From the NCBI RefSeq assembly GCF_020520425.1, contig NC_079491.1:37107027-37171026 (forward strand): a stretch of DNA of 64,000 bases. The letters run 5' to 3'. Numbering within the stretch: position 1 is the stretch's first letter; each line of letters opens with the position of its first letter. The notes beneath the pieces were generated by a model. It ran no database searches and was not told where the DNA came from. It worked only from the letters and a program-made list of their open reading frames with translations. Of the stretch, positions 1-64,000 are shown in pieces. Source of the DNA: Spinacia oleracea (lineage: Eukaryota > Streptophyta > Magnoliopsida > Caryophyllales > Amaranthaceae). Position numbers and translations under genes: made by a program.

Positions 1-901
1 TGCGCACAAGACCTTTTGATTGACGGAACGTCCAGGAAGTTGGTCGCGTGTTGCAATTCTTTTTTAATTCCTCCACTATTTATTAATCCGGTAATCCGGT
101 TGCCTCTTAAAGTCCTAAATTTAGCAACAAGATATACTTCACATTAAGATTTTTTTAAAATAAAAGTTTATGCTCGTCTATTGACATTGTACTGCCCCCA
201 ATCTAAAATTTCTAGTTCAACGGTGTAACCCATCAGCAAAAACAATGAAAAGTCATGAAACATGGTAATAGCGAAGTTAAAAATGCAGTTAAAACTTGAA
301 ACAATTAGGGAATTGAATGATGATGCCCGTTTCTGGACGGTGACCTATGGTGCTAACCAAGGGGCAATAGAGTGGTTAGATGGATCGCGTTTTCTGTCAA
401 AAAAAACAGGAGGTTATAAACAAGTACAAACATTCATTATTTTAATGATTATAAGATGCCCATAATCTACTGATTTCGGATTCGCCATCGCGGCATATTA
501 AGATTAACTAGTTTGTGGTTCGGACGTTGCTCCGGGTTTTACTTTTAGTGGGTTACTTATTTTAAATATGTGCGTATGTGGTGCTATTATCTGATTTCCA
601 TGCAAGATCAGTGGCCGATCAACAAACTTCCTTCCCATATCCGAAAATCAAAACAAAGTCGAGTTCTCTTCTTCATGATTAGTTGATTATTATACTCCTG
701 TCAATGTTTCCCTCTTCCACACTCATAATTACACTCCATTACCCTAAGTTTTTTTTATTTTTCAAGCTTAAGTTGAGAAGAGAAGAATTGTACATTTATA
801 AGTTAAGTTATTAATTTCCTTTGTTCTTTTTCCCTTTAATTCAATATTATTCATTTTAAAAAGGTTGTATTTATTATTTAAATAGAAAATTTTAACATCA
901 T

Positions 902-975
902 TGTGGCTAGCTAAGATGGTAAGAATGGTAACTTTTAATTCAAGAGGTCTAGTGTTCAATCCTTGCTAGTTCTTA
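902..975 (+). repeat. SINE-like tRNA-derived segment
   Basis: An A-box-like stretch (TGGCTAGCTAAGATGG, about 904-919) is followed at normal tRNA spacing by a B-box-like GTTCAATCC (953-961). This is the RNA polymerase III internal promoter layout of plant SINEs. It does not fold as an intact tRNA by eye, so I call it a decayed SINE head rather than a tRNA gene. Confidence 0.35.
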
Positions 976-1556
976 TAAACGCCTTTTAATATATTAGTAT
1001 AGATTACTACTCCTGCCATTGCAGAAAGCCGTATTATATCGCATTATCACATGGACTTGAGTGTCTATAAATTCGAATTAAAATGCAAGGAATTACTCTT
1101 TACTTCTTTAGTTAATTAACAAGTTTGTTACGTAATCAACAAAAAGCACATAAAGGATATACTCTTGTAACAAAAAGAGTTCCAACAGAATATATATAAG
1201 TATGCTTTTAAGTATAATGACTTTTTTGACATAGTGAACAGAAAATCTGTTCAATGCATGGAAACCAGCAAAAAAAAAACGACATATGCTGATGAAAAGG
1301 GCTTTTAACTGGTAGGTAGAATTTAAAATTTGGAAAGGAATTTTTAGAAATATTCTTTTTTCAAAAGACTAATTAGATTTTGGGCTCGGACGATGCCCCG
1401 AAGGTAAAGTCATCACTTGAATAATTGTAACTATGCCTATTTTTCTGTAAAAAAAATAAAAACAAATCATAATTAACTCTTATTTTTATTAAAATCATTT
1501 TTCTTTCTTTACTATCACTTTATTATATATTGTTTGCAAAATATAACACGTAAATT

Positions 1557-1625
1557 TACATAGCCAAGCGGATAAGTCATTAGTGGTTCCAATCACCAAG
1601 TCATGGGTTCGAAACTTGTATTTGT
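1557..1625 (+). repeat. SINE-like tRNA-derived segment
   Basis: TAGCCAAGCGG (about 1561-1571) resembles an A box and GGGTTCGAAAC (1605-1615) is a near-perfect B box. The spacing fits a tRNA-derived SINE promoter. The 3' body and the tail are not clear, and there is no obvious flanking duplication. Confidence 0.45.
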
Positions 1626-1736
1626 AATTTTTGAATAATATTGGATGACACGTAATGACATGTGTCAAATTAAAAGAGGAGGGCGCGAGGTGGCATTGTA
1701 TACTTTCTTACAAACGCCGATACTGACTAACATATA

Positions 1737-1868
1737 CTCCATCCGTTCTTATTTACTTGACACAATTGAGTTTTGACACTATTCACACAAGTTCGTAAGA
1801 AGGGTAAAGTAGTAAATTTTCATGTCCAAAGATAAAAAGAAAGTGTAAAGACCATTATGAAACGGAGG
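1737..1868. mobile_element. Stowaway-type MITE (Tc1/mariner)
   Basis: The left end CTCCATCCGTTCTTA and the right end TGAAACGGAGG are inverted repeats of the CTCCCTCCGTTC type typical of Stowaway MITEs. The element is flanked by TA at 1735-1736 and 1869-1870, the expected mariner-type target duplication. It is about 130 bp long and non-coding. It would be mobilised in trans by a mariner-like transposase, none of which is seen here. Confidence 0.8.
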
Positions 1869-2219
1869 TAGTAATTCATTTATCACCAATTAATTTTATG
1901 ATAGAATTGAAGCCGTCAGACTTACATGTAGTCAATCTCTTTTCTTACACGCACTTGTTTTTGCCCTATGATTTTATCATTTTTAAATGTTACTTTTCTG
2001 TAAAACTCTAGTAGCTGATTTGATGATTAGTTTTACTGGGAGTGAGTCTGCTTTTATAGGACCACATATTAAGCTTAATTTGTAGTTATTAGATGTGGAC
2101 CATGAAAATTTACTCAAAGATTACTTCATGTTGGGGTTCCTTAATTTTTATGATGGATAAATAGACTTGGTTATTGAACAGGGTAGTCCAATGGATATAG
2201 GGTTAGGGTCAAGTTAATA

Positions 2220-2267
2220 GGGCTTTTATTGGTCAGGGCTCTTATTGGACATGGCTTTTATTGGACA
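2220..2267. repeat. 16-bp tandem repeat, three units
   Basis: Three consecutive 16-bp units (2220-2235, 2236-2251, 2252-2267) of the form GGGCTTTTATTGGACA, each differing at one or two bases. Function is not evident. It lies close to the GACCCGC-rich tract and may belong to the same repeat. Confidence 0.75.
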
Positions 2268-2404
2268 GAGTCATTATAGGGTCAAACTTATACTACAATT
2301 ATTTTGAAAATTAAAATAGTAATGATACAAAAATTTACGTGTATAGCTTCGTATTCACTTGTACTTGCACATGGCTCTTTTGTTTTTCATTTTTCATTGC
2401 TCGT

Positions 2405-2545
2405 TTATTGACCCGCCCACTAATGACCCGCTATTGACCCGCGACCCGCTTTTGACCCGCCCATTATCGACCTGTTAAAAATGACCCTTTCAATACCCGA
2501 CCCTCTTTTGACCCGCCCCGACCCTGACCCGACCCGCCCGATAAC
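2405..2545. repeat. GACCCGC-rich degenerate tract
   Basis: Irregularly repeated GACCCGC/GACCC words separated by 5-12 bp over about 140 bp. The same vocabulary occurs in reverse complement (GGGTCGGGTC) at about 4850-5800. Such tracts are common in plant repetitive DNA. No coding meaning is supported. Confidence 0.7.
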
Positions 2546-2559
2546 CAGGTGTAGATAAA

Positions 2560-3240
2560 ACTAAACTTTACAAAACTGATCCGGCTTGAATCACCTGTTC
2601 TGAAATAACCTGCTTGAACAATGTACTCTGTATAATATGATCAAGATTAGTTGATATTTTTATGATAAACTAATTAATCTAAAACCAAACCATATGACTT
2701 ATCATCCAAATATGATACGAGTCATATGACCCCTACTTAATATATAATCCAAATGACTTATTGAAATCTTTGATGGTGTCTCCTTAATTTTCACCTTAAA
2801 ATAAAATAAGTTTTAGATTTGATAAGTTGAAATAAGTTGGAATCAAGTCATATAAGATATATAAGTTCCAATCAGACTGATCCTATAAATCACTCTATCT
2901 CGAGTTTACTCTTTTGAAAAGACCATTCGGGTCCAATATGTTTCAATTATGTCAGATTTAATCAGCTTCAATAAGTTCATATGAGATAAGATGAAGAAAA
3001 CGTACCTAAAAGTTGAAAAGACACCAGTTCGAATGATCTAATGTTATGGCACCACGTGGCAATAATCTAGTGGTGAACAAGAAAATCATAGTATGGGGTG
3101 ATGGAGTTGTTAATCCGAGATTTTCCAAATTATTAATGAAAGTAAAACGAGGGTTGAAATTGAAGAAATAGAAAAACAAAAGCAAAGCAATAAAATAAAA
3201 AAAGAAGAAATAAGTAGATCGAGAGGGTTAGCTGAATGTG
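2560..3240. other. Non-coding AT-rich DNA upstream of the lncRNA gene
   Basis: No gene seen. The sequence is AT-rich with many TCATATGA-like words. It may contain distal promoter sequence of the IPS1-like gene, but I find no clear element apart from the P1BS site further downstream. Confidence 0.4.
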
Positions 3241-3272
3241 AGGGGGGAGAATGGGTGTTGTCATAGGGCATG

Positions 3273-3280
3273 GCATATGC
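3273..3280. promoter_or_regulatory. P1BS (PHR1-binding) palindrome
   Basis: GCATATGC matches the P1BS consensus GNATATNC bound by PHR1-type MYB factors under phosphate starvation. It sits about 165 bp upstream of the TATA box of the IPS1-like RNA gene, which is where such sites are expected. An 8-bp degenerate site can occur by chance; its location is what gives it weight. Confidence 0.65.
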
Positions 3281-3444
3281 TTCGGAAGATGCTAAGTAGC
3301 AAACCCCACTTCTCTCAACACTTTGCTTTTCATATTACTTTAAACCCAAAAAGTGACTACACACCACTACATAAGTCACCTATCACCCTCTTTTTCCATT
3401 CCTCTCATGAGTCATGAACTCATGACCTAAGAAGGGGAGACCCC

Positions 3445-3451
3445 TTATATA
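3445..3451 (+). promoter_or_regulatory. TATA box of IPS1-like RNA gene
   Basis: TTATATA within CCCCTTATATATCATG. Transcription would be expected to start about 30 bp downstream, near 3475-3482, just before the CA repeat. No other strong TATA lies between this site and the mimic motif. Confidence 0.55.
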
Positions 3452-3479
3452 TCATGAGTTTACCCCTCCATGGAGAAAC

Positions 3480-3485
<6 letters not shown>

Positions 3486-3510
<25 letters not shown>
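3486..3510. repeat. (AC)n microsatellite
   Basis: About 12 AC dinucleotides in an uninterrupted run, lying in the predicted 5' part of the IPS1-like transcript. It is a likely polymorphic marker. Confidence 0.95.
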
Positions 3511-3679
3511 TACCTCTCCCACCACGTAACGCACATTTCATCCGGCCTCCCTCCCACCACCGTGTGCGATGGAGGCCGGTCTTTAAGGAGAATGGTGTTG
3601 GTGTTGGTATTTTGTCCTCTCCTAGCTAGCTAGTTGACATGATCATAATATTACAATCAAACTAGGAGAAATTTGAGTT

Positions 3680-3753
3680 GGAATGATTCAAAAGAACCGC
3701 GCTTCTCACCTTATTTATTAGGAGAGGAGCGCGGTTTTTCTTTTATCCATTCC
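3680..3753. repeat. Short imperfect foldback
   Basis: The arms GAACCGCGCTTCTC and GAGAGGAGCGCGGTTTTTC are inverted repeats, extended outward by GGAATG and CATTCC, around a short AT loop. In the RNA this would form a hairpin ending about 10 nt before the miR399 mimic motif. It could be a structural part of the lncRNA or a small MITE. Confidence 0.65.
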
Positions 3754-3763
3754 TACTCTTAAT

Positions 3764-3787
3764 AGGGCAACTTGGATCCTTTGGCAT
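3764..3787 (+). promoter_or_regulatory. miR399 target-mimic site
   Basis: This is the defining motif of the IPS1/At4/Mt4 RNAs. Read on the opposite strand it begins TGCCAAAGGA, then an interruption TCCA, then AGTTGCCCT. miR399 (TGCCAAAGGA-G-AGTTGCCC) therefore pairs on both sides of a 3-nt bulge plus one mismatch at positions 10-11. Against the Arabidopsis IPS1 motif as I recall it, I count one difference, inside the bulge. Confidence 0.85.
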
Positions 3788-4084
3788 TTTTCGGTTCCTC
3801 CGACTTTGAATTTTATTTAGTAAGCTCTTCATGCTTCAAATGAAGTGGGCCTCGAAGGAAATTTTCGAAAGGGCAAGGCAGATTATGTTTATTCCCTCTG
3901 CTATATACCTTCTATCTATCTATCTATATAATGTAAGGAGTAATAGTTTTTAATCATGGTCATTAAAATTTTAAAATTAAGAGCCATCAACTTTATTTGT
4001 TTTGAGTTCAAGACCGTATGTGGTTTTATTTCCTTGTTTTTAGATGCTTATGTATAAGCCTATGGCTATGCGATGTAATTTCAG

Positions 4085-4600
4085 AGGAATTTATTGAGTG
4101 ATTTTTCTTTTGTGTGTTATAATTCTATTTGCTAATTAGTTAGTTTAATTCAATTGGTCAATATAATGTTTGTTTGTTTGTTTATCTTGGTCAATCAGTT
4201 GGTCTTATTCTCGCTCTGTCGCCAAATTCATATACATGATCACACAATTATACTTATGATGTTTACAAGTTAAGACTTGTGCATCACTAAACCATTAGGA
4301 AAGGATAGGAATAAAAATATAATATAAACATGTATTTGTATGTCCAAGTGTGTTAGTGACTTATGAGTGTGTATCTATATTGAAACATCCGTCCACTTAA
4401 CGAGCTTAGTTAATAAAGTTTTGGGGGTTGGTAGAACAATTTGAAATTGAATATTGTGTACGTCATTGATATTAGCAAGCAAGTAACTCCGTATTAAGCT
4501 TCACAAGCTAAAAGATTTACTGATTTGTTATACTTAAACCTAATCCATTTCTCCTAATCAAATATGAATATATGATGCTAATTAACATCTAATTAAACTA
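4085..4600. other. Non-coding DNA
   Basis: No gene seen. It holds a short (TGTT)n run near 4165-4185 and AT-rich sequence otherwise. Confidence 0.5.
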
Positions 4601-4607
4601 AATAAGA

Positions 4608-4690
4608 TATGTTGGTCTAATGGTAAGAGTAAGACTCTTAAGTTTTATTACGTTCTCGATTTAGATGTAACAAGTTCGAATGTTTTTAGC
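4608..4690 (+). repeat. SINE-like tRNA-derived segment
   Basis: TTGGTCTAATGGTAAGAG (about 4612-4629) resembles an A box and CAAGTTCGAATG (4671-4682) a B box, in tRNA-like spacing. It is a third candidate decayed SINE head. An intact tRNA is not supported because the acceptor stem does not pair. Confidence 0.45.
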
Positions 4691-4830
4691 CGTACAGATA
4701 CATGTTTGTAAATTATAATGTGTGCTAGACAAGATGTTCCTGCTAATGTGATGGTGATGCAGATGCTAGATGCACTATAGATTTCGGAGTAATAAATATG
4801 CAGATGATTATGTAGGTCCATAACATAACA

Positions 4831-5806
4831 CTAGAGGTGTCAAATTGGGTCATCGGATGGGTTGCGGGTTGACCCATGACAGTTCGGGTCTATTCGGTTC
4901 GGGTCAAAATTTATCGGGGTCAGATCGGGTTTGAGTCGGGTCTATTCAGTTCGGGTCAATTTCAGGTCAATTGTTGTTGGGTCGGGTCAAGTTCGGTACG
5001 GGTCAAAAACGGACTTGGTGATCCCGTATCGGGTTCTAAACGGGTTTTGTCGGGTCAAATCCGGGTCAGGTAACTTTGGGTCGGGTAGACTTTGACTCGG
5101 GTCATTTCAGTTCGGGTCAATTCAACACCAGTTCGATTTCGGTTAGGGTCATCTCAGTTAGGTCTCGGGTTGGATCGATTTCATTCTAGATCTTTTCAAG
5201 TCATTATCGATTAATGTTTTCATTCTATTTCTAATTAAACAAGTTATTAATTTACGTATTTACGAGTATTTTTAATTTACTAAACTACAACATTGTTATA
5301 TCAATTAGAGTTTGTTTTAAGTTATAAGATAATTAATGATTATATAACGAGAACCATATGTAAACAGTAGATACACATTATATATAAATCTATAAGAAAT
5401 TAAGAATATACGGAGTAACTCTTTAAGCTGACACGAAATTCAACTTACTAAATAATTACAGTTCGGGTGGAGTTTAGGTCGGGTCAAATCGGTGTTGGTT
5501 AGTCAACAGTTCGGGTCAAACCAAATCGGGTCAAATCAGATATTTACTGGGTCAAATCGGTGTCCGGTGAAGTTCAGGTCGGATCAAATCGGTGTTGTGT
5601 GGAGTTTGGGTGGAATCTAACTGGTGGCAAGTGGAATCCGGGTCGGATCAAACTGGTAACGGGTGGAGTTCAAATCGGGTGAAACGGGTGTGGGGTAAAG
5701 TCAAATAAGTTACAGATCGGATTTCGGTCCTAACTTTCTGGGTCAAACCAGTTCAGTTAGAGTTCGAAACAGATGATTTTTCGGAATCGGGTCAGCTTCT
5801 GACACC
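4831..5806. repeat. GGGTCGGGTC-rich repeat, possible hAT-like non-autonomous element
   Basis: Nearly 1 kb dominated by irregular CGGGTCAA/TTCGGGTC words, with an AT-rich centre (about 5200-5460). The left end TAGAGGTGTCAA and the right end CTGACACCACACTG are imperfect inverted repeats of the GGGGTGTCA kind seen at hAT ends. I could not confirm an 8-bp target duplication. A coding role is not supported, although the lack of stops in G/C-rich stretches produces spurious open frames. Confidence 0.45.
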
Positions 5807-5835
5807 ACACTGTCTTTTAATTTGCTTCCTTGACC

Positions 5836-5938
5836 CAATCTCTGTAATTTCAGCATCAGTGACACATATTTTTGCCACAAACCCGAAGTGAGCAAATGAT
5901 CAATCTCAGTAATTTCAGCATCAGTGACACATATTTTT
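5836..5938. repeat. Direct repeat, two 38-bp copies
   Basis: Copies at 5836-5873 and 5901-5938 share AATTTCAGCATCAGTGACAC and flanks, with one or two differences, separated by 27 bp. They probably arose by a local duplication next to the GGGTC-rich element. Confidence 0.8.
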
Positions 5939-6562
5939 TATCACTCCTCTAATAATTAATTTCCTGGGATCTCCCTACGATGTAGATAGAATTTATTTAT
6001 TTAAATATAGAAGCACAACTTCTGCCAAGTAAATAGTACTTGGTAATATACTACTCCGTACAGTACAAGCAAGGCAATAACAATTGAAAATGGAGAGTCG
6101 GGGGTCATTCTTTTGTTAGGCTTGTCCGTAACTGTAAACGAGGAACCAATATTTATAAGAAAAAAAGTAGGTAATAAGCTTATGTTTGTTGACAACAACG
6201 TCAACTACATTAGGGAAACTATCACAATTGCCAATTGCTGCAACGAGTACACGACTTAATTTGTGAGACCTTGCAAAAGTTGCAAAGATGGCTAGTAAAA
6301 CAACGTATCACAGTATCACTCCATGAACGAATAGTCTAAGAATAATTAATGCTTCCCAACATAATCATGTCCGGGCGATCTGACTGACATAACCAGACTT
6401 TAACCCGAACGCCAGCTCTAGATTTTCAGGTCTTTTAATTTGTTCCAAAATCAAGGGGACTATCCTGATAGCTTGTAGTTCTGAGGAAATCCAAGTCCCT
6501 AACTTGCAAATTGGAGCCAGAGTAAAACATTACACAGAGTAAACCAGCCCTGCACATAGAAC

Positions 6563-6648
6563 ATACAGCATACAGCATACAGCATACAGCATACAGCATA
6601 CAGCATACAGCATACAGCATACAGCATACAGCATACATCATACAGCAT
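6563..6648. repeat. 7-bp minisatellite (CATACAG)n
   Basis: About twelve head-to-tail copies of CATACAG with one variant unit (CATACAT). It lies about 180 bp beyond the methyltransferase stop codon and may be in its 3' untranslated region. Because 7 is not a multiple of 3, every frame reads as a seven-residue repeat. This explains the spurious cysteine-rich frames on the minus strand. Confidence 0.95.
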
Positions 6649-6828
6649 AGGAAAGCAGAAAAGGTGCAGACCTTTTCCTCTAAAACTACCTGACAAGTTC
6701 ACCAACTAAATTAGGCATCATTGTGCTACGAAAAGATTATCACTTATAACTTATTCAAGAGGAGGGCAATGCAACTATTAGCCAATTTCACTGCATGTTT
6801 TTGAAATCAATGACATTAGAATTAAGAA

Positions 6829-8876
6829 TCACTTCTGAAATTCAAGGATGGTGAAGAAGTAGTCAATGTGTACCGCCCTGAAATGTGGAAAACCTACAGA
6901 GATCCCAAGCTGTCGGTACTCTTCCTCCATCCTGTGCCTGCCTTTTGCCCCATAAATTGTCATCACGAAGATGTCTCCTGAAAGTAGGGCTCTTGTTCGA
7001 TGACTGTCATCTGACCTCTCAGGCAATACTGGCTCACAGGCTATCAATTTCCCCCCTGCTGGCAAGGCCTCGTTACACTTTTTCATTATCTGCTTCACTT
7101 CATTGTCACTCCATGTCGTTAATACCCACTGCATGCACCACAATACCTTAACACTTGATCACACATGCACCAAATGCTAAACAAGGATCAATTGCTTATA
7201 GCTAGCGGGTTATCTTAGACCAGAAACAAGGATCAATTGCTTAAAGGGAGACTGTGAAACTATCAAATGAGAGAGTAGGTTCGGTTTGTTCTTATAGACA
7301 TCGGCTCTTAATCATACGTATACACATAAGAAATTTAGTAATGCCTTTTTGATAGAAAAATCAGCATGGTTGGATAAAATAACATACAAACAAGTTAATT
7401 ACTGCTCAAATATATAGCAACATTTTCATACAGATTTGTGGTTCTCATTCTTAATTCACAAACTCACTACCTTGTACCATCAAAACAAGCAGTAGCAAAG
7501 ATAATATATTAAAAGGCCTCAGTTCCAAAGTTCCAACCAAATCTCATACCATGTGATCATTGTGATGCATAGCATGTGGGAATTTCCATTTTTCTACTAC
7601 ATCTAGCATGTGGAACACTGCGATAATGATAATATGCAGACAGCTTCTAGAATGGTTTAATAATAGGAAGGAATACAAAATATAGAATGGATTTACATTT
7701 CAGTTATGTGATATAAGCATGCTTGATTCAGAGAAGATAAACAAAGACATGAATTAGATGCTAAGCAGAAGAGGTTATGGATGTATAAAAAAGAAACAAT
7801 GAAGAGGAAGTACCTTCATGAAGATTGCATCACCGCAAGGAATCGATTTGAACATGTCTCCGCCCACATGAGTCACACCTACACTTACAACAACAAACCC
7901 TTTAAAAACAAGGATTACTTTCACTCCGTAGTAGGAGTAATTTACTTTCTATTTTTCTGATTAGGGACACTTTATTCATATATTGTGATTCAACCTAAAA
8001 AGATTCGAAACGATCAACAATCGATCACAATGATTTATCACTCGAATAACTCCTTCTAAAACTAATAAATTACCAATAATTGTATCATTATAATTTAAAA
8101 ACAACAAAAATCTCACCTGTGATTAGAGGAGCTTGAGCAACAACTTCCGGAAGATCAAAGTTAATCCCTTCCTTAATACACTCATATTTACTCATAATCA
8201 TCTTTACACAATCACCAGCACTCCCACCCACATCCACCAACCTCTTCACCCCATCAAACCCATCATACCCACCACCAACCACCGCCTTCATAAACGGAAC
8301 TGACACCCCCGCCATCGCCCGCTGCATCAGCACATTCATTTCCTCACTCCTCCCGTAGTAATCGTACGCCGGCTCCCCATTCGCCACCTCGAATGGGGTC
8401 TTAGATGTGGGCCCTTTCACCGCATGGTCCACCAGCGTCCACCCCCGCACCAGCGCGTCTTGGTGGTGCTGTAGCACATACTCCCCGTAAGACAACCCGT
8501 CGCCATCGCCTTCTACCAAAGTCCGTCCGACCTCCGTCAATGAAAAACGCCTCATATTTTCTCCGGAGATAGGAGGATGTTCGGAAAACACGCCGTAGGT
8601 AGTGAGAAGGCGAAGGAGGCGGCCGAGGTTGTCGGCGTCGGCGTGGGGGTTGTTGGGGAGGATGAGAGGGATGATCTCGGCGGCGGTAAGAGGGGTGTTG
8701 GCGCCGGAAGACCATATTGCGGTGGGAACTTTGAGGCGTACAACGGCGTTTAGCGCCATGGGAATGCTTATCATGTTGGCTAACTCCATGATGGCTAGCC
8801 GAGCTTGGTTTCTGGACTCGGATGTTTCATCAATCTCTGCCTGTGGTGCTGTGGTGGTGGGTTTTTCCGGGGACAT
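6829..8876 (-). CDS. COMT-family SAM methyltransferase, nicotinate N-methyltransferase-like
   Basis: Three exons on the minus strand: 8876-8117, 7878-7814 and 7128-6829, joined at GT..AG introns. They give 374 codons, normal for the plant type I O-methyltransferase family. Exon 1 holds the dimerisation domain (about residues 25-130) and SAM motif I (LVDVGGSAGD). Exon 2 carries the HVGGDMF...GDAIFMK block. Exon 3 carries WVLTTWSD, CEPVLPE (Glu307) and EEEY. The family's catalytic base in W-I/L-C/L-H-D-W is Thr279 here, so a classical phenolic O-methylation mechanism is doubtful. A His-to-Thr change at this point, with the LIACEPVLP and GDIFVMTIY wording, is what I associate with plant nicotinate N-methyltransferase 1, which makes trigonelline from nicotinate in the cytosol. 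That is inference from memory. The start has a clean context and precedes conserved sequence; no in-frame stop or frameshift is seen. Confidence 0.85.
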
Positions 8877-9069
8877 TTTCTCTCTCGTGGGAGGGAATTG
8901 GTGGCAAAGAATTTGGGCGTGCTAAAATGAGGACGGACTGACGGAGAAGAGGAGAGATTTTCAGATGCTGTATGAACAGTGAAGTTGTGTCATCCAATAA
9001 ATCCACATGGGGTAGTGAGCTATTGCTGACTGGATAAAAAACCCATAAAACACCACCAATGTAACTTTG

Positions 9070-9075
9070 CACGTG
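9070..9075. promoter_or_regulatory. G-box (CACGTG) upstream of methyltransferase
   Basis: CACGTG lies about 195 bp upstream of the methyltransferase ATG, in the short stretch of native promoter left between the gene and the LINE. It is a bHLH/bZIP core motif; six bases alone are weak evidence. I see no convincing TATA box between it and the start codon. Confidence 0.35.
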
Positions 9076-9324
9076 ACTGTTTGGTTAACACTGGTTAACA
9101 AAACATAAGGTGTATAATATTTTTTTTTGGTAAATAATAATGATATATTATTACCAAGGAAACCAGCTAGAGAACTAGCAACAAACAAACTGGCACACCA
9201 GCCAACAGTACAACACAACCAACACAAAAAAAAAAGCCAATAGCAGCCAACAACACAGCCAACAAGCCTACAAAACTAGACTAACAATAAAGCTTTTTGG
9301 TTATCAGAAGCTCTACAATCCACA

Positions 9325-12300
9325 CTATATTTGATCTCTTTCAGCATATTTTTGAGGGCTTCTACAAATCTGAGTGAACACCTTGGCATTTCTGTTGCAA
9401 CCATATTCCATAGATGCATTCAGCCAAGAACATTAGTAACAGCTTGAACCTATCACTACTTCACTAGTTCTCTTAGCAGCTCGAATCATTCAAGTCAATT
9501 CTGAGTTAAACTGACCCACTGGTCTATAAAAGTGCAAGCTAGTCAGAACATGAGACCAGATAGCAGCAGAGTATCCACATTCAAAGAAGAGATGTTGCAC
9601 AGACTCATGACTACAACAATACAAGGGACAAACATTGTTATTCACCACCTTCCAAGTAAGCAACCTATCCAGAGTAGGTAATCTACCCCAAATAGTCACC
9701 CAAGAAATGAACAGACTTTTTGGAGAAGCTTGATTATGCCAGATTAGCCTTCTCCACCTAACTTTCTCACAAGGACCCATCAGCAGTTGGTACATTGTTT
9801 TGATGGAGAAATTTTCCTGCTTGCAAATAACATTCCATCCACCAATATCATCAACCAGATTCTAGGAAGTCATAATCTTCCTCAAAGGCGAGGATGTAGA
9901 AGCATGCCAATGGGCATCACTAATAGCTCTACCTTTGATATAATAAGTGTGAACCCACTTACACCACAATTTATCTTTCTTATGGGTAATAGGCTAATAG
10001 CCCATAACAACTTAGCCACTGCAGCCTTATTCCATAAACACACATTCTTGAGGTTAAGACCCCTGCACACTTAGGCAAACACATAGTGTGCCAAGCCACA
10101 AGAACTTTCTTTGAAGGATCAGTGTTACCAGTCCGCAAAAGGATCCTACGGAAACTTTGAATTTCCTTGATGACTTTTTTAGGCATAATAAAAATTTGGC
10201 ACCAAAAAGACTGCAAACTCGGAAGAATAGTTTGAACAAGCGGAAGTCTGCCTGCACAGGAGAGATGCTTAGATGTCCAAGTTTTGGCTCTTGCAACCAC
10301 CTTACCAATCAATGGTTTACACTGGTTGTACATCAGTTTCCTGGTTGAGAGAGGCACACCAAGATATCTGAAGGGAAAATTCCCCTCAGGAATATTGACA
10401 ACACCAATCATAGTAGCTTTATCTAGACCATAGACCCCCCCCCAACATAGATGTTACTCTTCTCCATGTTTGCCTCCAACCCTGAAGCCAAAGAAAACTG
10501 ATTGAAAGCAGCCAGTAGAATAGAGATAGAGACAGAATCAGCTCTACAAAACATAAGCAGATCATCAACAAACAGCATATGAGTGAGGGCCAATTTCTCA
10601 CACTCTGGTGAAAATTGAAATCGGGTTGGTGTTGTAATTGTTGCAGATGTCTAGAAAGATATTCCATACCCATAGCAAAGAGGAAAGGAGACATAGGATC
10701 ACCTTGTCTCAAACCCTTTTTAGCTCTAAAGGGTGTACTAGGCTTACCATTGATTAAAATACTATAGGAGACAGTTAAAATGCAGGTGAACACCCAATCA
10801 GCAAAGCACTTAGGGAAACCATCTCAAGCATAACATTGTACAAAAATACTCACTCAATAGAGTCATACGCCTGCTACAGATCAATTTTGAGCATACATCT
10901 AGGGGAGAGATGAGCTCTAGTGTAGCGTTTGATAAGTTCAGTAGCAAGAAGGATATTATCTGAAATCAACCTCTCAGGGATGAAACCAGACTGGCATTCA
11001 CTAACAACTTGTCCAATCACCCCTTGCATTCTAGCAGTTAGGATTTCGGAGACAAGTTTATAAACCACATTACAGCATGCAATTGGCCTGTAGTCTTTAA
11101 CTTTGGTAGGATATTGAATTTTAGGAATGAGGGTGATGGAGGTACATTTATACTAGGGGAGCATAGTGTTGGTACTGAAGAATTCCTTCACTGCCTTGTA
11201 AATATCCTGCTTAGTGATGGGCCAAGATTTCTTAAAGAAGACTGCATTGAGTCCATCAGGGCCAGGAGCTTTGTCATTACCAATCCCCTTAATTGCTAGA
11301 TCAATTTCCTCATTTGTAACATCTTTACATAGATCTCTTTTGGCAGAATTAGTGAGCCTAGGACCACTTCTCACAGTAGGGATATGAATAGAAGGAAGAG
11401 AGGAAGCTGAGGTGCCAAGAAGCTTCTCGTAGAACGCCAAGATTTCAGACTAAATAAGACCAGGTTCCACCAGTTTAGTACCACTATCATCATATAAAAT
11501 AGAAATTCTATTTAACCTGGCCCTTTCCTTCACAGTGGAAAAGAAAAATTGGTTATTAGAATCTCCAAGTTGCAACCATTGAATCCTGGAATTTTGTCTC
11601 AAAGATATCTCATCAACCCTTAGCCATTTCCTGAGATTCTCAACACAAACAACTTCTTTAACCAACAACTCAGGGAGAGAGGCTGCTTGGAAAGCATTCT
11701 GAACTTCATCTAGCTCACTCCTAGCCTGATTAATCCTGCCAGTGATACCAGAAAGTTCTTCTATGTGTAATCTCTTGAGGGAAATCTTAACCTCTTTCAG
11801 CTTACACTAAAGCTTGAACATAGAGGAACCAGTGACAGTAGACTCATTCCAGACAGTCTGAATGGTAGAAGTGAACTTACTGTGCTCAACAAGGTAATTA
11901 AGAAACCTAAAAGGTCTACCACCTTTAGGTTTATCAAGGAGGCAATTAATCAACAGGGGATAATGGTCAGAAATGGAAGGGTTCAGGTAGTCCACATGAA
12001 CACTACTGTACTTATGAATCCAATCTGCATTCCCCAAACACCAATCAATCCTACTAGCTATCTTACCATCACCAATACCCGTGTGCCAAGAAAAATAGTG
12101 GCCAACACTCTTAAGAGGGAAAAGACCAGCAACAGTGATAAAATCATCAAAATCTTTGACTTCCATTACAAACACATGGTATCCATTGATCCTGTCAGCT
12201 TCACATAATGGTGAATTAAAATCACCAGTAATGAGCCAAAGGTAACTACCAACACTTGTAGCAAGAGTTAAAAGGAAGCTCCACATATCTTTCCCGGTGT

Positions 12301-12645
12301 CTATGGTATGCAGAATATACACCATAGTAACAAACAAAGAGGCCAAACCAGCTCTATCTCTAACAACACAATGAATAAATTATTCATGCACAGTAAGAAC
12401 ATGAACATATACTTCTAGATACTGCCACCCATTCCAGATTCTACCTCTAGGATTCATGGTGTCACCCATTTCCAGTGTCTACCAAACTTATGAGTAACTT
12501 TAGCAAAATTATTAACCTTTACTCTAGTTTCTAGTAAAGCAATAAACTGAACATTATGCAAATTGATCAAATATTTTACCTCAGGGACCTTAATAGGGTC
12601 ATTAAGTCCCCTCACATTCCAACTGCAGATGTTAACCTTCTTCAT
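9325..12645 (-). pseudogene. LINE ORF2 (endonuclease-reverse transcriptase), broken
   Basis: Starts at about 12645 (MKKVNICSWNVRGLND), the usual start of the apurinic-type endonuclease. GDFNSPL and SDHYPLL, both endonuclease active-site blocks, lie in 12346-11807. The linker and reverse transcriptase follow: KAPGPDGLNAVFFKKSW (about 11300-11220), SGFIPERLISDNILLATELI (about 11000), LRQGDPMSPFLFA (about 10720) and the catalytic FVDD (about 10562-10573). The FVDD now sits in a different frame from the preceding block. A zf-RVT Cys/His cluster (CPLYC...HLFFEC) is at about 9610-9560, and the frame ends at TAG 9325-9327. At least eight frame breaks make it inactive. Confidence 0.9.
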
Positions 12646-14038
12646 TGGGGGGTTCAGGTTGGTTACTCTTATCCACTTCCTCATGCTCCAAATCTCCACC
12701 AGAAATCTCTTTGAACTCTAACTCCCCAGAAAGCACACTGAAAGGGTTATTAGGGCTCAAAGTCCTCATTTTAGAGAACCCTTTAGTTCTCCTTGCCACA
12801 ATCTTCCATGGATTTGGTTCAGTCACCACTGAGCCATTACAGGGGGGTATGCACACCAGGAGGATCATTATTTTGCTTATGTTGCTGGCTAACCACTACT
12901 TGCACTTTTTGAGTTACTTTAGGAACCCAAACGTTTTTGGTTACTGGCTTTGAGGCTGGTGGAACAACCTTCTTTTCACAATCATGTCCTGCAGTACAAC
13001 ATATATACTTCACAGTTTGCTGGCTTCCAATCATATCTCACATCTTGTTTGAAAATCCTTCCAGAAGAATCCTCAATCCAAACATGGTCAGGCAAGGGGG
13101 TGGTGATGTCCATCTCAATCAAAACTCTGGCAAATGAGACTCTATCTTGCCTAGTTGTGCACTCATCCTCAAACAAGGGTACTCCCAACAAACTGCTAAT
13201 TCTACTCAAAGCTTCACTCCGCCAGCAATTAAGAGGTAAGTTGGGAAACTTCACCCACAAGGGAATTACCTTAAGAACCTCCTCATAGAAATTGAAATCA
13301 ACTGTCCAAGGCTTAATGATTATAGGTTTCCCATATAACGAGTAAGGTCCACCTGAAATAATCTGATTCATATCCTCTATATTCTTAAACTTGATGATGA
13401 AGTAACCATCATCATGGAAAAATACATGTAGTTGAGTAACTGAATTGCACACACCCTCCATGAATCTCTTCACATAAGCAATAGTGGGAGAGTCACCCAC
13501 TACATACATCACCATTGAGGATTGCCACTTCTCAGTTTAAACATCCAATTCATTCTGTTTTAGTTGTGCTATTTTCCTTCCCTCCTGAATCACAAGGGTA
13601 ACAAAAGACAAAGAGGCCCCTTTTGCCGCCATTTTAGACCCAATGAACAAGTTCTTCCAGGGTTCCTTAGGAGCAACCATAGGTTCCACTACTTCAGGGG
13701 TCATAGGATTATCAACAATGGTAATACCCTCCCCATTACCTTGATTTTGCTTGGGATTTCCAATCAAAAGATCATTACCCACAAGCCCAAATTAAGGTAC
13801 TGGATAGTATTATGAAGTTTTCGAGAAATCATACCAGCCGTGGGGTGAACGAGCTGAGAGGAGAGTGAATCAGTTCCTCGCCATCAGAGTAAAAAACCAG
13901 AGCATTGTTATCTGGGTATGAAATTTGGTCACCATTTTGGTGGAAATTGGTATCTGAAGTACGTGAAATCAATGAAGAAGCATTCGTAGAAACTTTCGCA
14001 GTAACATTATTAGGCGAAGCTTTCTTCTTATTCTCCAT
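12632..14038 (-). pseudogene. LINE ORF1 (DUF4283/zinc-knuckle protein), broken
   Basis: The frame begins at about 14038 (MENKKKASPNN) and is interrupted at about 13829, 13537 and 12982 by stops and frameshifts. The middle part (13515-12982) matches the DUF4283-type RNA-binding domain of plant LINE ORF1, with blocks such as VFFHDDGYFIIKF and LPLWVKFPNLPL-like text. A degraded Cys/His cluster near 13015-12990 (YMLYC...CCTAGHDC) is what remains of the zinc knuckle. The C-terminal frame 12868-12632 (WKIVARRTKGF) is typical of the family. The product would coat LINE RNA in ribonucleoprotein particles. Its end overlaps the ORF2 start by about 14 nt. Confidence 0.85.
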
Positions 14039-14137
14039 CAAATGGAGGGTGGCGTACGTTAGTGAGAAGCCCTTAACATGCGCCCAAGCTCGAGAGGGAA
14101 GAGAGAGAAAAAGCGAAGAAATCATTGTGTATAATAT

Positions 14138-14520
14138 ATTTATTATACATCAAGATAATTTTTACTTAATTTTTTTTTATAATTTTTACCTAATTTTGTA
14201 TGGGTAATTTTAATATATTTTGATTATTTTTTATTATAAATAAAAAGTTGATAGATAAAATTTTAAAGGGTTAAAGATTAATTTTATACATTAGTGATTT
14301 TGAAAAAAAAATTATTACAATACAAAAAATTATTACTAAAAGTAAATAAATTTTACATATAAATTGTCTTTTAACACATCTTAACTACATGATGGACGAA
14401 AATGTTATGTGAATTAATGGAAAATAAGGGGAAATGGTAGCTTATATACATGAAAATCGTGGCAGAAGAGAAGGAAATAAAAAAATATAGTCGTTGAAAT
14501 GGGTTCGCGGAACGATTCCG
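14138..14520. other. AT-rich non-coding DNA
   Basis: Probably the pre-LINE continuation of the methyltransferase upstream region. Long T/A runs, no gene or clear regulatory site. Confidence 0.45.
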
Positions 14521-14540
14521 TCCATTTCACCATCAAGCTA

Positions 14541-14566
14541 GCTAAGTATCTGTTTTCGAAAAACTC
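14541..14566. repeat. 26-bp direct repeat flanking the nested block, left copy
   Basis: An exact 26-bp match to 29066-29091, beginning GCTAAGTATCTG and ending GAAAAACTC. A second 14-bp word (TCCATTTCACCATC) lies before it here (14521-14534) but after it at the right copy (29090-29103). The two words bracket the whole Gypsy/Copia nest between them. Confidence 0.85.
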
Positions 14567-16174
14567 AATTTTAATCAAACAATGACACTTCATTTTAATC
14601 CTTTAGGACTTGTGATCAAACAAAGAACTCAAGTGATATTACTCCCATTGTTCCTTCTCAATATACTATTAACCCGACATTGCCAGTTAACAAGCAGAGT
14701 GTGCATAAGGCACGAATAGTCCTTAGTTCAATTCACATAGACTTCCCAAACATACCCTACAACGGGGTAGAATAAATAGTGCAACAAGGCACAATTACTT
14801 GGTTCAAAGTATGCTAGACATTCCGTACAATAGCATAAACATAATCCTTGCATGTGAAACACTCATACATGTATATAAACTTGAACAACATGCTTGACAT
14901 AATTCAGCGATTATAAATGCTCACAACATGACTGTTCACATAGGCTTCATAATTCAACAATAAACCATAACATGCTTGTTCACAACGTCAAACATGAACT
15001 CAATAATACTTCAAGTCACATGATTCACAAATAATAATCATCACATAATCCTCATGTAATCAGTGGTCACCTTAGGCATGTACGTACCTCGAATATCTAA
15101 GTACGGGGGCCACTTTGCGAACCAAGGCTCTAGATTAGAAAACTCCTCCTATCATTAAAATAATGAAATTCAGTTATTATCCATTTTCATTAAATTTTCA
15201 GCAACTTTTTTTAGTTTTAAAACACTTGAATTAATTAGAAATTAATCGTTCATTAATAAAAAAATAGTCCTAATTAATCGTTTAAAACCCTAGCATGAAA
15301 TTAATTTCATGCTTAAAACCATTACAAAATCGACGATTTAAGTCTTTAAAACGAATCTGAAAATTATAATTGATTATCATTATTAAAATCGTCATCTAAT
15401 TATGATAATCAATTAGTCATTAGGTTCACATTAAAACCCCAATCATAGTTTGTAATTAAAACCATTAAAACTAATAACAATAGAAGTTTTAATATATATT
15501 TCAAATCTGAAAATTATAATACTTCAATTCAAAACATTCTTCAATAATTCAAACATACAAATCATCAAAATTCGGTGTTCATAACCGATCTCATCATTTA
15601 AATTAATCAAAAACCAATAATAATAATATAATTTAAAATACAGAATTGAAATAGAATAGGTAAGGAAGAAGAGAATTATACCAAACCGGCCTATAGCACG
15701 GTACAATCACGATTTCAATGTGATTGGCCGCAAAGGATCAAAATATACGGAGTGTAGTACACACACAACACACGTTGGTGTGTGTATTGCGTGCGGTGCA
15801 AGCACGGAGGGGACAGTAGTGCTCGGCGAGGGCACGAGCAAGGAGAGGCGAGTGAGGGATGGGCGACGAGGGTCAGACAGCGACGCAACAACGACAAACA
15901 ACAACAGCAGCACACAACAACACGCTAGGTACGATGTTGTGCGAGTGAGGGCAACGAGAGAGCGAGCAAAAGAGTGTGGGTGTGTGAGGCCGTGCGAGAG
16001 AGGCAGCAGCGGCACGAGGGGAGAGGGCGAGTGGCAAGTGTGTTCGGAGGCACGATCCACAAGAAGCAGTGACGAGGCACGATGCTGTGCTCGGCTGGCT
16101 GTGCGCGGGCAAGCAAAGAAAGGGAGAGATAGAAAAAGAAGAATTACTGTTGCAGGATTTTAGAACGCTCATTA
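14567..16174 (-). mobile_element. Old Tekay-like Gypsy LTR, left part (split)
   Basis: Diverged copy of the LTR found intact at 29256-32190; the homologous stretch there is about 30180-31790. Shared landmarks are GACTTGTGATCAA, TAGGTAAGGAAGAAGAGAAT and CCGGCCTATAGCA. About 0.9 kb of the left LTR end is missing. The sequence stops at 16174, where the Copia element entered, and resumes at 26472. GC-rich open frames around 15700-16160 are the CpG-rich tract of the LTR, not genes. Confidence 0.8.
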
Positions 16175-17500
16175 TGAAGGAAATAATGCCCTTGGTCCAA
16201 GTATGCATTCTATGATAAGTCTAATAAATGCGGTTCAGTATTAATTAAACAAGTTAATAATTCAGTGAGATCAAGTGAGCTGAATGCCTAGCTAGAGGCC
16301 GCTTCAGTTCAAGTGGAATTAATGATATTAATCCACAGCTTACTCTTGACTGAACCCGTAGGGTCACACAAATAGTACGTAAACGGATCAAGTATTTAAT
16401 GGCATTAAATACTCCATCTATGGATATTCGGAATCGACGGATCTTGGTTTCAGTGGGAGCTGAGATCGTCACAGGCAAGAAATGAATACTCCGGAAACGA
16501 TGATATTGCCGGAAACGGAAATATGGATCGTATCGGAAATATAAATATTATCCAAGTCGTAGATGTTGCCGGAAACGGAAACATGGTACATATCGGGAAA
16601 TATTATTGGAAATAGAAATATTGCCGGAATCGGAAATATTGCCGGAAACGGAAATATTGTCTGAATCGGAAATATTATCGGAATCGGAAAATAATTCCGG
16701 AAACGGAAATATTAAATATTTGTTCGAAACGGAAATTAATTCCGGAATCGGAAATGTTAAATATTGTTCGTATCGGAAATGAATTCCGGAATCGGAAAAT
16801 TAATCGGAAGCGCGTCGTACGAATTAGCATCGGACGAGCTTGCTAGACGAAGGCCCAGCACGAAGCCAGGCCCACGTCCAGCAAGGGAAACGCGCGCCAC
16901 AACACGCCAGCCCAAGGCTGCGCCAGGCCCACCGCAAGGCAGGCCCAGCGCGCGCCCAAGGCTGCGGTAGTCGTGGGCTGCGATGCTCGGGCTGTGCGCG
17001 CGCGCGCATGGCGCCCCTTGTGGGCTGCTGTGCGTGCGTGGGTGTTTGTGTTCACATACGAAACCTAAAACGTACAGGATTCGTTTAATGATTAAATTCC
17101 TAATTCTATTTGATAAATTAATTAAATAAGAGTTTTATTATGATTCTAATTTAATTAATTCGTATCCTAATAGGATTCCAATTCTCTTTCCATACCCCTA
17201 TAAATATGTGGCCTGGGTTCACAATTTATAACAAGTTTTTCAATTATTAGTACCTTAAGGGCGATTCTAGTTGGTCAATCTTAAGGCGGATCCGGACGTG
17301 CTGTGGACTATCTACGGAGGGACGACACTTGGAGTCCTAAAAGACTTGTTCTTGTTCGGTTCGGGCGCAGCTAGGGAAGGCACGCAACAAAGAGTATGCA
17401 TCTAAACTATGCTATATGATTATGTGTAAATAATATGTATTCCTGGCTAAATGGTTTTTCCGCATGATTTATGAATCGTCATATGTATCATAACCTAACA
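16175..17500 (+). repeat. 5' LTR of Copia-type element
   Basis: 1326 bp, begins TGAAGGAAATAATG and ends CATAACCTAACA. It contains a run of degenerate GGAAACGGAAATATTGCC units (about 16485-16810) and a GC-rich stretch (16800-17050). It lacks about 61 bp that are present in the right LTR at about 26152-26214, between short AATTATT-like words. Confidence 0.93.
16485..16810. repeat. CCGGAAnCGGAAATATT degenerate array in LTR
   Basis: About fifteen short units built from CCGGAA, CGGAAA and ATATT, spaced 14-22 bp. The same array is in the right LTR (about 25395-25720). It lies in the U3 part of the LTR, where promoter elements are expected. Confidence 0.8.
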
Positions 17501-17501
17501 G

Positions 17502-17514
17502 TGGTATCACGAGC
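17502..17514 (+). other. Primer-binding site (tRNA-Met type)
   Basis: TGGTATCACGAGC, directly after the 5' LTR, matches the usual plant PBS TGGTATCAGAGC with one inserted base. Confidence 0.8.
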
Positions 17515-18579
17515 CTCTTATTATTTTCATAATCTAAATTGCATGAACATGGTTAAATATTACAAATTTGCAAGAATTAAAAGGGGTGATTAATTTTCGT
17601 AATTGTTAATTAATTGCAAATTGCGTTTATTTAATTATACGTACGCAGTTTTTCGGCAGTTTCTTCGTTACTCATCCAAATCGAGTGATTTTTGTGTCAA
17701 TTCCGCATGTAAAAGGCATTCTAAAATTTTGACAAAAAAATTATTTTTCTGCCGAACCCAGAATTCTCAAATTCGAAGCCTAACTATGACTTTTCGAAGG
17801 TTTTAGTTTTTCGAATGCAAAATTTCGTAAATTTAAGATGTTAAATTAAATATTTGCGATTCTTGTTGATAAATCTTGAATTTTTGATTGACCTACTGTA
17901 TATGTTTAACAAGTTTGAATGCCTAGCCTTGTTAATTATGCAATCTAATTTGTAATTATGATTAATTTGTTGAAAATTAGAATAATTTAGAATTAATTTG
18001 ATTTTCATAATTAATTATAATTTAATTAGATACCTATGATTAAAAACCACCATAAAAATTGTAAATTTATGATAAATTTTAAATTTTTATGACCTAGACT
18101 TGAATCCATGTTAATCGGAAATCAATTGAATAATAAATTTTTGATTTTTCGCCCTAAAATTATGAAATTAATATTAATTTATTAATTTGTCGATCATTAA
18201 TTTTAAATATAAATTTTTTAAATTTTATGCGATTCGTTCATATAACTTGCACGCACAAAGCAATGGACGCTACGTGTTACCCTTAAGGGGTGTTGTATAG
18301 TGCGGGCATGCGACGACGAGCAAGGGAGCTCGTCGCCCATGCGGCACGAATGCAATGAGCAAGGGCATGGTGCACGAGCACAAGGCAGCAGCCCTGCCTT
18401 GTGTCGTGGGCTACGAGCAATGGACGAATGGGCATGGGCGAAGGCAAGGCACGGCAGTCGCGTGTGGGCAGCAAGCGAGCTGCGCCACAACGCGCACTGC
18501 CTCGCGCAAGCGCGCGCAGCCTCGCGCGCAGCGAGCGCAAGCTCGCGTGCCACGAGTGCTGCGCCCAGCGTCGATGCCT

Positions 18580-18790
18580 CGCGCAGCGAGCGCTGGCTCG
18601 CACAAGCGAGCGCTGGCGAGCGCGCGCAGCGAGCGCTGGCGAGCGCGCGCAGCGAGCGCTGGCGAGCGCGCACAGCAAGCGCTGGCGAGCGCGCACAGCA
18701 AGCGCTGGCGAGCGCGCACATCGAGCGCTGGCGAGCGCGCACAGCGAGCGATGGCTCGCGTGCATCGAGCGCTGGCGCGCGCGCAGCGAG
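18580..18790. repeat. 23-bp GC-rich tandem array
   Basis: A 23-bp unit (AGCGCTGGCGAGCGCGCACA plus three bases) is repeated with an exact 23-bp period at 18661, 18684, 18707 and 18730, with degenerate units on either side. The wider 18300-18920 block is strongly GC-rich inside an AT-rich interior. A period not divisible by 3 and open frames on both strands argue against a real protein. Confidence 0.9.
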
Positions 18791-18959
18791 CACCAACTCG
18801 CGCGATTGCTTGCGAAGGGTAGAAGCAGCAGCTATGCGACGCAGCGCATGGGCTGCGCGCACATGGCCAGCGATGGCTGTGTGCGTGTGGCCCATGGGCG
18901 TGCGATGCGTAGGGTGTTTGCGTTGCGATTAGATCGTTTTGAATGTTTAATTTGAAATT

Positions 18960-21900
18960 TTCAGTTTACGTAATTTTAAAATTAATAATTTAAATTAATT
19001 TCTTGGATTTTAATTTTGAATATTGTAATTATAATAAATTTTATTTATTCTAATTATTTTACTAAAATTAAAATCATGAATTAATTTAAATACGACTGAA
19101 ATTAAATTAAACTTTTTGGATTCAATTATAAATTTATATGAGCTTTAAATTTTAATTAAATTTGTATGTTTCCGGTTAGACTAGAAATACATTTTTATGT
19201 TTAAAATTAGTAAAGCATATGAATTTATTGGTTTGAGTGGGAGCCCTTTTTAGTCATAAACTCTTGATTAGGTCTACAAATCCTTAAGGTTAAAACAACT
19301 TGATTAGAATTAATAAGGACTGAATAATTGGTAGATTATTGGTGCCCTTGATTAATTGCTGCAAATGTTTACGTGATGCATAATGTGTTTTACTAACCAG
19401 CTATGTGGGCCATTCATGATAATGAATGGGTGAATGGTATATATTGTATATGTACTGTTTTGCAGGTTATGAAGTGACTAGTATGGCCCAAATAGGATAG
19501 AAAATATGGTCTGCGTACCATTAATTTGAATGTAATTGGTCTAAAGTACCAAAGTTGTTTTTCAATTCAAATATGGTCTGCGTACCATCAAATAGTTGTA
19601 ATTAGTTTTAATTATAGCTTATCCTATTTGAAGAAAATGGTGCCTCCCACGGAGATTTTCAAGACGGACTTTGAAGTTAAAGCTTCAAGATGAAGTCGGG
19701 CCATACTAGATCACATTTATCTTATGCATGTTTTAAGTTATTTATTGCTTTTAAATATGTCTTAAAATGCATGAGATCAAAAGCTTGATTATGTTGCATG
19801 ATTAAGGATTTTAGTTCACTTAAAATCTAACCAACATAGTAAGAGCCTTAAGTTCCAAACTTAAAAATTGAGTTATAAGGTGCCATGCCAAAATATACAC
19901 TTGCTTGGATATCCTTTACATCAATCTAGTAATAGTTTTCGCTCAGCGAGGTGTTACTTATTGGTCCTAAAGGGGCAAGGTACACAAATAATTGTGAGTA
20001 CATGTTAGTTTTGGTGAAACTCAACGATATAAGTAAGGAGTCCTTTTATGTCGTGGCAAAATCGATAGGTTTACCTAATAAGTTCTTAGACGTACCTATC
20101 AACCAAGAGTAGTTTCTAGACTATTAGCAAAAGGCTTTTGCTTACCTAAAATGTTTTAGAATTGAGTCGACAAACTGTGCTTAATTCTTCAATGGTTTTA
20201 GGGTCTTGGAATCATTTTATTCACACCTGCCGGAACACATAATTCGAATAAAATGCTAATGACTTGTTTAAATTGCATGATTGCTTTCATTTTCAAGTTA
20301 TTATTCATGATAAATGTTTAGACTTTGCATGCTTCAATGTATGTTTTAATTATTGTTTATAATTAAATATCTTGCACTGCAATAAATCCTTTTAGAAAGG
20401 TAACAATAAATTTCCTCGATTGGTAGTGAATCCAAGAACGATTCACGGAAATGAGAGAAAGTGAGCAATTTAAAATGTACGTTTCTTATAGCAACTTTTA
20501 TGGTTGTTTTCGAATATCAAAGTCGAATGGCAAACCAATTGGTGCTTGTGAATTCAAAATACACTGTAGTTTTGAGATCATAAAGCATTGAGTTTAATAC
20601 GCTCAGCTTTACCAATGGTTAACAACCTAATATCTTTGTCCATTTAATTCTCGAATGAGTCTAGTCCCTAGACATTCGAATAGATCGATGCTTAGAGAAC
20701 TTTAGAAGCTTCTGGTAAGATCATCTAGTTGAAACTTAATATTCAACATAAATTAAATGGTAAGAACCTTGTTGGGGTGACATTAGACATGTCTAACAAA
20801 GTATAAAAGTCAACACTAAAGAATTCAATTCTTAAGACTATAAGAAAGGGTACAAGAAATAGGAAAACGAGGAACAAATGAAAGGAATTTACGATTCCGT
20901 TTCTACCTATAAGTTTATGTTTAAAGAGAAGTGACCTAGCAATCAAACTTCCTTGGTATCATATACCGATTGAGGTTCTTACTTCGGTAATAACTCAAAC
21001 AATGGAAGCTAGGATACACTAATGACCTACAAGTGGGAAATGAAGCATGGCAATGCTACATTAGTTGTAGGGTCATCTAGTTTGTTTTAAGTCCTTTCAA
21101 AGGCTGGAACTTAATGGCTATTTTGTTCCATAATCAACATACCTAAATTTCTGTTTTCAAACACAGAAAGACTCACATTCAAGAAAAACAAAAACAATGT
21201 TTGTTTGTTTATTTGAATGAAATGGTCAATTACAGGTTGAGTCAATATGCTTGATTAAAACAAACAACTCTTTAAAGAACTTTACTAGGTTCAAATCAAC
21301 CCCTTGATTTGAGTTCCACTAATCTTTGGCATTGTTGCTTAGACCATATCAACAAATTAACATTCAAAAGCTCTATTTTGATGGACTTTTGAAAGTTCAT
21401 TGATTTCTAGATCAATTTAAGACGACTAGTCTTACTTGTTGAAAGTAACAAAAGATATGAACTATTGTTAGAACGCCTAGACAATAGAGTTCAAAGCTAA
21501 AGAAAGGTTTTATGACTTTATTATTTCACACAGATTTGAGTGAATATAGGTTTATTTACTCAATGTGATATAAGTTTGAATCTGTTTGGCTAGTTCAAAG
21601 ATTCAGAAGTATAAATCCCACTTGGTAAGAAATCATAAAGATCTAGGTTAGATCATGTTGATGATTACTTAAATCAAGAATGATCATCAATGATTGTGTA
21701 GTAAAATTCACAATCTAGCTCCATAAGATATGGCATATCTAAGTTGGAATGATCGAAGTCGATTAGTACTTGATTCGATCAATGATGGATCATAAAGACT
21801 TTTCCTTTAATTTCTAAAACAAAATGCTCAACTACCACCAAACTAAACTAAATTCGTCAAAGCTATAGAAAAGAAATTTCAGAATATCTTTTCGATAATA

Positions 21901-22600
21901 TATATCTAGAGAGTTGCTAAACTCAGTGGGAGCTTAGTGTTTGTTATTCAACAAACTAAGGCCCAAGTATAGATATATGTTTCATTGTGATTTATTCAAA
22001 TGAGACACAAGGGTATTGTTTCTACCACGAATTTTTGAGAACATAATGTTTGTTTGCTCGAAATGATGTCCTTTTGGAGATTCGTTTCCAAAATGACAAG
22101 TGGGAGAAAATAGACCTCGAAAGTCTTCGAGGCAAACAACAAACATAAACGGACATTCCGGAGGCTTTTCGAAGTGCTTCAGAAAAACCGAACTTATTCT
22201 TTAAGGACTTTAGAAGTGGCTTTAAAGAATAGACATCTCTTAGAAGACTTTACAAGTGCTTCAAAGAGAATAGAATATTCAAAGGACTCTCAAAGTGCCT
22301 GTTGATATTCTATTGTTTGATGTTCTATACCCAAGTAGGCATAGAGTTCAAGTCACTGGAACTATGAGATTCTTCTATTAGATAGTAAAGAAACATAGAG
22401 TTCTGGTTAATGAAACTATGAGATTCTTCTATTAGATAGTGAAGAAACCTACAACTTGCAGTCAAACTATTATCATGTAGATTAATGAGTTTGTGACTTG
22501 TAAGAAAGCTATGACGAAACCCAGATTCCCTAAAATGGTTAGAGGCCATATATAGACTCAAATGTTTTAAATGGTTAGAGGCCATAAAACATACTCAATG
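18960..22600. other. Decayed Copia interior (gag side)
   Basis: No intact frame. A 20-bp word (AAATATGGTCTGCGTACCAT) is repeated at 19502-19521 and 19569-19588. From its position between PBS and reverse transcriptase it should derive from gag, protease and integrase, but I could not recognise the domains. Confidence 0.5.
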
Positions 22601-22649
22601 TTTTGATGACAAAATTGAAATTTTGTTGATTTGCAAGAATAGTTTCACA

Positions 22650-24060
22650 CCTATTGGTTGCAAAAGTTTGTTTTAAGGATAAAAACCATCAAACATGAAA
22701 TTGTGTTCACACACAAAGCTAGATTAGTTGCTAAAGGTTACAAGCAAATTCACGATGTGGATTGTGTTGAAACCTCATGCAAAATCGTAATGCTTAAGTC
22801 TATAATTCAAGCAATGATTGCATATTGGTACATATGGCAATTGGATGACAAAAAATCTTCCTCAGTCAAATGTTGGAAGAAACTATGTACATGGTATGTC
22901 ATAGGATTTGTGGATCCAAATAAATGCTTGAAAAGAAAAGCTGGTTTATAAAATCTAAGTACAGATTTAAAGCAAGCAATTGGGAATTAGAAATGTATTT
23001 TAGTGAAGCTAATAAGTATTTTAGTTTCATAAAATGTACATGATTCTTATAGATATATAAGAAGTTTAGTGGGAGTACATAAAACTTAATTGGTCCTATG
23101 TGTATCACACACATATCTCTCTATTGTGAAATAACATTCAAATGCTAATGACTTAGATTTGAAATTATTCATCAATGATGGACCAAGGCGAAACTTAGTA
23201 CATACTGTGTATTAAGATCTATTTATAAAGATCTTATGATATTGTTTTGGATTAAGTAATGGCATTTACTAAATCAAACACGAAAGTCTCCATTGGAGAT
23301 ATTCGACCCATGTGAATAAATCTAAGTAAAGGATGTTTGAACTATGTATAAGCATTTACTAAGTTAAACATCAAAGATTCTAAATGAGATTCATAACCTA
23401 TATTATATGTCAAAGAATTTAGCCGAATTTAGTATCTACTGAAACTAGATAAGCTAAAGTTACATGAATAGAATTCAATTGGGAATTATTCTCCAAAAGA
23501 AATTATCATGTATGATATAATATGAGGATCACCAAAAACGTATCGTATGACTTTAGGCATGATGAACATATACCAATCTCTATTGATCTAAGTGAAGATC
23601 AACTAGATTGAGATCAAGAATACTTATGGTACTTGAAAAGGTACATAGGAATAGTTCTTGATTCAAGGAAATAAAGATATGCTAAATATTGATGCTACAC
23701 GCATAAACACTGGCAAAGGATCAAGCAAGACCCTTTGGAGTTAACCATTGATAAGGACGAGCTATAGAGCATCGTGTTTTGAAATGGCAACATGGATTGG
23801 AGACCATGAGTTGTTGCGTGGGAAATTAAAATATTAATTTCTATGTTCTAAGATACAGCTGGAAAGTCTTCCACATGTCTGTGAACTGCTTGGATAAGTA
23901 AATCCAAACAAAGCATCACTAGCAACCTAAACAGTTGAAGTAAAAGTACTTATTGCCTAAGAAGCAATAAAACAGAGTTGTTTATATTAATGAGTTCTTC
24001 ATTGAACTTGGGTGGATCACATGTCTGCTAACTTGATGGCTCTTCATTGCAAAATGCGTA
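22650..24060 (+). pseudogene. Copia reverse transcriptase/RNase H remnant
   Basis: The frame 22658-22951 reads KARLVAKGYKQIHDVDCVET and then IWQLDDK, matching the start of the Copia reverse transcriptase fingers (KARLVAKG-KQ..G.DY.ETF ... QMDVK) with many substitutions. Downstream fragments in shifting frames, such as YLKRYIGIVLDS near 23630 and an EA-rich RNase H-like end near 23950-24010, follow in the expected order. Stops occur every few dozen codons, and the catalytic aspartates of reverse transcriptase are not preserved in a readable frame. It is clearly inactive. Confidence 0.75.
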
Positions 24061-25073
24061 GAACCACTATCGAAGTAAGAAAGACTAGATCACATAATAA
24101 ACAAACTCAAAAGATCTTATCATCCTATCTCGAATATCATTCGATGAAAAGGATATTAAGATTGGCAAAGCATGATAACTAAACCTATGCAACAAGTGAG
24201 AAGCAACACTCACATTGTAGCACTGGAAATCAAGCATAGCTTTGAATTCCATGAACTGTTTTAAAGATGGGTTTGAGGCCCATGGTTGTAAAACAATGGG
24301 GTTAAACATTTATCATATATGAAATGTATTTTCATATTCCATTTAATCTTGGTTTAGTATTAAATGATGAGTCCCTTCAATTTGACAATATATTCAAGAT
24401 AGACTGTCAGGACCAGTCCTGTGACTAAGAAATGTCTATCAAGTGAACTTGAATGTCAAAGGTTGAAAATGGTCCCTAGTGAAAACGTTAGACGACTAGA
24501 ATGCAAGATGACTAGTAGTTCTGTTTCTTGAACTATGTGGACATGGCAATGTCATAATCATTTGCATAGATACTTACTTTGGGAAGACTAGTATCGGACA
24601 AGACCTATGAAACTTTACTGTAAGAGATGAAAATCTGTCATAAGTAAATTTCATTAAAATTATTAGACACTAAATCCTCAATACCTGAGTGATTTGAGAT
24701 TACTTGTTTGAGAACTGGTTGCTTTGACGTTGACCAACCGTCGCACCGTAAAAGGAGGCTATAAAGGCAACGCTCAGGTAATCACCTATCAAACGAAGTC
24801 TAATCTCAAGATCGCAAGATTGGGATTGTCCTCCCACAAATCGGGATGAGATGCTTAAAAGTTGTACAAGGCCACTCGGAGAGCTAGAAACTGTGAAATG
24901 CATGGCCGTGCTCGGATGAATCATAGGCTATGATTATCTGTTTATTTGATCAGTTGAACTCTGAAACCGAGGAACACCTCTGGACATAATAAGGATGACA
25001 ACTCTTACCTTATGTTCAAGAGCAAGCATCGAGCGACAAAGGAATTAGGAAATGCACACTTGTCCCTAAGGAC
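24061..25073. other. 3' untranslated part of the Copia element
   Basis: Non-coding stretch between the RNase H remnant and the polypurine tract. No domain recognised. Confidence 0.5.
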
Positions 25074-25084
25074 AAGTGGGAGAC
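25074..25084 (+). other. Polypurine tract
   Basis: AAGTGGGAGAC immediately before the TGAAGG start of the right LTR, the normal plus-strand priming site of Copia elements. Confidence 0.8.
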
Positions 25085-26471
25085 TGAAGGAAATAATGCC
25101 TTGGTCCAAGTATGCATTCTATGATAAGTCTAATAAATGCGGTTCAGTATTAATCAAACAAGTTAATAATTCAGTGAGATCAAGTGAGCTGAATGCCTAG
25201 CTAGAGGCCGCTTCAGTTCAAGTGGAATTAATGATATTAATCCACAGCTTACTCTTGACTGAACCCGTAGGGTCACACAAATAGTACGTAAACGGATCAA
25301 GTATTTAATGGCATTAAATACTCCATCTATGGATATTCGGAATCGACGGATCTTGGTTTCAGTGGGAGCTGAGATCGTCACAGGCAAGAAATGAATACTC
25401 CGGAAACGATGATATTGCCGGAAACGGAAATATGGATCGTATCGGAAATATAAATATTATCCAAGTCGTAGATGTTGCCGGAAACGGAAACATGGTACAT
25501 ATCGGGAAATATTATTGGAAATAGAAATATTGCCGGAATCGGAAATATTGCCGGAAACGGAAATATTGTCTGAATCGGAAATATTATCGGAATCGGAAAA
25601 TAATTCCGGAAACGGAAATATTAAATATTTGTTCGAAACGGAAATTAATTCCGGAATCGGAAATGTTAAATATTGTTCGTATCGGAAATGAATTCCGGAA
25701 TCGGAAAATTAATCGGAAGCGCGTCGTACGAATTAGCATCGGACGAGCTTGCTAGACGAAGGCCCAGCACGAAGCCAGGCCCACGTCCAGCAAGGGAAAC
25801 GCGCGCCACAACACGCCCGCCAAAGGCTGCGCCAGGCCCACCGCAAGGCAGGCCCAGCGCGCGCCCAAGGCTGCGGCAGTCGTGGGCTGCGATGCTCGGG
25901 CTGTGCGCGCGCGCGCATGGCGCCCCTCATGGGCTGTTGTGCGTGCGTGGGTGTTTGTGTTCACATACGAAACCTAAAACGTACAGGATTCGTTTAATGA
26001 TTAAATTCCTAATTCTATTTGATAAATTAATTAAATAAGAGTTTTATTATGATTCTAATTTAATTAATTCGTATCCTAATAGGATTCCAATTCTCTTTCC
26101 ATACCCCTATAAATATGTGGCCTGGGTTCACAATTTATAACAAGTTTTTCAAGTATTCAAAGTGAGTTTTTGAGAGAAAAATTCAGACACATTCCTTGCC
26201 TAAAAGTGCCGAAATTATTAGTACCTTAAGGGCGATTCTAGTTGGTCAATCTTAAGGCGGATCCGGACGTGCTGTGGACTATCTACGGAGGGACGACACT
26301 TGGAGTCCTAAAAGACTTGTTCTTGTTCGGTTCGGGCGCAGCTAGGGAAGGCACGCAACAAAGAGTATGCATCTAAACTATGCTATATGATTATGTGTAA
26401 ATAATATGTATTCCTGGCTAAATGGTTTTTCCGCATGATTTATGAATCGTCATATGTATCATAACCTAACA
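25085..26471 (+). repeat. 3' LTR of Copia-type element
   Basis: 1387 bp. Nearly identical to 16175-17500, differing by about eight scattered substitutions or single-base changes and the extra block at about 26152-26214. It is followed by the CATTA target duplication. Confidence 0.93.
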
Positions 26472-27009
26472 CATTACTCCTAATCTATAATTTGGGATCA
26501 ATCTTTTCTTGAGGAAAACTTCAAGAATTTTTTGTGATATACAACTTTGAAGCAGAAACTTTTGTCTGAAAACGAACAAAAGTAGGAGTAAAACGGTCAA
26601 ACAGAAGTTCGAGGAAAGAAAGAGGGATTTAGGGTTAGGGTTTTACTTTTAGGTTTGATGAATAATAGTGAGGGATTTTGAGGGTAATCACCTATATTTA
26701 TAGGTTTAGGAAACTCAAAGATGGGTTAGGCTTTAGGATTCCCTTACGGGCTTCATTAACATAAGATGGGCTTGCTTAATTTGTTTGGACTTGAACTGTT
26801 GGGCTAGATTAATTTAAAGTCATTTTACTTTTGAAACCCAATTAAATTCCCTACTTGAAATTCAAATTAAATAAAGTAATAAATAATATTAATTAATAAA
26901 ATACATTTAAATAATATTTAAATGCCATTTAAATTCTAAAAATCATAAAAATACTTTATAAATATAATAAAATATACTTATAAATACAGAAAAATACGAG
27001 GTATTAAAT
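26472..27009 (-). mobile_element. Old Tekay-like Gypsy LTR, right part
   Basis: Continues the split LTR of 14567-16174. It ends with the same AT-rich tail and AAAATACGAGGTATTA terminus as the intact LTRs (32160-32190 and 42860-42894). What follows at 27010 is not Gypsy interior, so this LTR appears to be a solo or truncated LTR. Confidence 0.8.
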
Positions 27010-27149
27010 TCTTGTTGTCTCCAAAGGTCACAGTTCCTCTATTGTAGGCCTCTAGGGAAAGAATTTTTTTTTATCTCCTATCATGTGCTTGGAACACCAG
27101 CTATCAAGATACCACGAGTTGTTCCCCCTCACTAGGACCTGCAAGATTA

Positions 27150-28986
27150 TCAATGATTAGATACAGGAACTCGGGTTTCCTCGAGTTCCTTTACTACTAA
27201 AGGACTAGCTTTCTTATTCCATATCTTCCTGAAAATATTCTCATTTTTATTGAACAATTCCTTCTTTTCTGAACACTCAGTCACAACATGATCACCATTA
27301 CCACAAAAGGAACAAACTTTGACACTAGATAGTTCCACACAATTTTTCTTTTTACTATTGTTCCTTTTATAGTAGAAACCTAGGCCTTCAGTTCATTTCG
27401 ATTGAGCATTATCAACCCACTTCGGAGTAATTTTAGGAGATTGTTTTCAAGCATTACTAAAGCAAGTTCCTTGACTAATCTCTCCTTTTGTTCCTTTACT
27501 GTAACTAACTCACTGTTTAATTTTTCTAAATCGACATTGAAGATCCCCATGCTAATCTCAGTAGATTTACTAGGACTAGACTTAAATTAAACAGTTTATA
27601 TTGACTGAGTTCCACATTGAGAAGAATGTTTTCATTTTTGACTCGTTCAAATGAGTTTCGAAGAGCGGTGTTCCTGTCAAGCAAGTCAAAGAACCTACCC
27701 TGTACATCAGATCTAACATTATTAAGGTAGGTCATGTGTCCCTTGCTAAGTTCCAAGGCCTTGTCACTTTGAGCCTTTATTACGCCAAGCTTTATAAAAT
27801 TGTCTAGAGTTTCTATCAATAATTCCACTAATTTATTTTTAGACAAAGATGGAAGAGTTGAGGAACTTACTTCACTTGATGGATCTTGGGTTGATCCATC
27901 GATCTTTTCCATAAGACAAAGGTTGGTTGTTTCTTCTTATGGTTGATCCTCATCTTCCTCCGAGTATGTAGCTTCTCCTCAAGCTGCGATCAGTGCCTTC
28001 TCGAAGTTGGTTTTGGCAAAGGTAGATTTGTTGAATCTTTCCTAGTGGTTGATCCTTTCCCTTGCCTTTTCCTTTCTCATTTTCCCACTAAGGGCAGTCT
28101 CTGATTTGATTAGCAGGATCATCGCACTTGAAACATCCTTGGTCAGATTTGGAACCACTTGGTTTTCTCACTGAGTTCCTTCCTCTTAGATTTCCAGGTT
28201 TAGAGTTCCTGTAAAATATTTCCATTCTTCTGACCAACATAGCAACCTCTTCTTCATTGGGTTCTGAGTCCTCCTGTTCTCAGCCTTAAGAGTAAGGCAT
28301 CGGTTCTTGGGATTCTCATGAACAACTTCTCCTAGATGTAATTCATGAGTCATCAAGGATCCTGCCAATTATTCAATGTTGAATTTGGTGAAGTCCTTTG
28401 TTTCAAACAATGCAGTGACCTTGGTTCTCCATCTATCATCCTGAGGCATGCTCCTTAGGATCTTCCTAACCTGTTCATTAGAGGGAATAATTCTTCCAAG
28501 AGAAATTAGCTCATTAGTGATGGTAGTGAAACTAGTAAACATTTCCTGGATTGTTTCTCTCGGTTGCATTTCGAAAAGTTCATATTTAGACATTAATAAA
28601 TTAATTTTAGAACGTTTAACCTCGTTAGTTCCTTCATGAGTTATTTGAAGGAGATCCCAAATTTTCTTTGCGCTCTTGCACCCCATAACTCTGTTATGTT
28701 CAGGAGGTCCAAGGAAGCAATGCAAGATTTTGACAGCCATTGCATTGATTTCATACTTTACAAAATCTTCCTTAGCAAATTCAGACATAGGTTTAGGAAC
28801 TACCTCATTTTGGGCATTTGTCATTGTTACCTCGAAATTGACGACTTCCATGACTCGACAGACTTGATAATTCTCTGCCTTGATAAAGATTTCCATCATG
28901 TTCTTCCAGTAGGTGTAGAATTTTCCATTGAACATTGGAGGTCATTGAGTGGAATAACCTTCCTCGAGTTTCTCGTGAGTGTTCAT
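27150..28986 (-). pseudogene. Copia gag (UBN2-type) with zinc knuckles, decayed
   Basis: Minus-strand frame from ATG at 28986 with a TGA at 28944-28942 in an otherwise open N-terminus, then 28935-28369 intact (FNGKFYTYWKNMMEIFIKAE, IWDLLQITHEGT, LLMSKYELFEM). This is the gag-polypeptide domain of Copia elements. Further frames hold a CX2CX4NX4C knuckle with the His changed to Asn (about 28130-28080), a coiled-coil stretch (27912-27600) and CSFCGNGDHVVTEC (about 27310), an intact CX2CX4HX4C. No protease, integrase or reverse transcriptase follows; the old Gypsy LTR begins at 27009. Long gags with a second knuckle occur in Sirevirus-like Copia elements. Confidence 0.85.
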
Positions 28987-29065
28987 ATTTACTGGTTCAT
29001 ATTTACTCTAGTGGATAATGGGTCAGCCATCAATGTGAGTTTCTCGTGAAATAAAAACAAATCAA

Positions 29066-29091
29066 GCTAAGTATCTGTTTTCGAAAAACTC
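29066..29091. repeat. 26-bp direct repeat flanking the nested block, right copy
   Basis: Exact partner of 14541-14566. It is followed directly by the TCCATTTCACCATC word that precedes the left copy. Confidence 0.85.
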
Positions 29092-29103
29092 CATTTCACC
29101 ATC

Positions 29104-29255
29104 TGAACGTCTTCAATGACTATGTGAGAAGTCGGTTGAAGCCAATGGATTCCCAATGACTCGTGAGGGAACTATTTGCATTTCTAGTGATGACCCTTAA
29201 GTCAAATGTTATCACTCAGGGCTCGTGAGACCCTTGCCTAAATTTGATCTTAATC
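29104..29255. other. Unassigned flank before the chromovirus
   Basis: About 150 bp with no recognised feature. The five bases before the LTR are TAATC; a matching copy on the far side cannot be sought because the far side is another partial interior. Confidence 0.4.
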
Positions 29256-32190
29256 TGTAACACCCTAATAATTCCTTGCTTTTATAAAACCATTTTCCAA
29301 CTTAAAATAAAGGAATTACTAAAGTATTACCACCACCGTGATAACGGTTAAGGCTATTAACGAAATTACGCAGCGGAAATTAATGTCAACTATCTTTTAA
29401 AACATAATTAATAATTTATCGAGGCCTCCTACAATTTAGAACCATAATGGCCCAAAACCAAAACACAAATAGTTTAAACATTTCAAACATAATTATAGTA
29501 ATATTAAATAGTTCAAAATATGAAAACATGCAACTCTCTCGATCATCCCAAGCCACATGATTCCGATCTACCAACCTGCTATATTATTCTACTCCCCATC
29601 AATGCAAGTGCAAATGATAGATCATCATAGGGTCATTAAGGCAAAGGCCATGACCAAAACACACAAAGCACGTAGTCAGCAAAAGCTAAGTACTTACAAG
29701 CATAGAGTGAATGAAACTAAAACATGCATCACTCACTAAGTACTAATCAACATGCAAAAGCCATATAATAATTAACAACCAATCATGAATACAAGACTCG
29801 ACACTTGACTCGACTCTTGACTCACAATTTAATTAGAATAAGCTTCGAACGGGCCAAAAGAATAATCCACAAAGGGAAAAAGGTGATGGGAGCCAACCAT
29901 ACACCAAAAATAATAATAATAAAATTGGTCCATACCGAGTGTCGGGCCATACCGACGGAATTCCTGCGCATAATATAAATGAAACAACGTCTTGTATCAT
30001 TAGTAGGAGTACGAGCTTTCCGGCAAGACTCCCCCCATTGTTCATACTCAAGGTATATACGTTCCAAGAGTTTTGAAGCTTGTTCTGGTTGCACTTTACG
30101 TTTACTAATATTTTATTAAAGGTGAACTCAAGACTCGACAATGTACACACATACAATTAATAAACAACAACCAAAACAATCTTATTTTAATGCTTTAAGA
30201 CTTGTGATCAACCAAGCAAGACACTTGTGATATTACTACCATGTTCCTCCTCACCAAAGTGAGACTCCACATCATGCACATTAACATGAGGGTTGTGCCC
30301 TTGCACGACAAATCCTAATTCATTTCATACATAATATTCCCAACTGAACCCTACATGTGCGGTGGCTTACGTGAGCTAACCCTTCACATGTGGTAAAATA
30401 AATAGTACAACGAAGTACAATTAATTGGCTCAAAGTATGCTAGACATCCCGTACAGTAGCATACAAATAAATAATCCATCCCTTGCATGTGAAATAAACC
30501 ATACATGCATAAATATTGAAAAACATGATTGACAATGAAATCCATACTCATAATAATTCCAACATGCTTGTTCAACAATTAATCCAATAAATCCAATATC
30601 ACAATTCACATGCTCGTTCACCAAAATAAACATGATTCTACATAATGTAATTCACATCATCAACAATCATGTAATGTCATTGACAAAAAGGTGTGGTCGC
30701 CCTAGACTTGTACGTACCTTGAATACCTAAGCATATGGGCCACTTTGCAATAACGAGCACTCAACTAGAAATCACCTCCTATCATCAAAATAATGAAACT
30801 TAAATTATTTCCATGTTCATTAAATTTTCAGCAACTTTATAAAATTTAAAACCTCCTTTAGACTTTAGAATTCAATCGTTTTTAAATAATAAAAACGTCT
30901 CAATTTGCAAAATCAATCCCTAGTACGAAAACATACTTTTCCGCCTTTAAAATCAATAAAAATCAACACTTTAAACCTTTATTCAAATCTGAAAATATAA
31001 TTGATTATCATAATTAAAATCATCACCTAATTATGCTAATCAATTGACTCATTAGGTCTGGGTTAAAACCCTAACTTGAAAATCCCAATAACACTAGTTT
31101 ATTGTCATAAAAATCAATGCTTTATTCAATAAACAAATCTGAAAATTCTTCCTTTAATAATTAAACAACCCTAATGAATCACAACACACAAATACTCAAA
31201 CCACGGTATTCATAACCGGTTCCCAGCATTTTAATTACTCAAAACAATATTAATATAATAATTTAAAATACGGAATTTAAATAGAATAGGTAAGGAAGAA
31301 GAGAATTATACCAATCCGGCCTATAGCATGGAACAACCACGAATTAATGTGATTGGGAGAAAAAAGATTGGAAAACGAACACGAACAACACACACACACT
31401 CAGACGTCCGTGTGTGTGCGCGCAGCAAGGGGCGACGAGCAGCGACAGGCGCGAGCGAGAGGGGGCGCGCGCGCTGGGCGCGAAGGAGAGAGCGAGAGTG
31501 TGGGTGCAGCGCTCTGCGCGAGGACACGAGCGAGATAGAGCGAGGGTGTGGGTGTGCGATGCACACGATGCAACAACACAACAGCACGACACCAGCAGCT
31601 ATGCGCGCTGGCTGGGCGGGCTGCGAGAGAAAAAGGGAGGGCGAGAGTGTGTGTGGCGAGAGGCGGGCACGAGGCCGTGCGGGCGTGCGGGTGCAGCACG
31701 AGGGCACGAGGCCTTGAGGGCGTGCGGGTGCCGAGCAAAGAGAGGAGAGGAGAGATGGAGTGAGGGGCAAGAAAAACAAAAGAGGGTTTATGAATTTTAG
31801 GGGCTCATTTAATGATGGGGGAGTCCTATTTATAGGCTCCCTAATCCCTTGATGGGCTAGGCTTAGGATATTTGAGTTGGGCTTAGGAATTAAATGAATT
31901 GGGCTAGCTTAGGATTTAAATTAAATACTATTGATTGGGCTCGTTTAGTAAAACGAATTGGACATTTTATTTAAAACCCGAAGCTTTAAAAATCATTTGC
32001 AACTCATTTAATTTCCCGACTCAAGAATTAAATTCATTTCGTAATTAATTAAAATAATAAATATTCTAATTAATTAAAATAAATTAAATAAAATGCATTT
32101 AAATATTATTTAAATGTTAATAAATCGTAAAATGATTTATAAATATAATAAAATATACTTATAAATATTATAAAAATACGAGGTATTACA
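29256..32190 (-). repeat. 3' LTR of chromovirus
   Basis: 2935 bp, TGTAACACCC..GGTATTACA on the plus strand. It contains a CpG-rich, purine-biased tract (about 31370-31760) whose open frames on both strands are low-complexity and not genes. It matches 39963-42894 with scattered substitutions. Confidence 0.93.
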
Positions 32191-32216
32191 GTCTACCCTC
32201 CTTAAAAGAAGTTTCG
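32191..32216 (-). other. Polypurine tract of chromovirus
   Basis: On the minus strand TTTTAAGGAGGGTAGAC directly precedes the LTR start TGTAATACCTCG. This is the usual position and composition of a Tekay/Del polypurine tract. Confidence 0.8.
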
Positions 32217-32461
32217 TCCCGAAACTTGGGCTCGGAAATCAAAATTCAACTCAAAACTTGAGACTTTATGAGACTTTCAATACGTTCATTTACAAAAAAT
32301 TTAAGTTGCTGTACTCTTTACATGATTAAACAGGACAATAATAAGTGCAAATTCAATAGAAAGCACTAAATTGAGCATAAAATAGGGGAAAACAAGGTAA
32401 AAAGCGCGAAATTCTACCGCACTCTACCCCCCTTAAAAGACACGAGTTACGACCCCGTAAC

Positions 32462-35400
32462 TCAACTAACCTCGGGAAAAAGCTCGGGATATTTCTTTCT
32501 CATTTCGTCCTCCGCTTCCCAAGTGGCTTCCTCATATTCTTGATTAGACCACAACACTTTGACAATTTTTACATCTTTAGTACGCGTACTACGCACTTTG
32601 CTATCAAGGATTTTGACAGGTCTTTCCTCAAAGGTTAGACTTTGGTCTAATTCTATGGTCTCCGGTTGCAACACATGCGATTTATTCGGGATATTTTTCC
32701 TTAACTGAGATATGTGGAACACATTATGCACTCTATGCAAGTCCATAGGCAAGGCTAGTCTATAGGCTACCTTTCCGATTCTTTCTAAGATCTCATATGG
32801 GCCTATGTACTTAGGGCTCAACTTCCCTTTCTTTCCAAATCTCATGACACCTTTCATTGGCGATACTTTGAGCAACACTTTATCACCTATGTTGAACTCT
32901 TCATCCCTACGTTTCAAGTCTGCATAACTTTTTTGGCGATCCTGCGCCGCTTGAATCTTTGATTGGATGATTCGGATTTGGTTCATGGTGTCCTCTATCA
33001 TTTGCGGTCCCAACACTACGGTTTCACTAATATCGTTCCAGCAAAGTGGACTTCTACACTTTAGTCCATACAAAGCCTCAAATGGTGCCATTCCAATGTT
33101 AGCATGATAGCTATTGTTATAGGAAAACTCAATCAAATCTAGGCTATCTTCCCAACTTCCTTGGAAATCAATAACGCATGCCCGAAGCATGTCCTCCAGG
33201 GTTTGGATAGTCCTTTCAGTTTGTCCATCCGTGGCTGGGTGGAAGGCTGTACTCATTTTCAATGTCGTACCAAAGCTCTTCTGCACACTTTTCCAGAAAT
33301 TCGAGAGGAACCTTGAATCCCTATCTGATACGATTTCCTTAGGAACTCCATGTAACCTCACAACATTCTTAATGTAGGCTTTAGCAAGTTGTTCCATTTT
33401 CCAGGTTTCCTTCATTGGTATAAACACTGCTGACTTAGTCAACCTATCTACCACAACCCAAATTGTATCATTCCCAGTCTTTGACTTAGGTAAACAAGTG
33501 ACGAAGTCCATAGAAATACAGTCCCATTTCCAGCTTGGAATTTCTAAAGGTTGGACCTTCCCTTGAGGTCTCCTATGCTCAATTTTAACCTTCTGACAAG
33601 TCAGACATCTAGCCACAAATTCAGCCACTTCGTTCTTCATCCTTGGCCACCAATAGACCTTTTTCAAGTCCTTATACAACTTGTCACCCCTTGGGTGCAC
33701 AGAATATGGCGTGTTATGCCCTTGTTTCATCAATTTCTCCTTCAATTCTCCACACTTTTGAGGCACGCACCACCTGCCTTTGTACCTCAAACTTCCATCA
33801 TCATGGATTCAGAAATCTAACTCCTTACCTTGCAAAATCTTTTCCTTGATTCGCTCCAACTTTACATCACCTGCCTGATTCTCCCTAATCTCATCAAATA
33901 TCGACGGATGGATGGTTAAGGCATTCATTATTCCCACAAGGCTTTCACCACTTACTATTTCAAGGTTCAAACGCTGCATGTCTTTACACAGCTCGTTAGC
34001 AACGACTAACGCATTAACACTATGACTTGATTTCCTACTCAAGGCATCCGCGACTACAATAGCATGATAGCTATTGTTATAGGAAAACTCAATCAAATCT
34101 AGGCTATCTTCCCAACTTCCTTGGAAATCAATAACGCATGACCGAAGCATGTCCTCCAGGGTTTGGATAGTCCTTTCAGTTTGTCCATCCGTGGCTGGGT
34201 GGAAGGCTGTACTCATTTTCAATGTCGTACCAAAGCTCTTCTGCACACTTTTCCAGAAATTCGAGAGGAACCTTGAATCCCTATCTGATACGATTTCCTT
34301 AGGAACTCCATGTAACCTCACAACATTCTTAATGTAGGCTTTAGCAAGTTGTTCCATTTTCCAGGTTTCCTTCATTGGTATAAACACTGCTGACTTAGTC
34401 AACCTATCTACCACAACCCAAATTGTATCATTCCCAGTCTTTGACTTAGGTAAACAAGTGACGAAGTCCATAGAAATACAGTCCCATTTCCAGCTTGGAA
34501 TTTCTAAAGGTTGGACCTTCCCTTGAGGTCTCCTATGCTCAATTTTAACCTTCTGACAAGTCAGACATCTAGCCACAAATTCAGCCACTTCGTTCTTCAT
34601 CCTTGGCCACCAATAGACCTTTTTCAAGTCCTTATACAACTTGTCACCCCTTGGGTGCACAGAATATGGCGTGTTATGCCCTTGTTTCATCAATTTCTCC
34701 TTCAATTCTCCACACTTTTGAGGCACGCACCACCTGCCTTTGTACCTCAAACTTCCATCATCATGGATTCGGAAATCTAACTCCTTACCTTGCAAAATCT
34801 TTTCCTTGATTCGCTCCAACTTTACATCACCTGCCTGATTCTCCCTAATCTCATCAAATATCGACGGATGGATGGTTAAGGCATTCATTATTCCCACAAG
34901 GCTTTCACCACTTACTATTTCAAGGTTCAAACGCTGCATGTCTTTACACAGCTCGTTAGCAACGACTAACGCATTAACACTATGACTTGATTTCCTACTC
35001 AAGGCATCCGCGACTACATTGGCTTTTCCCTCATGGTACTGGATATCCAAATCATAGTCCTTAATTAACTCCAACCACTTTCGTTGGAGCATATTCAAAT
35101 CCTTCTGTGTGAAGATGTATTTCAAACTTTTGTGGTCCGTAAATATCCTACACTTCACACCGTACAGATAGTGTCTCCATATCTTCAATGCAAACACTAT
35201 AGCAGGCAGATCTAAATCATGGGTAGGGTAATTGGATTCATATGGCTTCAATTGCCTCGACGCATACGCAATAACCTTCCCGTTCTACATCAATACACAC
35301 CCTAAACCATTCTTAGAGGCATCATTATACACATCGTATGCACCACTCTCATCTGGTAAGGTTAATACTGGCGCGGTTGTCAATCGCGTCTTTAAGGCTT

Positions 35401-37120
35401 GGAATGCTTCCTCACACTGGTCACTCCATTCAAACTTGGTTTCCTTCTTCATCAAGGTAGTCATGGGCTTGGCTATACTAGAGAAGTCTTGCACAAAGCG
35501 CCTATAGTAGCCAGCTAATCCCAGAAAACTACGAATGTTAGTCACACTCTTGGGTGTAGGCCATTCACTAACAGCTTTGATCTTAGCAGGGTCAACTGCC
35601 ACTCCTTCCTTTGACACAAAATGTCCCAAAAATGCAACTCTTTCCAACCAAAACTCACACTTTGAGAACTTGGCATACAACTGGTTATCTCTCAAGGTAC
35701 TCAACACCGATCTCAAGTGTTCCGCGTGATCCTCTTCACTCTTCGAATACACTAGGATGTCATCTATGAAAACCACTACAAACTTGTCCAAATAGGCATG
35801 GAATACACGGTTCATTAAGTCCATAAATATTGCAGGGGCATTGGTTAACCCAAAAGGCATAACAGTAAACTCATAATGTCCGTATCTAGTCCTGAATGCG
35901 GTCTTTGGTATGTCATGGTCAGCGATTCTCAATTGATGATAACCCGAACGCAAATCGATCTTTGAAAAGATTCCAGCTCCTTTTAGTTGGTCAAATAGGT
36001 CTTCTATCCTAGGTAATGGATACTTGTTCTTGATTGTGACTTTATTGAGCTCCCTGTAGTCTATACAGAGCCTCATACTTCCATCCTTTTTCTTCACAAA
36101 CAACACTGGTGCTCCCCAAGGCGATGCACTTGGCCTAATATAACCTTTCTCCAATAGATCCTCTAGTTGGACTTTTAACTCATTCATTTCTGCTGGAGCC
36201 ATTCGATAAGGTGCTTTTGAAATAGGGGCGGTTCCAGGCACTAAATCTATGGTAAAGTCAATAGGTCGATTGGGAGGCATCCCCGGGATCTCTTCTGGAA
36301 ATACATCAAGGAATTCATTGACTACTGCAATATCCTCAGGCTGATCCTTGATAACATGCTCTAGGTTTCTCACAATACATAAGAAGGCTGGGTTCCCTTT
36401 ACTGACTAGCTTCACGAGTTCCATTGCCGTGATGATTCCTATGTTCTTAGGCTTACCAAAATGACGATATGACACTACTTTGCCTAGGCTAGACCTCAAG
36501 TGAACCTTCTGCTTCTCACAATCTATTTTGGCCTTGAACTTGGCCAACCAATCTATTCCTAGAATTACATCCAGCTCTCCTAACTCAGATTCGATTAGGT
36601 TAGATAAGAGCACGGTCTTGGCTATGGTCAAAGGCACATCTCTATGAATTTTGGTACACTTCACTATACTACCAGTAGGTATGACTATAGGTACCTCAAT
36701 TGGTTCAGGCTCTTTCAACCCTAGTTTCCCCAAAGCATCTACTGATATAAAAGAATAAGTCGCACCAGAATCAAATAGAACTTTAACTAAAACGGAATTA
36801 ATAGAAAAAGTACCCGCTATAACGTCAGAGGAAGTCTCCGCTTCTTGCCTAGATATCACATTCAACTTTCCTTGGGCAACTAACTCCTTTGTTATAGCCA
36901 CCTCCATTGGTGTTCCCATTGTTGTTTCGGTTCCCATTCTGCTGTTGGTTTCCTCCAGGCTTTCCATTGTTCTGGTGATTGCCATTGCTATTGCCATTGT
37001 TACTACCTTGGTGGTTCCTTTGATTTCCACCTCCATTTCCCCCATTCCGGTTCTGATTATTCCGGTTATTGCCTTGGTGGTTACCTTGGTTAGGCTTTCC
37101 ATTCTTAGAATAGCACTCAT
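32462..37120 (-). pseudogene. Chromovirus pol (PR-RT-RH-IN-CHD), broken
   Basis: Minus-strand frames 37120-35285, 35251-33809 and 33790-32462. Protease DSGATYSF is near 36765. Reverse transcriptase has [22 protein letters not shown] and catalytic FIDD near 35760. RNase H begins [10 protein letters not shown] and continues [12 protein letters not shown]. Integrase has the H..H..C..C zinc site (CLTCQKV), catalytic Asp in WDCISMDFV and DRDSRF, and Glu in [23 protein letters not shown] block and a chromodomain-like end (VKVLWSNQ..EATWE) follow. TAG at 35287-35285 and TGA at 33811-33809 interrupt otherwise continuous frame; both fit single C-to-T changes from Gln and Arg codons. A 960-bp in-frame duplication repeats the RNase H tail and much of integrase. 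Confidence 0.93.
33102..35021 (-). repeat. 960-bp tandem duplication inside pol
   Basis: Two head-to-tail copies (about 33102-34061 and 34062-35021) with a 960-bp period, only two differences noted by eye (33181 versus 34141, and about 33810 versus 34770). The unit is 320 codons, so frame is kept. It spans the end of RNase H (ADALSRKSS), the integrase zinc site and the catalytic core up to [10 protein letters not shown]. At the inner junction NNSYHA runs straight into [11 protein letters not shown]. Near-identity indicates a duplication younger than the LTR divergence. Confidence 0.95.
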
Positions 37121-37132
37121 ACTCCCTATGGC

Positions 37133-38017
37133 CTAACTTCTGACAGAATCTACAATCACCAAATTTCGATCACAATCCTTTCCAGGGTAAAAAATGTTAC
37201 AGCGCCTACATTCGTAGGTCCGTACTCCATTCCTTCCAGACTGATTACCACCACCTTGGTTGTTGCGATTACCACCATTGTTAGCCCTAAACTGGAAATT
37301 CCCATTTCCTTTGTGCTTCTTAAAATTCCCCTGATTCTGATGGTTATTCCCTTGATTCGAGCTCCCACCATCCTTTCTCTTTTCAGCACTACCATTCTTC
37401 CTTTGTTGTAACCCATACAGGTGAGCAGCTTTTCCGTACAGGGTGTCTAATGAGGTAAAGGTCTCTCCAGACAACAACAGTTGTAAGTCCATGGTCAAAC
37501 CATTCTCAAATCTTTGAGCCCTGAGCTCTTCCGTTGCCACCACTTCAGGTGCAAACCTAGACAGCTCTATAAACTTAGAATAGTATTCCGTCACAGACAG
37601 ACCTCCCATTTTGAGTTCAATGAACTCCTGCGCCTTTTGCTTCTTCAGATAAGGTGGGTAAAACTTGTTCCTTAGTGCAGTTTTGAATGCCTCCCATCCA
37701 AAGTTAGGTGTGGCTCTAAGGGTATTTTCACATCGTTGCCACCATAAATCAGCTTCACCTCTTAGGTAGTACACAACACTATTCACCCTAAGGTTTTCGG
37801 GGCAATTCACAGCTACAATGAGCTTATCAAACTCTCTCAACCAGTTCTCAAGCACACTGGGTTCAATCTCTCTGCTATAGAGTGGAGGCTTGCTTTGAGC
37901 TATTTTCTTAAACAATTCCCCAGCCGGATCATGCATTGGGTTGGCTCTGGTTTGAGCTAGGTCTCGAACTACCTCAGCTAGTTGTCTAACCACTTCAGAA
38001 ATCTCTTGGTTAGCCAT
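37133..38017 (-). pseudogene. Chromovirus gag, frameshifted at C-terminus
   Basis: 294 codons from ATG 38017. The Retrotrans_gag domain is at about residues 50-190 (PPLYSREIEPSVLENWLREF, YYLRGEADLWWQRCE, FKTALRNKFYPPYLK), followed by an Asn/Gly/Gln-rich linker. The first Cys box (CRRCNIFYPGKDC) has lost its His. One frame over, at about 37160-37120, [14 protein letters not shown] is a proper CX2CX4HX4C knuckle. A single-base loss near 37150 therefore separates the two and ends gag early. The gag start is well supported by the conserved block and the absence of upstream homology. The product would form the virus-like particle. Confidence 0.92.
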
Positions 38018-38468
38018 ATCCCTTCTCCTGAAAAAATAAAAAGGCTAACTTTAATATTGGTTGGACATGACATTACTAAGGCACTAGTTCAACAACGAAC
38101 CTACTCACAACAAGAACACATTTAGGCGTAACCTAGGGGAAGAGTTGGCGCCATTCTTGGGCCTTCTCACCCCACTATTCGATGCAAGTAAATTTAGATG
38201 GTTGCTACTAAACCACCTTGCACATAAAATTTCATTGAAGAAATAACAAGTAATCCCTTTGCGATACCCACAAGACTTAGAATTGAGAATTGAACTTAAA
38301 GGATAACGAAAAAGGAAATTCTATTCTTTTATTAAAACTCCAATGAATAAGTCTTACATCCACTAATGCCATAGCATTTATCCTCCAACTATGATAAAAC
38401 TAAAACCATAAATAGTAGCCTTGCCACTTTATTAATCAACGAAAAATAAAACTAAGGATTACATTTCT

Positions 38469-39176
38469 CTAGAGACTAACGTCATCATGACGATCATTTC
38501 TTTCCTTGTATTGCTCTGGAGTAAAGTCTTGATCATTAGGATCATCCAAGTCTTCTTCCGGATCCGAGTCTTCATCCATAGCCTCATCATTTTGCTGTGG
38601 CTCACTATCAACCACATTATTCTCTTCAAACTCATCTTCAGATCCACCGGATATCTCAATGGTGGGTTTAGGAACTATAGGGTTAGGATTTTCAATCTCT
38701 ACCACATCATCATCACTATCCTCCTCAACCTCACTAGCTTGCTCATCATGGATCATGCCATCCTCACCATCACTTTCTATTCCTCCATAGCCCATACCAA
38801 AACCCGCAGAATACTTCCCATCCTCATAGCTATTTTCCGCAACCTCTAAGATAGTAGCAAGAACCTCAGAATCATACTTCCACCTACCATCACTAGTCCC
38901 ATATTTGTACCAATTAGGGGTACCATCACCAAAACGCATGTCACTGAACTTGTTCTTGAGGTCTATGTAAGGGTTCTTGTGGGGTAAACAATGTATAACC
39001 ATACTAGCCATCATATCTTTGTGCCTAAGGTGGGGCATATTCTTGGTCGAAGCCAAATAGTCACAGGCAAACACGATCTTCTGAACATACGTGCGAGGAG
39101 TCTCATTATCCATCTTCTCTAAGTATCCTAGACTGGTGAACTTAGAAGGTAGCATCCTTAATTCCTGAAAATTCAT
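38469..39176 (-). CDS. Acidic extra ORF upstream of chromovirus gag, unknown function
   Basis: 235 codons, intact, in the same orientation as gag and lying between the PBS and gag. Residues 1-110 are mixed and possibly folded (ELRMLPSKFTSLGYLEKM, YVQKIVFACDYLAS). Residues 125-235 are highly acidic, with many Asp/Glu runs (EEDSDDDVVEIE, DEDSDPEEDLDD) and likely disordered. I do not recognise a family. Extra ORFs upstream of gag are known in the Tat/Ogre lineage but are not a standard part of Tekay/Del elements. An intact frame inside an element whose pol has stops is notable. It could be a captured host gene, a lineage-specific accessory protein, or a frame kept by chance. Confidence 0.6.
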   Translation of the reverse strand: MNFQELRMLPSKFTSLGYLEKMDNETPRTYVQKIVFACDYLASTKNMPHLRHKDMMASMVIHCLPHKNPYIDLKNKFSDMRFGDGTPNWYKYGTSDGRWKYDSEVLATILEVAENSYEDGKYSAGFGMGYGGIESDGEDGMIHDEQASEVEEDSDDDVVEIENPNPIVPKPTIEISGGSEDEFEENNVVDSEPQQNDEAMDEDSDPEEDLDDPNDQDFTPEQYKERNDRHDDVSL

Positions 39177-39489
39177 AACTCAAAAGTCTTACTAACGCGT
39201 TTCCATAGAAATTCCAACCCCAAAGGATACAATAAATAGTTAGTGGAGCCATACAATTTCAATGCACAAATATATGCTCAACATGAAATATGATGCAATT
39301 AATCACATAAAGCAAGATAAAACATGGTTAGAACATATACATGGCACTTAATAAATCACATTGTCACATAATATGCATTCTTAGACTAATATTCCCTTCT
39401 TAGTCTACCCAATTCTCACTTGAAAATAATATTCATTTTCGAAATTAATTAAGAAATAACTCCTAACTTAGTTGAAATTATTTAAATTA

Positions 39490-39770
39490 AAATCTAATAT
39501 TAATAAGAGTTATTGATTAATTAAATAAATAAATAAATAAATTTCGGATAAATAAAAAAAAGAAATTCGAAAAAGATAAATTCGAAAAAAAAATATTCGG
39601 ATAAAAGTAAATAAATAAATAAATAAATAAATAATTAAAATGATTCGGATAATTAAATAAAAGAATTTCCGAAATTAATAAAATAAATTCGAATTTAATT
39701 CGAAAATTTCGAATAAAAAAAAATTTCGAAAATTTTTAATTAATATTAAATAATAATCCGACTTTTCAAC
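39490..39770. repeat. AT-rich (AAAT)n low-complexity tract
   Basis: Runs of AAATAAATAAAT and AAATTCGAAAA words in the 5' leader of the chromovirus between the extra ORF and the PBS. Non-coding. Confidence 0.85.
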
Positions 39771-39944
39771 TCATTTCAAACGACCCAAAATAATTGATAT
39801 TTGACCTTTAAAATATTGAGTACTCAAAATAATACATTTTGACTTTAGGAAATTAATTTTCGAAAATCCTAAAGTTCCGCAATCGTAGTTTAAGGATTTA
39901 CCACCTTGCACTATTAGTTAATGCAAAGCAGCTCTCAAACTAGA

Positions 39945-39959
39945 GCTCTGCAAATACCA
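39945..39959 (-). other. Primer-binding site of chromovirus (tRNA-Met type)
   Basis: On the minus strand TGGTATTTGCAGAGC, three bases inside the 5' LTR. It matches TGGTATCAGAGC with a short insertion, which fits initiator tRNA-Met priming. Confidence 0.75.
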
Positions 39960-39962
39960 CTT

Positions 39963-42894
39963 TGTAACACCCTAATAATTCCTTGCTTTTATAAAACCAT
40001 TTTCCAACTTAAAATAAAGGAATTACTAAAGTATTACCGCCACCGTGATAACGGTTAAGGCTATTACCAGAATTACGCAGCGGAAATTAATGTCAACTAA
40101 CTTTTAAAACATAATTAATAATTTATCGAGGCCTCCTACAATTTGGAACCATAATGGCCCAAAACCAAAACACAAATAGTTTAAACATTTCAAACATATT
40201 TATAGTAATATTAAATAGTTCAAAATATGAAAACATGCAACTCTCTCGATCATCCCAAGCCACATGATTCCGATCTACCAACCTGCTATATTATTCTACT
40301 CCCCATCAATGCAAGTGCAAATGATAGATCATGATAGGGTCATTAAGGAAAAGGCCATGACCAAAACACACAAAGCACGTAGTCAGCAAAAGCTGAGTAC
40401 TTACAAGCATAGAGTGAATGAAACTAAAACATGCATCACTCACTAAGTACTAATCAACATGCAAAAGCCATATAATAATTAACAACCAATCATGAATACA
40501 AGACTCGACTCTTGACTCACAATTTAATTAGAATAAGCTTCGAACGGGCCAAAAGAATAATCCACCAAGGGAAAAAGGTGATGGGAGCCAACCATACACC
40601 AAATATAATAATAATAAAATCGGTCCATACCGAGTGTCGGGCCATACCGACGGAAATCCTGCGCATAATATAAATGAAACAACGTCTTGTATCATTAGTA
40701 GGAGTACGAGCTTTCCGGCAAGACTCCCCCCATTGTTCATACTCAAGGTATATACGTTCCAAGAGTTTTGAAACTTGTTCTGGTTGCACTTTACGTTTAT
40801 TAATATTTTATTAAAGGTGAACTCAAGACTCGACAATGTACACACATACAATTAATAAACAACAACCAAAACAATCTTATTTTAATGCTTTAAGACTTGT
40901 GATCAACCAAGCAAGACACTTGTGATATTACTACCATGTTCCTCCTCACCAAAGTGAGACTCCACATCATGCACATTAACATGAGGGTTGTGCCCTTGCA
41001 CGACAAATCCTAATTCATTTCATACATAATATTCCCAACTGAACCCTACATGTGCGGTGGCTTACGTGAGCTAACCCTTCACATGTGGTAAAATAAATAG
41101 TACAACGAAGTACAATTAATTGGCTCAAAGTATGCTAGACATCCCGTACAGTAGCATACAAATAAATAATCCATCCCTTGCATGTGAAATAAACCATACA
41201 TGCATAAATATTGAACAACATGATTGACAATGAAATCCATACTCATAATAATTCCAACATGCTTGTTCAACAATTAATCCAATAAATCCAACATCACAAT
41301 TCACATGCTCGTTCACCAAAATAAACATGATTCTACATAATGTAATTCACATCATCAACAATCATGTAATGTCATTGACAAAAAGGTGTGGTCTCCCTAG
41401 ACTTGTACGTACCTTGAATACCTAAGCATAGGGGCCACTTTGCAATAACGAGCACTCAACTAGAAATCACCTCCTATCATCAAAATAATGAAACTTAAAT
41501 TTTTTCCATGTTCATTAAATTTTCAGCAACTTTATAAAATTTAAAACCTCCTTTAGACTTTAGAATTCAATCGTTTTTAAATAATAAAAACGTCTCAATT
41601 TGCAAAATCAATCCCTAGTACGAAAACATACTTTTCCGCCTTTAAAATCAATAAAAATCAACACTTTAAACCTTTATTCAAATCTGAAAATATAATTGAT
41701 TATCATAATTAAAATCATCACCTAATTATTGTAATCAATTGACTCATTAGGTCTGGGTTAAAACCCTAACTTGAAAATCCCAATAACACTAGTTTATTAT
41801 CATAAAAATCAATGCTTTATTCAATAAACAAATCTGAAAATTCTTCCTTTAATAATTAAACAACCTAATGAATCACAACACACAAATCCTCAAACCACGG
41901 TATTCATAACCGGTTCCCAGCATTTTAATTACTCAAAACAATATTAATATAATAATTTAAAATACGGAATTTAAATAGAATAGGTAAGGAAGAAGAGAAT
42001 TATACCAATCCGGCCTATAGCACGGAACAACCACGAATTAATGTGATTGGGCGAAAAGAGATTGGAAAACGAACACGAACAACACACACACACACACACG
42101 TCCGTGTGTGTGCGCGCAGCAAGGGGCGACGAGCAGCGACAGGCGCGTGCGAGAGGGGGCGCGCGCGCGCTGGGCGCGAAGGAGAGAGCGAGAGTGTGGG
42201 TGCAGTGCTGTGTGCGAGGGCACGAGCGAGAGAGAACGAGGGTGTGGGTGTGCGATGCACACGAAGCAACAACACAGCAGCACGACACCAACAGCTATGC
42301 GCGCTGGCTAGGCGGGCTGCGAGAGAAAAAGGGAGGGCGAGAGTGTGTGTGGCGAGAGGCGGGCACGAGGGCACGAGGCCGTGCGGGCGTGCGGGTGCAG
42401 CACGAGGGCACGAGGCCTTGAGGGCGTGCGGGTGCCGAGCAAAGAGAGGAGAGGAGAGATGGAGTGAGGGGCAAGAAAAACAAAAGAGGGTTTATGAATT
42501 TTAGGGGCTCATTTAATGATGGGGGAGTCCTATTTATAGGCTCCCTAATCCCTTGATGGGCTAGGCTTAGGATATTTGAGTTGGGCTTAGGAATTAAATG
42601 AATTGGGCTAGCTTAGGATTTAAATTAAATACTATTGATTGGGCTCGTTTAGTAAAACGAATTGGACTTTTTATTTAAAACCCGAAGCTTTAAAAATCAT
42701 TTGCAACTCATTTAATTTCCCGACTCAAGAATTAAATTCGTTTCGTAATTAATTAAAATAATAAATATTCTAATTAATTAAAATACATTAAATAAAATGC
42801 ATTTAAATATTATTTAAATGTTAATAAATCGTAAAATGCTTTATAAATATAATAAAATATACATATAAATATTATAAAAATACGAGGTATTACA
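39963..42894 (-). repeat. 5' LTR of chromovirus
   Basis: 2932 bp, homologous end to end with 29256-32190. Beyond its outer end (42895 onwards) the sequence is again chromovirus 3' interior rather than a target duplication. Confidence 0.93.
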
Positions 42895-43471
42895 ATCTAC
42901 CCTCCTTAAAAGAAGTTTCGTCCCGAAACTTGGGCTCGGAAATCAAAATTCAACTCAAAACTTGAGACTTTCTGAGACTTTCAATTCGTTCATTTACAAA
43001 AAATTTAAGTTTTTGTACTCTTTACATGATTAAACAGGACAATAATAAGTGCAAATTCAATAGAAAGCACTAAATTGAGCATAAAATAGGGAAAAACAAG
43101 GTAAAAAGCGCGAGATTCTACCGCACTCTACCCCCCTTAAAAGACACGAGTTACGACCCCGTAACTCAACTAACCTCGGGAAAAAGCTCGGGATATTTCT
43201 TTCTCATTTCGTCCTCCGCTTCCCAAGTGGCTTCCTCAGATTCTTGATTAGACCACAACACTTTGACAATTTTCACATCTTTAGTACGCGTACTACGCAC
43301 TTTGCTATCAAGGATTTTGACAGGTCTTTCCTCAAAGGTTAGACTTTGGTCTAATTCTATGGTCTCCGGTTGCAACACATGCGATTTATCCGGGATATAT
43401 TTCCTTAACTAAGATATGTGGAACACATTATGCACTCTATGCAAGTCCATAGGCAAGGCTAGTCTATAGGC
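42895..43471 (-). pseudogene. Second partial chromovirus interior (integrase C-terminal end)
   Basis: Matches 32191-32767: polypurine tract, the pol stop region and the last 70 codons of the chromodomain-like tail (43378-43166, VKVLWSNQESEEATWE), plus a little more pol in a broken frame. Homology stops abruptly at 43471. This makes an LTR-interior-LTR-partial interior array, as produced by unequal recombination or by insertion of one element beside another. Confidence 0.92.
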
Positions 43472-44771
43472 ATTTCGTATGAAGAAGTTATAAGCTGTTA
43501 AAGATCGAATTTTCTGGAAATCCGCAGGTCTGCCTGCGCTGGAAATTTCCAGCGCTGGAAAATTTCTAGCACTCTCAAGGGAGCGCCACTTTTTTTTGGC
43601 GCTTCATATTGACTCTCACTGAAACTCAAACTCTTCGAATTCTATCTTATGTGCGCTAGAAAGTTTTTAGCGCTAAAGTGGCAGCGCAGCTTTATTCTAG
43701 CGCACGCATGGCCAGCGCCACTTTTTTCTAGCGCTGCCATTTGATTTTCGCCGAAACTCGAATTTTTCAAATATCTCTCTTATTTCGACTACCTACACTA
43801 TAAATACATCCCTTCTGCACCCCAATTTCGATCAATTCAGTCTCACTCCTTTGATATTCTGAATTCTCTTTTCTCTCTCTGGTATACTAAATTTTTGTTG
43901 ACGTCCCGCCCCGCATTCTTAATAATTTGTCGTATTAACTCTTGTTAAGAAGAATTATGTCCGTACAAGAATTATAACCATCCCAAGTACCACCAAAGTT
44001 CTAGCCAATTCATAAGCCAAAACCAAGGAATCTAAGAGGAAACTCTGCCGGAATTGAAGGAAGGATCAAGATCTGAAAGTCAGTATAAAGGTTGTTCTAA
44101 GCAAAAAGGAGGCTTTGCTAAGGTGAGTGGTAGGTGTTCCTGAGAACCGCAGTATAGCCTACGCTATATTGTAAACTAAAATCTATTTTATCTCTTTCAT
44201 CACCATATAAATTTGTTCACATAATCTGTTTTATTAATCACGCCTAATAAGATAATCTCTGGACAAATCTGATATTGTTAGGCTCCTTAAATCAATCTAA
44301 ATCACTCTTTTGATGTTTTTAGTTAATTATCTGTGGATTAAAATCAACTCAGATTAGTAATGTAGCATAACGCATGTCCCTTTCATCGTCACATTGAACT
44401 AGTAAGGACCGCCGCGTGGGCTAATGCTGGGCACTCCCCGTATTAGTAAACGTCCCCCGCACTCTCAATCTCTACTCCGATGGATGTACGTTGAGCGATC
44501 TCCATAATAGGTATCACAAGGGAACCTATGGCCGTTGTGAGTCAAATATGTTTGCACTCTATGCATATCACGACAACCGAGTTTTGTCAGTTTTCCGCAA
44601 TGTCGTTGAAAATTGAATGACGACTCCTACAGACTAGTAAAAAGAGGCTAATGCCCACAGTTAGTCCCTGTTTTACTTAATATTGCTTGCCGGCGCCACA
44701 TCACGAGGGAAAGTCGTTCGGGCCTCTTTCTTAGGAAACGTGCGCATGTACCGTTTTCCGACCCCCTCACA
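43472..44771 (+). mobile_element. Partial Ogre/Tat-like LTR
   Basis: The right part shares blocks with the LTR at 48530-50031: GTACGTTGAGCGATC, ATCACAAGGGAACCTA, GTTTTGTCAGTTTT and the terminal CGACCCCCTCACA. Its left end is missing, cut by the chromovirus remnant at 43471. The left third carries palindromic CCAGCGCTGG-type words (43540-43745) in place of the CGCCCAGnnCTGGGCG words of the other LTR. No PBS follows, so it is a solo or 3' LTR fragment. Confidence 0.75.
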
Positions 44772-45662
44772 CCCCCAGTTCCTACACCTAAGGTGGATAT
44801 CCCAGTTCCTCCACTTAGGTTTGTCCCAGTTCCTCCCCCTCAAACTGTTTCTTCAGGCTTTACTGGTTTTGGTGGATTTGCAACTTTTGGTTCCTCGAGT
44901 TCCTTGGGATCAAAGGATCACACCAAGGAGGAACTCAAGGAAAAAGTGATACAGTTAAGGAAAGATATGGATCGTATGGTGCTTCTTCAAGAAACTGCTG
45001 ATGCTAGGGTGCTTCAACTACAGGCACAAGTGGGTGCTTTAGTTTCTGTGGTTCAGAATATGGGTTCAAGTCTTCCACATCCCCTCCCTGACAGTCACAA
45101 GGCTTGAGGATCTCCTAAACTTGCTTCCTCCCCAAACTCTCCGCACTAATTCTATCCATTGTGTTACATTATGCTTTTTATTTGATGGAACTTATTCTTT
45201 TTCTTTTGGTATGTAACCCTTTTTTGGGAGACATTATGCTTTTTATTTCTTTTGTTTAAGTAGAACTTCTAAAAATCGTATATTTAAAATTTGGTTCGTT
45301 TAATCTTTTGTTTTATATTCAACTTGAGTACGTTGACACTTACCTTTGAGGCTAACTTAGTTTGCCAACCGTTGATCGGAGGGCGCTATAAATGGTATAT
45401 ATTAGTCTTGTGTTTTCCTACTTTTTGTTAATGCCAACAGGGGGAAAAGAATGCAAACACTCTCAAATGATCCCATGAGTTCATGTCTTACTACTCTCTT
45501 CTCAATGTAAGTTACAAATTTACTTAGGTCGTTCTAATTAATTTTTATTTCTTTTAACTTAATCTAACTTTTTTTTTCTAAGTTTTAATTTATGTTGGAT
45601 GGTTATACTTGTGTTTAGTGAAAGTTTGCTTTTGTTGTCATCACCAAAAAGGGGGAATATTG
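44772..45662 (+). pseudogene. Sirevirus-like Copia 3' end with Pro-rich/coiled-coil ORF remnant
   Basis: The frame 44793-45107 has Pro/Val-rich repeats (IPVPPLRFVPVPPP) then a heptad-like Leu/Val pattern (EELKEKVIQLRKDMDRMVLL), suggesting a coiled coil. The function is unknown. Farther right (45625-45662) the text TTTGTTGTCATCACCAAAAA followed by GGGGGAATATTG resembles the conserved last codons (VVITKKG) and polypurine tract that precede the 3' LTR in Sirevirus-like Copia elements. I therefore read this as the tail of such an element; no reverse transcriptase is present. Confidence 0.5.
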
Positions 45663-46324
45663 TGTTGGAACATTTATAGAGTAAATGGGTTTATGAGTTA
45701 AATGTGAAAGTGTATTATACTAGGAGTAGAGGAGGTAGTATAATGTTTAGAGTTTATTCCAAGCGGATGCAACGATTATTTGGGCACCCGTCGGGCGAAA
45801 CCCGCCCGATCGCCCGCCGGGCGAAGATCCACCCACCGGGCGAAAGGAGAAAGTTAAATGTTTGCACGCGCGCCCGACCGGGCGAAGCTCGCCCGTCGGG
45901 CGACTTTCTCCAATCGCCCACCGGGCGAATGGAGAAAGTGTCCGTTTTGAGCGTTTTTTTGACGGTTGCTTGGATGTAACCGTTGGATATTATTTCCAAT
46001 GGTGACTCTTCATTAAGAACTCTATATATAGAGTACTTATGACTCATTTAAGATAAATAGTTAACATATTAATATACTTGCATACTTTTGAGAAATCTTC
46101 TTGCAAATTATTTCTTCAAAGTGAGACATTTGAGTGCTTAACACAAATTCTTGTTGGATTGATTTTGTGAGAACACACAAGATCAATTGATTCTTCATTG
46201 TATCTCAATAGTGTTCTCGTGAACCCGATTGTTCCTTTGTGGGTCGATAAAATACTATTAGGAAAGCGTTCTATTTCGTGCCTTGAAGATTTTATCCGGT
46301 CTCCCCACAGTGATATTTCTAACA
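45663..46324 (+). repeat. Copia LTR with GC-rich palindromes
   Basis: 662 bp, TGTTGGAACA at the left and TTTCTAACA at the right. It contains eight or so CGCCCGnnCGGGCG-like words at 45785-45925. A gag frame starts 28 bp after its end, so it acts as the 5' LTR of the element to the right. I could not recognise a standard PBS, and the matching 3' LTR is not in the window. Confidence 0.65.
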
Positions 46325-46351
46325 ATCTAATAGTATTTTACTCTTTGGATA

Positions 46352-47377
46352 ATGGCGTCTTCATTGCGTGATATGGCTACGAATTTCCAGAAGTTGGACA
46401 AGTTCGAGGGTGCGGGTTATCGCCGTTGGCAAAAGAAAATTCACTTTCTTTTGACAACATTGAACGTGGTGTACGTGCTCATGCCAGATCCTCCCGCTGA
46501 TGGAGAAGAAGAGACTTTGGAGAATACACGGCGTAGAACCAAGTGGGAGAACGATGATTACATTTGTCGTGGGTACATATTGAATGCGTTGGCTGACCCG
46601 TTGTTCGATCTGTACCAATATGAGGAGAGTGCAAAGAAACTTTGGGACAAACTTGATTCCAAGTATATGGCCGAGGATGCTTCAAGTAAGAAATTTCTTG
46701 TTAGCAAGTTTAATAATTTTAAAATGTCTAATGATAGGCCTATTATGGAACAATTTCATGAAGTTCAACATATTTTGAGTCAAATTAGATTGCATGGTAT
46801 GGTAATGGATGAGGCTATAGCGGTAACATCTATTATTGATAAATTGCCATCTTCTTGGAAAGATACAAAGAACTCCTAGAAACATAAAAAGGAGGAAATG
46901 ACCATGGAACAATTGGGTACTCATCTTCTTGTTGAGGAGGGTATCCGGGTTCAAGATGGTGTTAAGGAGGCTAATGTCAATGACAAGATTACTCCGGGTT
47001 GTTCTATCAACATGGTGGAAGAAGGGCAGTCCAGTGGGACTAAAAAGTTCAACAAAAGGCCACATAAATCCAACAATAAAAATGTTGCAAACAAGAAGGA
47101 TAAAAAGACAAAATCTGTTTCTTGTTGGGAATGTAATGGCCCTCATTTCAAGAGGGATTGTCCAACCTTCAAAAAGAAGAAGGCTAGCAAGGGTCAACAT
47201 AACAATGTTGACAAGAACCAAGGTATGGTTGTTGCACATGATGCTACAAATATATTAATGAATTTTGTGGCTATGATTTCTGAAATCAATGTTGTGCAGG
47301 TTGATGACTCTTGGTGGATTGATACGGGAGCCTCTAGACATGTGTGCAAAGATATGAATTATTTCAAGTCTTTTTAA
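46352..47377 (+). pseudogene. Copia gag and protease start, one internal stop
   Basis: ATG at 46352. The UBN2 gag domain covers about residues 10-170 (FQKLDKFEGAGYRRWQKKIH, LWDKLDSKYMAED, FNNFKMSNDRPIMEQFHEV). A TAG at 46877-46879 interrupts, then the frame continues in phase through EEMTMEQLGTHLLVEE. The zinc knuckle CWECNGPHFKRDC is one residue short of CX2CX4HX4C. The aspartic protease begins with WWIDTGASRHVCKD at about 47310. A second stop, TAA at 47375-47377, closes this part. Gag would package the RNA; protease would cut the polyprotein. Confidence 0.9.
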
Positions 47378-48529
47378 GATTTGGAGGATGGTCCAATTTT
47401 GTACATGGGGAATGATTCTATGGTCAAGGCTAAAGGAATAGGCCAAGTAGAATTATTGCTAACATCTGGAAAAACTCTAACTCTTAGGGATGTAGTTTTT
47501 GTACCAGAAGTTAGGAAAAACTTAATGTCTGGAGGTGTATTAAATAAGTATGGATTTAAGATGGTTTTTGAGTCTGATAAGTTTGTATTAAGTAAGGGTG
47601 GTATTTATGTAGGACAAGGATATTATTGTAATGGGATGTTTAAATTAAGCATTAATAATAAAGTTGTGGATTCTATTTACTTGCTTGATGTTTCTTCTCT
47701 ATGGCACAATCGTTTATGTCATGTTAATTATCGCCGCTTGTATGACATGTCTAAAGTAGGATTGATTCCTCCTTTTGATTATAATATAGAGAAGTGTAAA
47801 ACATGCATGTTAAATAAAATTATAAGAAATCCTTTTCCTACCGTGCAAAGACAAACAAAATTGCTTGAATTGGTGCATAGTGACTTATGTGATTTTCATA
47901 GTTCACCTTCTTTAGGAAATAAGAAATATATTGTAACTTTTATTGATGATTATTCAAGATGGTGTTACATTTATTTGTTATCTTCTAAAGATGAAGCTCT
48001 AGATAAGTCTAAGATCTTTAAAATCGAAGTTGAATTGCAAACTAATGAAAAAGTTAAGAAACTTCGAACGGATAGGGGTGGAGAGTATTATGATCCAAGT
48101 TATTTTCAGTCTATTGGTATAATCCATGAAATTACCGCACCATATTCTCCTCAAAGTAATGGGGTTGCGGAAAGAAAGAATAGGATTCTAAAAGAAATGG
48201 TTAATTCCATGCTTTCTAATTCGGGTATTAGTGACAGTTTTTGGGGTGAAGCTATGTTGACAGCTTGTTATGTCTTGAATAGAGTTCCTAACAAAAGGAA
48301 TAAGAATACCCCATATGAACTTTGGCACAAACGAAAGCCTAATCTCAATTACCTTAGGGTATGGGGATGTAGGGCTATCGTTAAAGTGACGGAACCCAAA
48401 AGGAAAACTTTGGGTGAAAAGGGAATTGATTGCATCTTTATAGGCTATGCTGAACATAGAAAAGCCTATAGGTTTTATGTCATTGAGTCTAATGACAATG
48501 TCTCTACACACACCGTGGTAGAGTCAAGG
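47378..48529 (+). pseudogene. Copia protease end and integrase, cut off
   Basis: In phase with the preceding frame and open for 384 codons. The GAG-pre-integrase zinc site is LWHNRLCH...CKTC. Integrase core residues are in HSDLCDF, TDRGGEY and NGVAERKNRILKEM (Asp, Asp, Glu). GEAMLTACYVLNRVPNKR and the C-terminal VWGCRAIVKV...GYAEHRKAYRFYV follow. Homology ends at VVESR, exactly where the TGTAGACAC end of the next LTR begins (48530). The reverse transcriptase and the 3' LTR are not present downstream within the window. Confidence 0.92.
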
Positions 48530-50031
48530 TGTAGACACTTACTTTTGTCCCCATTCCCGAAAGGGAAGGTTCGATGATGAGAACATAAATCTCCACTTGA
48601 CAACGCATCTCCTATAAAATAACGAATCTCAATTCCCCTTTTCGTTTCACCCGAAACCTGCTATTTATGGAAACCTGCTAAAAATAGTAACTGCCGTAAT
48701 GGGTAGTTGTTAAAAGTGGCAAGTCATAAAAGATAGAAACCTGTCAGAATTAGGTGTTGCACTCCAACATAAATCCTAAATGAGATAGAAATTGCGAGAG
48801 AATCCTATTCCTAATACGATTCGAAAATAAGAGTTACGTATTGATTGAAATCCTAACGATCCTAGAGTTCGTAATGGGCCCAGACGCATTCCGTCATAAA
48901 ACTAATACGCACTAAAAGACTCGATTAAAGTCTCATACACTCCCGAATCTAAGAGTCCGAATCTGACAAAGAAACGGCCCAAACAGCAATTTCAACGCCC
49001 AGCCCTGGGCGCTGAAATTGCCTGGATCCTATTTTCAGCGCCCAGAGCTGGGCGCCTAAATTTTTGACGCCCAGCCCTGGGCGCTGAAAATACCTGATAC
49101 GTGTTTTTTCCTAATTCCCCGTGGATTAGAGTTCTACAATTCTATCTTTCCACGAACTCTTTTCTATAAATAGGGCCTTAAGTTCGATGTGAAAAGAACA
49201 ACAACACACAATTATATTTCTGAGTATTGACTCTAAACCCCTAAGCCTAAGCCTCACGCTGCAAAACTGATCACGCGTTCTGTCGCAATCGATCCATAAA
49301 TCGAACAGAACGTATCCCGTCCCATAATTTGAGATTCGTTAAATAAAAGGAGAAATAGCAAAGTCAAAGTGGTTAGTTTTCTGAGAACCGTGACGCACCT
49401 CTCAAGGGTGCGTCGTAATGTGTCCCTTTTCCATGGTTTAATTGCTTTCCTCACCCTTTTATGAACTGTTAAACTAACTAAAATCTGATTGTTCGATCAC
49501 GCTTAATAAATATGATATTTTTGGGAAATTGGATTATCATGCTAGGTCCCTTAAAACAATCTAAACCAGATAATCGCGCTCGAACTAGTACTATATGTTG
49601 CATATTATTAAAATCAACTCAGATTAGTTTAATAGTTAACGCATGTCTCTTCAATTATTTATGCTGAGCTAGTAAGGATATCCTGCCTCTGGAGTTATCG
49701 AAGAGCGAGTACTCCTCTCGGTAGTTACAGTCCCTCGAACCCTCAATCTCTACCCTGCGGGTGTACGTTGAGCGATCCCCACCACCAGGGATCACAAGGG
49801 AACCTACGGCCGTCGTGGTCAAGCATAATTTCACTCTCTTTATGTCACGATAACCGGGTTTTGTCAGTTTTTCTCATTGTCGTTAAAAACTGAATGGCGA
49901 CTCCTATATTACTAGTCAATTGGGTGTAAACTCACAGGAAATCCAATTACACTTGATCTGACAAAAAGAAGCGTCACACCCACGAGGGACGAGGTCATGC
50001 ATTAGCCTCGTGCTTTTTCGACCCCCTCACA
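48530..50031 (+). repeat. 5' LTR of Ogre/Tat-like element
   Basis: 1502 bp, TGTAGACACTTAC..CGACCCCCTCACA. It interrupts the Copia integrase-reverse transcriptase frame; the five bases before it are CAAGG. It carries paired CGCCCAGnnCTGGGCG palindromes (about 48995-49090). A PBS follows directly, so it is a 5' LTR. Confidence 0.85.
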
Positions 50032-50032
50032 G

Positions 50033-50050
50033 TGGCGAATCCACTGGGGA
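50033..50050 (+). other. Primer-binding site (tRNA-Arg type, Ogre/Tat)
   Basis: TGGCGAATCCACTGGGGA directly after the LTR. It is one or two bases from the TGGCGAC-TCnnCTGGGGA PBS I associate with Ogre/Tat elements, primed by tRNA-Arg. Confidence 0.7.
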
Positions 50051-53000
50051 TAGTGAAGGAAATACTCGTGCTTGTAGGTAATCAAAATAGCCGAAGGGTG
50101 AAACGATCCTACCCCGCGTTTATTTCCCCATCAAGTTGGGACGACCTGAAAATCAGCATATTAATGTGAACGGGCAGAACCGCATAATGAATCTTCGCTC
50201 CCTTGGTGTTTCATCTCGGGAGTTGGGACTAAGGATACCCATCGCCAACCGGGGGGTGCATACGCTTCGAATGTTGTCCACTCGGCACTTTCGCTAGTAG
50301 TACACCCGTCCCAAACCCAATCGCTCGCCCACTAGGTCCCTCTCGCCTGCATGCCCCCTTGGCTTGCACTTGCGGGTTGGCCTTCTGGGACGAAATTCGC
50401 CTGTTGAAAGCACTACCCCGACCGGGGCATGTGGTGGATCTGCGATAGAAGCGGTACCAAGCCAGGCGCAAATACTACCCATAGAAGCCTATCATAAACT
50501 AGGTGACATATTTAATTTTCAAATCCATGTTTGTAATGTAGTTATGTGTAGCGAACTATGTGACTATGTTATGATTGTGCGTACGAATAATGCTAGACAA
50601 ATAATGCTAGAAAACCAACGACCTTAAAAATTTCCCAAACATTCATGAACCAATTGGCCAAAGAGTTATACCAAAATACGTGTTCCGCAAGCCCGAACGA
50701 TCGCCGCAAAAATAAGCGACGCTCGGGATGGCCGTAACGAATCCCACAAACGCTGCACAACGCGTAAAGGACGTTATAAGGCAAGCACGCAAAATTAAAG
50801 TCGCAAAAACAAAAGTAGACGAAAACTGAAAACGAGAACCAGCCAGAGACGCATTTTCAACGCCCCTGGCTGGGCGCTAAAATTTCTCACGCCCACCGCT
50901 GGGCGCTGAAGTTGCTGCCTGGCCTGTTGGTCAGGCGCAGCAGCCTCGGTGCCCGCGTAAAAAAAAATACACGTAGCAAAAAAAAACCTTTCGTAAAAAT
51001 TGCTGCAAGGGCGTATGAAAAGGCACTCGATTCTAAAAGCGACTTGTAAAAAAATAAAATAACTCTTTGTGTCGTTGTTAGGCCTCCTATGACGACAATG
51101 TTCGGCTCCAAAACCGAACACGCTCATCGAAATAACGTTGGATGTCACATGGGCAAAGTATTCAAAAAAAATAATGTTCAAATAAAAAATAAATCCGAGT
51201 CTAGACTAGGCTATGCCAAAAGTACAATCTAAATCCTAAGTCTTAGTTGTCTTATCCATAGAATCGGTCCTAATGCTTGGTGTCGTTCTGCAAGTTAAAA
51301 GGTTAAACCATATTGAGTCTCCCTTCCTAACATTTAAATCAATGAGCACCCATATGTAATTGTCATCCCTTGCTAAGAATCCACGGCCTCAATACTCTCT
51401 CTCACCAATAAAAAGAATATATTATAGTATTTGCAAAATGGAAACAGTCGCATTCTGAAAATCATTCCTCCATAGTCGCACAACCCCCAAAGTGAACCTA
51501 AGGTATCAATACCATTGGCAAAAATTAAAGGCCTCAAGGCTTATGATCACATTGGGTCACGACTATCATAGTCCTCTCGAGCCACTCGCCCTTGAAGTAT
51601 TCCTAAGTACGGACTAAAAGATTTTCCATGAATGCAACATGACAAACCATGAAAATACCCAAATCGGCATGCCATAAGGCTACCATTGGGGTATAAGCAA
51701 TACACACTAAGAGAGAAGCCGCAGTAATGATTCTAGTCTTGCAAAAATAAAAATTCGATCTCCCCAATTAACTACCTTGCCAACATTAAGCAAAATGGCG
51801 CATGACAAATGAACACCCAAGGGTTAAAATCTAAAGTGTCAACCAACGAAAGTTATGGTCCAATTAGCCTAAATCTGAGAGTCGCTTGGTCAAGTATTAT
51901 AGGCTTACGCCACGTCATTATTTTGAGTTTAGGCCACCTCCTTGTATTCATACACAGGTTATAATCAGAAAGATTAATGAAAGTTCGAGTCTAAATCACA
52001 ACTTCAAATTAAATCCCAGAAACTGGAGTCTGAAAAGAAACAAAAAATTATTATTTTCGGTGTAATTCTTTCGTTAAATTTCAATAAGGTAAAAACAACA
52101 CTTTGAATCTACGCTATTTGCACATTTTAAGAAACGACTAAATACGCTTGCAAAGAAAGACAATTTAAAGGTCCACCCTAGGCCTATAAAGCTAAAGGTC
52201 CACCCTAGGCCTACTAAAGTTAAAGGTCCACTATAGGCCTACCAAAAGAGGCTCACTCAGTCTCGCCTCGTGACTCAAAGACCACAACCATTTACCTTTT
52301 AGCCCAAATAAAAAAAATTGAAGGATTTATGTTGGGGAGAAATCCCAAGCAAAATGAAAAAATAGAAAGAGAAAAGGGAGAGCGAAAAGAGCGAGCCATG
52401 AAATACTTAGCCCGTACCTCCCAATGTGCGAAATTTACACAAGTAAAGCAAAGGAAAAGAATTGAGTCAACCAATCCAAACCATGCCACAAAAACCACAT
52501 AAAGTTCTACGAGGTCTGTCCTTTCCAATCTTTATGTTCTTAGACGCCTTCGCTCAGGGGCCCCTGTTCAGCTCATTTAACCCATCCATGTTCTCATTGC
52601 CATAACCCAAGAAACCATTACCTCGACTCTTGTTCTTGAACTTGTTGTCAACTGCAAACCACGTACGGCCATTGACACGTGCGTCGTACCCATTATTTCC
52701 AAAGCTCAAACCTGCTCTTACACCACCATTAGCATGATGACCATATAACTTGTTTGGATACATCCTGTTGATATACCCTTGAGCCGTCCCCATGCTACTC
52801 ATTGGCCTGGATTGATGTAAACTCGTGACACTAGCTCGAGGCTGCAAATTGTGAGTCCTAGCAGATATAATCCTCATGCTTGACCAATGCCTATACAAAT
52901 TATCCTATCAAACCGTCTTGAGTCACGAATAAAAAAGGGAGACAAATGAAAAGTACATTCTGCGCTCAACGTAAGAAAAAAAAATTTAAAAAACAAAATG

Positions 53001-54308
53001 TGAATAAAACTTTGCAAAGCGCCCCTAAAAATTAGTCTAAAAAGAAAAATAAACATTTAGCGCACCAAAAAGGATCCGCCCAGAAATAATTTTCAACGCC
53101 CACAGCTGGGCGCCGAAATCTTTAACGCCCCAGCCTAGGCGCTGAATCTCTCTGCTTGCCAAATTTTGTCCAGAAGTGCTCGTCATTTTATCCGCACATA
53201 CACGGAAAAATAACGAACACTTGGAGGGGTACAATACGTATTCAGATATACGTACCACCAAAAAATACATGTACTCAAAAAAAAATATAAAACAAATTTT
53301 TGGCTTACGGCAAAGCGGCAGATTAAAATAATAATAAAAGTCACTTATTCTACCGTTTCAAATGATATGTTTCCACCTCAGAACATACTTATCGAATTCG
53401 GCATTCTAAGAAACCATTTTCTAGGCTAAGAACTACGCAAGACCTGATTCCAAATTAAATCTATTTAAGGCGGATACGTAGGCAGTCCATGATTCGGTCC
53501 AACCAATTTGCAAAAATGTTAAAGCCTATAGAAAAACAAGAATAAAAAATAGAAGTCCCTTATTGAAATTTAATTACTTGCAACCCAAGTCGAAAGAAAA
53601 AATTTAAGTCAAAGGAAGAATCCAAGTCACCAAGATGCCAAAATACTGAGTACACATCGAAAAATAATAAGGGCACGTACCCTTGCCAGAAGGAGCACTC
53701 ACACTCCTAGGCACTTAGCCAAGACTCAAAAGATCGCTTTGCCTCAATTGAATGGGGGCTAGCGCAAGCGTCCATGACCTCTAAAATACTCGACTTGACT
53801 CTCCCTAAAGCGAACTAACTCACTTAAAGACCTTCTTTCACCACTAGACATGGTCGTTCGCTTAAAGACCTTCTTTCACCCCTAGACACAGTCATGATCG
53901 CCAACAAGTAGTAAAGGCAGTAAGCTTGCAATGAAGAAGATTGTTCTACGGCATTGCCCCATCGTTCCTTCGAACTCAGGGCACCCGTTCATGGTAATTC
54001 GAATGCTTGCTAATCTCCTTTTAAAAAAAAATCAGACATTGTCAATAGAACTTGGCATTTAACCAAGGCTCACCCTACTCAGACATATGACACGGGCATC
54101 TAAAATCGAAATCTAAAAGCATCATTAATGGGAAGACATAATAGCAACTGGGGGCTAAAAAAAAGATTGAAATGAAAGAGCTAGGGAAAGAACTAAGTAT
54201 ACCTTGACCTTTTGTACAGACATACACCAAGTAAATCTAAGTCAATTTGAAAACGGTTTATATTCCCGCAATTCTGGAAAAGATGGCCCTAAAAGCCTAA
54301 AGCATATG
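50051..54308 (+). mobile_element. Ogre/Tat-like element interior, 5' leader (part 1)
   Basis: No gag or pol frame is present; the long untranslated leader typical of Tat/Ogre elements would fit. Modules with CGCCC..CTGGGCG palindromes occur at about 50855-50910 and 53085-53150. Recurring phrases such as TGGGGGCTA (53752, 54147) and a local duplication (ACCTTCTTTCACC at 53831 and 53867) suggest old tandem structure. It includes an antisense host-gene fragment (52561-52898). The sequence resumes at 61298 after a later insertion. Confidence 0.65.
52554..52898 (-). pseudogene. Captured fragment of a YTH-domain (ECT) gene
   Basis: The minus-strand open frame reads GYINRMYPNKLYG, FGNNGYDARVNGRTW, VDNKFKNKSRGNGFLGYGNE and NMDGLNELNRGP, then TGA. 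This is the region just N-terminal to the YTH domain of plant ECT proteins (m6A readers), where NGYDSR..NGR.W and NELNRGPR are conserved. No YTH domain follows. The piece is antisense to the retroelement that holds it and has stayed open for about 110 codons. I infer capture of a processed or exonic piece of a host gene; the family identification is from memory but the match is extensive. Confidence 0.75.
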
Positions 54309-55770
54309 TGACAGGCTAAATCGTACTCCTATCAAAGATAAACCTAACGTTCACCAGCTAAAAATATAGCAAGGGAAGCAGGGATCGTATCCACAGGGAA
54401 ACAGGCGTTCTTTCTACTATTAAATTATTAATCTAGACTACTGGTAACAAGAGTTTGGATTGGGTTGTGTATTAAACTAAAGCAAATAATCAAATCGGAA
54501 AATAACAATATTAAAGGAATCTAGGGCAGCAGTTCACCATAAATGCAGACCGGGATTGGACAACGAACAATGACAATCAATTAACAATCATAACTAGGAA
54601 AACATGCATCTCTCGAATCTTATGAATTCCTTAGGATAGAACAACTAGCGGGCTCTCGCTACGTACTAGAAATAATTCCTATCTAATAGCCACAGACCAA
54701 AAACATCAGATTTATACCTCTCGGCGCATAATCCAAGGTTAATCAAACTCAAATCAAAATAGTCCGGCCGAACAGAATTGACGAGCAATAATAATAAGCT
54801 ATAGAAATTATAATCAATCAATCAATAATCAAGCCCACATATAATCCCAATCATGCATTCATGGATCCCCTAAACCCTAGAAATTAAACTACTCACTCAT
54901 GATAATAAATAACAAAGCAATTAGCATAATGGAAAACATGATTAAAGCAACAAAATAAATTAAGGTAGGAAATAATACCGACTTGAAGAACAATGGAATA
55001 ATAAAGCTTGAATCTTTGATTAAAATTAAAACTAAATGTTTGGAGAAAATAGAGAGAACTAAAATAGACTAAGTAATTAGAAAACTAGAAAAAAAGATGT
55101 CACTAAAAATATAAGGGGCTAGTATTTATAGTTTGCCCAAAATAGAGCCCAAAATCGGAAATAAAATCTCGCGAAATACGCTGGAGGTTGGCGTGGCCCG
55201 ATCGGGCGATGTGCTCGATAGTCGGCCCGATCGGGCGAAATTCCGCCCGATCGGGCGGTTGCAAAATGCCCAGAACAGCGCCCAGAATGACCGCCCGATC
55301 CGGATTAGGCGAAGCCCGCCCGATCGGGCGCGTGTTGAAACTGCACGATCCTCTATCTTAAAAACACCATATCTCCTTCGTTATAAGTTGGAATTAGGCG
55401 AGTGACCACTCGTTGGAAAGCTCTTGAAGTCTAGACTCCAACCCAATTTGAATCGCTGCATTTGGAGTTGTATAACTCGAGTTATGATCAAAAGAGTGGA
55501 CGACATTCAGTTTTCTACTTCTTTCACTATTCGCTTTGCATGCAAATTCTTCCAACTCAATGTTTGCGCTCTCGAAAGTATATAATCTCTTGTATTGATT
55601 CAAATGAGTAGGAAATGCACAAAAATATGCTAATTCCTACAATGATGAACCTGAAACTACAAACACACTACAAGGAGCACATTAGTACTAAAATCGCTCC
55701 GAAGAGCTCATTTGAGATCAAAAAGTACTAAGGGACGGGGGTAAAAACTCTATATAAAACGCATATATCA
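54309..55770 (-). repeat. 3' LTR of gag-only element
   Basis: 1462 bp, TGACAGGCTAAATCG..CATATATCA on the plus strand. GCCCGATCGGGC-type palindromes cluster at 55195-55335. Short open frames inside it are repeated identically in the other LTR and are not genes. Confidence 0.95.
55195..55335. repeat. GCCCGATCGGGC palindrome cluster in LTR
   Basis: Five copies or near-copies of the 12-bp perfect palindrome GCCCGATCGGGC within 140 bp; the same cluster is at 60717-60857 in the other LTR. It lies in an otherwise AT-rich LTR. Confidence 0.9.
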
Positions 55771-55790
55771 AACTCCCCCAAGCTAGATCC
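55771..55790 (-). other. Polypurine tract of gag-only element
   Basis: On the minus strand CTAGCTTGGGGGAGTT directly precedes the LTR start TGATATATG. Similar TAGCTTGGGGG words recur at about 56693-56711 and 57283-57296. Confidence 0.75.
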
Positions 55791-57360
55791 TTGCTTGTCC
55801 CTAAGCAAGGAAATCAACGATGAATACAAGATCAACTTCACCCCTAACATATTTCAAAACGAAAGACATAATTCACGGCAAAATCTAACGAGCATGCATC
55901 AATGTCAACCAATCAAATCCACCAACCACAAATCCTCCCTAACAATCGTCACGCAAAGCGAACCACAAATGCACAATGGAATTCAAGACTAGTGCTCACA
56001 CACTCGTCACTCATTTATGTGGCGGATAAAAGATGTACCCGTTCGCTCTCCTCCCAACATATAAGTGTACAATGCCCTCCCAAAACTCACAACACTCGTG
56101 TGTCTAGAAAAACATACACTCAACCTAATAGTCGACTCGGAATATGTCATGTCATAACTTGCATTGATAAACAACTACTTTCACATTAATATGACTCTAT
56201 GCACAAAGGTCGGAAGGTCTTCAAAGCTTGTAATGATAGGCTTAGGTAAGGGTGCGGTAAATTTGGGTATAATGTGAGCTTTAAAGCCTTGGCTTTGGGG
56301 AGCATAAATCCTAAAAACAACCGTGATCAATCAACATAATGACCATAATCTCCCACTCAACACATGACAAAACAACAAATAGCCAACACCATACTTTCTT
56401 GTATTTTTTTCACAATTGTAACCAATCACTCATAAGGATATGAATTTGCAGAACTTGATTGAAACAACACTTTGAACTTTTTTATGAGAGTAATAGATTT
56501 TTCTCTTTCTTTTCCTTTTCAATCTCTCTTTTTTTCTTTCTTTTTAGAAACCTTCACATTTGTTTTGTTCTTTCATCTCTTTTCATTTTCAACTCATTTT
56601 CAACAACAAACATGATAAGACGAACTCCTTTTTCAATACCTACTTTGTGCTCAAAATGTAGCACATTACAACTCCCTCACCTCACTATTATTAGCTCCCC
56701 CAAGCTAGGCTTGGGACTAGTAACCAATGGGATTTTTCATGGGCTTGTAATATGGCTAGTCACCGAATAAAAGGGCACAAGCAACAACATGGGTAGAAAA
56801 GGAGGGGACAAATGTATCTAATTTCATCTGAAGGCTACCTAAATAGAAAAATGCCTTCGTCCTCCACAATGTGCATGTATATGAGTCATAAAACACTACT
56901 AATAGTTGCAAATCAATACTCAAAATCAATGACACACCAGGAAGCTATCACACATCCTAACCAAATCAACTAGTCAAGCACCAAGTCCACAAATAGTTAG
57001 TCGGAGTTGACTCATGTTAAGGCATCAAAGCAATCGAATATCAAATCATGGCTAACACATCTACATTGCCCATCATCAAATACCAAGAATCAAAACAATT
57101 TTCGTTCAAGGGGCACAGGGAAGCATGATATTGTATTCATCGGAACGTATTTTTGTATTTTTTTTTTTCAAAGCAATAAACTACTCTAGAAAACATTAAA
57201 CACACCAAAATAAACACACAAAAATAAGTAAATGCAAAAATAAAAGGAAAAACATACATAATATGTACAAGTGAGTGAAACACCCCCCAAGCTAAATCAG
57301 ACAATGTCCTCATTGGCTCAAGGGGTATCATGAGGAAAGTGAGCAAACCGTGGCTTATTT
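55791..57360. other. Non-coding 3' interior of gag-only element
   Basis: No protein domain on either strand. It contains two further TAGCTTGGGGG-like purine tracts on the minus strand and a T/C-rich tract (56478-56600). The region may be what is left of the pol part. Confidence 0.55.
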
Positions 57361-57371
57361 GTCGCTGATTC

Positions 57372-57750
57372 GCAAATCGCCCTATCGGGCAGCAGATCGC
57401 CCGATCGGGCAGCATTTCGCCCGATCGGGCAGCAGATCGCCCGATCGGGCGAATTTCGAACCTTTCCGTTGAATCTGTGCGCGCCCGATCGGGCGCACCT
57501 CGCCCGATCCGGATCGGGCGAAATGCAATGCCTTTTTTTATTGACTTTTCTCAGCCCAGAATCCTTCCTTGACCTTCCTACGACGTCATCATCAACCACC
57601 CGATCGGGCGGAATTTCGCCCGATCGGGCATTTCACTCGCCTTTTGTGTGGATCGGGCAACCGTCGCCCGTTCGGGCGATTTTCCAACATTTTCCTTGAA
57701 TCGACACGCGCCCGATCGGGCGCTCCTCGCCCGATCCGGATCGGGCAAAA
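57372..57750. repeat. GCCCGATCGGGC palindrome array in the interior
   Basis: At least ten copies or one-base variants of GCCCGATCGGGC in under 400 bp, arranged partly as two similar halves. CGCCCGATCCGGATCGGGC occurs at about 57503 and again at about 57729. It is non-coding; the open frames across it are GC artefacts. Confidence 0.9.
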
Positions 57751-58210
57751 CGCAGACTACTCCGTTTCAGCTTGAATTCAACTTTTTCGAACTTGGAGCC
57801 TTAGACCTGCACAACATTAAACGTCCAAACCGTAAAATACCCTCTTCTCACCTCTCTAACACCAAAAACTACAATGAAACACACACTTGCTCAAAAATTA
57901 TACTAAAACACACAAACAAAAGCGAAAAATACACTACGAAAAGCAATAAATGGATAGTGAAATACTCATCCCCTATTAGATTGATGCAATGTCCCCATTT
58001 CACAATCTTAGTTTATGTACAGACAACGAAAGGAAGGGGATGAGAGCCACGACAACTCATCGAATGGGGGCACCAAAGATGGTGCCATCTGGTGTCGAAT
58101 CAATTGCCTTGGATGAGCTATGTGGCGCGGGAAGTGACAGACCACGACCCCGATTATGAATACGGTGCCCACCGTTCACCGAGCTTTCGGCCTTTCGGGT
58201 CTCAGCATCA

Positions 58211-59644
58211 TCAAATCGTGCCTCCCGCAAAGAGATTGGTTAGTAAATAACCAACGAACGAGCGCAGAAGCTTGTCATGCGCACTCGCACAACTTTCGTG
58301 CAACAAGACATGCACGATAATCAACAACAACATTTGCATAAAGTCCGAATGAACTCTATGCCAGTAAGGAATAGGATGCCTAAAGGAAGAAGAACAAAAA
58401 GAAAAAATAACAATAAAAGAAGAATAAGAAAAGGAAGGAAAAGAGAAAGTAGGCATACTCTCCTTATGGAAGTTGTTTTTACGGACTATTGATTCTTCAA
58501 CCTCAATGATCAATGAAATAGCTCTCTCTGTGTTTTGGAATTCATGGTGGATAGGCTCTTCACCATATAGAGCTCTCTGCAAAGCATCCACCTCTTCTTT
58601 GTAAGTATAGTAAGTACCTGCGAAAGATTCACAAAGAGGAACATACTCTATTGGGTCATTGGGCTTTTGATTTTCATGGGGAGGAGGAAGATCCTCAAGT
58701 AAAGGTTTTATGGGGAAAGAGAAGGGGAGTGAGACGGTGTAAACGGGGCTAAGAATAACCCTTCTTGGACTTGGAATATGAGGGGTAGGGGTTGACACAA
58801 CAACAAGGGTTTTATCAACTTCAACTTCCTCATGGACTTGCTCTATGACATATGGCTTTTCAGTTTCAACAAATCCTTCATCCATTGATCCAACAGTCAA
58901 ATCATCATCCTCCCACTCATCCTCAGTCTCTGTTATAAGCTCCTCCCACTCTTGGTTGCCTATGGGTTCACTCAGTTGATCCCCATCCCCAACACAACTC
59001 GAATCATTATTTTCAATAATTTCTTGAACTTTTCTAAATCTCTCAAGAGTAGCCTTACTAGCTTTAATAATCTCATTAGTAGCCTCTTGAGATCTAGTAC
59101 ACTGAATCTCAATCTCAGAGTTTAATCTTCTTATTTCCTCTAAGAAGCTATCTCTGCTTTCTGATTCGGGTTGAACAGGATTGAGCAAGGGTTCACAATA
59201 ATACACGGGAGAAGCAACAGTGGAATCATGAGGCAAAACATTGATATCCATGCAAGGGTTAGATAAGTCGTTAGAATATACATGATTATCATAAACATTA
59301 GAATGCACCTCATTATAACAAGCATTCAAGGGAGAGGGGGTAGAAACATGTAGATTATGCTCATAATTTGGATTAGCACATGTAACATGAATCGCCATTT
59401 CACGCTCATACAAATCCCTTGCAAACCACATATAGTAATCCCACATATCATCCAAAGACAAGGCTCGAAAATCACCATTAAATCTACTTTCTATCACATT
59501 CCTTGTATACTCATTTAAACCACCATAAGCAAAACCACAAGAATCCCAAAGATTAAAATTGTGGTAACCAATAAAATCATTTAGCCTATCGAAATACACC
59601 CAAAAAGGCTCATTTAAGAATTGAGGGAAAGAATAATAATCCAT
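58211..59644 (-). CDS. Gag-like protein of non-autonomous Athila-like element
   Basis: 477 codons, intact, ATG at 59644. Residues 1-90 (FPQFLNEPFWVYFDRLNDFI, YGGLNEYTRNVIESRFNGDF, ALSLDDMWDYYMWFARDLYE) resemble the retrotransposon gag fold of Athila-type elements. A Glu-rich coiled-coil region (about 165-215, EEIRRLNSEIE...ATLERFRKVQEII), an acidic stretch (about 235-260) and a Pro-rich part (about 285-330) follow. The C-terminus is hydrophobic with a Ser/Phe-rich stretch (about 400-425) and LLLIIVHVLLHE. No zinc knuckle is visible, which is unusual for gag. It would form particles or select the element RNA, with enzymes supplied by another element. Confidence 0.8.
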   Translation of the reverse strand: MDYYSFPQFLNEPFWVYFDRLNDFIGYHNFNLWDSCGFAYGGLNEYTRNVIESRFNGDFRALSLDDMWDYYMWFARDLYEREMAIHVTCANPNYEHNLHVSTPSPLNACYNEVHSNVYDNHVYSNDLSNPCMDINVLPHDSTVASPVYYCEPLLNPVQPESESRDSFLEEIRRLNSEIEIQCTRSQEATNEIIKASKATLERFRKVQEIIENNDSSCVGDGDQLSEPIGNQEWEELITETEDEWEDDDLTVGSMDEGFVETEKPYVIEQVHEEVEVDKTLVVVSTPTPHIPSPRRVILSPVYTVSLPFSFPIKPLLEDLPPPHENQKPNDPIEYVPLCESFAGTYYTYKEEVDALQRALYGEEPIHHEFQNTERAISLIIEVEESIVRKNNFHKESMPTFSFPSFSYSSFIVIFSFCSSSFRHPIPYWHRVHSDFMQMLLLIIVHVLLHESCASAHDKLLRSFVGYLLTNLFAGGTI

Positions 59645-59807
59645 TTTTTTCAGGGGAAAAAAAATTTAAAAAATTAAAAATAAAAAATAATAAAATAAAG
59701 AAAATAAAGAAAATAAAATATATACATGGTCTCAAAGAACAGGAAGTTCTATGAGACTCAAGAAAATAATCTAGATCATAAAATTAGTAGCAGAAAATTA
59801 AACCGTT

Positions 59808-59825
59808 TCCCCGGCAACGGCGCCA
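59808..59825 (-). other. Primer-binding site (tRNA-Asp type)
   Basis: On the minus strand TGGCGCCGTTGCCGGGGA, five bases inside the 5' LTR. It matches the tRNA-Asp PBS characteristic of Athila elements exactly as I recall it. Confidence 0.9.
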
Positions 59826-59830
59826 AAATT

Positions 59831-61292
59831 TGACAGGCTAAATCGTACTCCTATCAAAGATAAACCTAACGTTCACCAGCTAAAAATATAGCAAGGGAAG
59901 CAGGGATCGTATCCACAGGGAAACAGGCGTTCTTTCTACTATTAAATTATTAATCTAGACTACTGGTAACAAGAGTTTGGATTGGGTTGTGTATTAAACT
60001 AAAGCAAATAATCAAATCGGAAAATAACAATATTAAAGGAATCTAGGGCAGCAGTTCACCATAAATGCAGACCGGGATTGGACAACGAACAATGACAATC
60101 AATTAACAATCATAACTAGGAAAACATGCATCTCTCGAATCTTATGAATTCCTTAGGATAGAACAACTAGCGGGCTCTCGCTACGTACTAGAAATAATTC
60201 CTATCTAATAGCCACAGACCAAAAACATCAGATTTATACCTCTCGGCGCATAATCCAAGGTTAATCAAACTCAAATCAAAATAGTCCGGCCGAACAGAAT
60301 TGACGAGCAATAATAATAAGCTATAGAAATTATAATCAATCAATCAATAATCAAGCCCACATATAATCCCAATCATGCATTCATGGATCCCCTAAACCCT
60401 AGAAATTAAACTACTCACTCATGATAATAAATAACAAAGCAATTAGCATAATGGAAAACATGATTAAAGCAACAAAATAAATTAAGGTAGGAAATAATAC
60501 CGACTTGAAGAACAATGGAATAATAAAGCTTGAATCTTTGATTAAAATTAAAACTAAATGTTTGGAGAAAATAGAGAGAACTAAAATAGACTAAGTAATT
60601 AGAAAACTAGAAAAAAAGATGTCACTAAAAATATAAGGGGCTAGTATTTATAGTTTGCCCAAAATAGAGCCCAAAATCGGAAATAAAATCTCGCGAAATA
60701 CGCTGGAGGTTGGCGTGGCCCGATCGGGCGATGTGCTCGATAGTCGGCCCGATCGGGCGAAATTCCGCCCGATCGGGCGGTTGCAAAATGCCCAGAACAG
60801 CGCCCAGAATGACCGCCCGATCCGGATTAGGCGAAGCCCGCCCGATCGGGCGCGTGTTGAAACTGCACGATCCTCTATCTTAAAAACACCATATCTCCTT
60901 CGTTATAAGTTGGAATTAGGCGAGTGACCACTCGTTGGAAAGCTCTTGAAGTCTAGACTCCAACCCAATTTGAATCGCTGCATTTGGAGTTGTATAACTC
61001 GAGTTATGATCAAAAGAGTGGACGACATTCAGTTTTCTACTTCTTTCACTATTCGCTTTGCATGCAAATTCTTCCAACTCAATGTTTGCGCTCTCGAAAG
61101 TATATAATCTCTTGTATTGATTCAAATGAGTAGGAAATGCACAAAAATATGCTAATTCCTACAATGATGAACCTGAAACTACAAACACACTACAAGGAGC
61201 ACATTAGTACTAAAATCGCTCCGAAGAGCTCATTTGAGATCAAAAAGTACTAAGGGACGGGGGTAAAAACTCTATATAAAACGCATATATCA
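59831..61292 (-). repeat. 5' LTR of gag-only element
   Basis: 1462 bp, same sequence and length as 54309-55770 in every stretch I compared, including the palindrome cluster. It is followed by the ATATG duplication. Confidence 0.95.
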
Positions 61293-64000
61293 ATATGCCA
61301 AACGGGCACAAGTATATCTTGACGCCTGCACCCTGGCTTCCAGCAAATCCTTAGACAACATTCCAAAAATCGTAACAGTATTCTGATTCACTCATGTAAT
61401 CCGGTACGAACCCTTCTAAGTCAACCTACTTAGGACACCTTGGATTGTACACAGTAGAACTCGGATTTCAAATAATTTTCAAAGACTTCTTCGAACATAA
61501 TAAAGTGTCGTTGGTTTAGGCTAAGTATGCGTTTATCTCGATGTTGCAAGTGAGTCAAAAAGATTTATAAATATGATTATGGGTAAAGAAAGGCACCTAG
61601 CTTTTGGCCAAGGCATACTACAACATGTGACTACCTTGACCATGGCAATGTCGCACAATACGACATTTACAAGAGAAGTAGCAAAATCACTACTCGAACG
61701 TACCTCGCACTAAACGAGTCTGGTTCAAACTATTCATGATCCATGTCACCATGAATGCATAAAAACGTATGCCAAGCATTATAGCACCAAGCCAATCCCG
61801 TAGCTACAGTTGGGGGCTTGAGAAAAACACTCTAAAAATACTCGAAATGACGATTTTATCGCAAATTCTCGACGCTAATGCTATACACACGTCATAAGGG
61901 CACAATCCTAAGCTTTGATCGCGTAAAACGAACCTTAGAATGGCTACAACCCCTCCCAAATTCTAAACGCTACTTAGAATATATAAAGTCGCCCCACTAA
62001 CAAGGGTAACTGAAAATCGCGAGTCACCAAAACTCCGATCAAACCACTGCACATAACGCTCGCCCTATAAAGCGCCCGTTACACAGTCTACATCGTTCCA
62101 AAGAAAAAGCGAAAGAAAAAAATCAAAAAAAAAACTGTCAAAATTCTGCCCAGAAACCATTTTCAACGCCCAGAGCTGGGCGCCGATATCTTTAACGCCC
62201 CAGCCTGGGCGCTGAGTCTTTCTGCTAGCCATGTTTTCCCCAGATATAAAAATAAGAAAGAAACACCTATGAATCCTCGCATCGAACGAAGTAATAAGCC
62301 GTGCACACCCACGCAGAAGGTGCTACACTTGTTCGAGCACCTGTACAAGGCGTAATGAAGTACTCCAAATGCAAAAAATAATAATGATATCCCAACACCT
62401 GGAGGAATGTTCTAAGACACGCCGTTAGGCCACACAAGCCTACGTCGCACCATAAATTCAGCCATCCCACGGTGCAAGTCTAAAAAACGAAAGTAAGGCA
62501 TATTGCACTAATGTAGGCACGACCAAGAGCACGTGTAAAAGAGGCAAAGACTACTTATCGCCCAAATTCAAAATGCAAGCCACATGACTTCTACATTAAG
62601 GATTAAAGGTAGCAAAATATTACCTACCACGGAAGGGATAGCTCGCACCTACACGAGTGGAACCCCAAGGCATCTTTCTCGAAAGAACCTACAAAAATCG
62701 TACGCCAAAAGGTAAGCGTCCCAACATGCATACTTGGGGGCTCCAAGCTACGAAACGACCATAGCAAAATAAAAAAACTCGAAGCAAATGTTTGAACGAT
62801 CAAGAAGGGCACGATGCTTGAGCCCACTTCATGAATGGGCCTGAACCCTATCAAGCTTCTAAGCAAACTATTCAAAATCAGTCATTGCTCAAAAAAATGA
62901 TTCAAGCAAACTGATTAATGGACCGCACACGACGGCCATTCTATGAACGCTCGTTCGCACATACATATCATCATTCTAAGTACCGAACATTCACGAACGC
63001 GTTCAAAAGAAAAAAAATATATATACAAGAGCGATCAAAATCTTACGCCTCAAGGTATGTTCCTCGGGCCAAATAGACTCGCCCAACTATTGCAATAACT
63101 GTACGCCTTAAGAGCAACAGTTCCTTAAAATAATCGCCCCAAAGCGACAAGCACCGTAGTCCACCAATCGGCTACGGCTTCTCAAGAAAATCATCACGTT
63201 CTAAAAATAAAGAAAAAACAAAAGAGAAGAGAATACATAGAACTTCCAAGTGAAATAAACGAATGAACAAGAAGCCAACTGTGTCATCAAAAGACCAGCC
63301 CAAACAACATTTTCAACGCCCCACCTGGGCGTGAATTATTTCAACGCACATGCCTGGGCGCCGAAAATGAACCCATGCTCAAAAAAGGCCCTAACTTCTA
63401 TTGGGCCCTGCCGTATCTGTTCGACTCGAAAATTGCCAATTTCTTTACTGAAAGCCGCACCTTACGGCTTTGTCAAGAGTAGCACACCACTACGAAGATC
63501 GCTCGCACTTACGAGCACGATCCCAAACACAATCAAGGGCATTACAAAATGCGTATCCCCAAAGAACTTCTTTGACAAGAACTGACCGCCAAGCACGAGT
63601 ACTTGGTGGCTCGAAAGAAAAAAAATAGATATCTCAAAAAAAAAAGTATGCAAAGTTAAAACAATATTCCCAGACTACGCTGTACAAATTCCCGTGTTTG
63701 GATAATCTCAAAAGAAAAAGAACCGGTTTACGACCTCAAGACAAAGGTCGCCGTTGATACTTATACATGGTCCCCCAATCAAGGACCCAGGTAGTGGCAA
63801 AATTGAGCCGTAAGTACTAGCTCAAAACCATGAAGGAAGATGACCACAAGACAATGGTCCGTCTAAGCACGTTGCCAACCCACATTCAGGTTACAACTAA
63901 ATCCGAGCATCCCTCGAAAGAATTCGCTCCTACAAGAATGAATAAAAAGAAATTCTCAAAAAAAAAATCACAAAGAACAAAAGAAATAGGAACTTGCCCA
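61293..64000 (+). mobile_element. Ogre/Tat-like element interior (part 2), runs off the window
   Basis: Continuation of 50051-54303 after the gag-only insertion. No coding frame recognised. Palindrome modules at about 62160-62218 and 63310-63365 are similar in wording to those at 50855 and 53088 (TTTTCAACGCCCA..CTGGGCG). Phrases such as TTGGGGGCT recur at 61808 and 62734. The sequence appears to consist of diverged tandem units of roughly 1-2 kb. Any gag-pol would lie beyond the right edge. Confidence 0.55.

Follow-up and report, generated by a model that had tools for sequence, protein, structure and literature searches.

A probable IPS1/At4/Mt4-type endogenous target-mimic gene for miR399 in the spinach genome

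The locus described here raises the question whether a short miR399-complementary site in the window, meaning the whole stretch of 64,000 nt of spinach DNA that was analysed, belongs to a gene whose RNA captures miR399 instead of being sliced by it. A sequence-only reading had assigned it to the IPS1/At4/Mt4 type of target mimics, and this assignment is upheld by the architecture of the site, the lack of a sizeable ORF, an upstream P1BS with a TATA box, and the occurrence of MIR399 hairpins and PHO2 in the same genome. On account of the bulge geometry, the genome-wide rarity of the site, the MIR399 hairpins, a PHO2 gene with miR399 sites, the P1BS and TATA boxes and the absence of a sizeable ORF, we consider the locus very likely to be an endogenous target-mimic gene of this type, and probably a further member of the IPS1 family; the site is directly seen and its expression is what we infer.

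The site lies on the plus strand at 3763-3786 (letters TAGGGCAACTTGGATCCTTTGGCA) and is made of TAGGGCAACTT-GGA-TCCTTTGGCA. Its 5' half TAGGGCAACTT (3763..3773) pairs with miR399 positions 11-21, its 3' half TCCTTTGGCA (3777..3786) pairs with positions 1-10, and the three-base bulge GGA (3774..3776) stands opposite positions 10/11, the slicing point. The motif GGGCAACTTGGATCCTTTGGCA is found on the plus strand at 3765-3786, and the paired stretch reaches out to 3763. With the L020 miR399 (UGCCAAAGGAGAGUUGCCCUA), 21 of 21 positions are paired, 20 of them as Watson-Crick pairs and one as G:U (position 11); there are no mismatches, GGA is bulged out exactly between miRNA positions 10 and 11, and a duplex energy of -34.1 kcal/mol is predicted. 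Seven other miR399 entries (six distinct sequences) pair with the decoy with 1-3 mismatches over 21 nt, and the mismatch at position 13, present in all seven, counts against a decoy function. The sequence-only reading, which had claimed full pairing to miR399 on both sides of a three-base bulge, was therefore correct as to the bulge, correct as to full pairing for the L020 variant only, with its one G:U, and incorrect for the other types.

The partners of this site were sought by a search of the same genome for miR399 with at most 1 mismatch, which gave 23 places. In 12 of them (L003-L010, L020-L023) the miRNA sits on the 3' arm and 18-20 of the 21 miRNA bases pair with one side, and in the remaining 11 no more than 17 bases are paired (17 in two cases); refolding of L015 and L024 gave no contiguous star strand on the 5' side. 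L022 and L023, which are 80 nt apart on opposite strands, were counted together, as the arms of a single hairpin, which gives 11 MIR399-type hairpins, directly observed in the genome. The Rfam gathering score for MIR399 is reached by 10 of the 11, where a second hit within L003 corresponds to L004 and a reverse-strand hit within L023 to L022, and no MIR399 match was returned by Rfam for L002, L011-L013 and L024, that is, five of the eleven non-hairpin places. L020 obtains 39.3 bits against a gathering score of 57 (E 2e-7), which counts against the decoy reading; its hairpin is well formed: 18 of 21 bases are paired, and a star strand of 21 nt lies opposite the miRNA. Furthermore, a P1BS occurs at most 400 nt upstream of the miRNA in all 11 hairpins as against 9.4% of window positions, with the provisos that the limit of 400 nt was set with the sites already known, that the P1BS sites of L003 are also those of L004, and that the L022/L023 hairpin is counted in the L023 direction only, none lying upstream when it is read as L022. 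Since P1BS boxes precede all 11 hairpins, the PHR1-miR399 module seems, judging from these sequences, to be present in the genome. Seven of the hairpins (L003-L008, L021) are gathered on both strands in about 13 kb of C5 (70.33-70.34 Mb), and further ones are found at 70.78 and 71.16 Mb of C5. The hairpin at L023 1409-1531 carries miR399-like sequence on both arms (L022, L023), and Rfam matches on both strands are obtained for L023 and also for L008, L009 and L021.

The surroundings of the site are compatible with a non-coding gene. A P1BS box GCATATGC (PHR1 binding consensus GNATATNC) lies on the plus strand at 3273..3280, 492 nt upstream of GGGCAACTT, and a candidate TATA box, TATATAT, follows on the same strand at 3446..3452, 173 nt downstream of the P1BS. 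The presumed non-coding transcript would extend over 3475..4080 (plus strand), the bounds given by the sequence-only reading. Within 3440-4140 the longest plus-strand ATG ORF amounts to 40 aa, so that a sizeable ORF is lacking, as in the IPS1/At4/Mt4/TPSI1 mimics, and no ORF of at least 100 aa is present in window positions 1-6828. The window holds 16 P1BS against 16.1 expected, GCATATGC being found once, and 11.8% of its positions have a P1BS within 500 nt upstream; this frequency counts against the decoy reading and makes the P1BS consistent rather than strong evidence.

These promoter elements also bear on whether the locus could be a decayed or silent IPS1 relic, in which the site would have been inherited from a decoy gene and the locus would no longer be transcribed. 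The kilobase upstream of the TATA box contains one P1BS, whereas the 1-kb promoter of Arabidopsis IPS1 contains two together with a neighbouring motif B needed for induction, as described in excerpts of PMC2936532, and within 10 kb to the left of the window several ORFs resemble transposon genes, judged by eye. Against such decay, the site has kept its three-base bulge and pairs with L020 at 21 of 21 positions without a mismatch, and both a P1BS and a TATA box are retained upstream, which leaves the relic explanation improbable.

That the site is an ordinary cleavable miR399 target is more improbable still. Full pairing of miR399 positions 1-10 would suit slicing, but when bulge sizes of 0-5 bases were compared for four miR399 types, size 3 alone gave 0-2 mismatches, and bulges of 0, 1, 2, 4 or 5 bases gave 5-10. 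Read as a bulge-free cleavage site, the stretch leaves 8-9 of 21 nt mismatched; the bulge sizes 1, 2, 4 and 5 were likewise rejected, each with 5 mismatches or more. Comparison with the PHO2 target of this genome points the same way, as its eight PHO2 sites pair without a bulge. They are located at 1651-2153 of L025 (C6, 38.70 Mb) and correspond to the places L013-L019 and L024 of the miR399 search; downstream, an ORF at 2526-3890 encodes UBE2O-type SH3-B domains, and a further ORF at 6804-7142 encodes part of a ubiquitin-conjugating (E2) domain. Because of this architecture of leader miR399 sites, SH3-B ORF and partial E2 ORF, the L025 gene is identified, at the sequence level, as PHO2/UBC24. 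The genome of the decoy therefore holds both a cognate miR399 and PHO2, with the proviso that the best-pairing L020 falls below the Rfam gathering score. The PHO2 sites read GGGCAAATC (one GGACAAATC) and all eight fit the L006 miR399 type best, whereas the decoy, with its bulge and the letters GGGCAACTT, is best matched by the L020 type; complementarity to miR399 is common to both, and decoy and target thus favour different miR399 variants.

Within the PHO2 locus, four of the eight sites form a tandem array (L025 1967-2100) with a spacing of 38-39 bp, which suggests a local multiplication of the target sites. The miR399 places L002, L011 and L012 fall in copies of a PHO2 piece. In addition, 74 bp of the PHO2 leader that include a miR399 site recur with 97-99% identity at L028 5051-5123, L029 5316-5388 and L030 5175-5247, each time accompanied by a second short PHO2-locus piece and by tandem-repeat copies from L025 9254-9893. 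These pieces look like a repeat or transposon family sharing parts of PHO2, which could add miR399 sites elsewhere in the genome.

The rarity of the decoy site was evaluated with the pattern GGGCAACTTNNATCCTTTGGCA, which we take to represent the IPS1-type motif, and the likeness to this motif put forward by the sequence-only reading is confirmed with 0 mismatches. Allowing up to 3 mismatches, the window contains one match, at 3765-3786 and without mismatch, while 0.02 matches are expected by chance and at least one match was obtained in 2 of 100 shuffles. Over the whole genome (894,210,420 bases, 242 contigs), the exact pattern occurs once, at the decoy site. The looser pattern GGGCAANTTNNATCCTTTGGCA with up to 3 mismatches gives at least 161 matches genome-wide against at least 76 for the reversed control; among the best 100 of these, one has 0 mismatches (the decoy site), none has 1, six have 2 and 93 have 3. 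Paired with four miR399 types, the two-mismatch sites L031 and L033-L036 show 2-4 mismatches. A bulge-pairing penalty, calculated for a three-base bulge over miRNA positions 1-19 with seven miR399 sequences of the same genome, is 0.5 for the decoy site, 4.5 for the best site elsewhere in the window and 1.5 for the best of 200 first-order Markov windows. An exact search of prokaryote and viral contig collections, which hold no plant genomes and serve as background only, gave no match.

Near matches with 2-3 mismatches are common, with more matches in all than for the reversed control, and on this ground alone a chance similarity might be entertained. The jump from 0 to 2 mismatches divides the decoy site from the others among the matches listed, however, and none of the 200 simulated windows reaches its score. 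The decoy site is not a chance match: with up to 3 mismatches allowed, 0.02 matches would be expected in the window, and the one present has no mismatch at all. It is hardly credible that the site is a chance similarity or a MIR399 precursor on the minus strand, and the precursor is dismissed by the absence of a miR399-like hairpin in four minus-strand folds and of an Rfam MIR399 in the window or in L001. No Rfam family matches the window at gathering score, and a search of the window for miR399 itself, allowing 3 mismatches, gave no match.

The preferred reading, an IPS1-type target mimic, places the locus in a family whose transcripts exceed 500 nt and are induced by phosphate starvation, and in which other members are not known to share the bulge letters GGA of the decoy. 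Its members include IPS1 and At4 (Arabidopsis), Mt4 and PDIL1 (Medicago), TPSI1 (tomato), OsIPS1, TaIPS1 and HvIPS1. According to excerpts of PMC6508833, homologues of IPS1 have already been described in diverse monocots and dicots. The family motif is outlined, in excerpts of PMC3441763 and PMC6162444, as some 23 nt complementary to miR399 and interrupted opposite positions 10-11 by a three-base bulge, and the same combination is found at the decoy site. The decoy shares this bulge and the lack of a sizeable ORF with the family as characterized in parts of PMC3441763, PMC6508833, PMC2936532, PMC3598684, PMC5854128 and PMC6162444, and its one upstream P1BS would be consistent with the promoter P1BS of the family. 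Among the matches listed in a literature search, none described an IPS1 gene from spinach, beet or quinoa, and the matches listed for the motif letters were all unrelated by title. The main text of a spinach lncRNA paper names neither miR399 nor IPS1, its 66 predicted mimics standing in a separate table (PMC8482690); a quinoa paper names IPS1 as background only (PMC8056640), and in a sugar-beet paper, apart from its mimic table, miR399 is named for cotton only (PMC9971629).

A strong foldback precedes the site at 3685..3745 on the plus strand (arms 3692-3714 and 3717-3739), ending 23 nt before the paired stretch; its MFE is -30.3 kcal/mol against -10.3 +/- 2.6 in shuffles (z -7.6), and an alignment of 3675-3758 with its reverse complement shows 74% matches in 86 columns. 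A second stem-loop lies near the presumed 5' end (3538..3583, plus strand; MFE -24.6 kcal/mol, z -4.8), and the folding of 3750-3860, which contains the site, is ordinary (z -0.2). The mean unpaired probability of the site is 0.34 against 0.41 for the folded transcript 3475-4080, 0.35 against 0.42 for 3475-3960, and 0.42 against 0.40, about equal, for the shortest folded transcript 3640-3860. In these predicted folds the site does not appear specially open, which counts against the decoy reading. For Brassicaceae IPS1, a stem-loop is predicted 3' of the miR399 site and, less certainly, on the 5' side in monocots, and Wong et al. describe stem-loops beside the miR399 site without a simple link to efficacy (both in excerpts of PMC6508833); the foldback of the decoy differs from the Brassicaceae stem-loop in lying on the 5' side. 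The foldback may serve as a scaffold, or it may be an element inserted here. That it contributes to the working of the decoy, as a scaffold presenting or stabilising the miR399 site that evolved in this lineage as a 5' substitute for the 3' stem-loop of Brassicaceae IPS1, strikes us as rather doubtful.

Transcription of the decoy, its induction by phosphate starvation, its escape from cleavage and its effect on PHO2 are proposed by analogy with IPS1, whose transcript holds miR399 unsliced and protects PHO2 according to excerpts of PMC3441763 and PMC6162444. Under phosphate starvation, PHR1-like factors would switch the decoy on through the P1BS at 3273, and the non-coding transcript would bind miR399, the L020 type best, at 3763-3786. 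With GGA bulged out where slicing takes place, cleavage would be blocked, so that miR399 would be captured by the decoy RNA and PHO2/UBC24 (C6:38.70 Mb) relieved of it, which would in turn damp the phosphate-uptake response. If transcribed, the locus would complete the circuit of PHR1, miR399, PHO2 and decoy in a leafy crop that does not belong to the model families. It would then be apparently the single canonical decoy gene of the genome, so that a one-gene knockout could gauge the importance of the decoy, and it could serve as a marker of phosphate status.

Elsewhere in the window, a 7-bp tandem repeat (CATACAG, 12.6 copies) occupies 6562-6649, near the 3' end of a minus-strand O-methyltransferase gene with coding pieces at 6829-7143 and 8088-8876.
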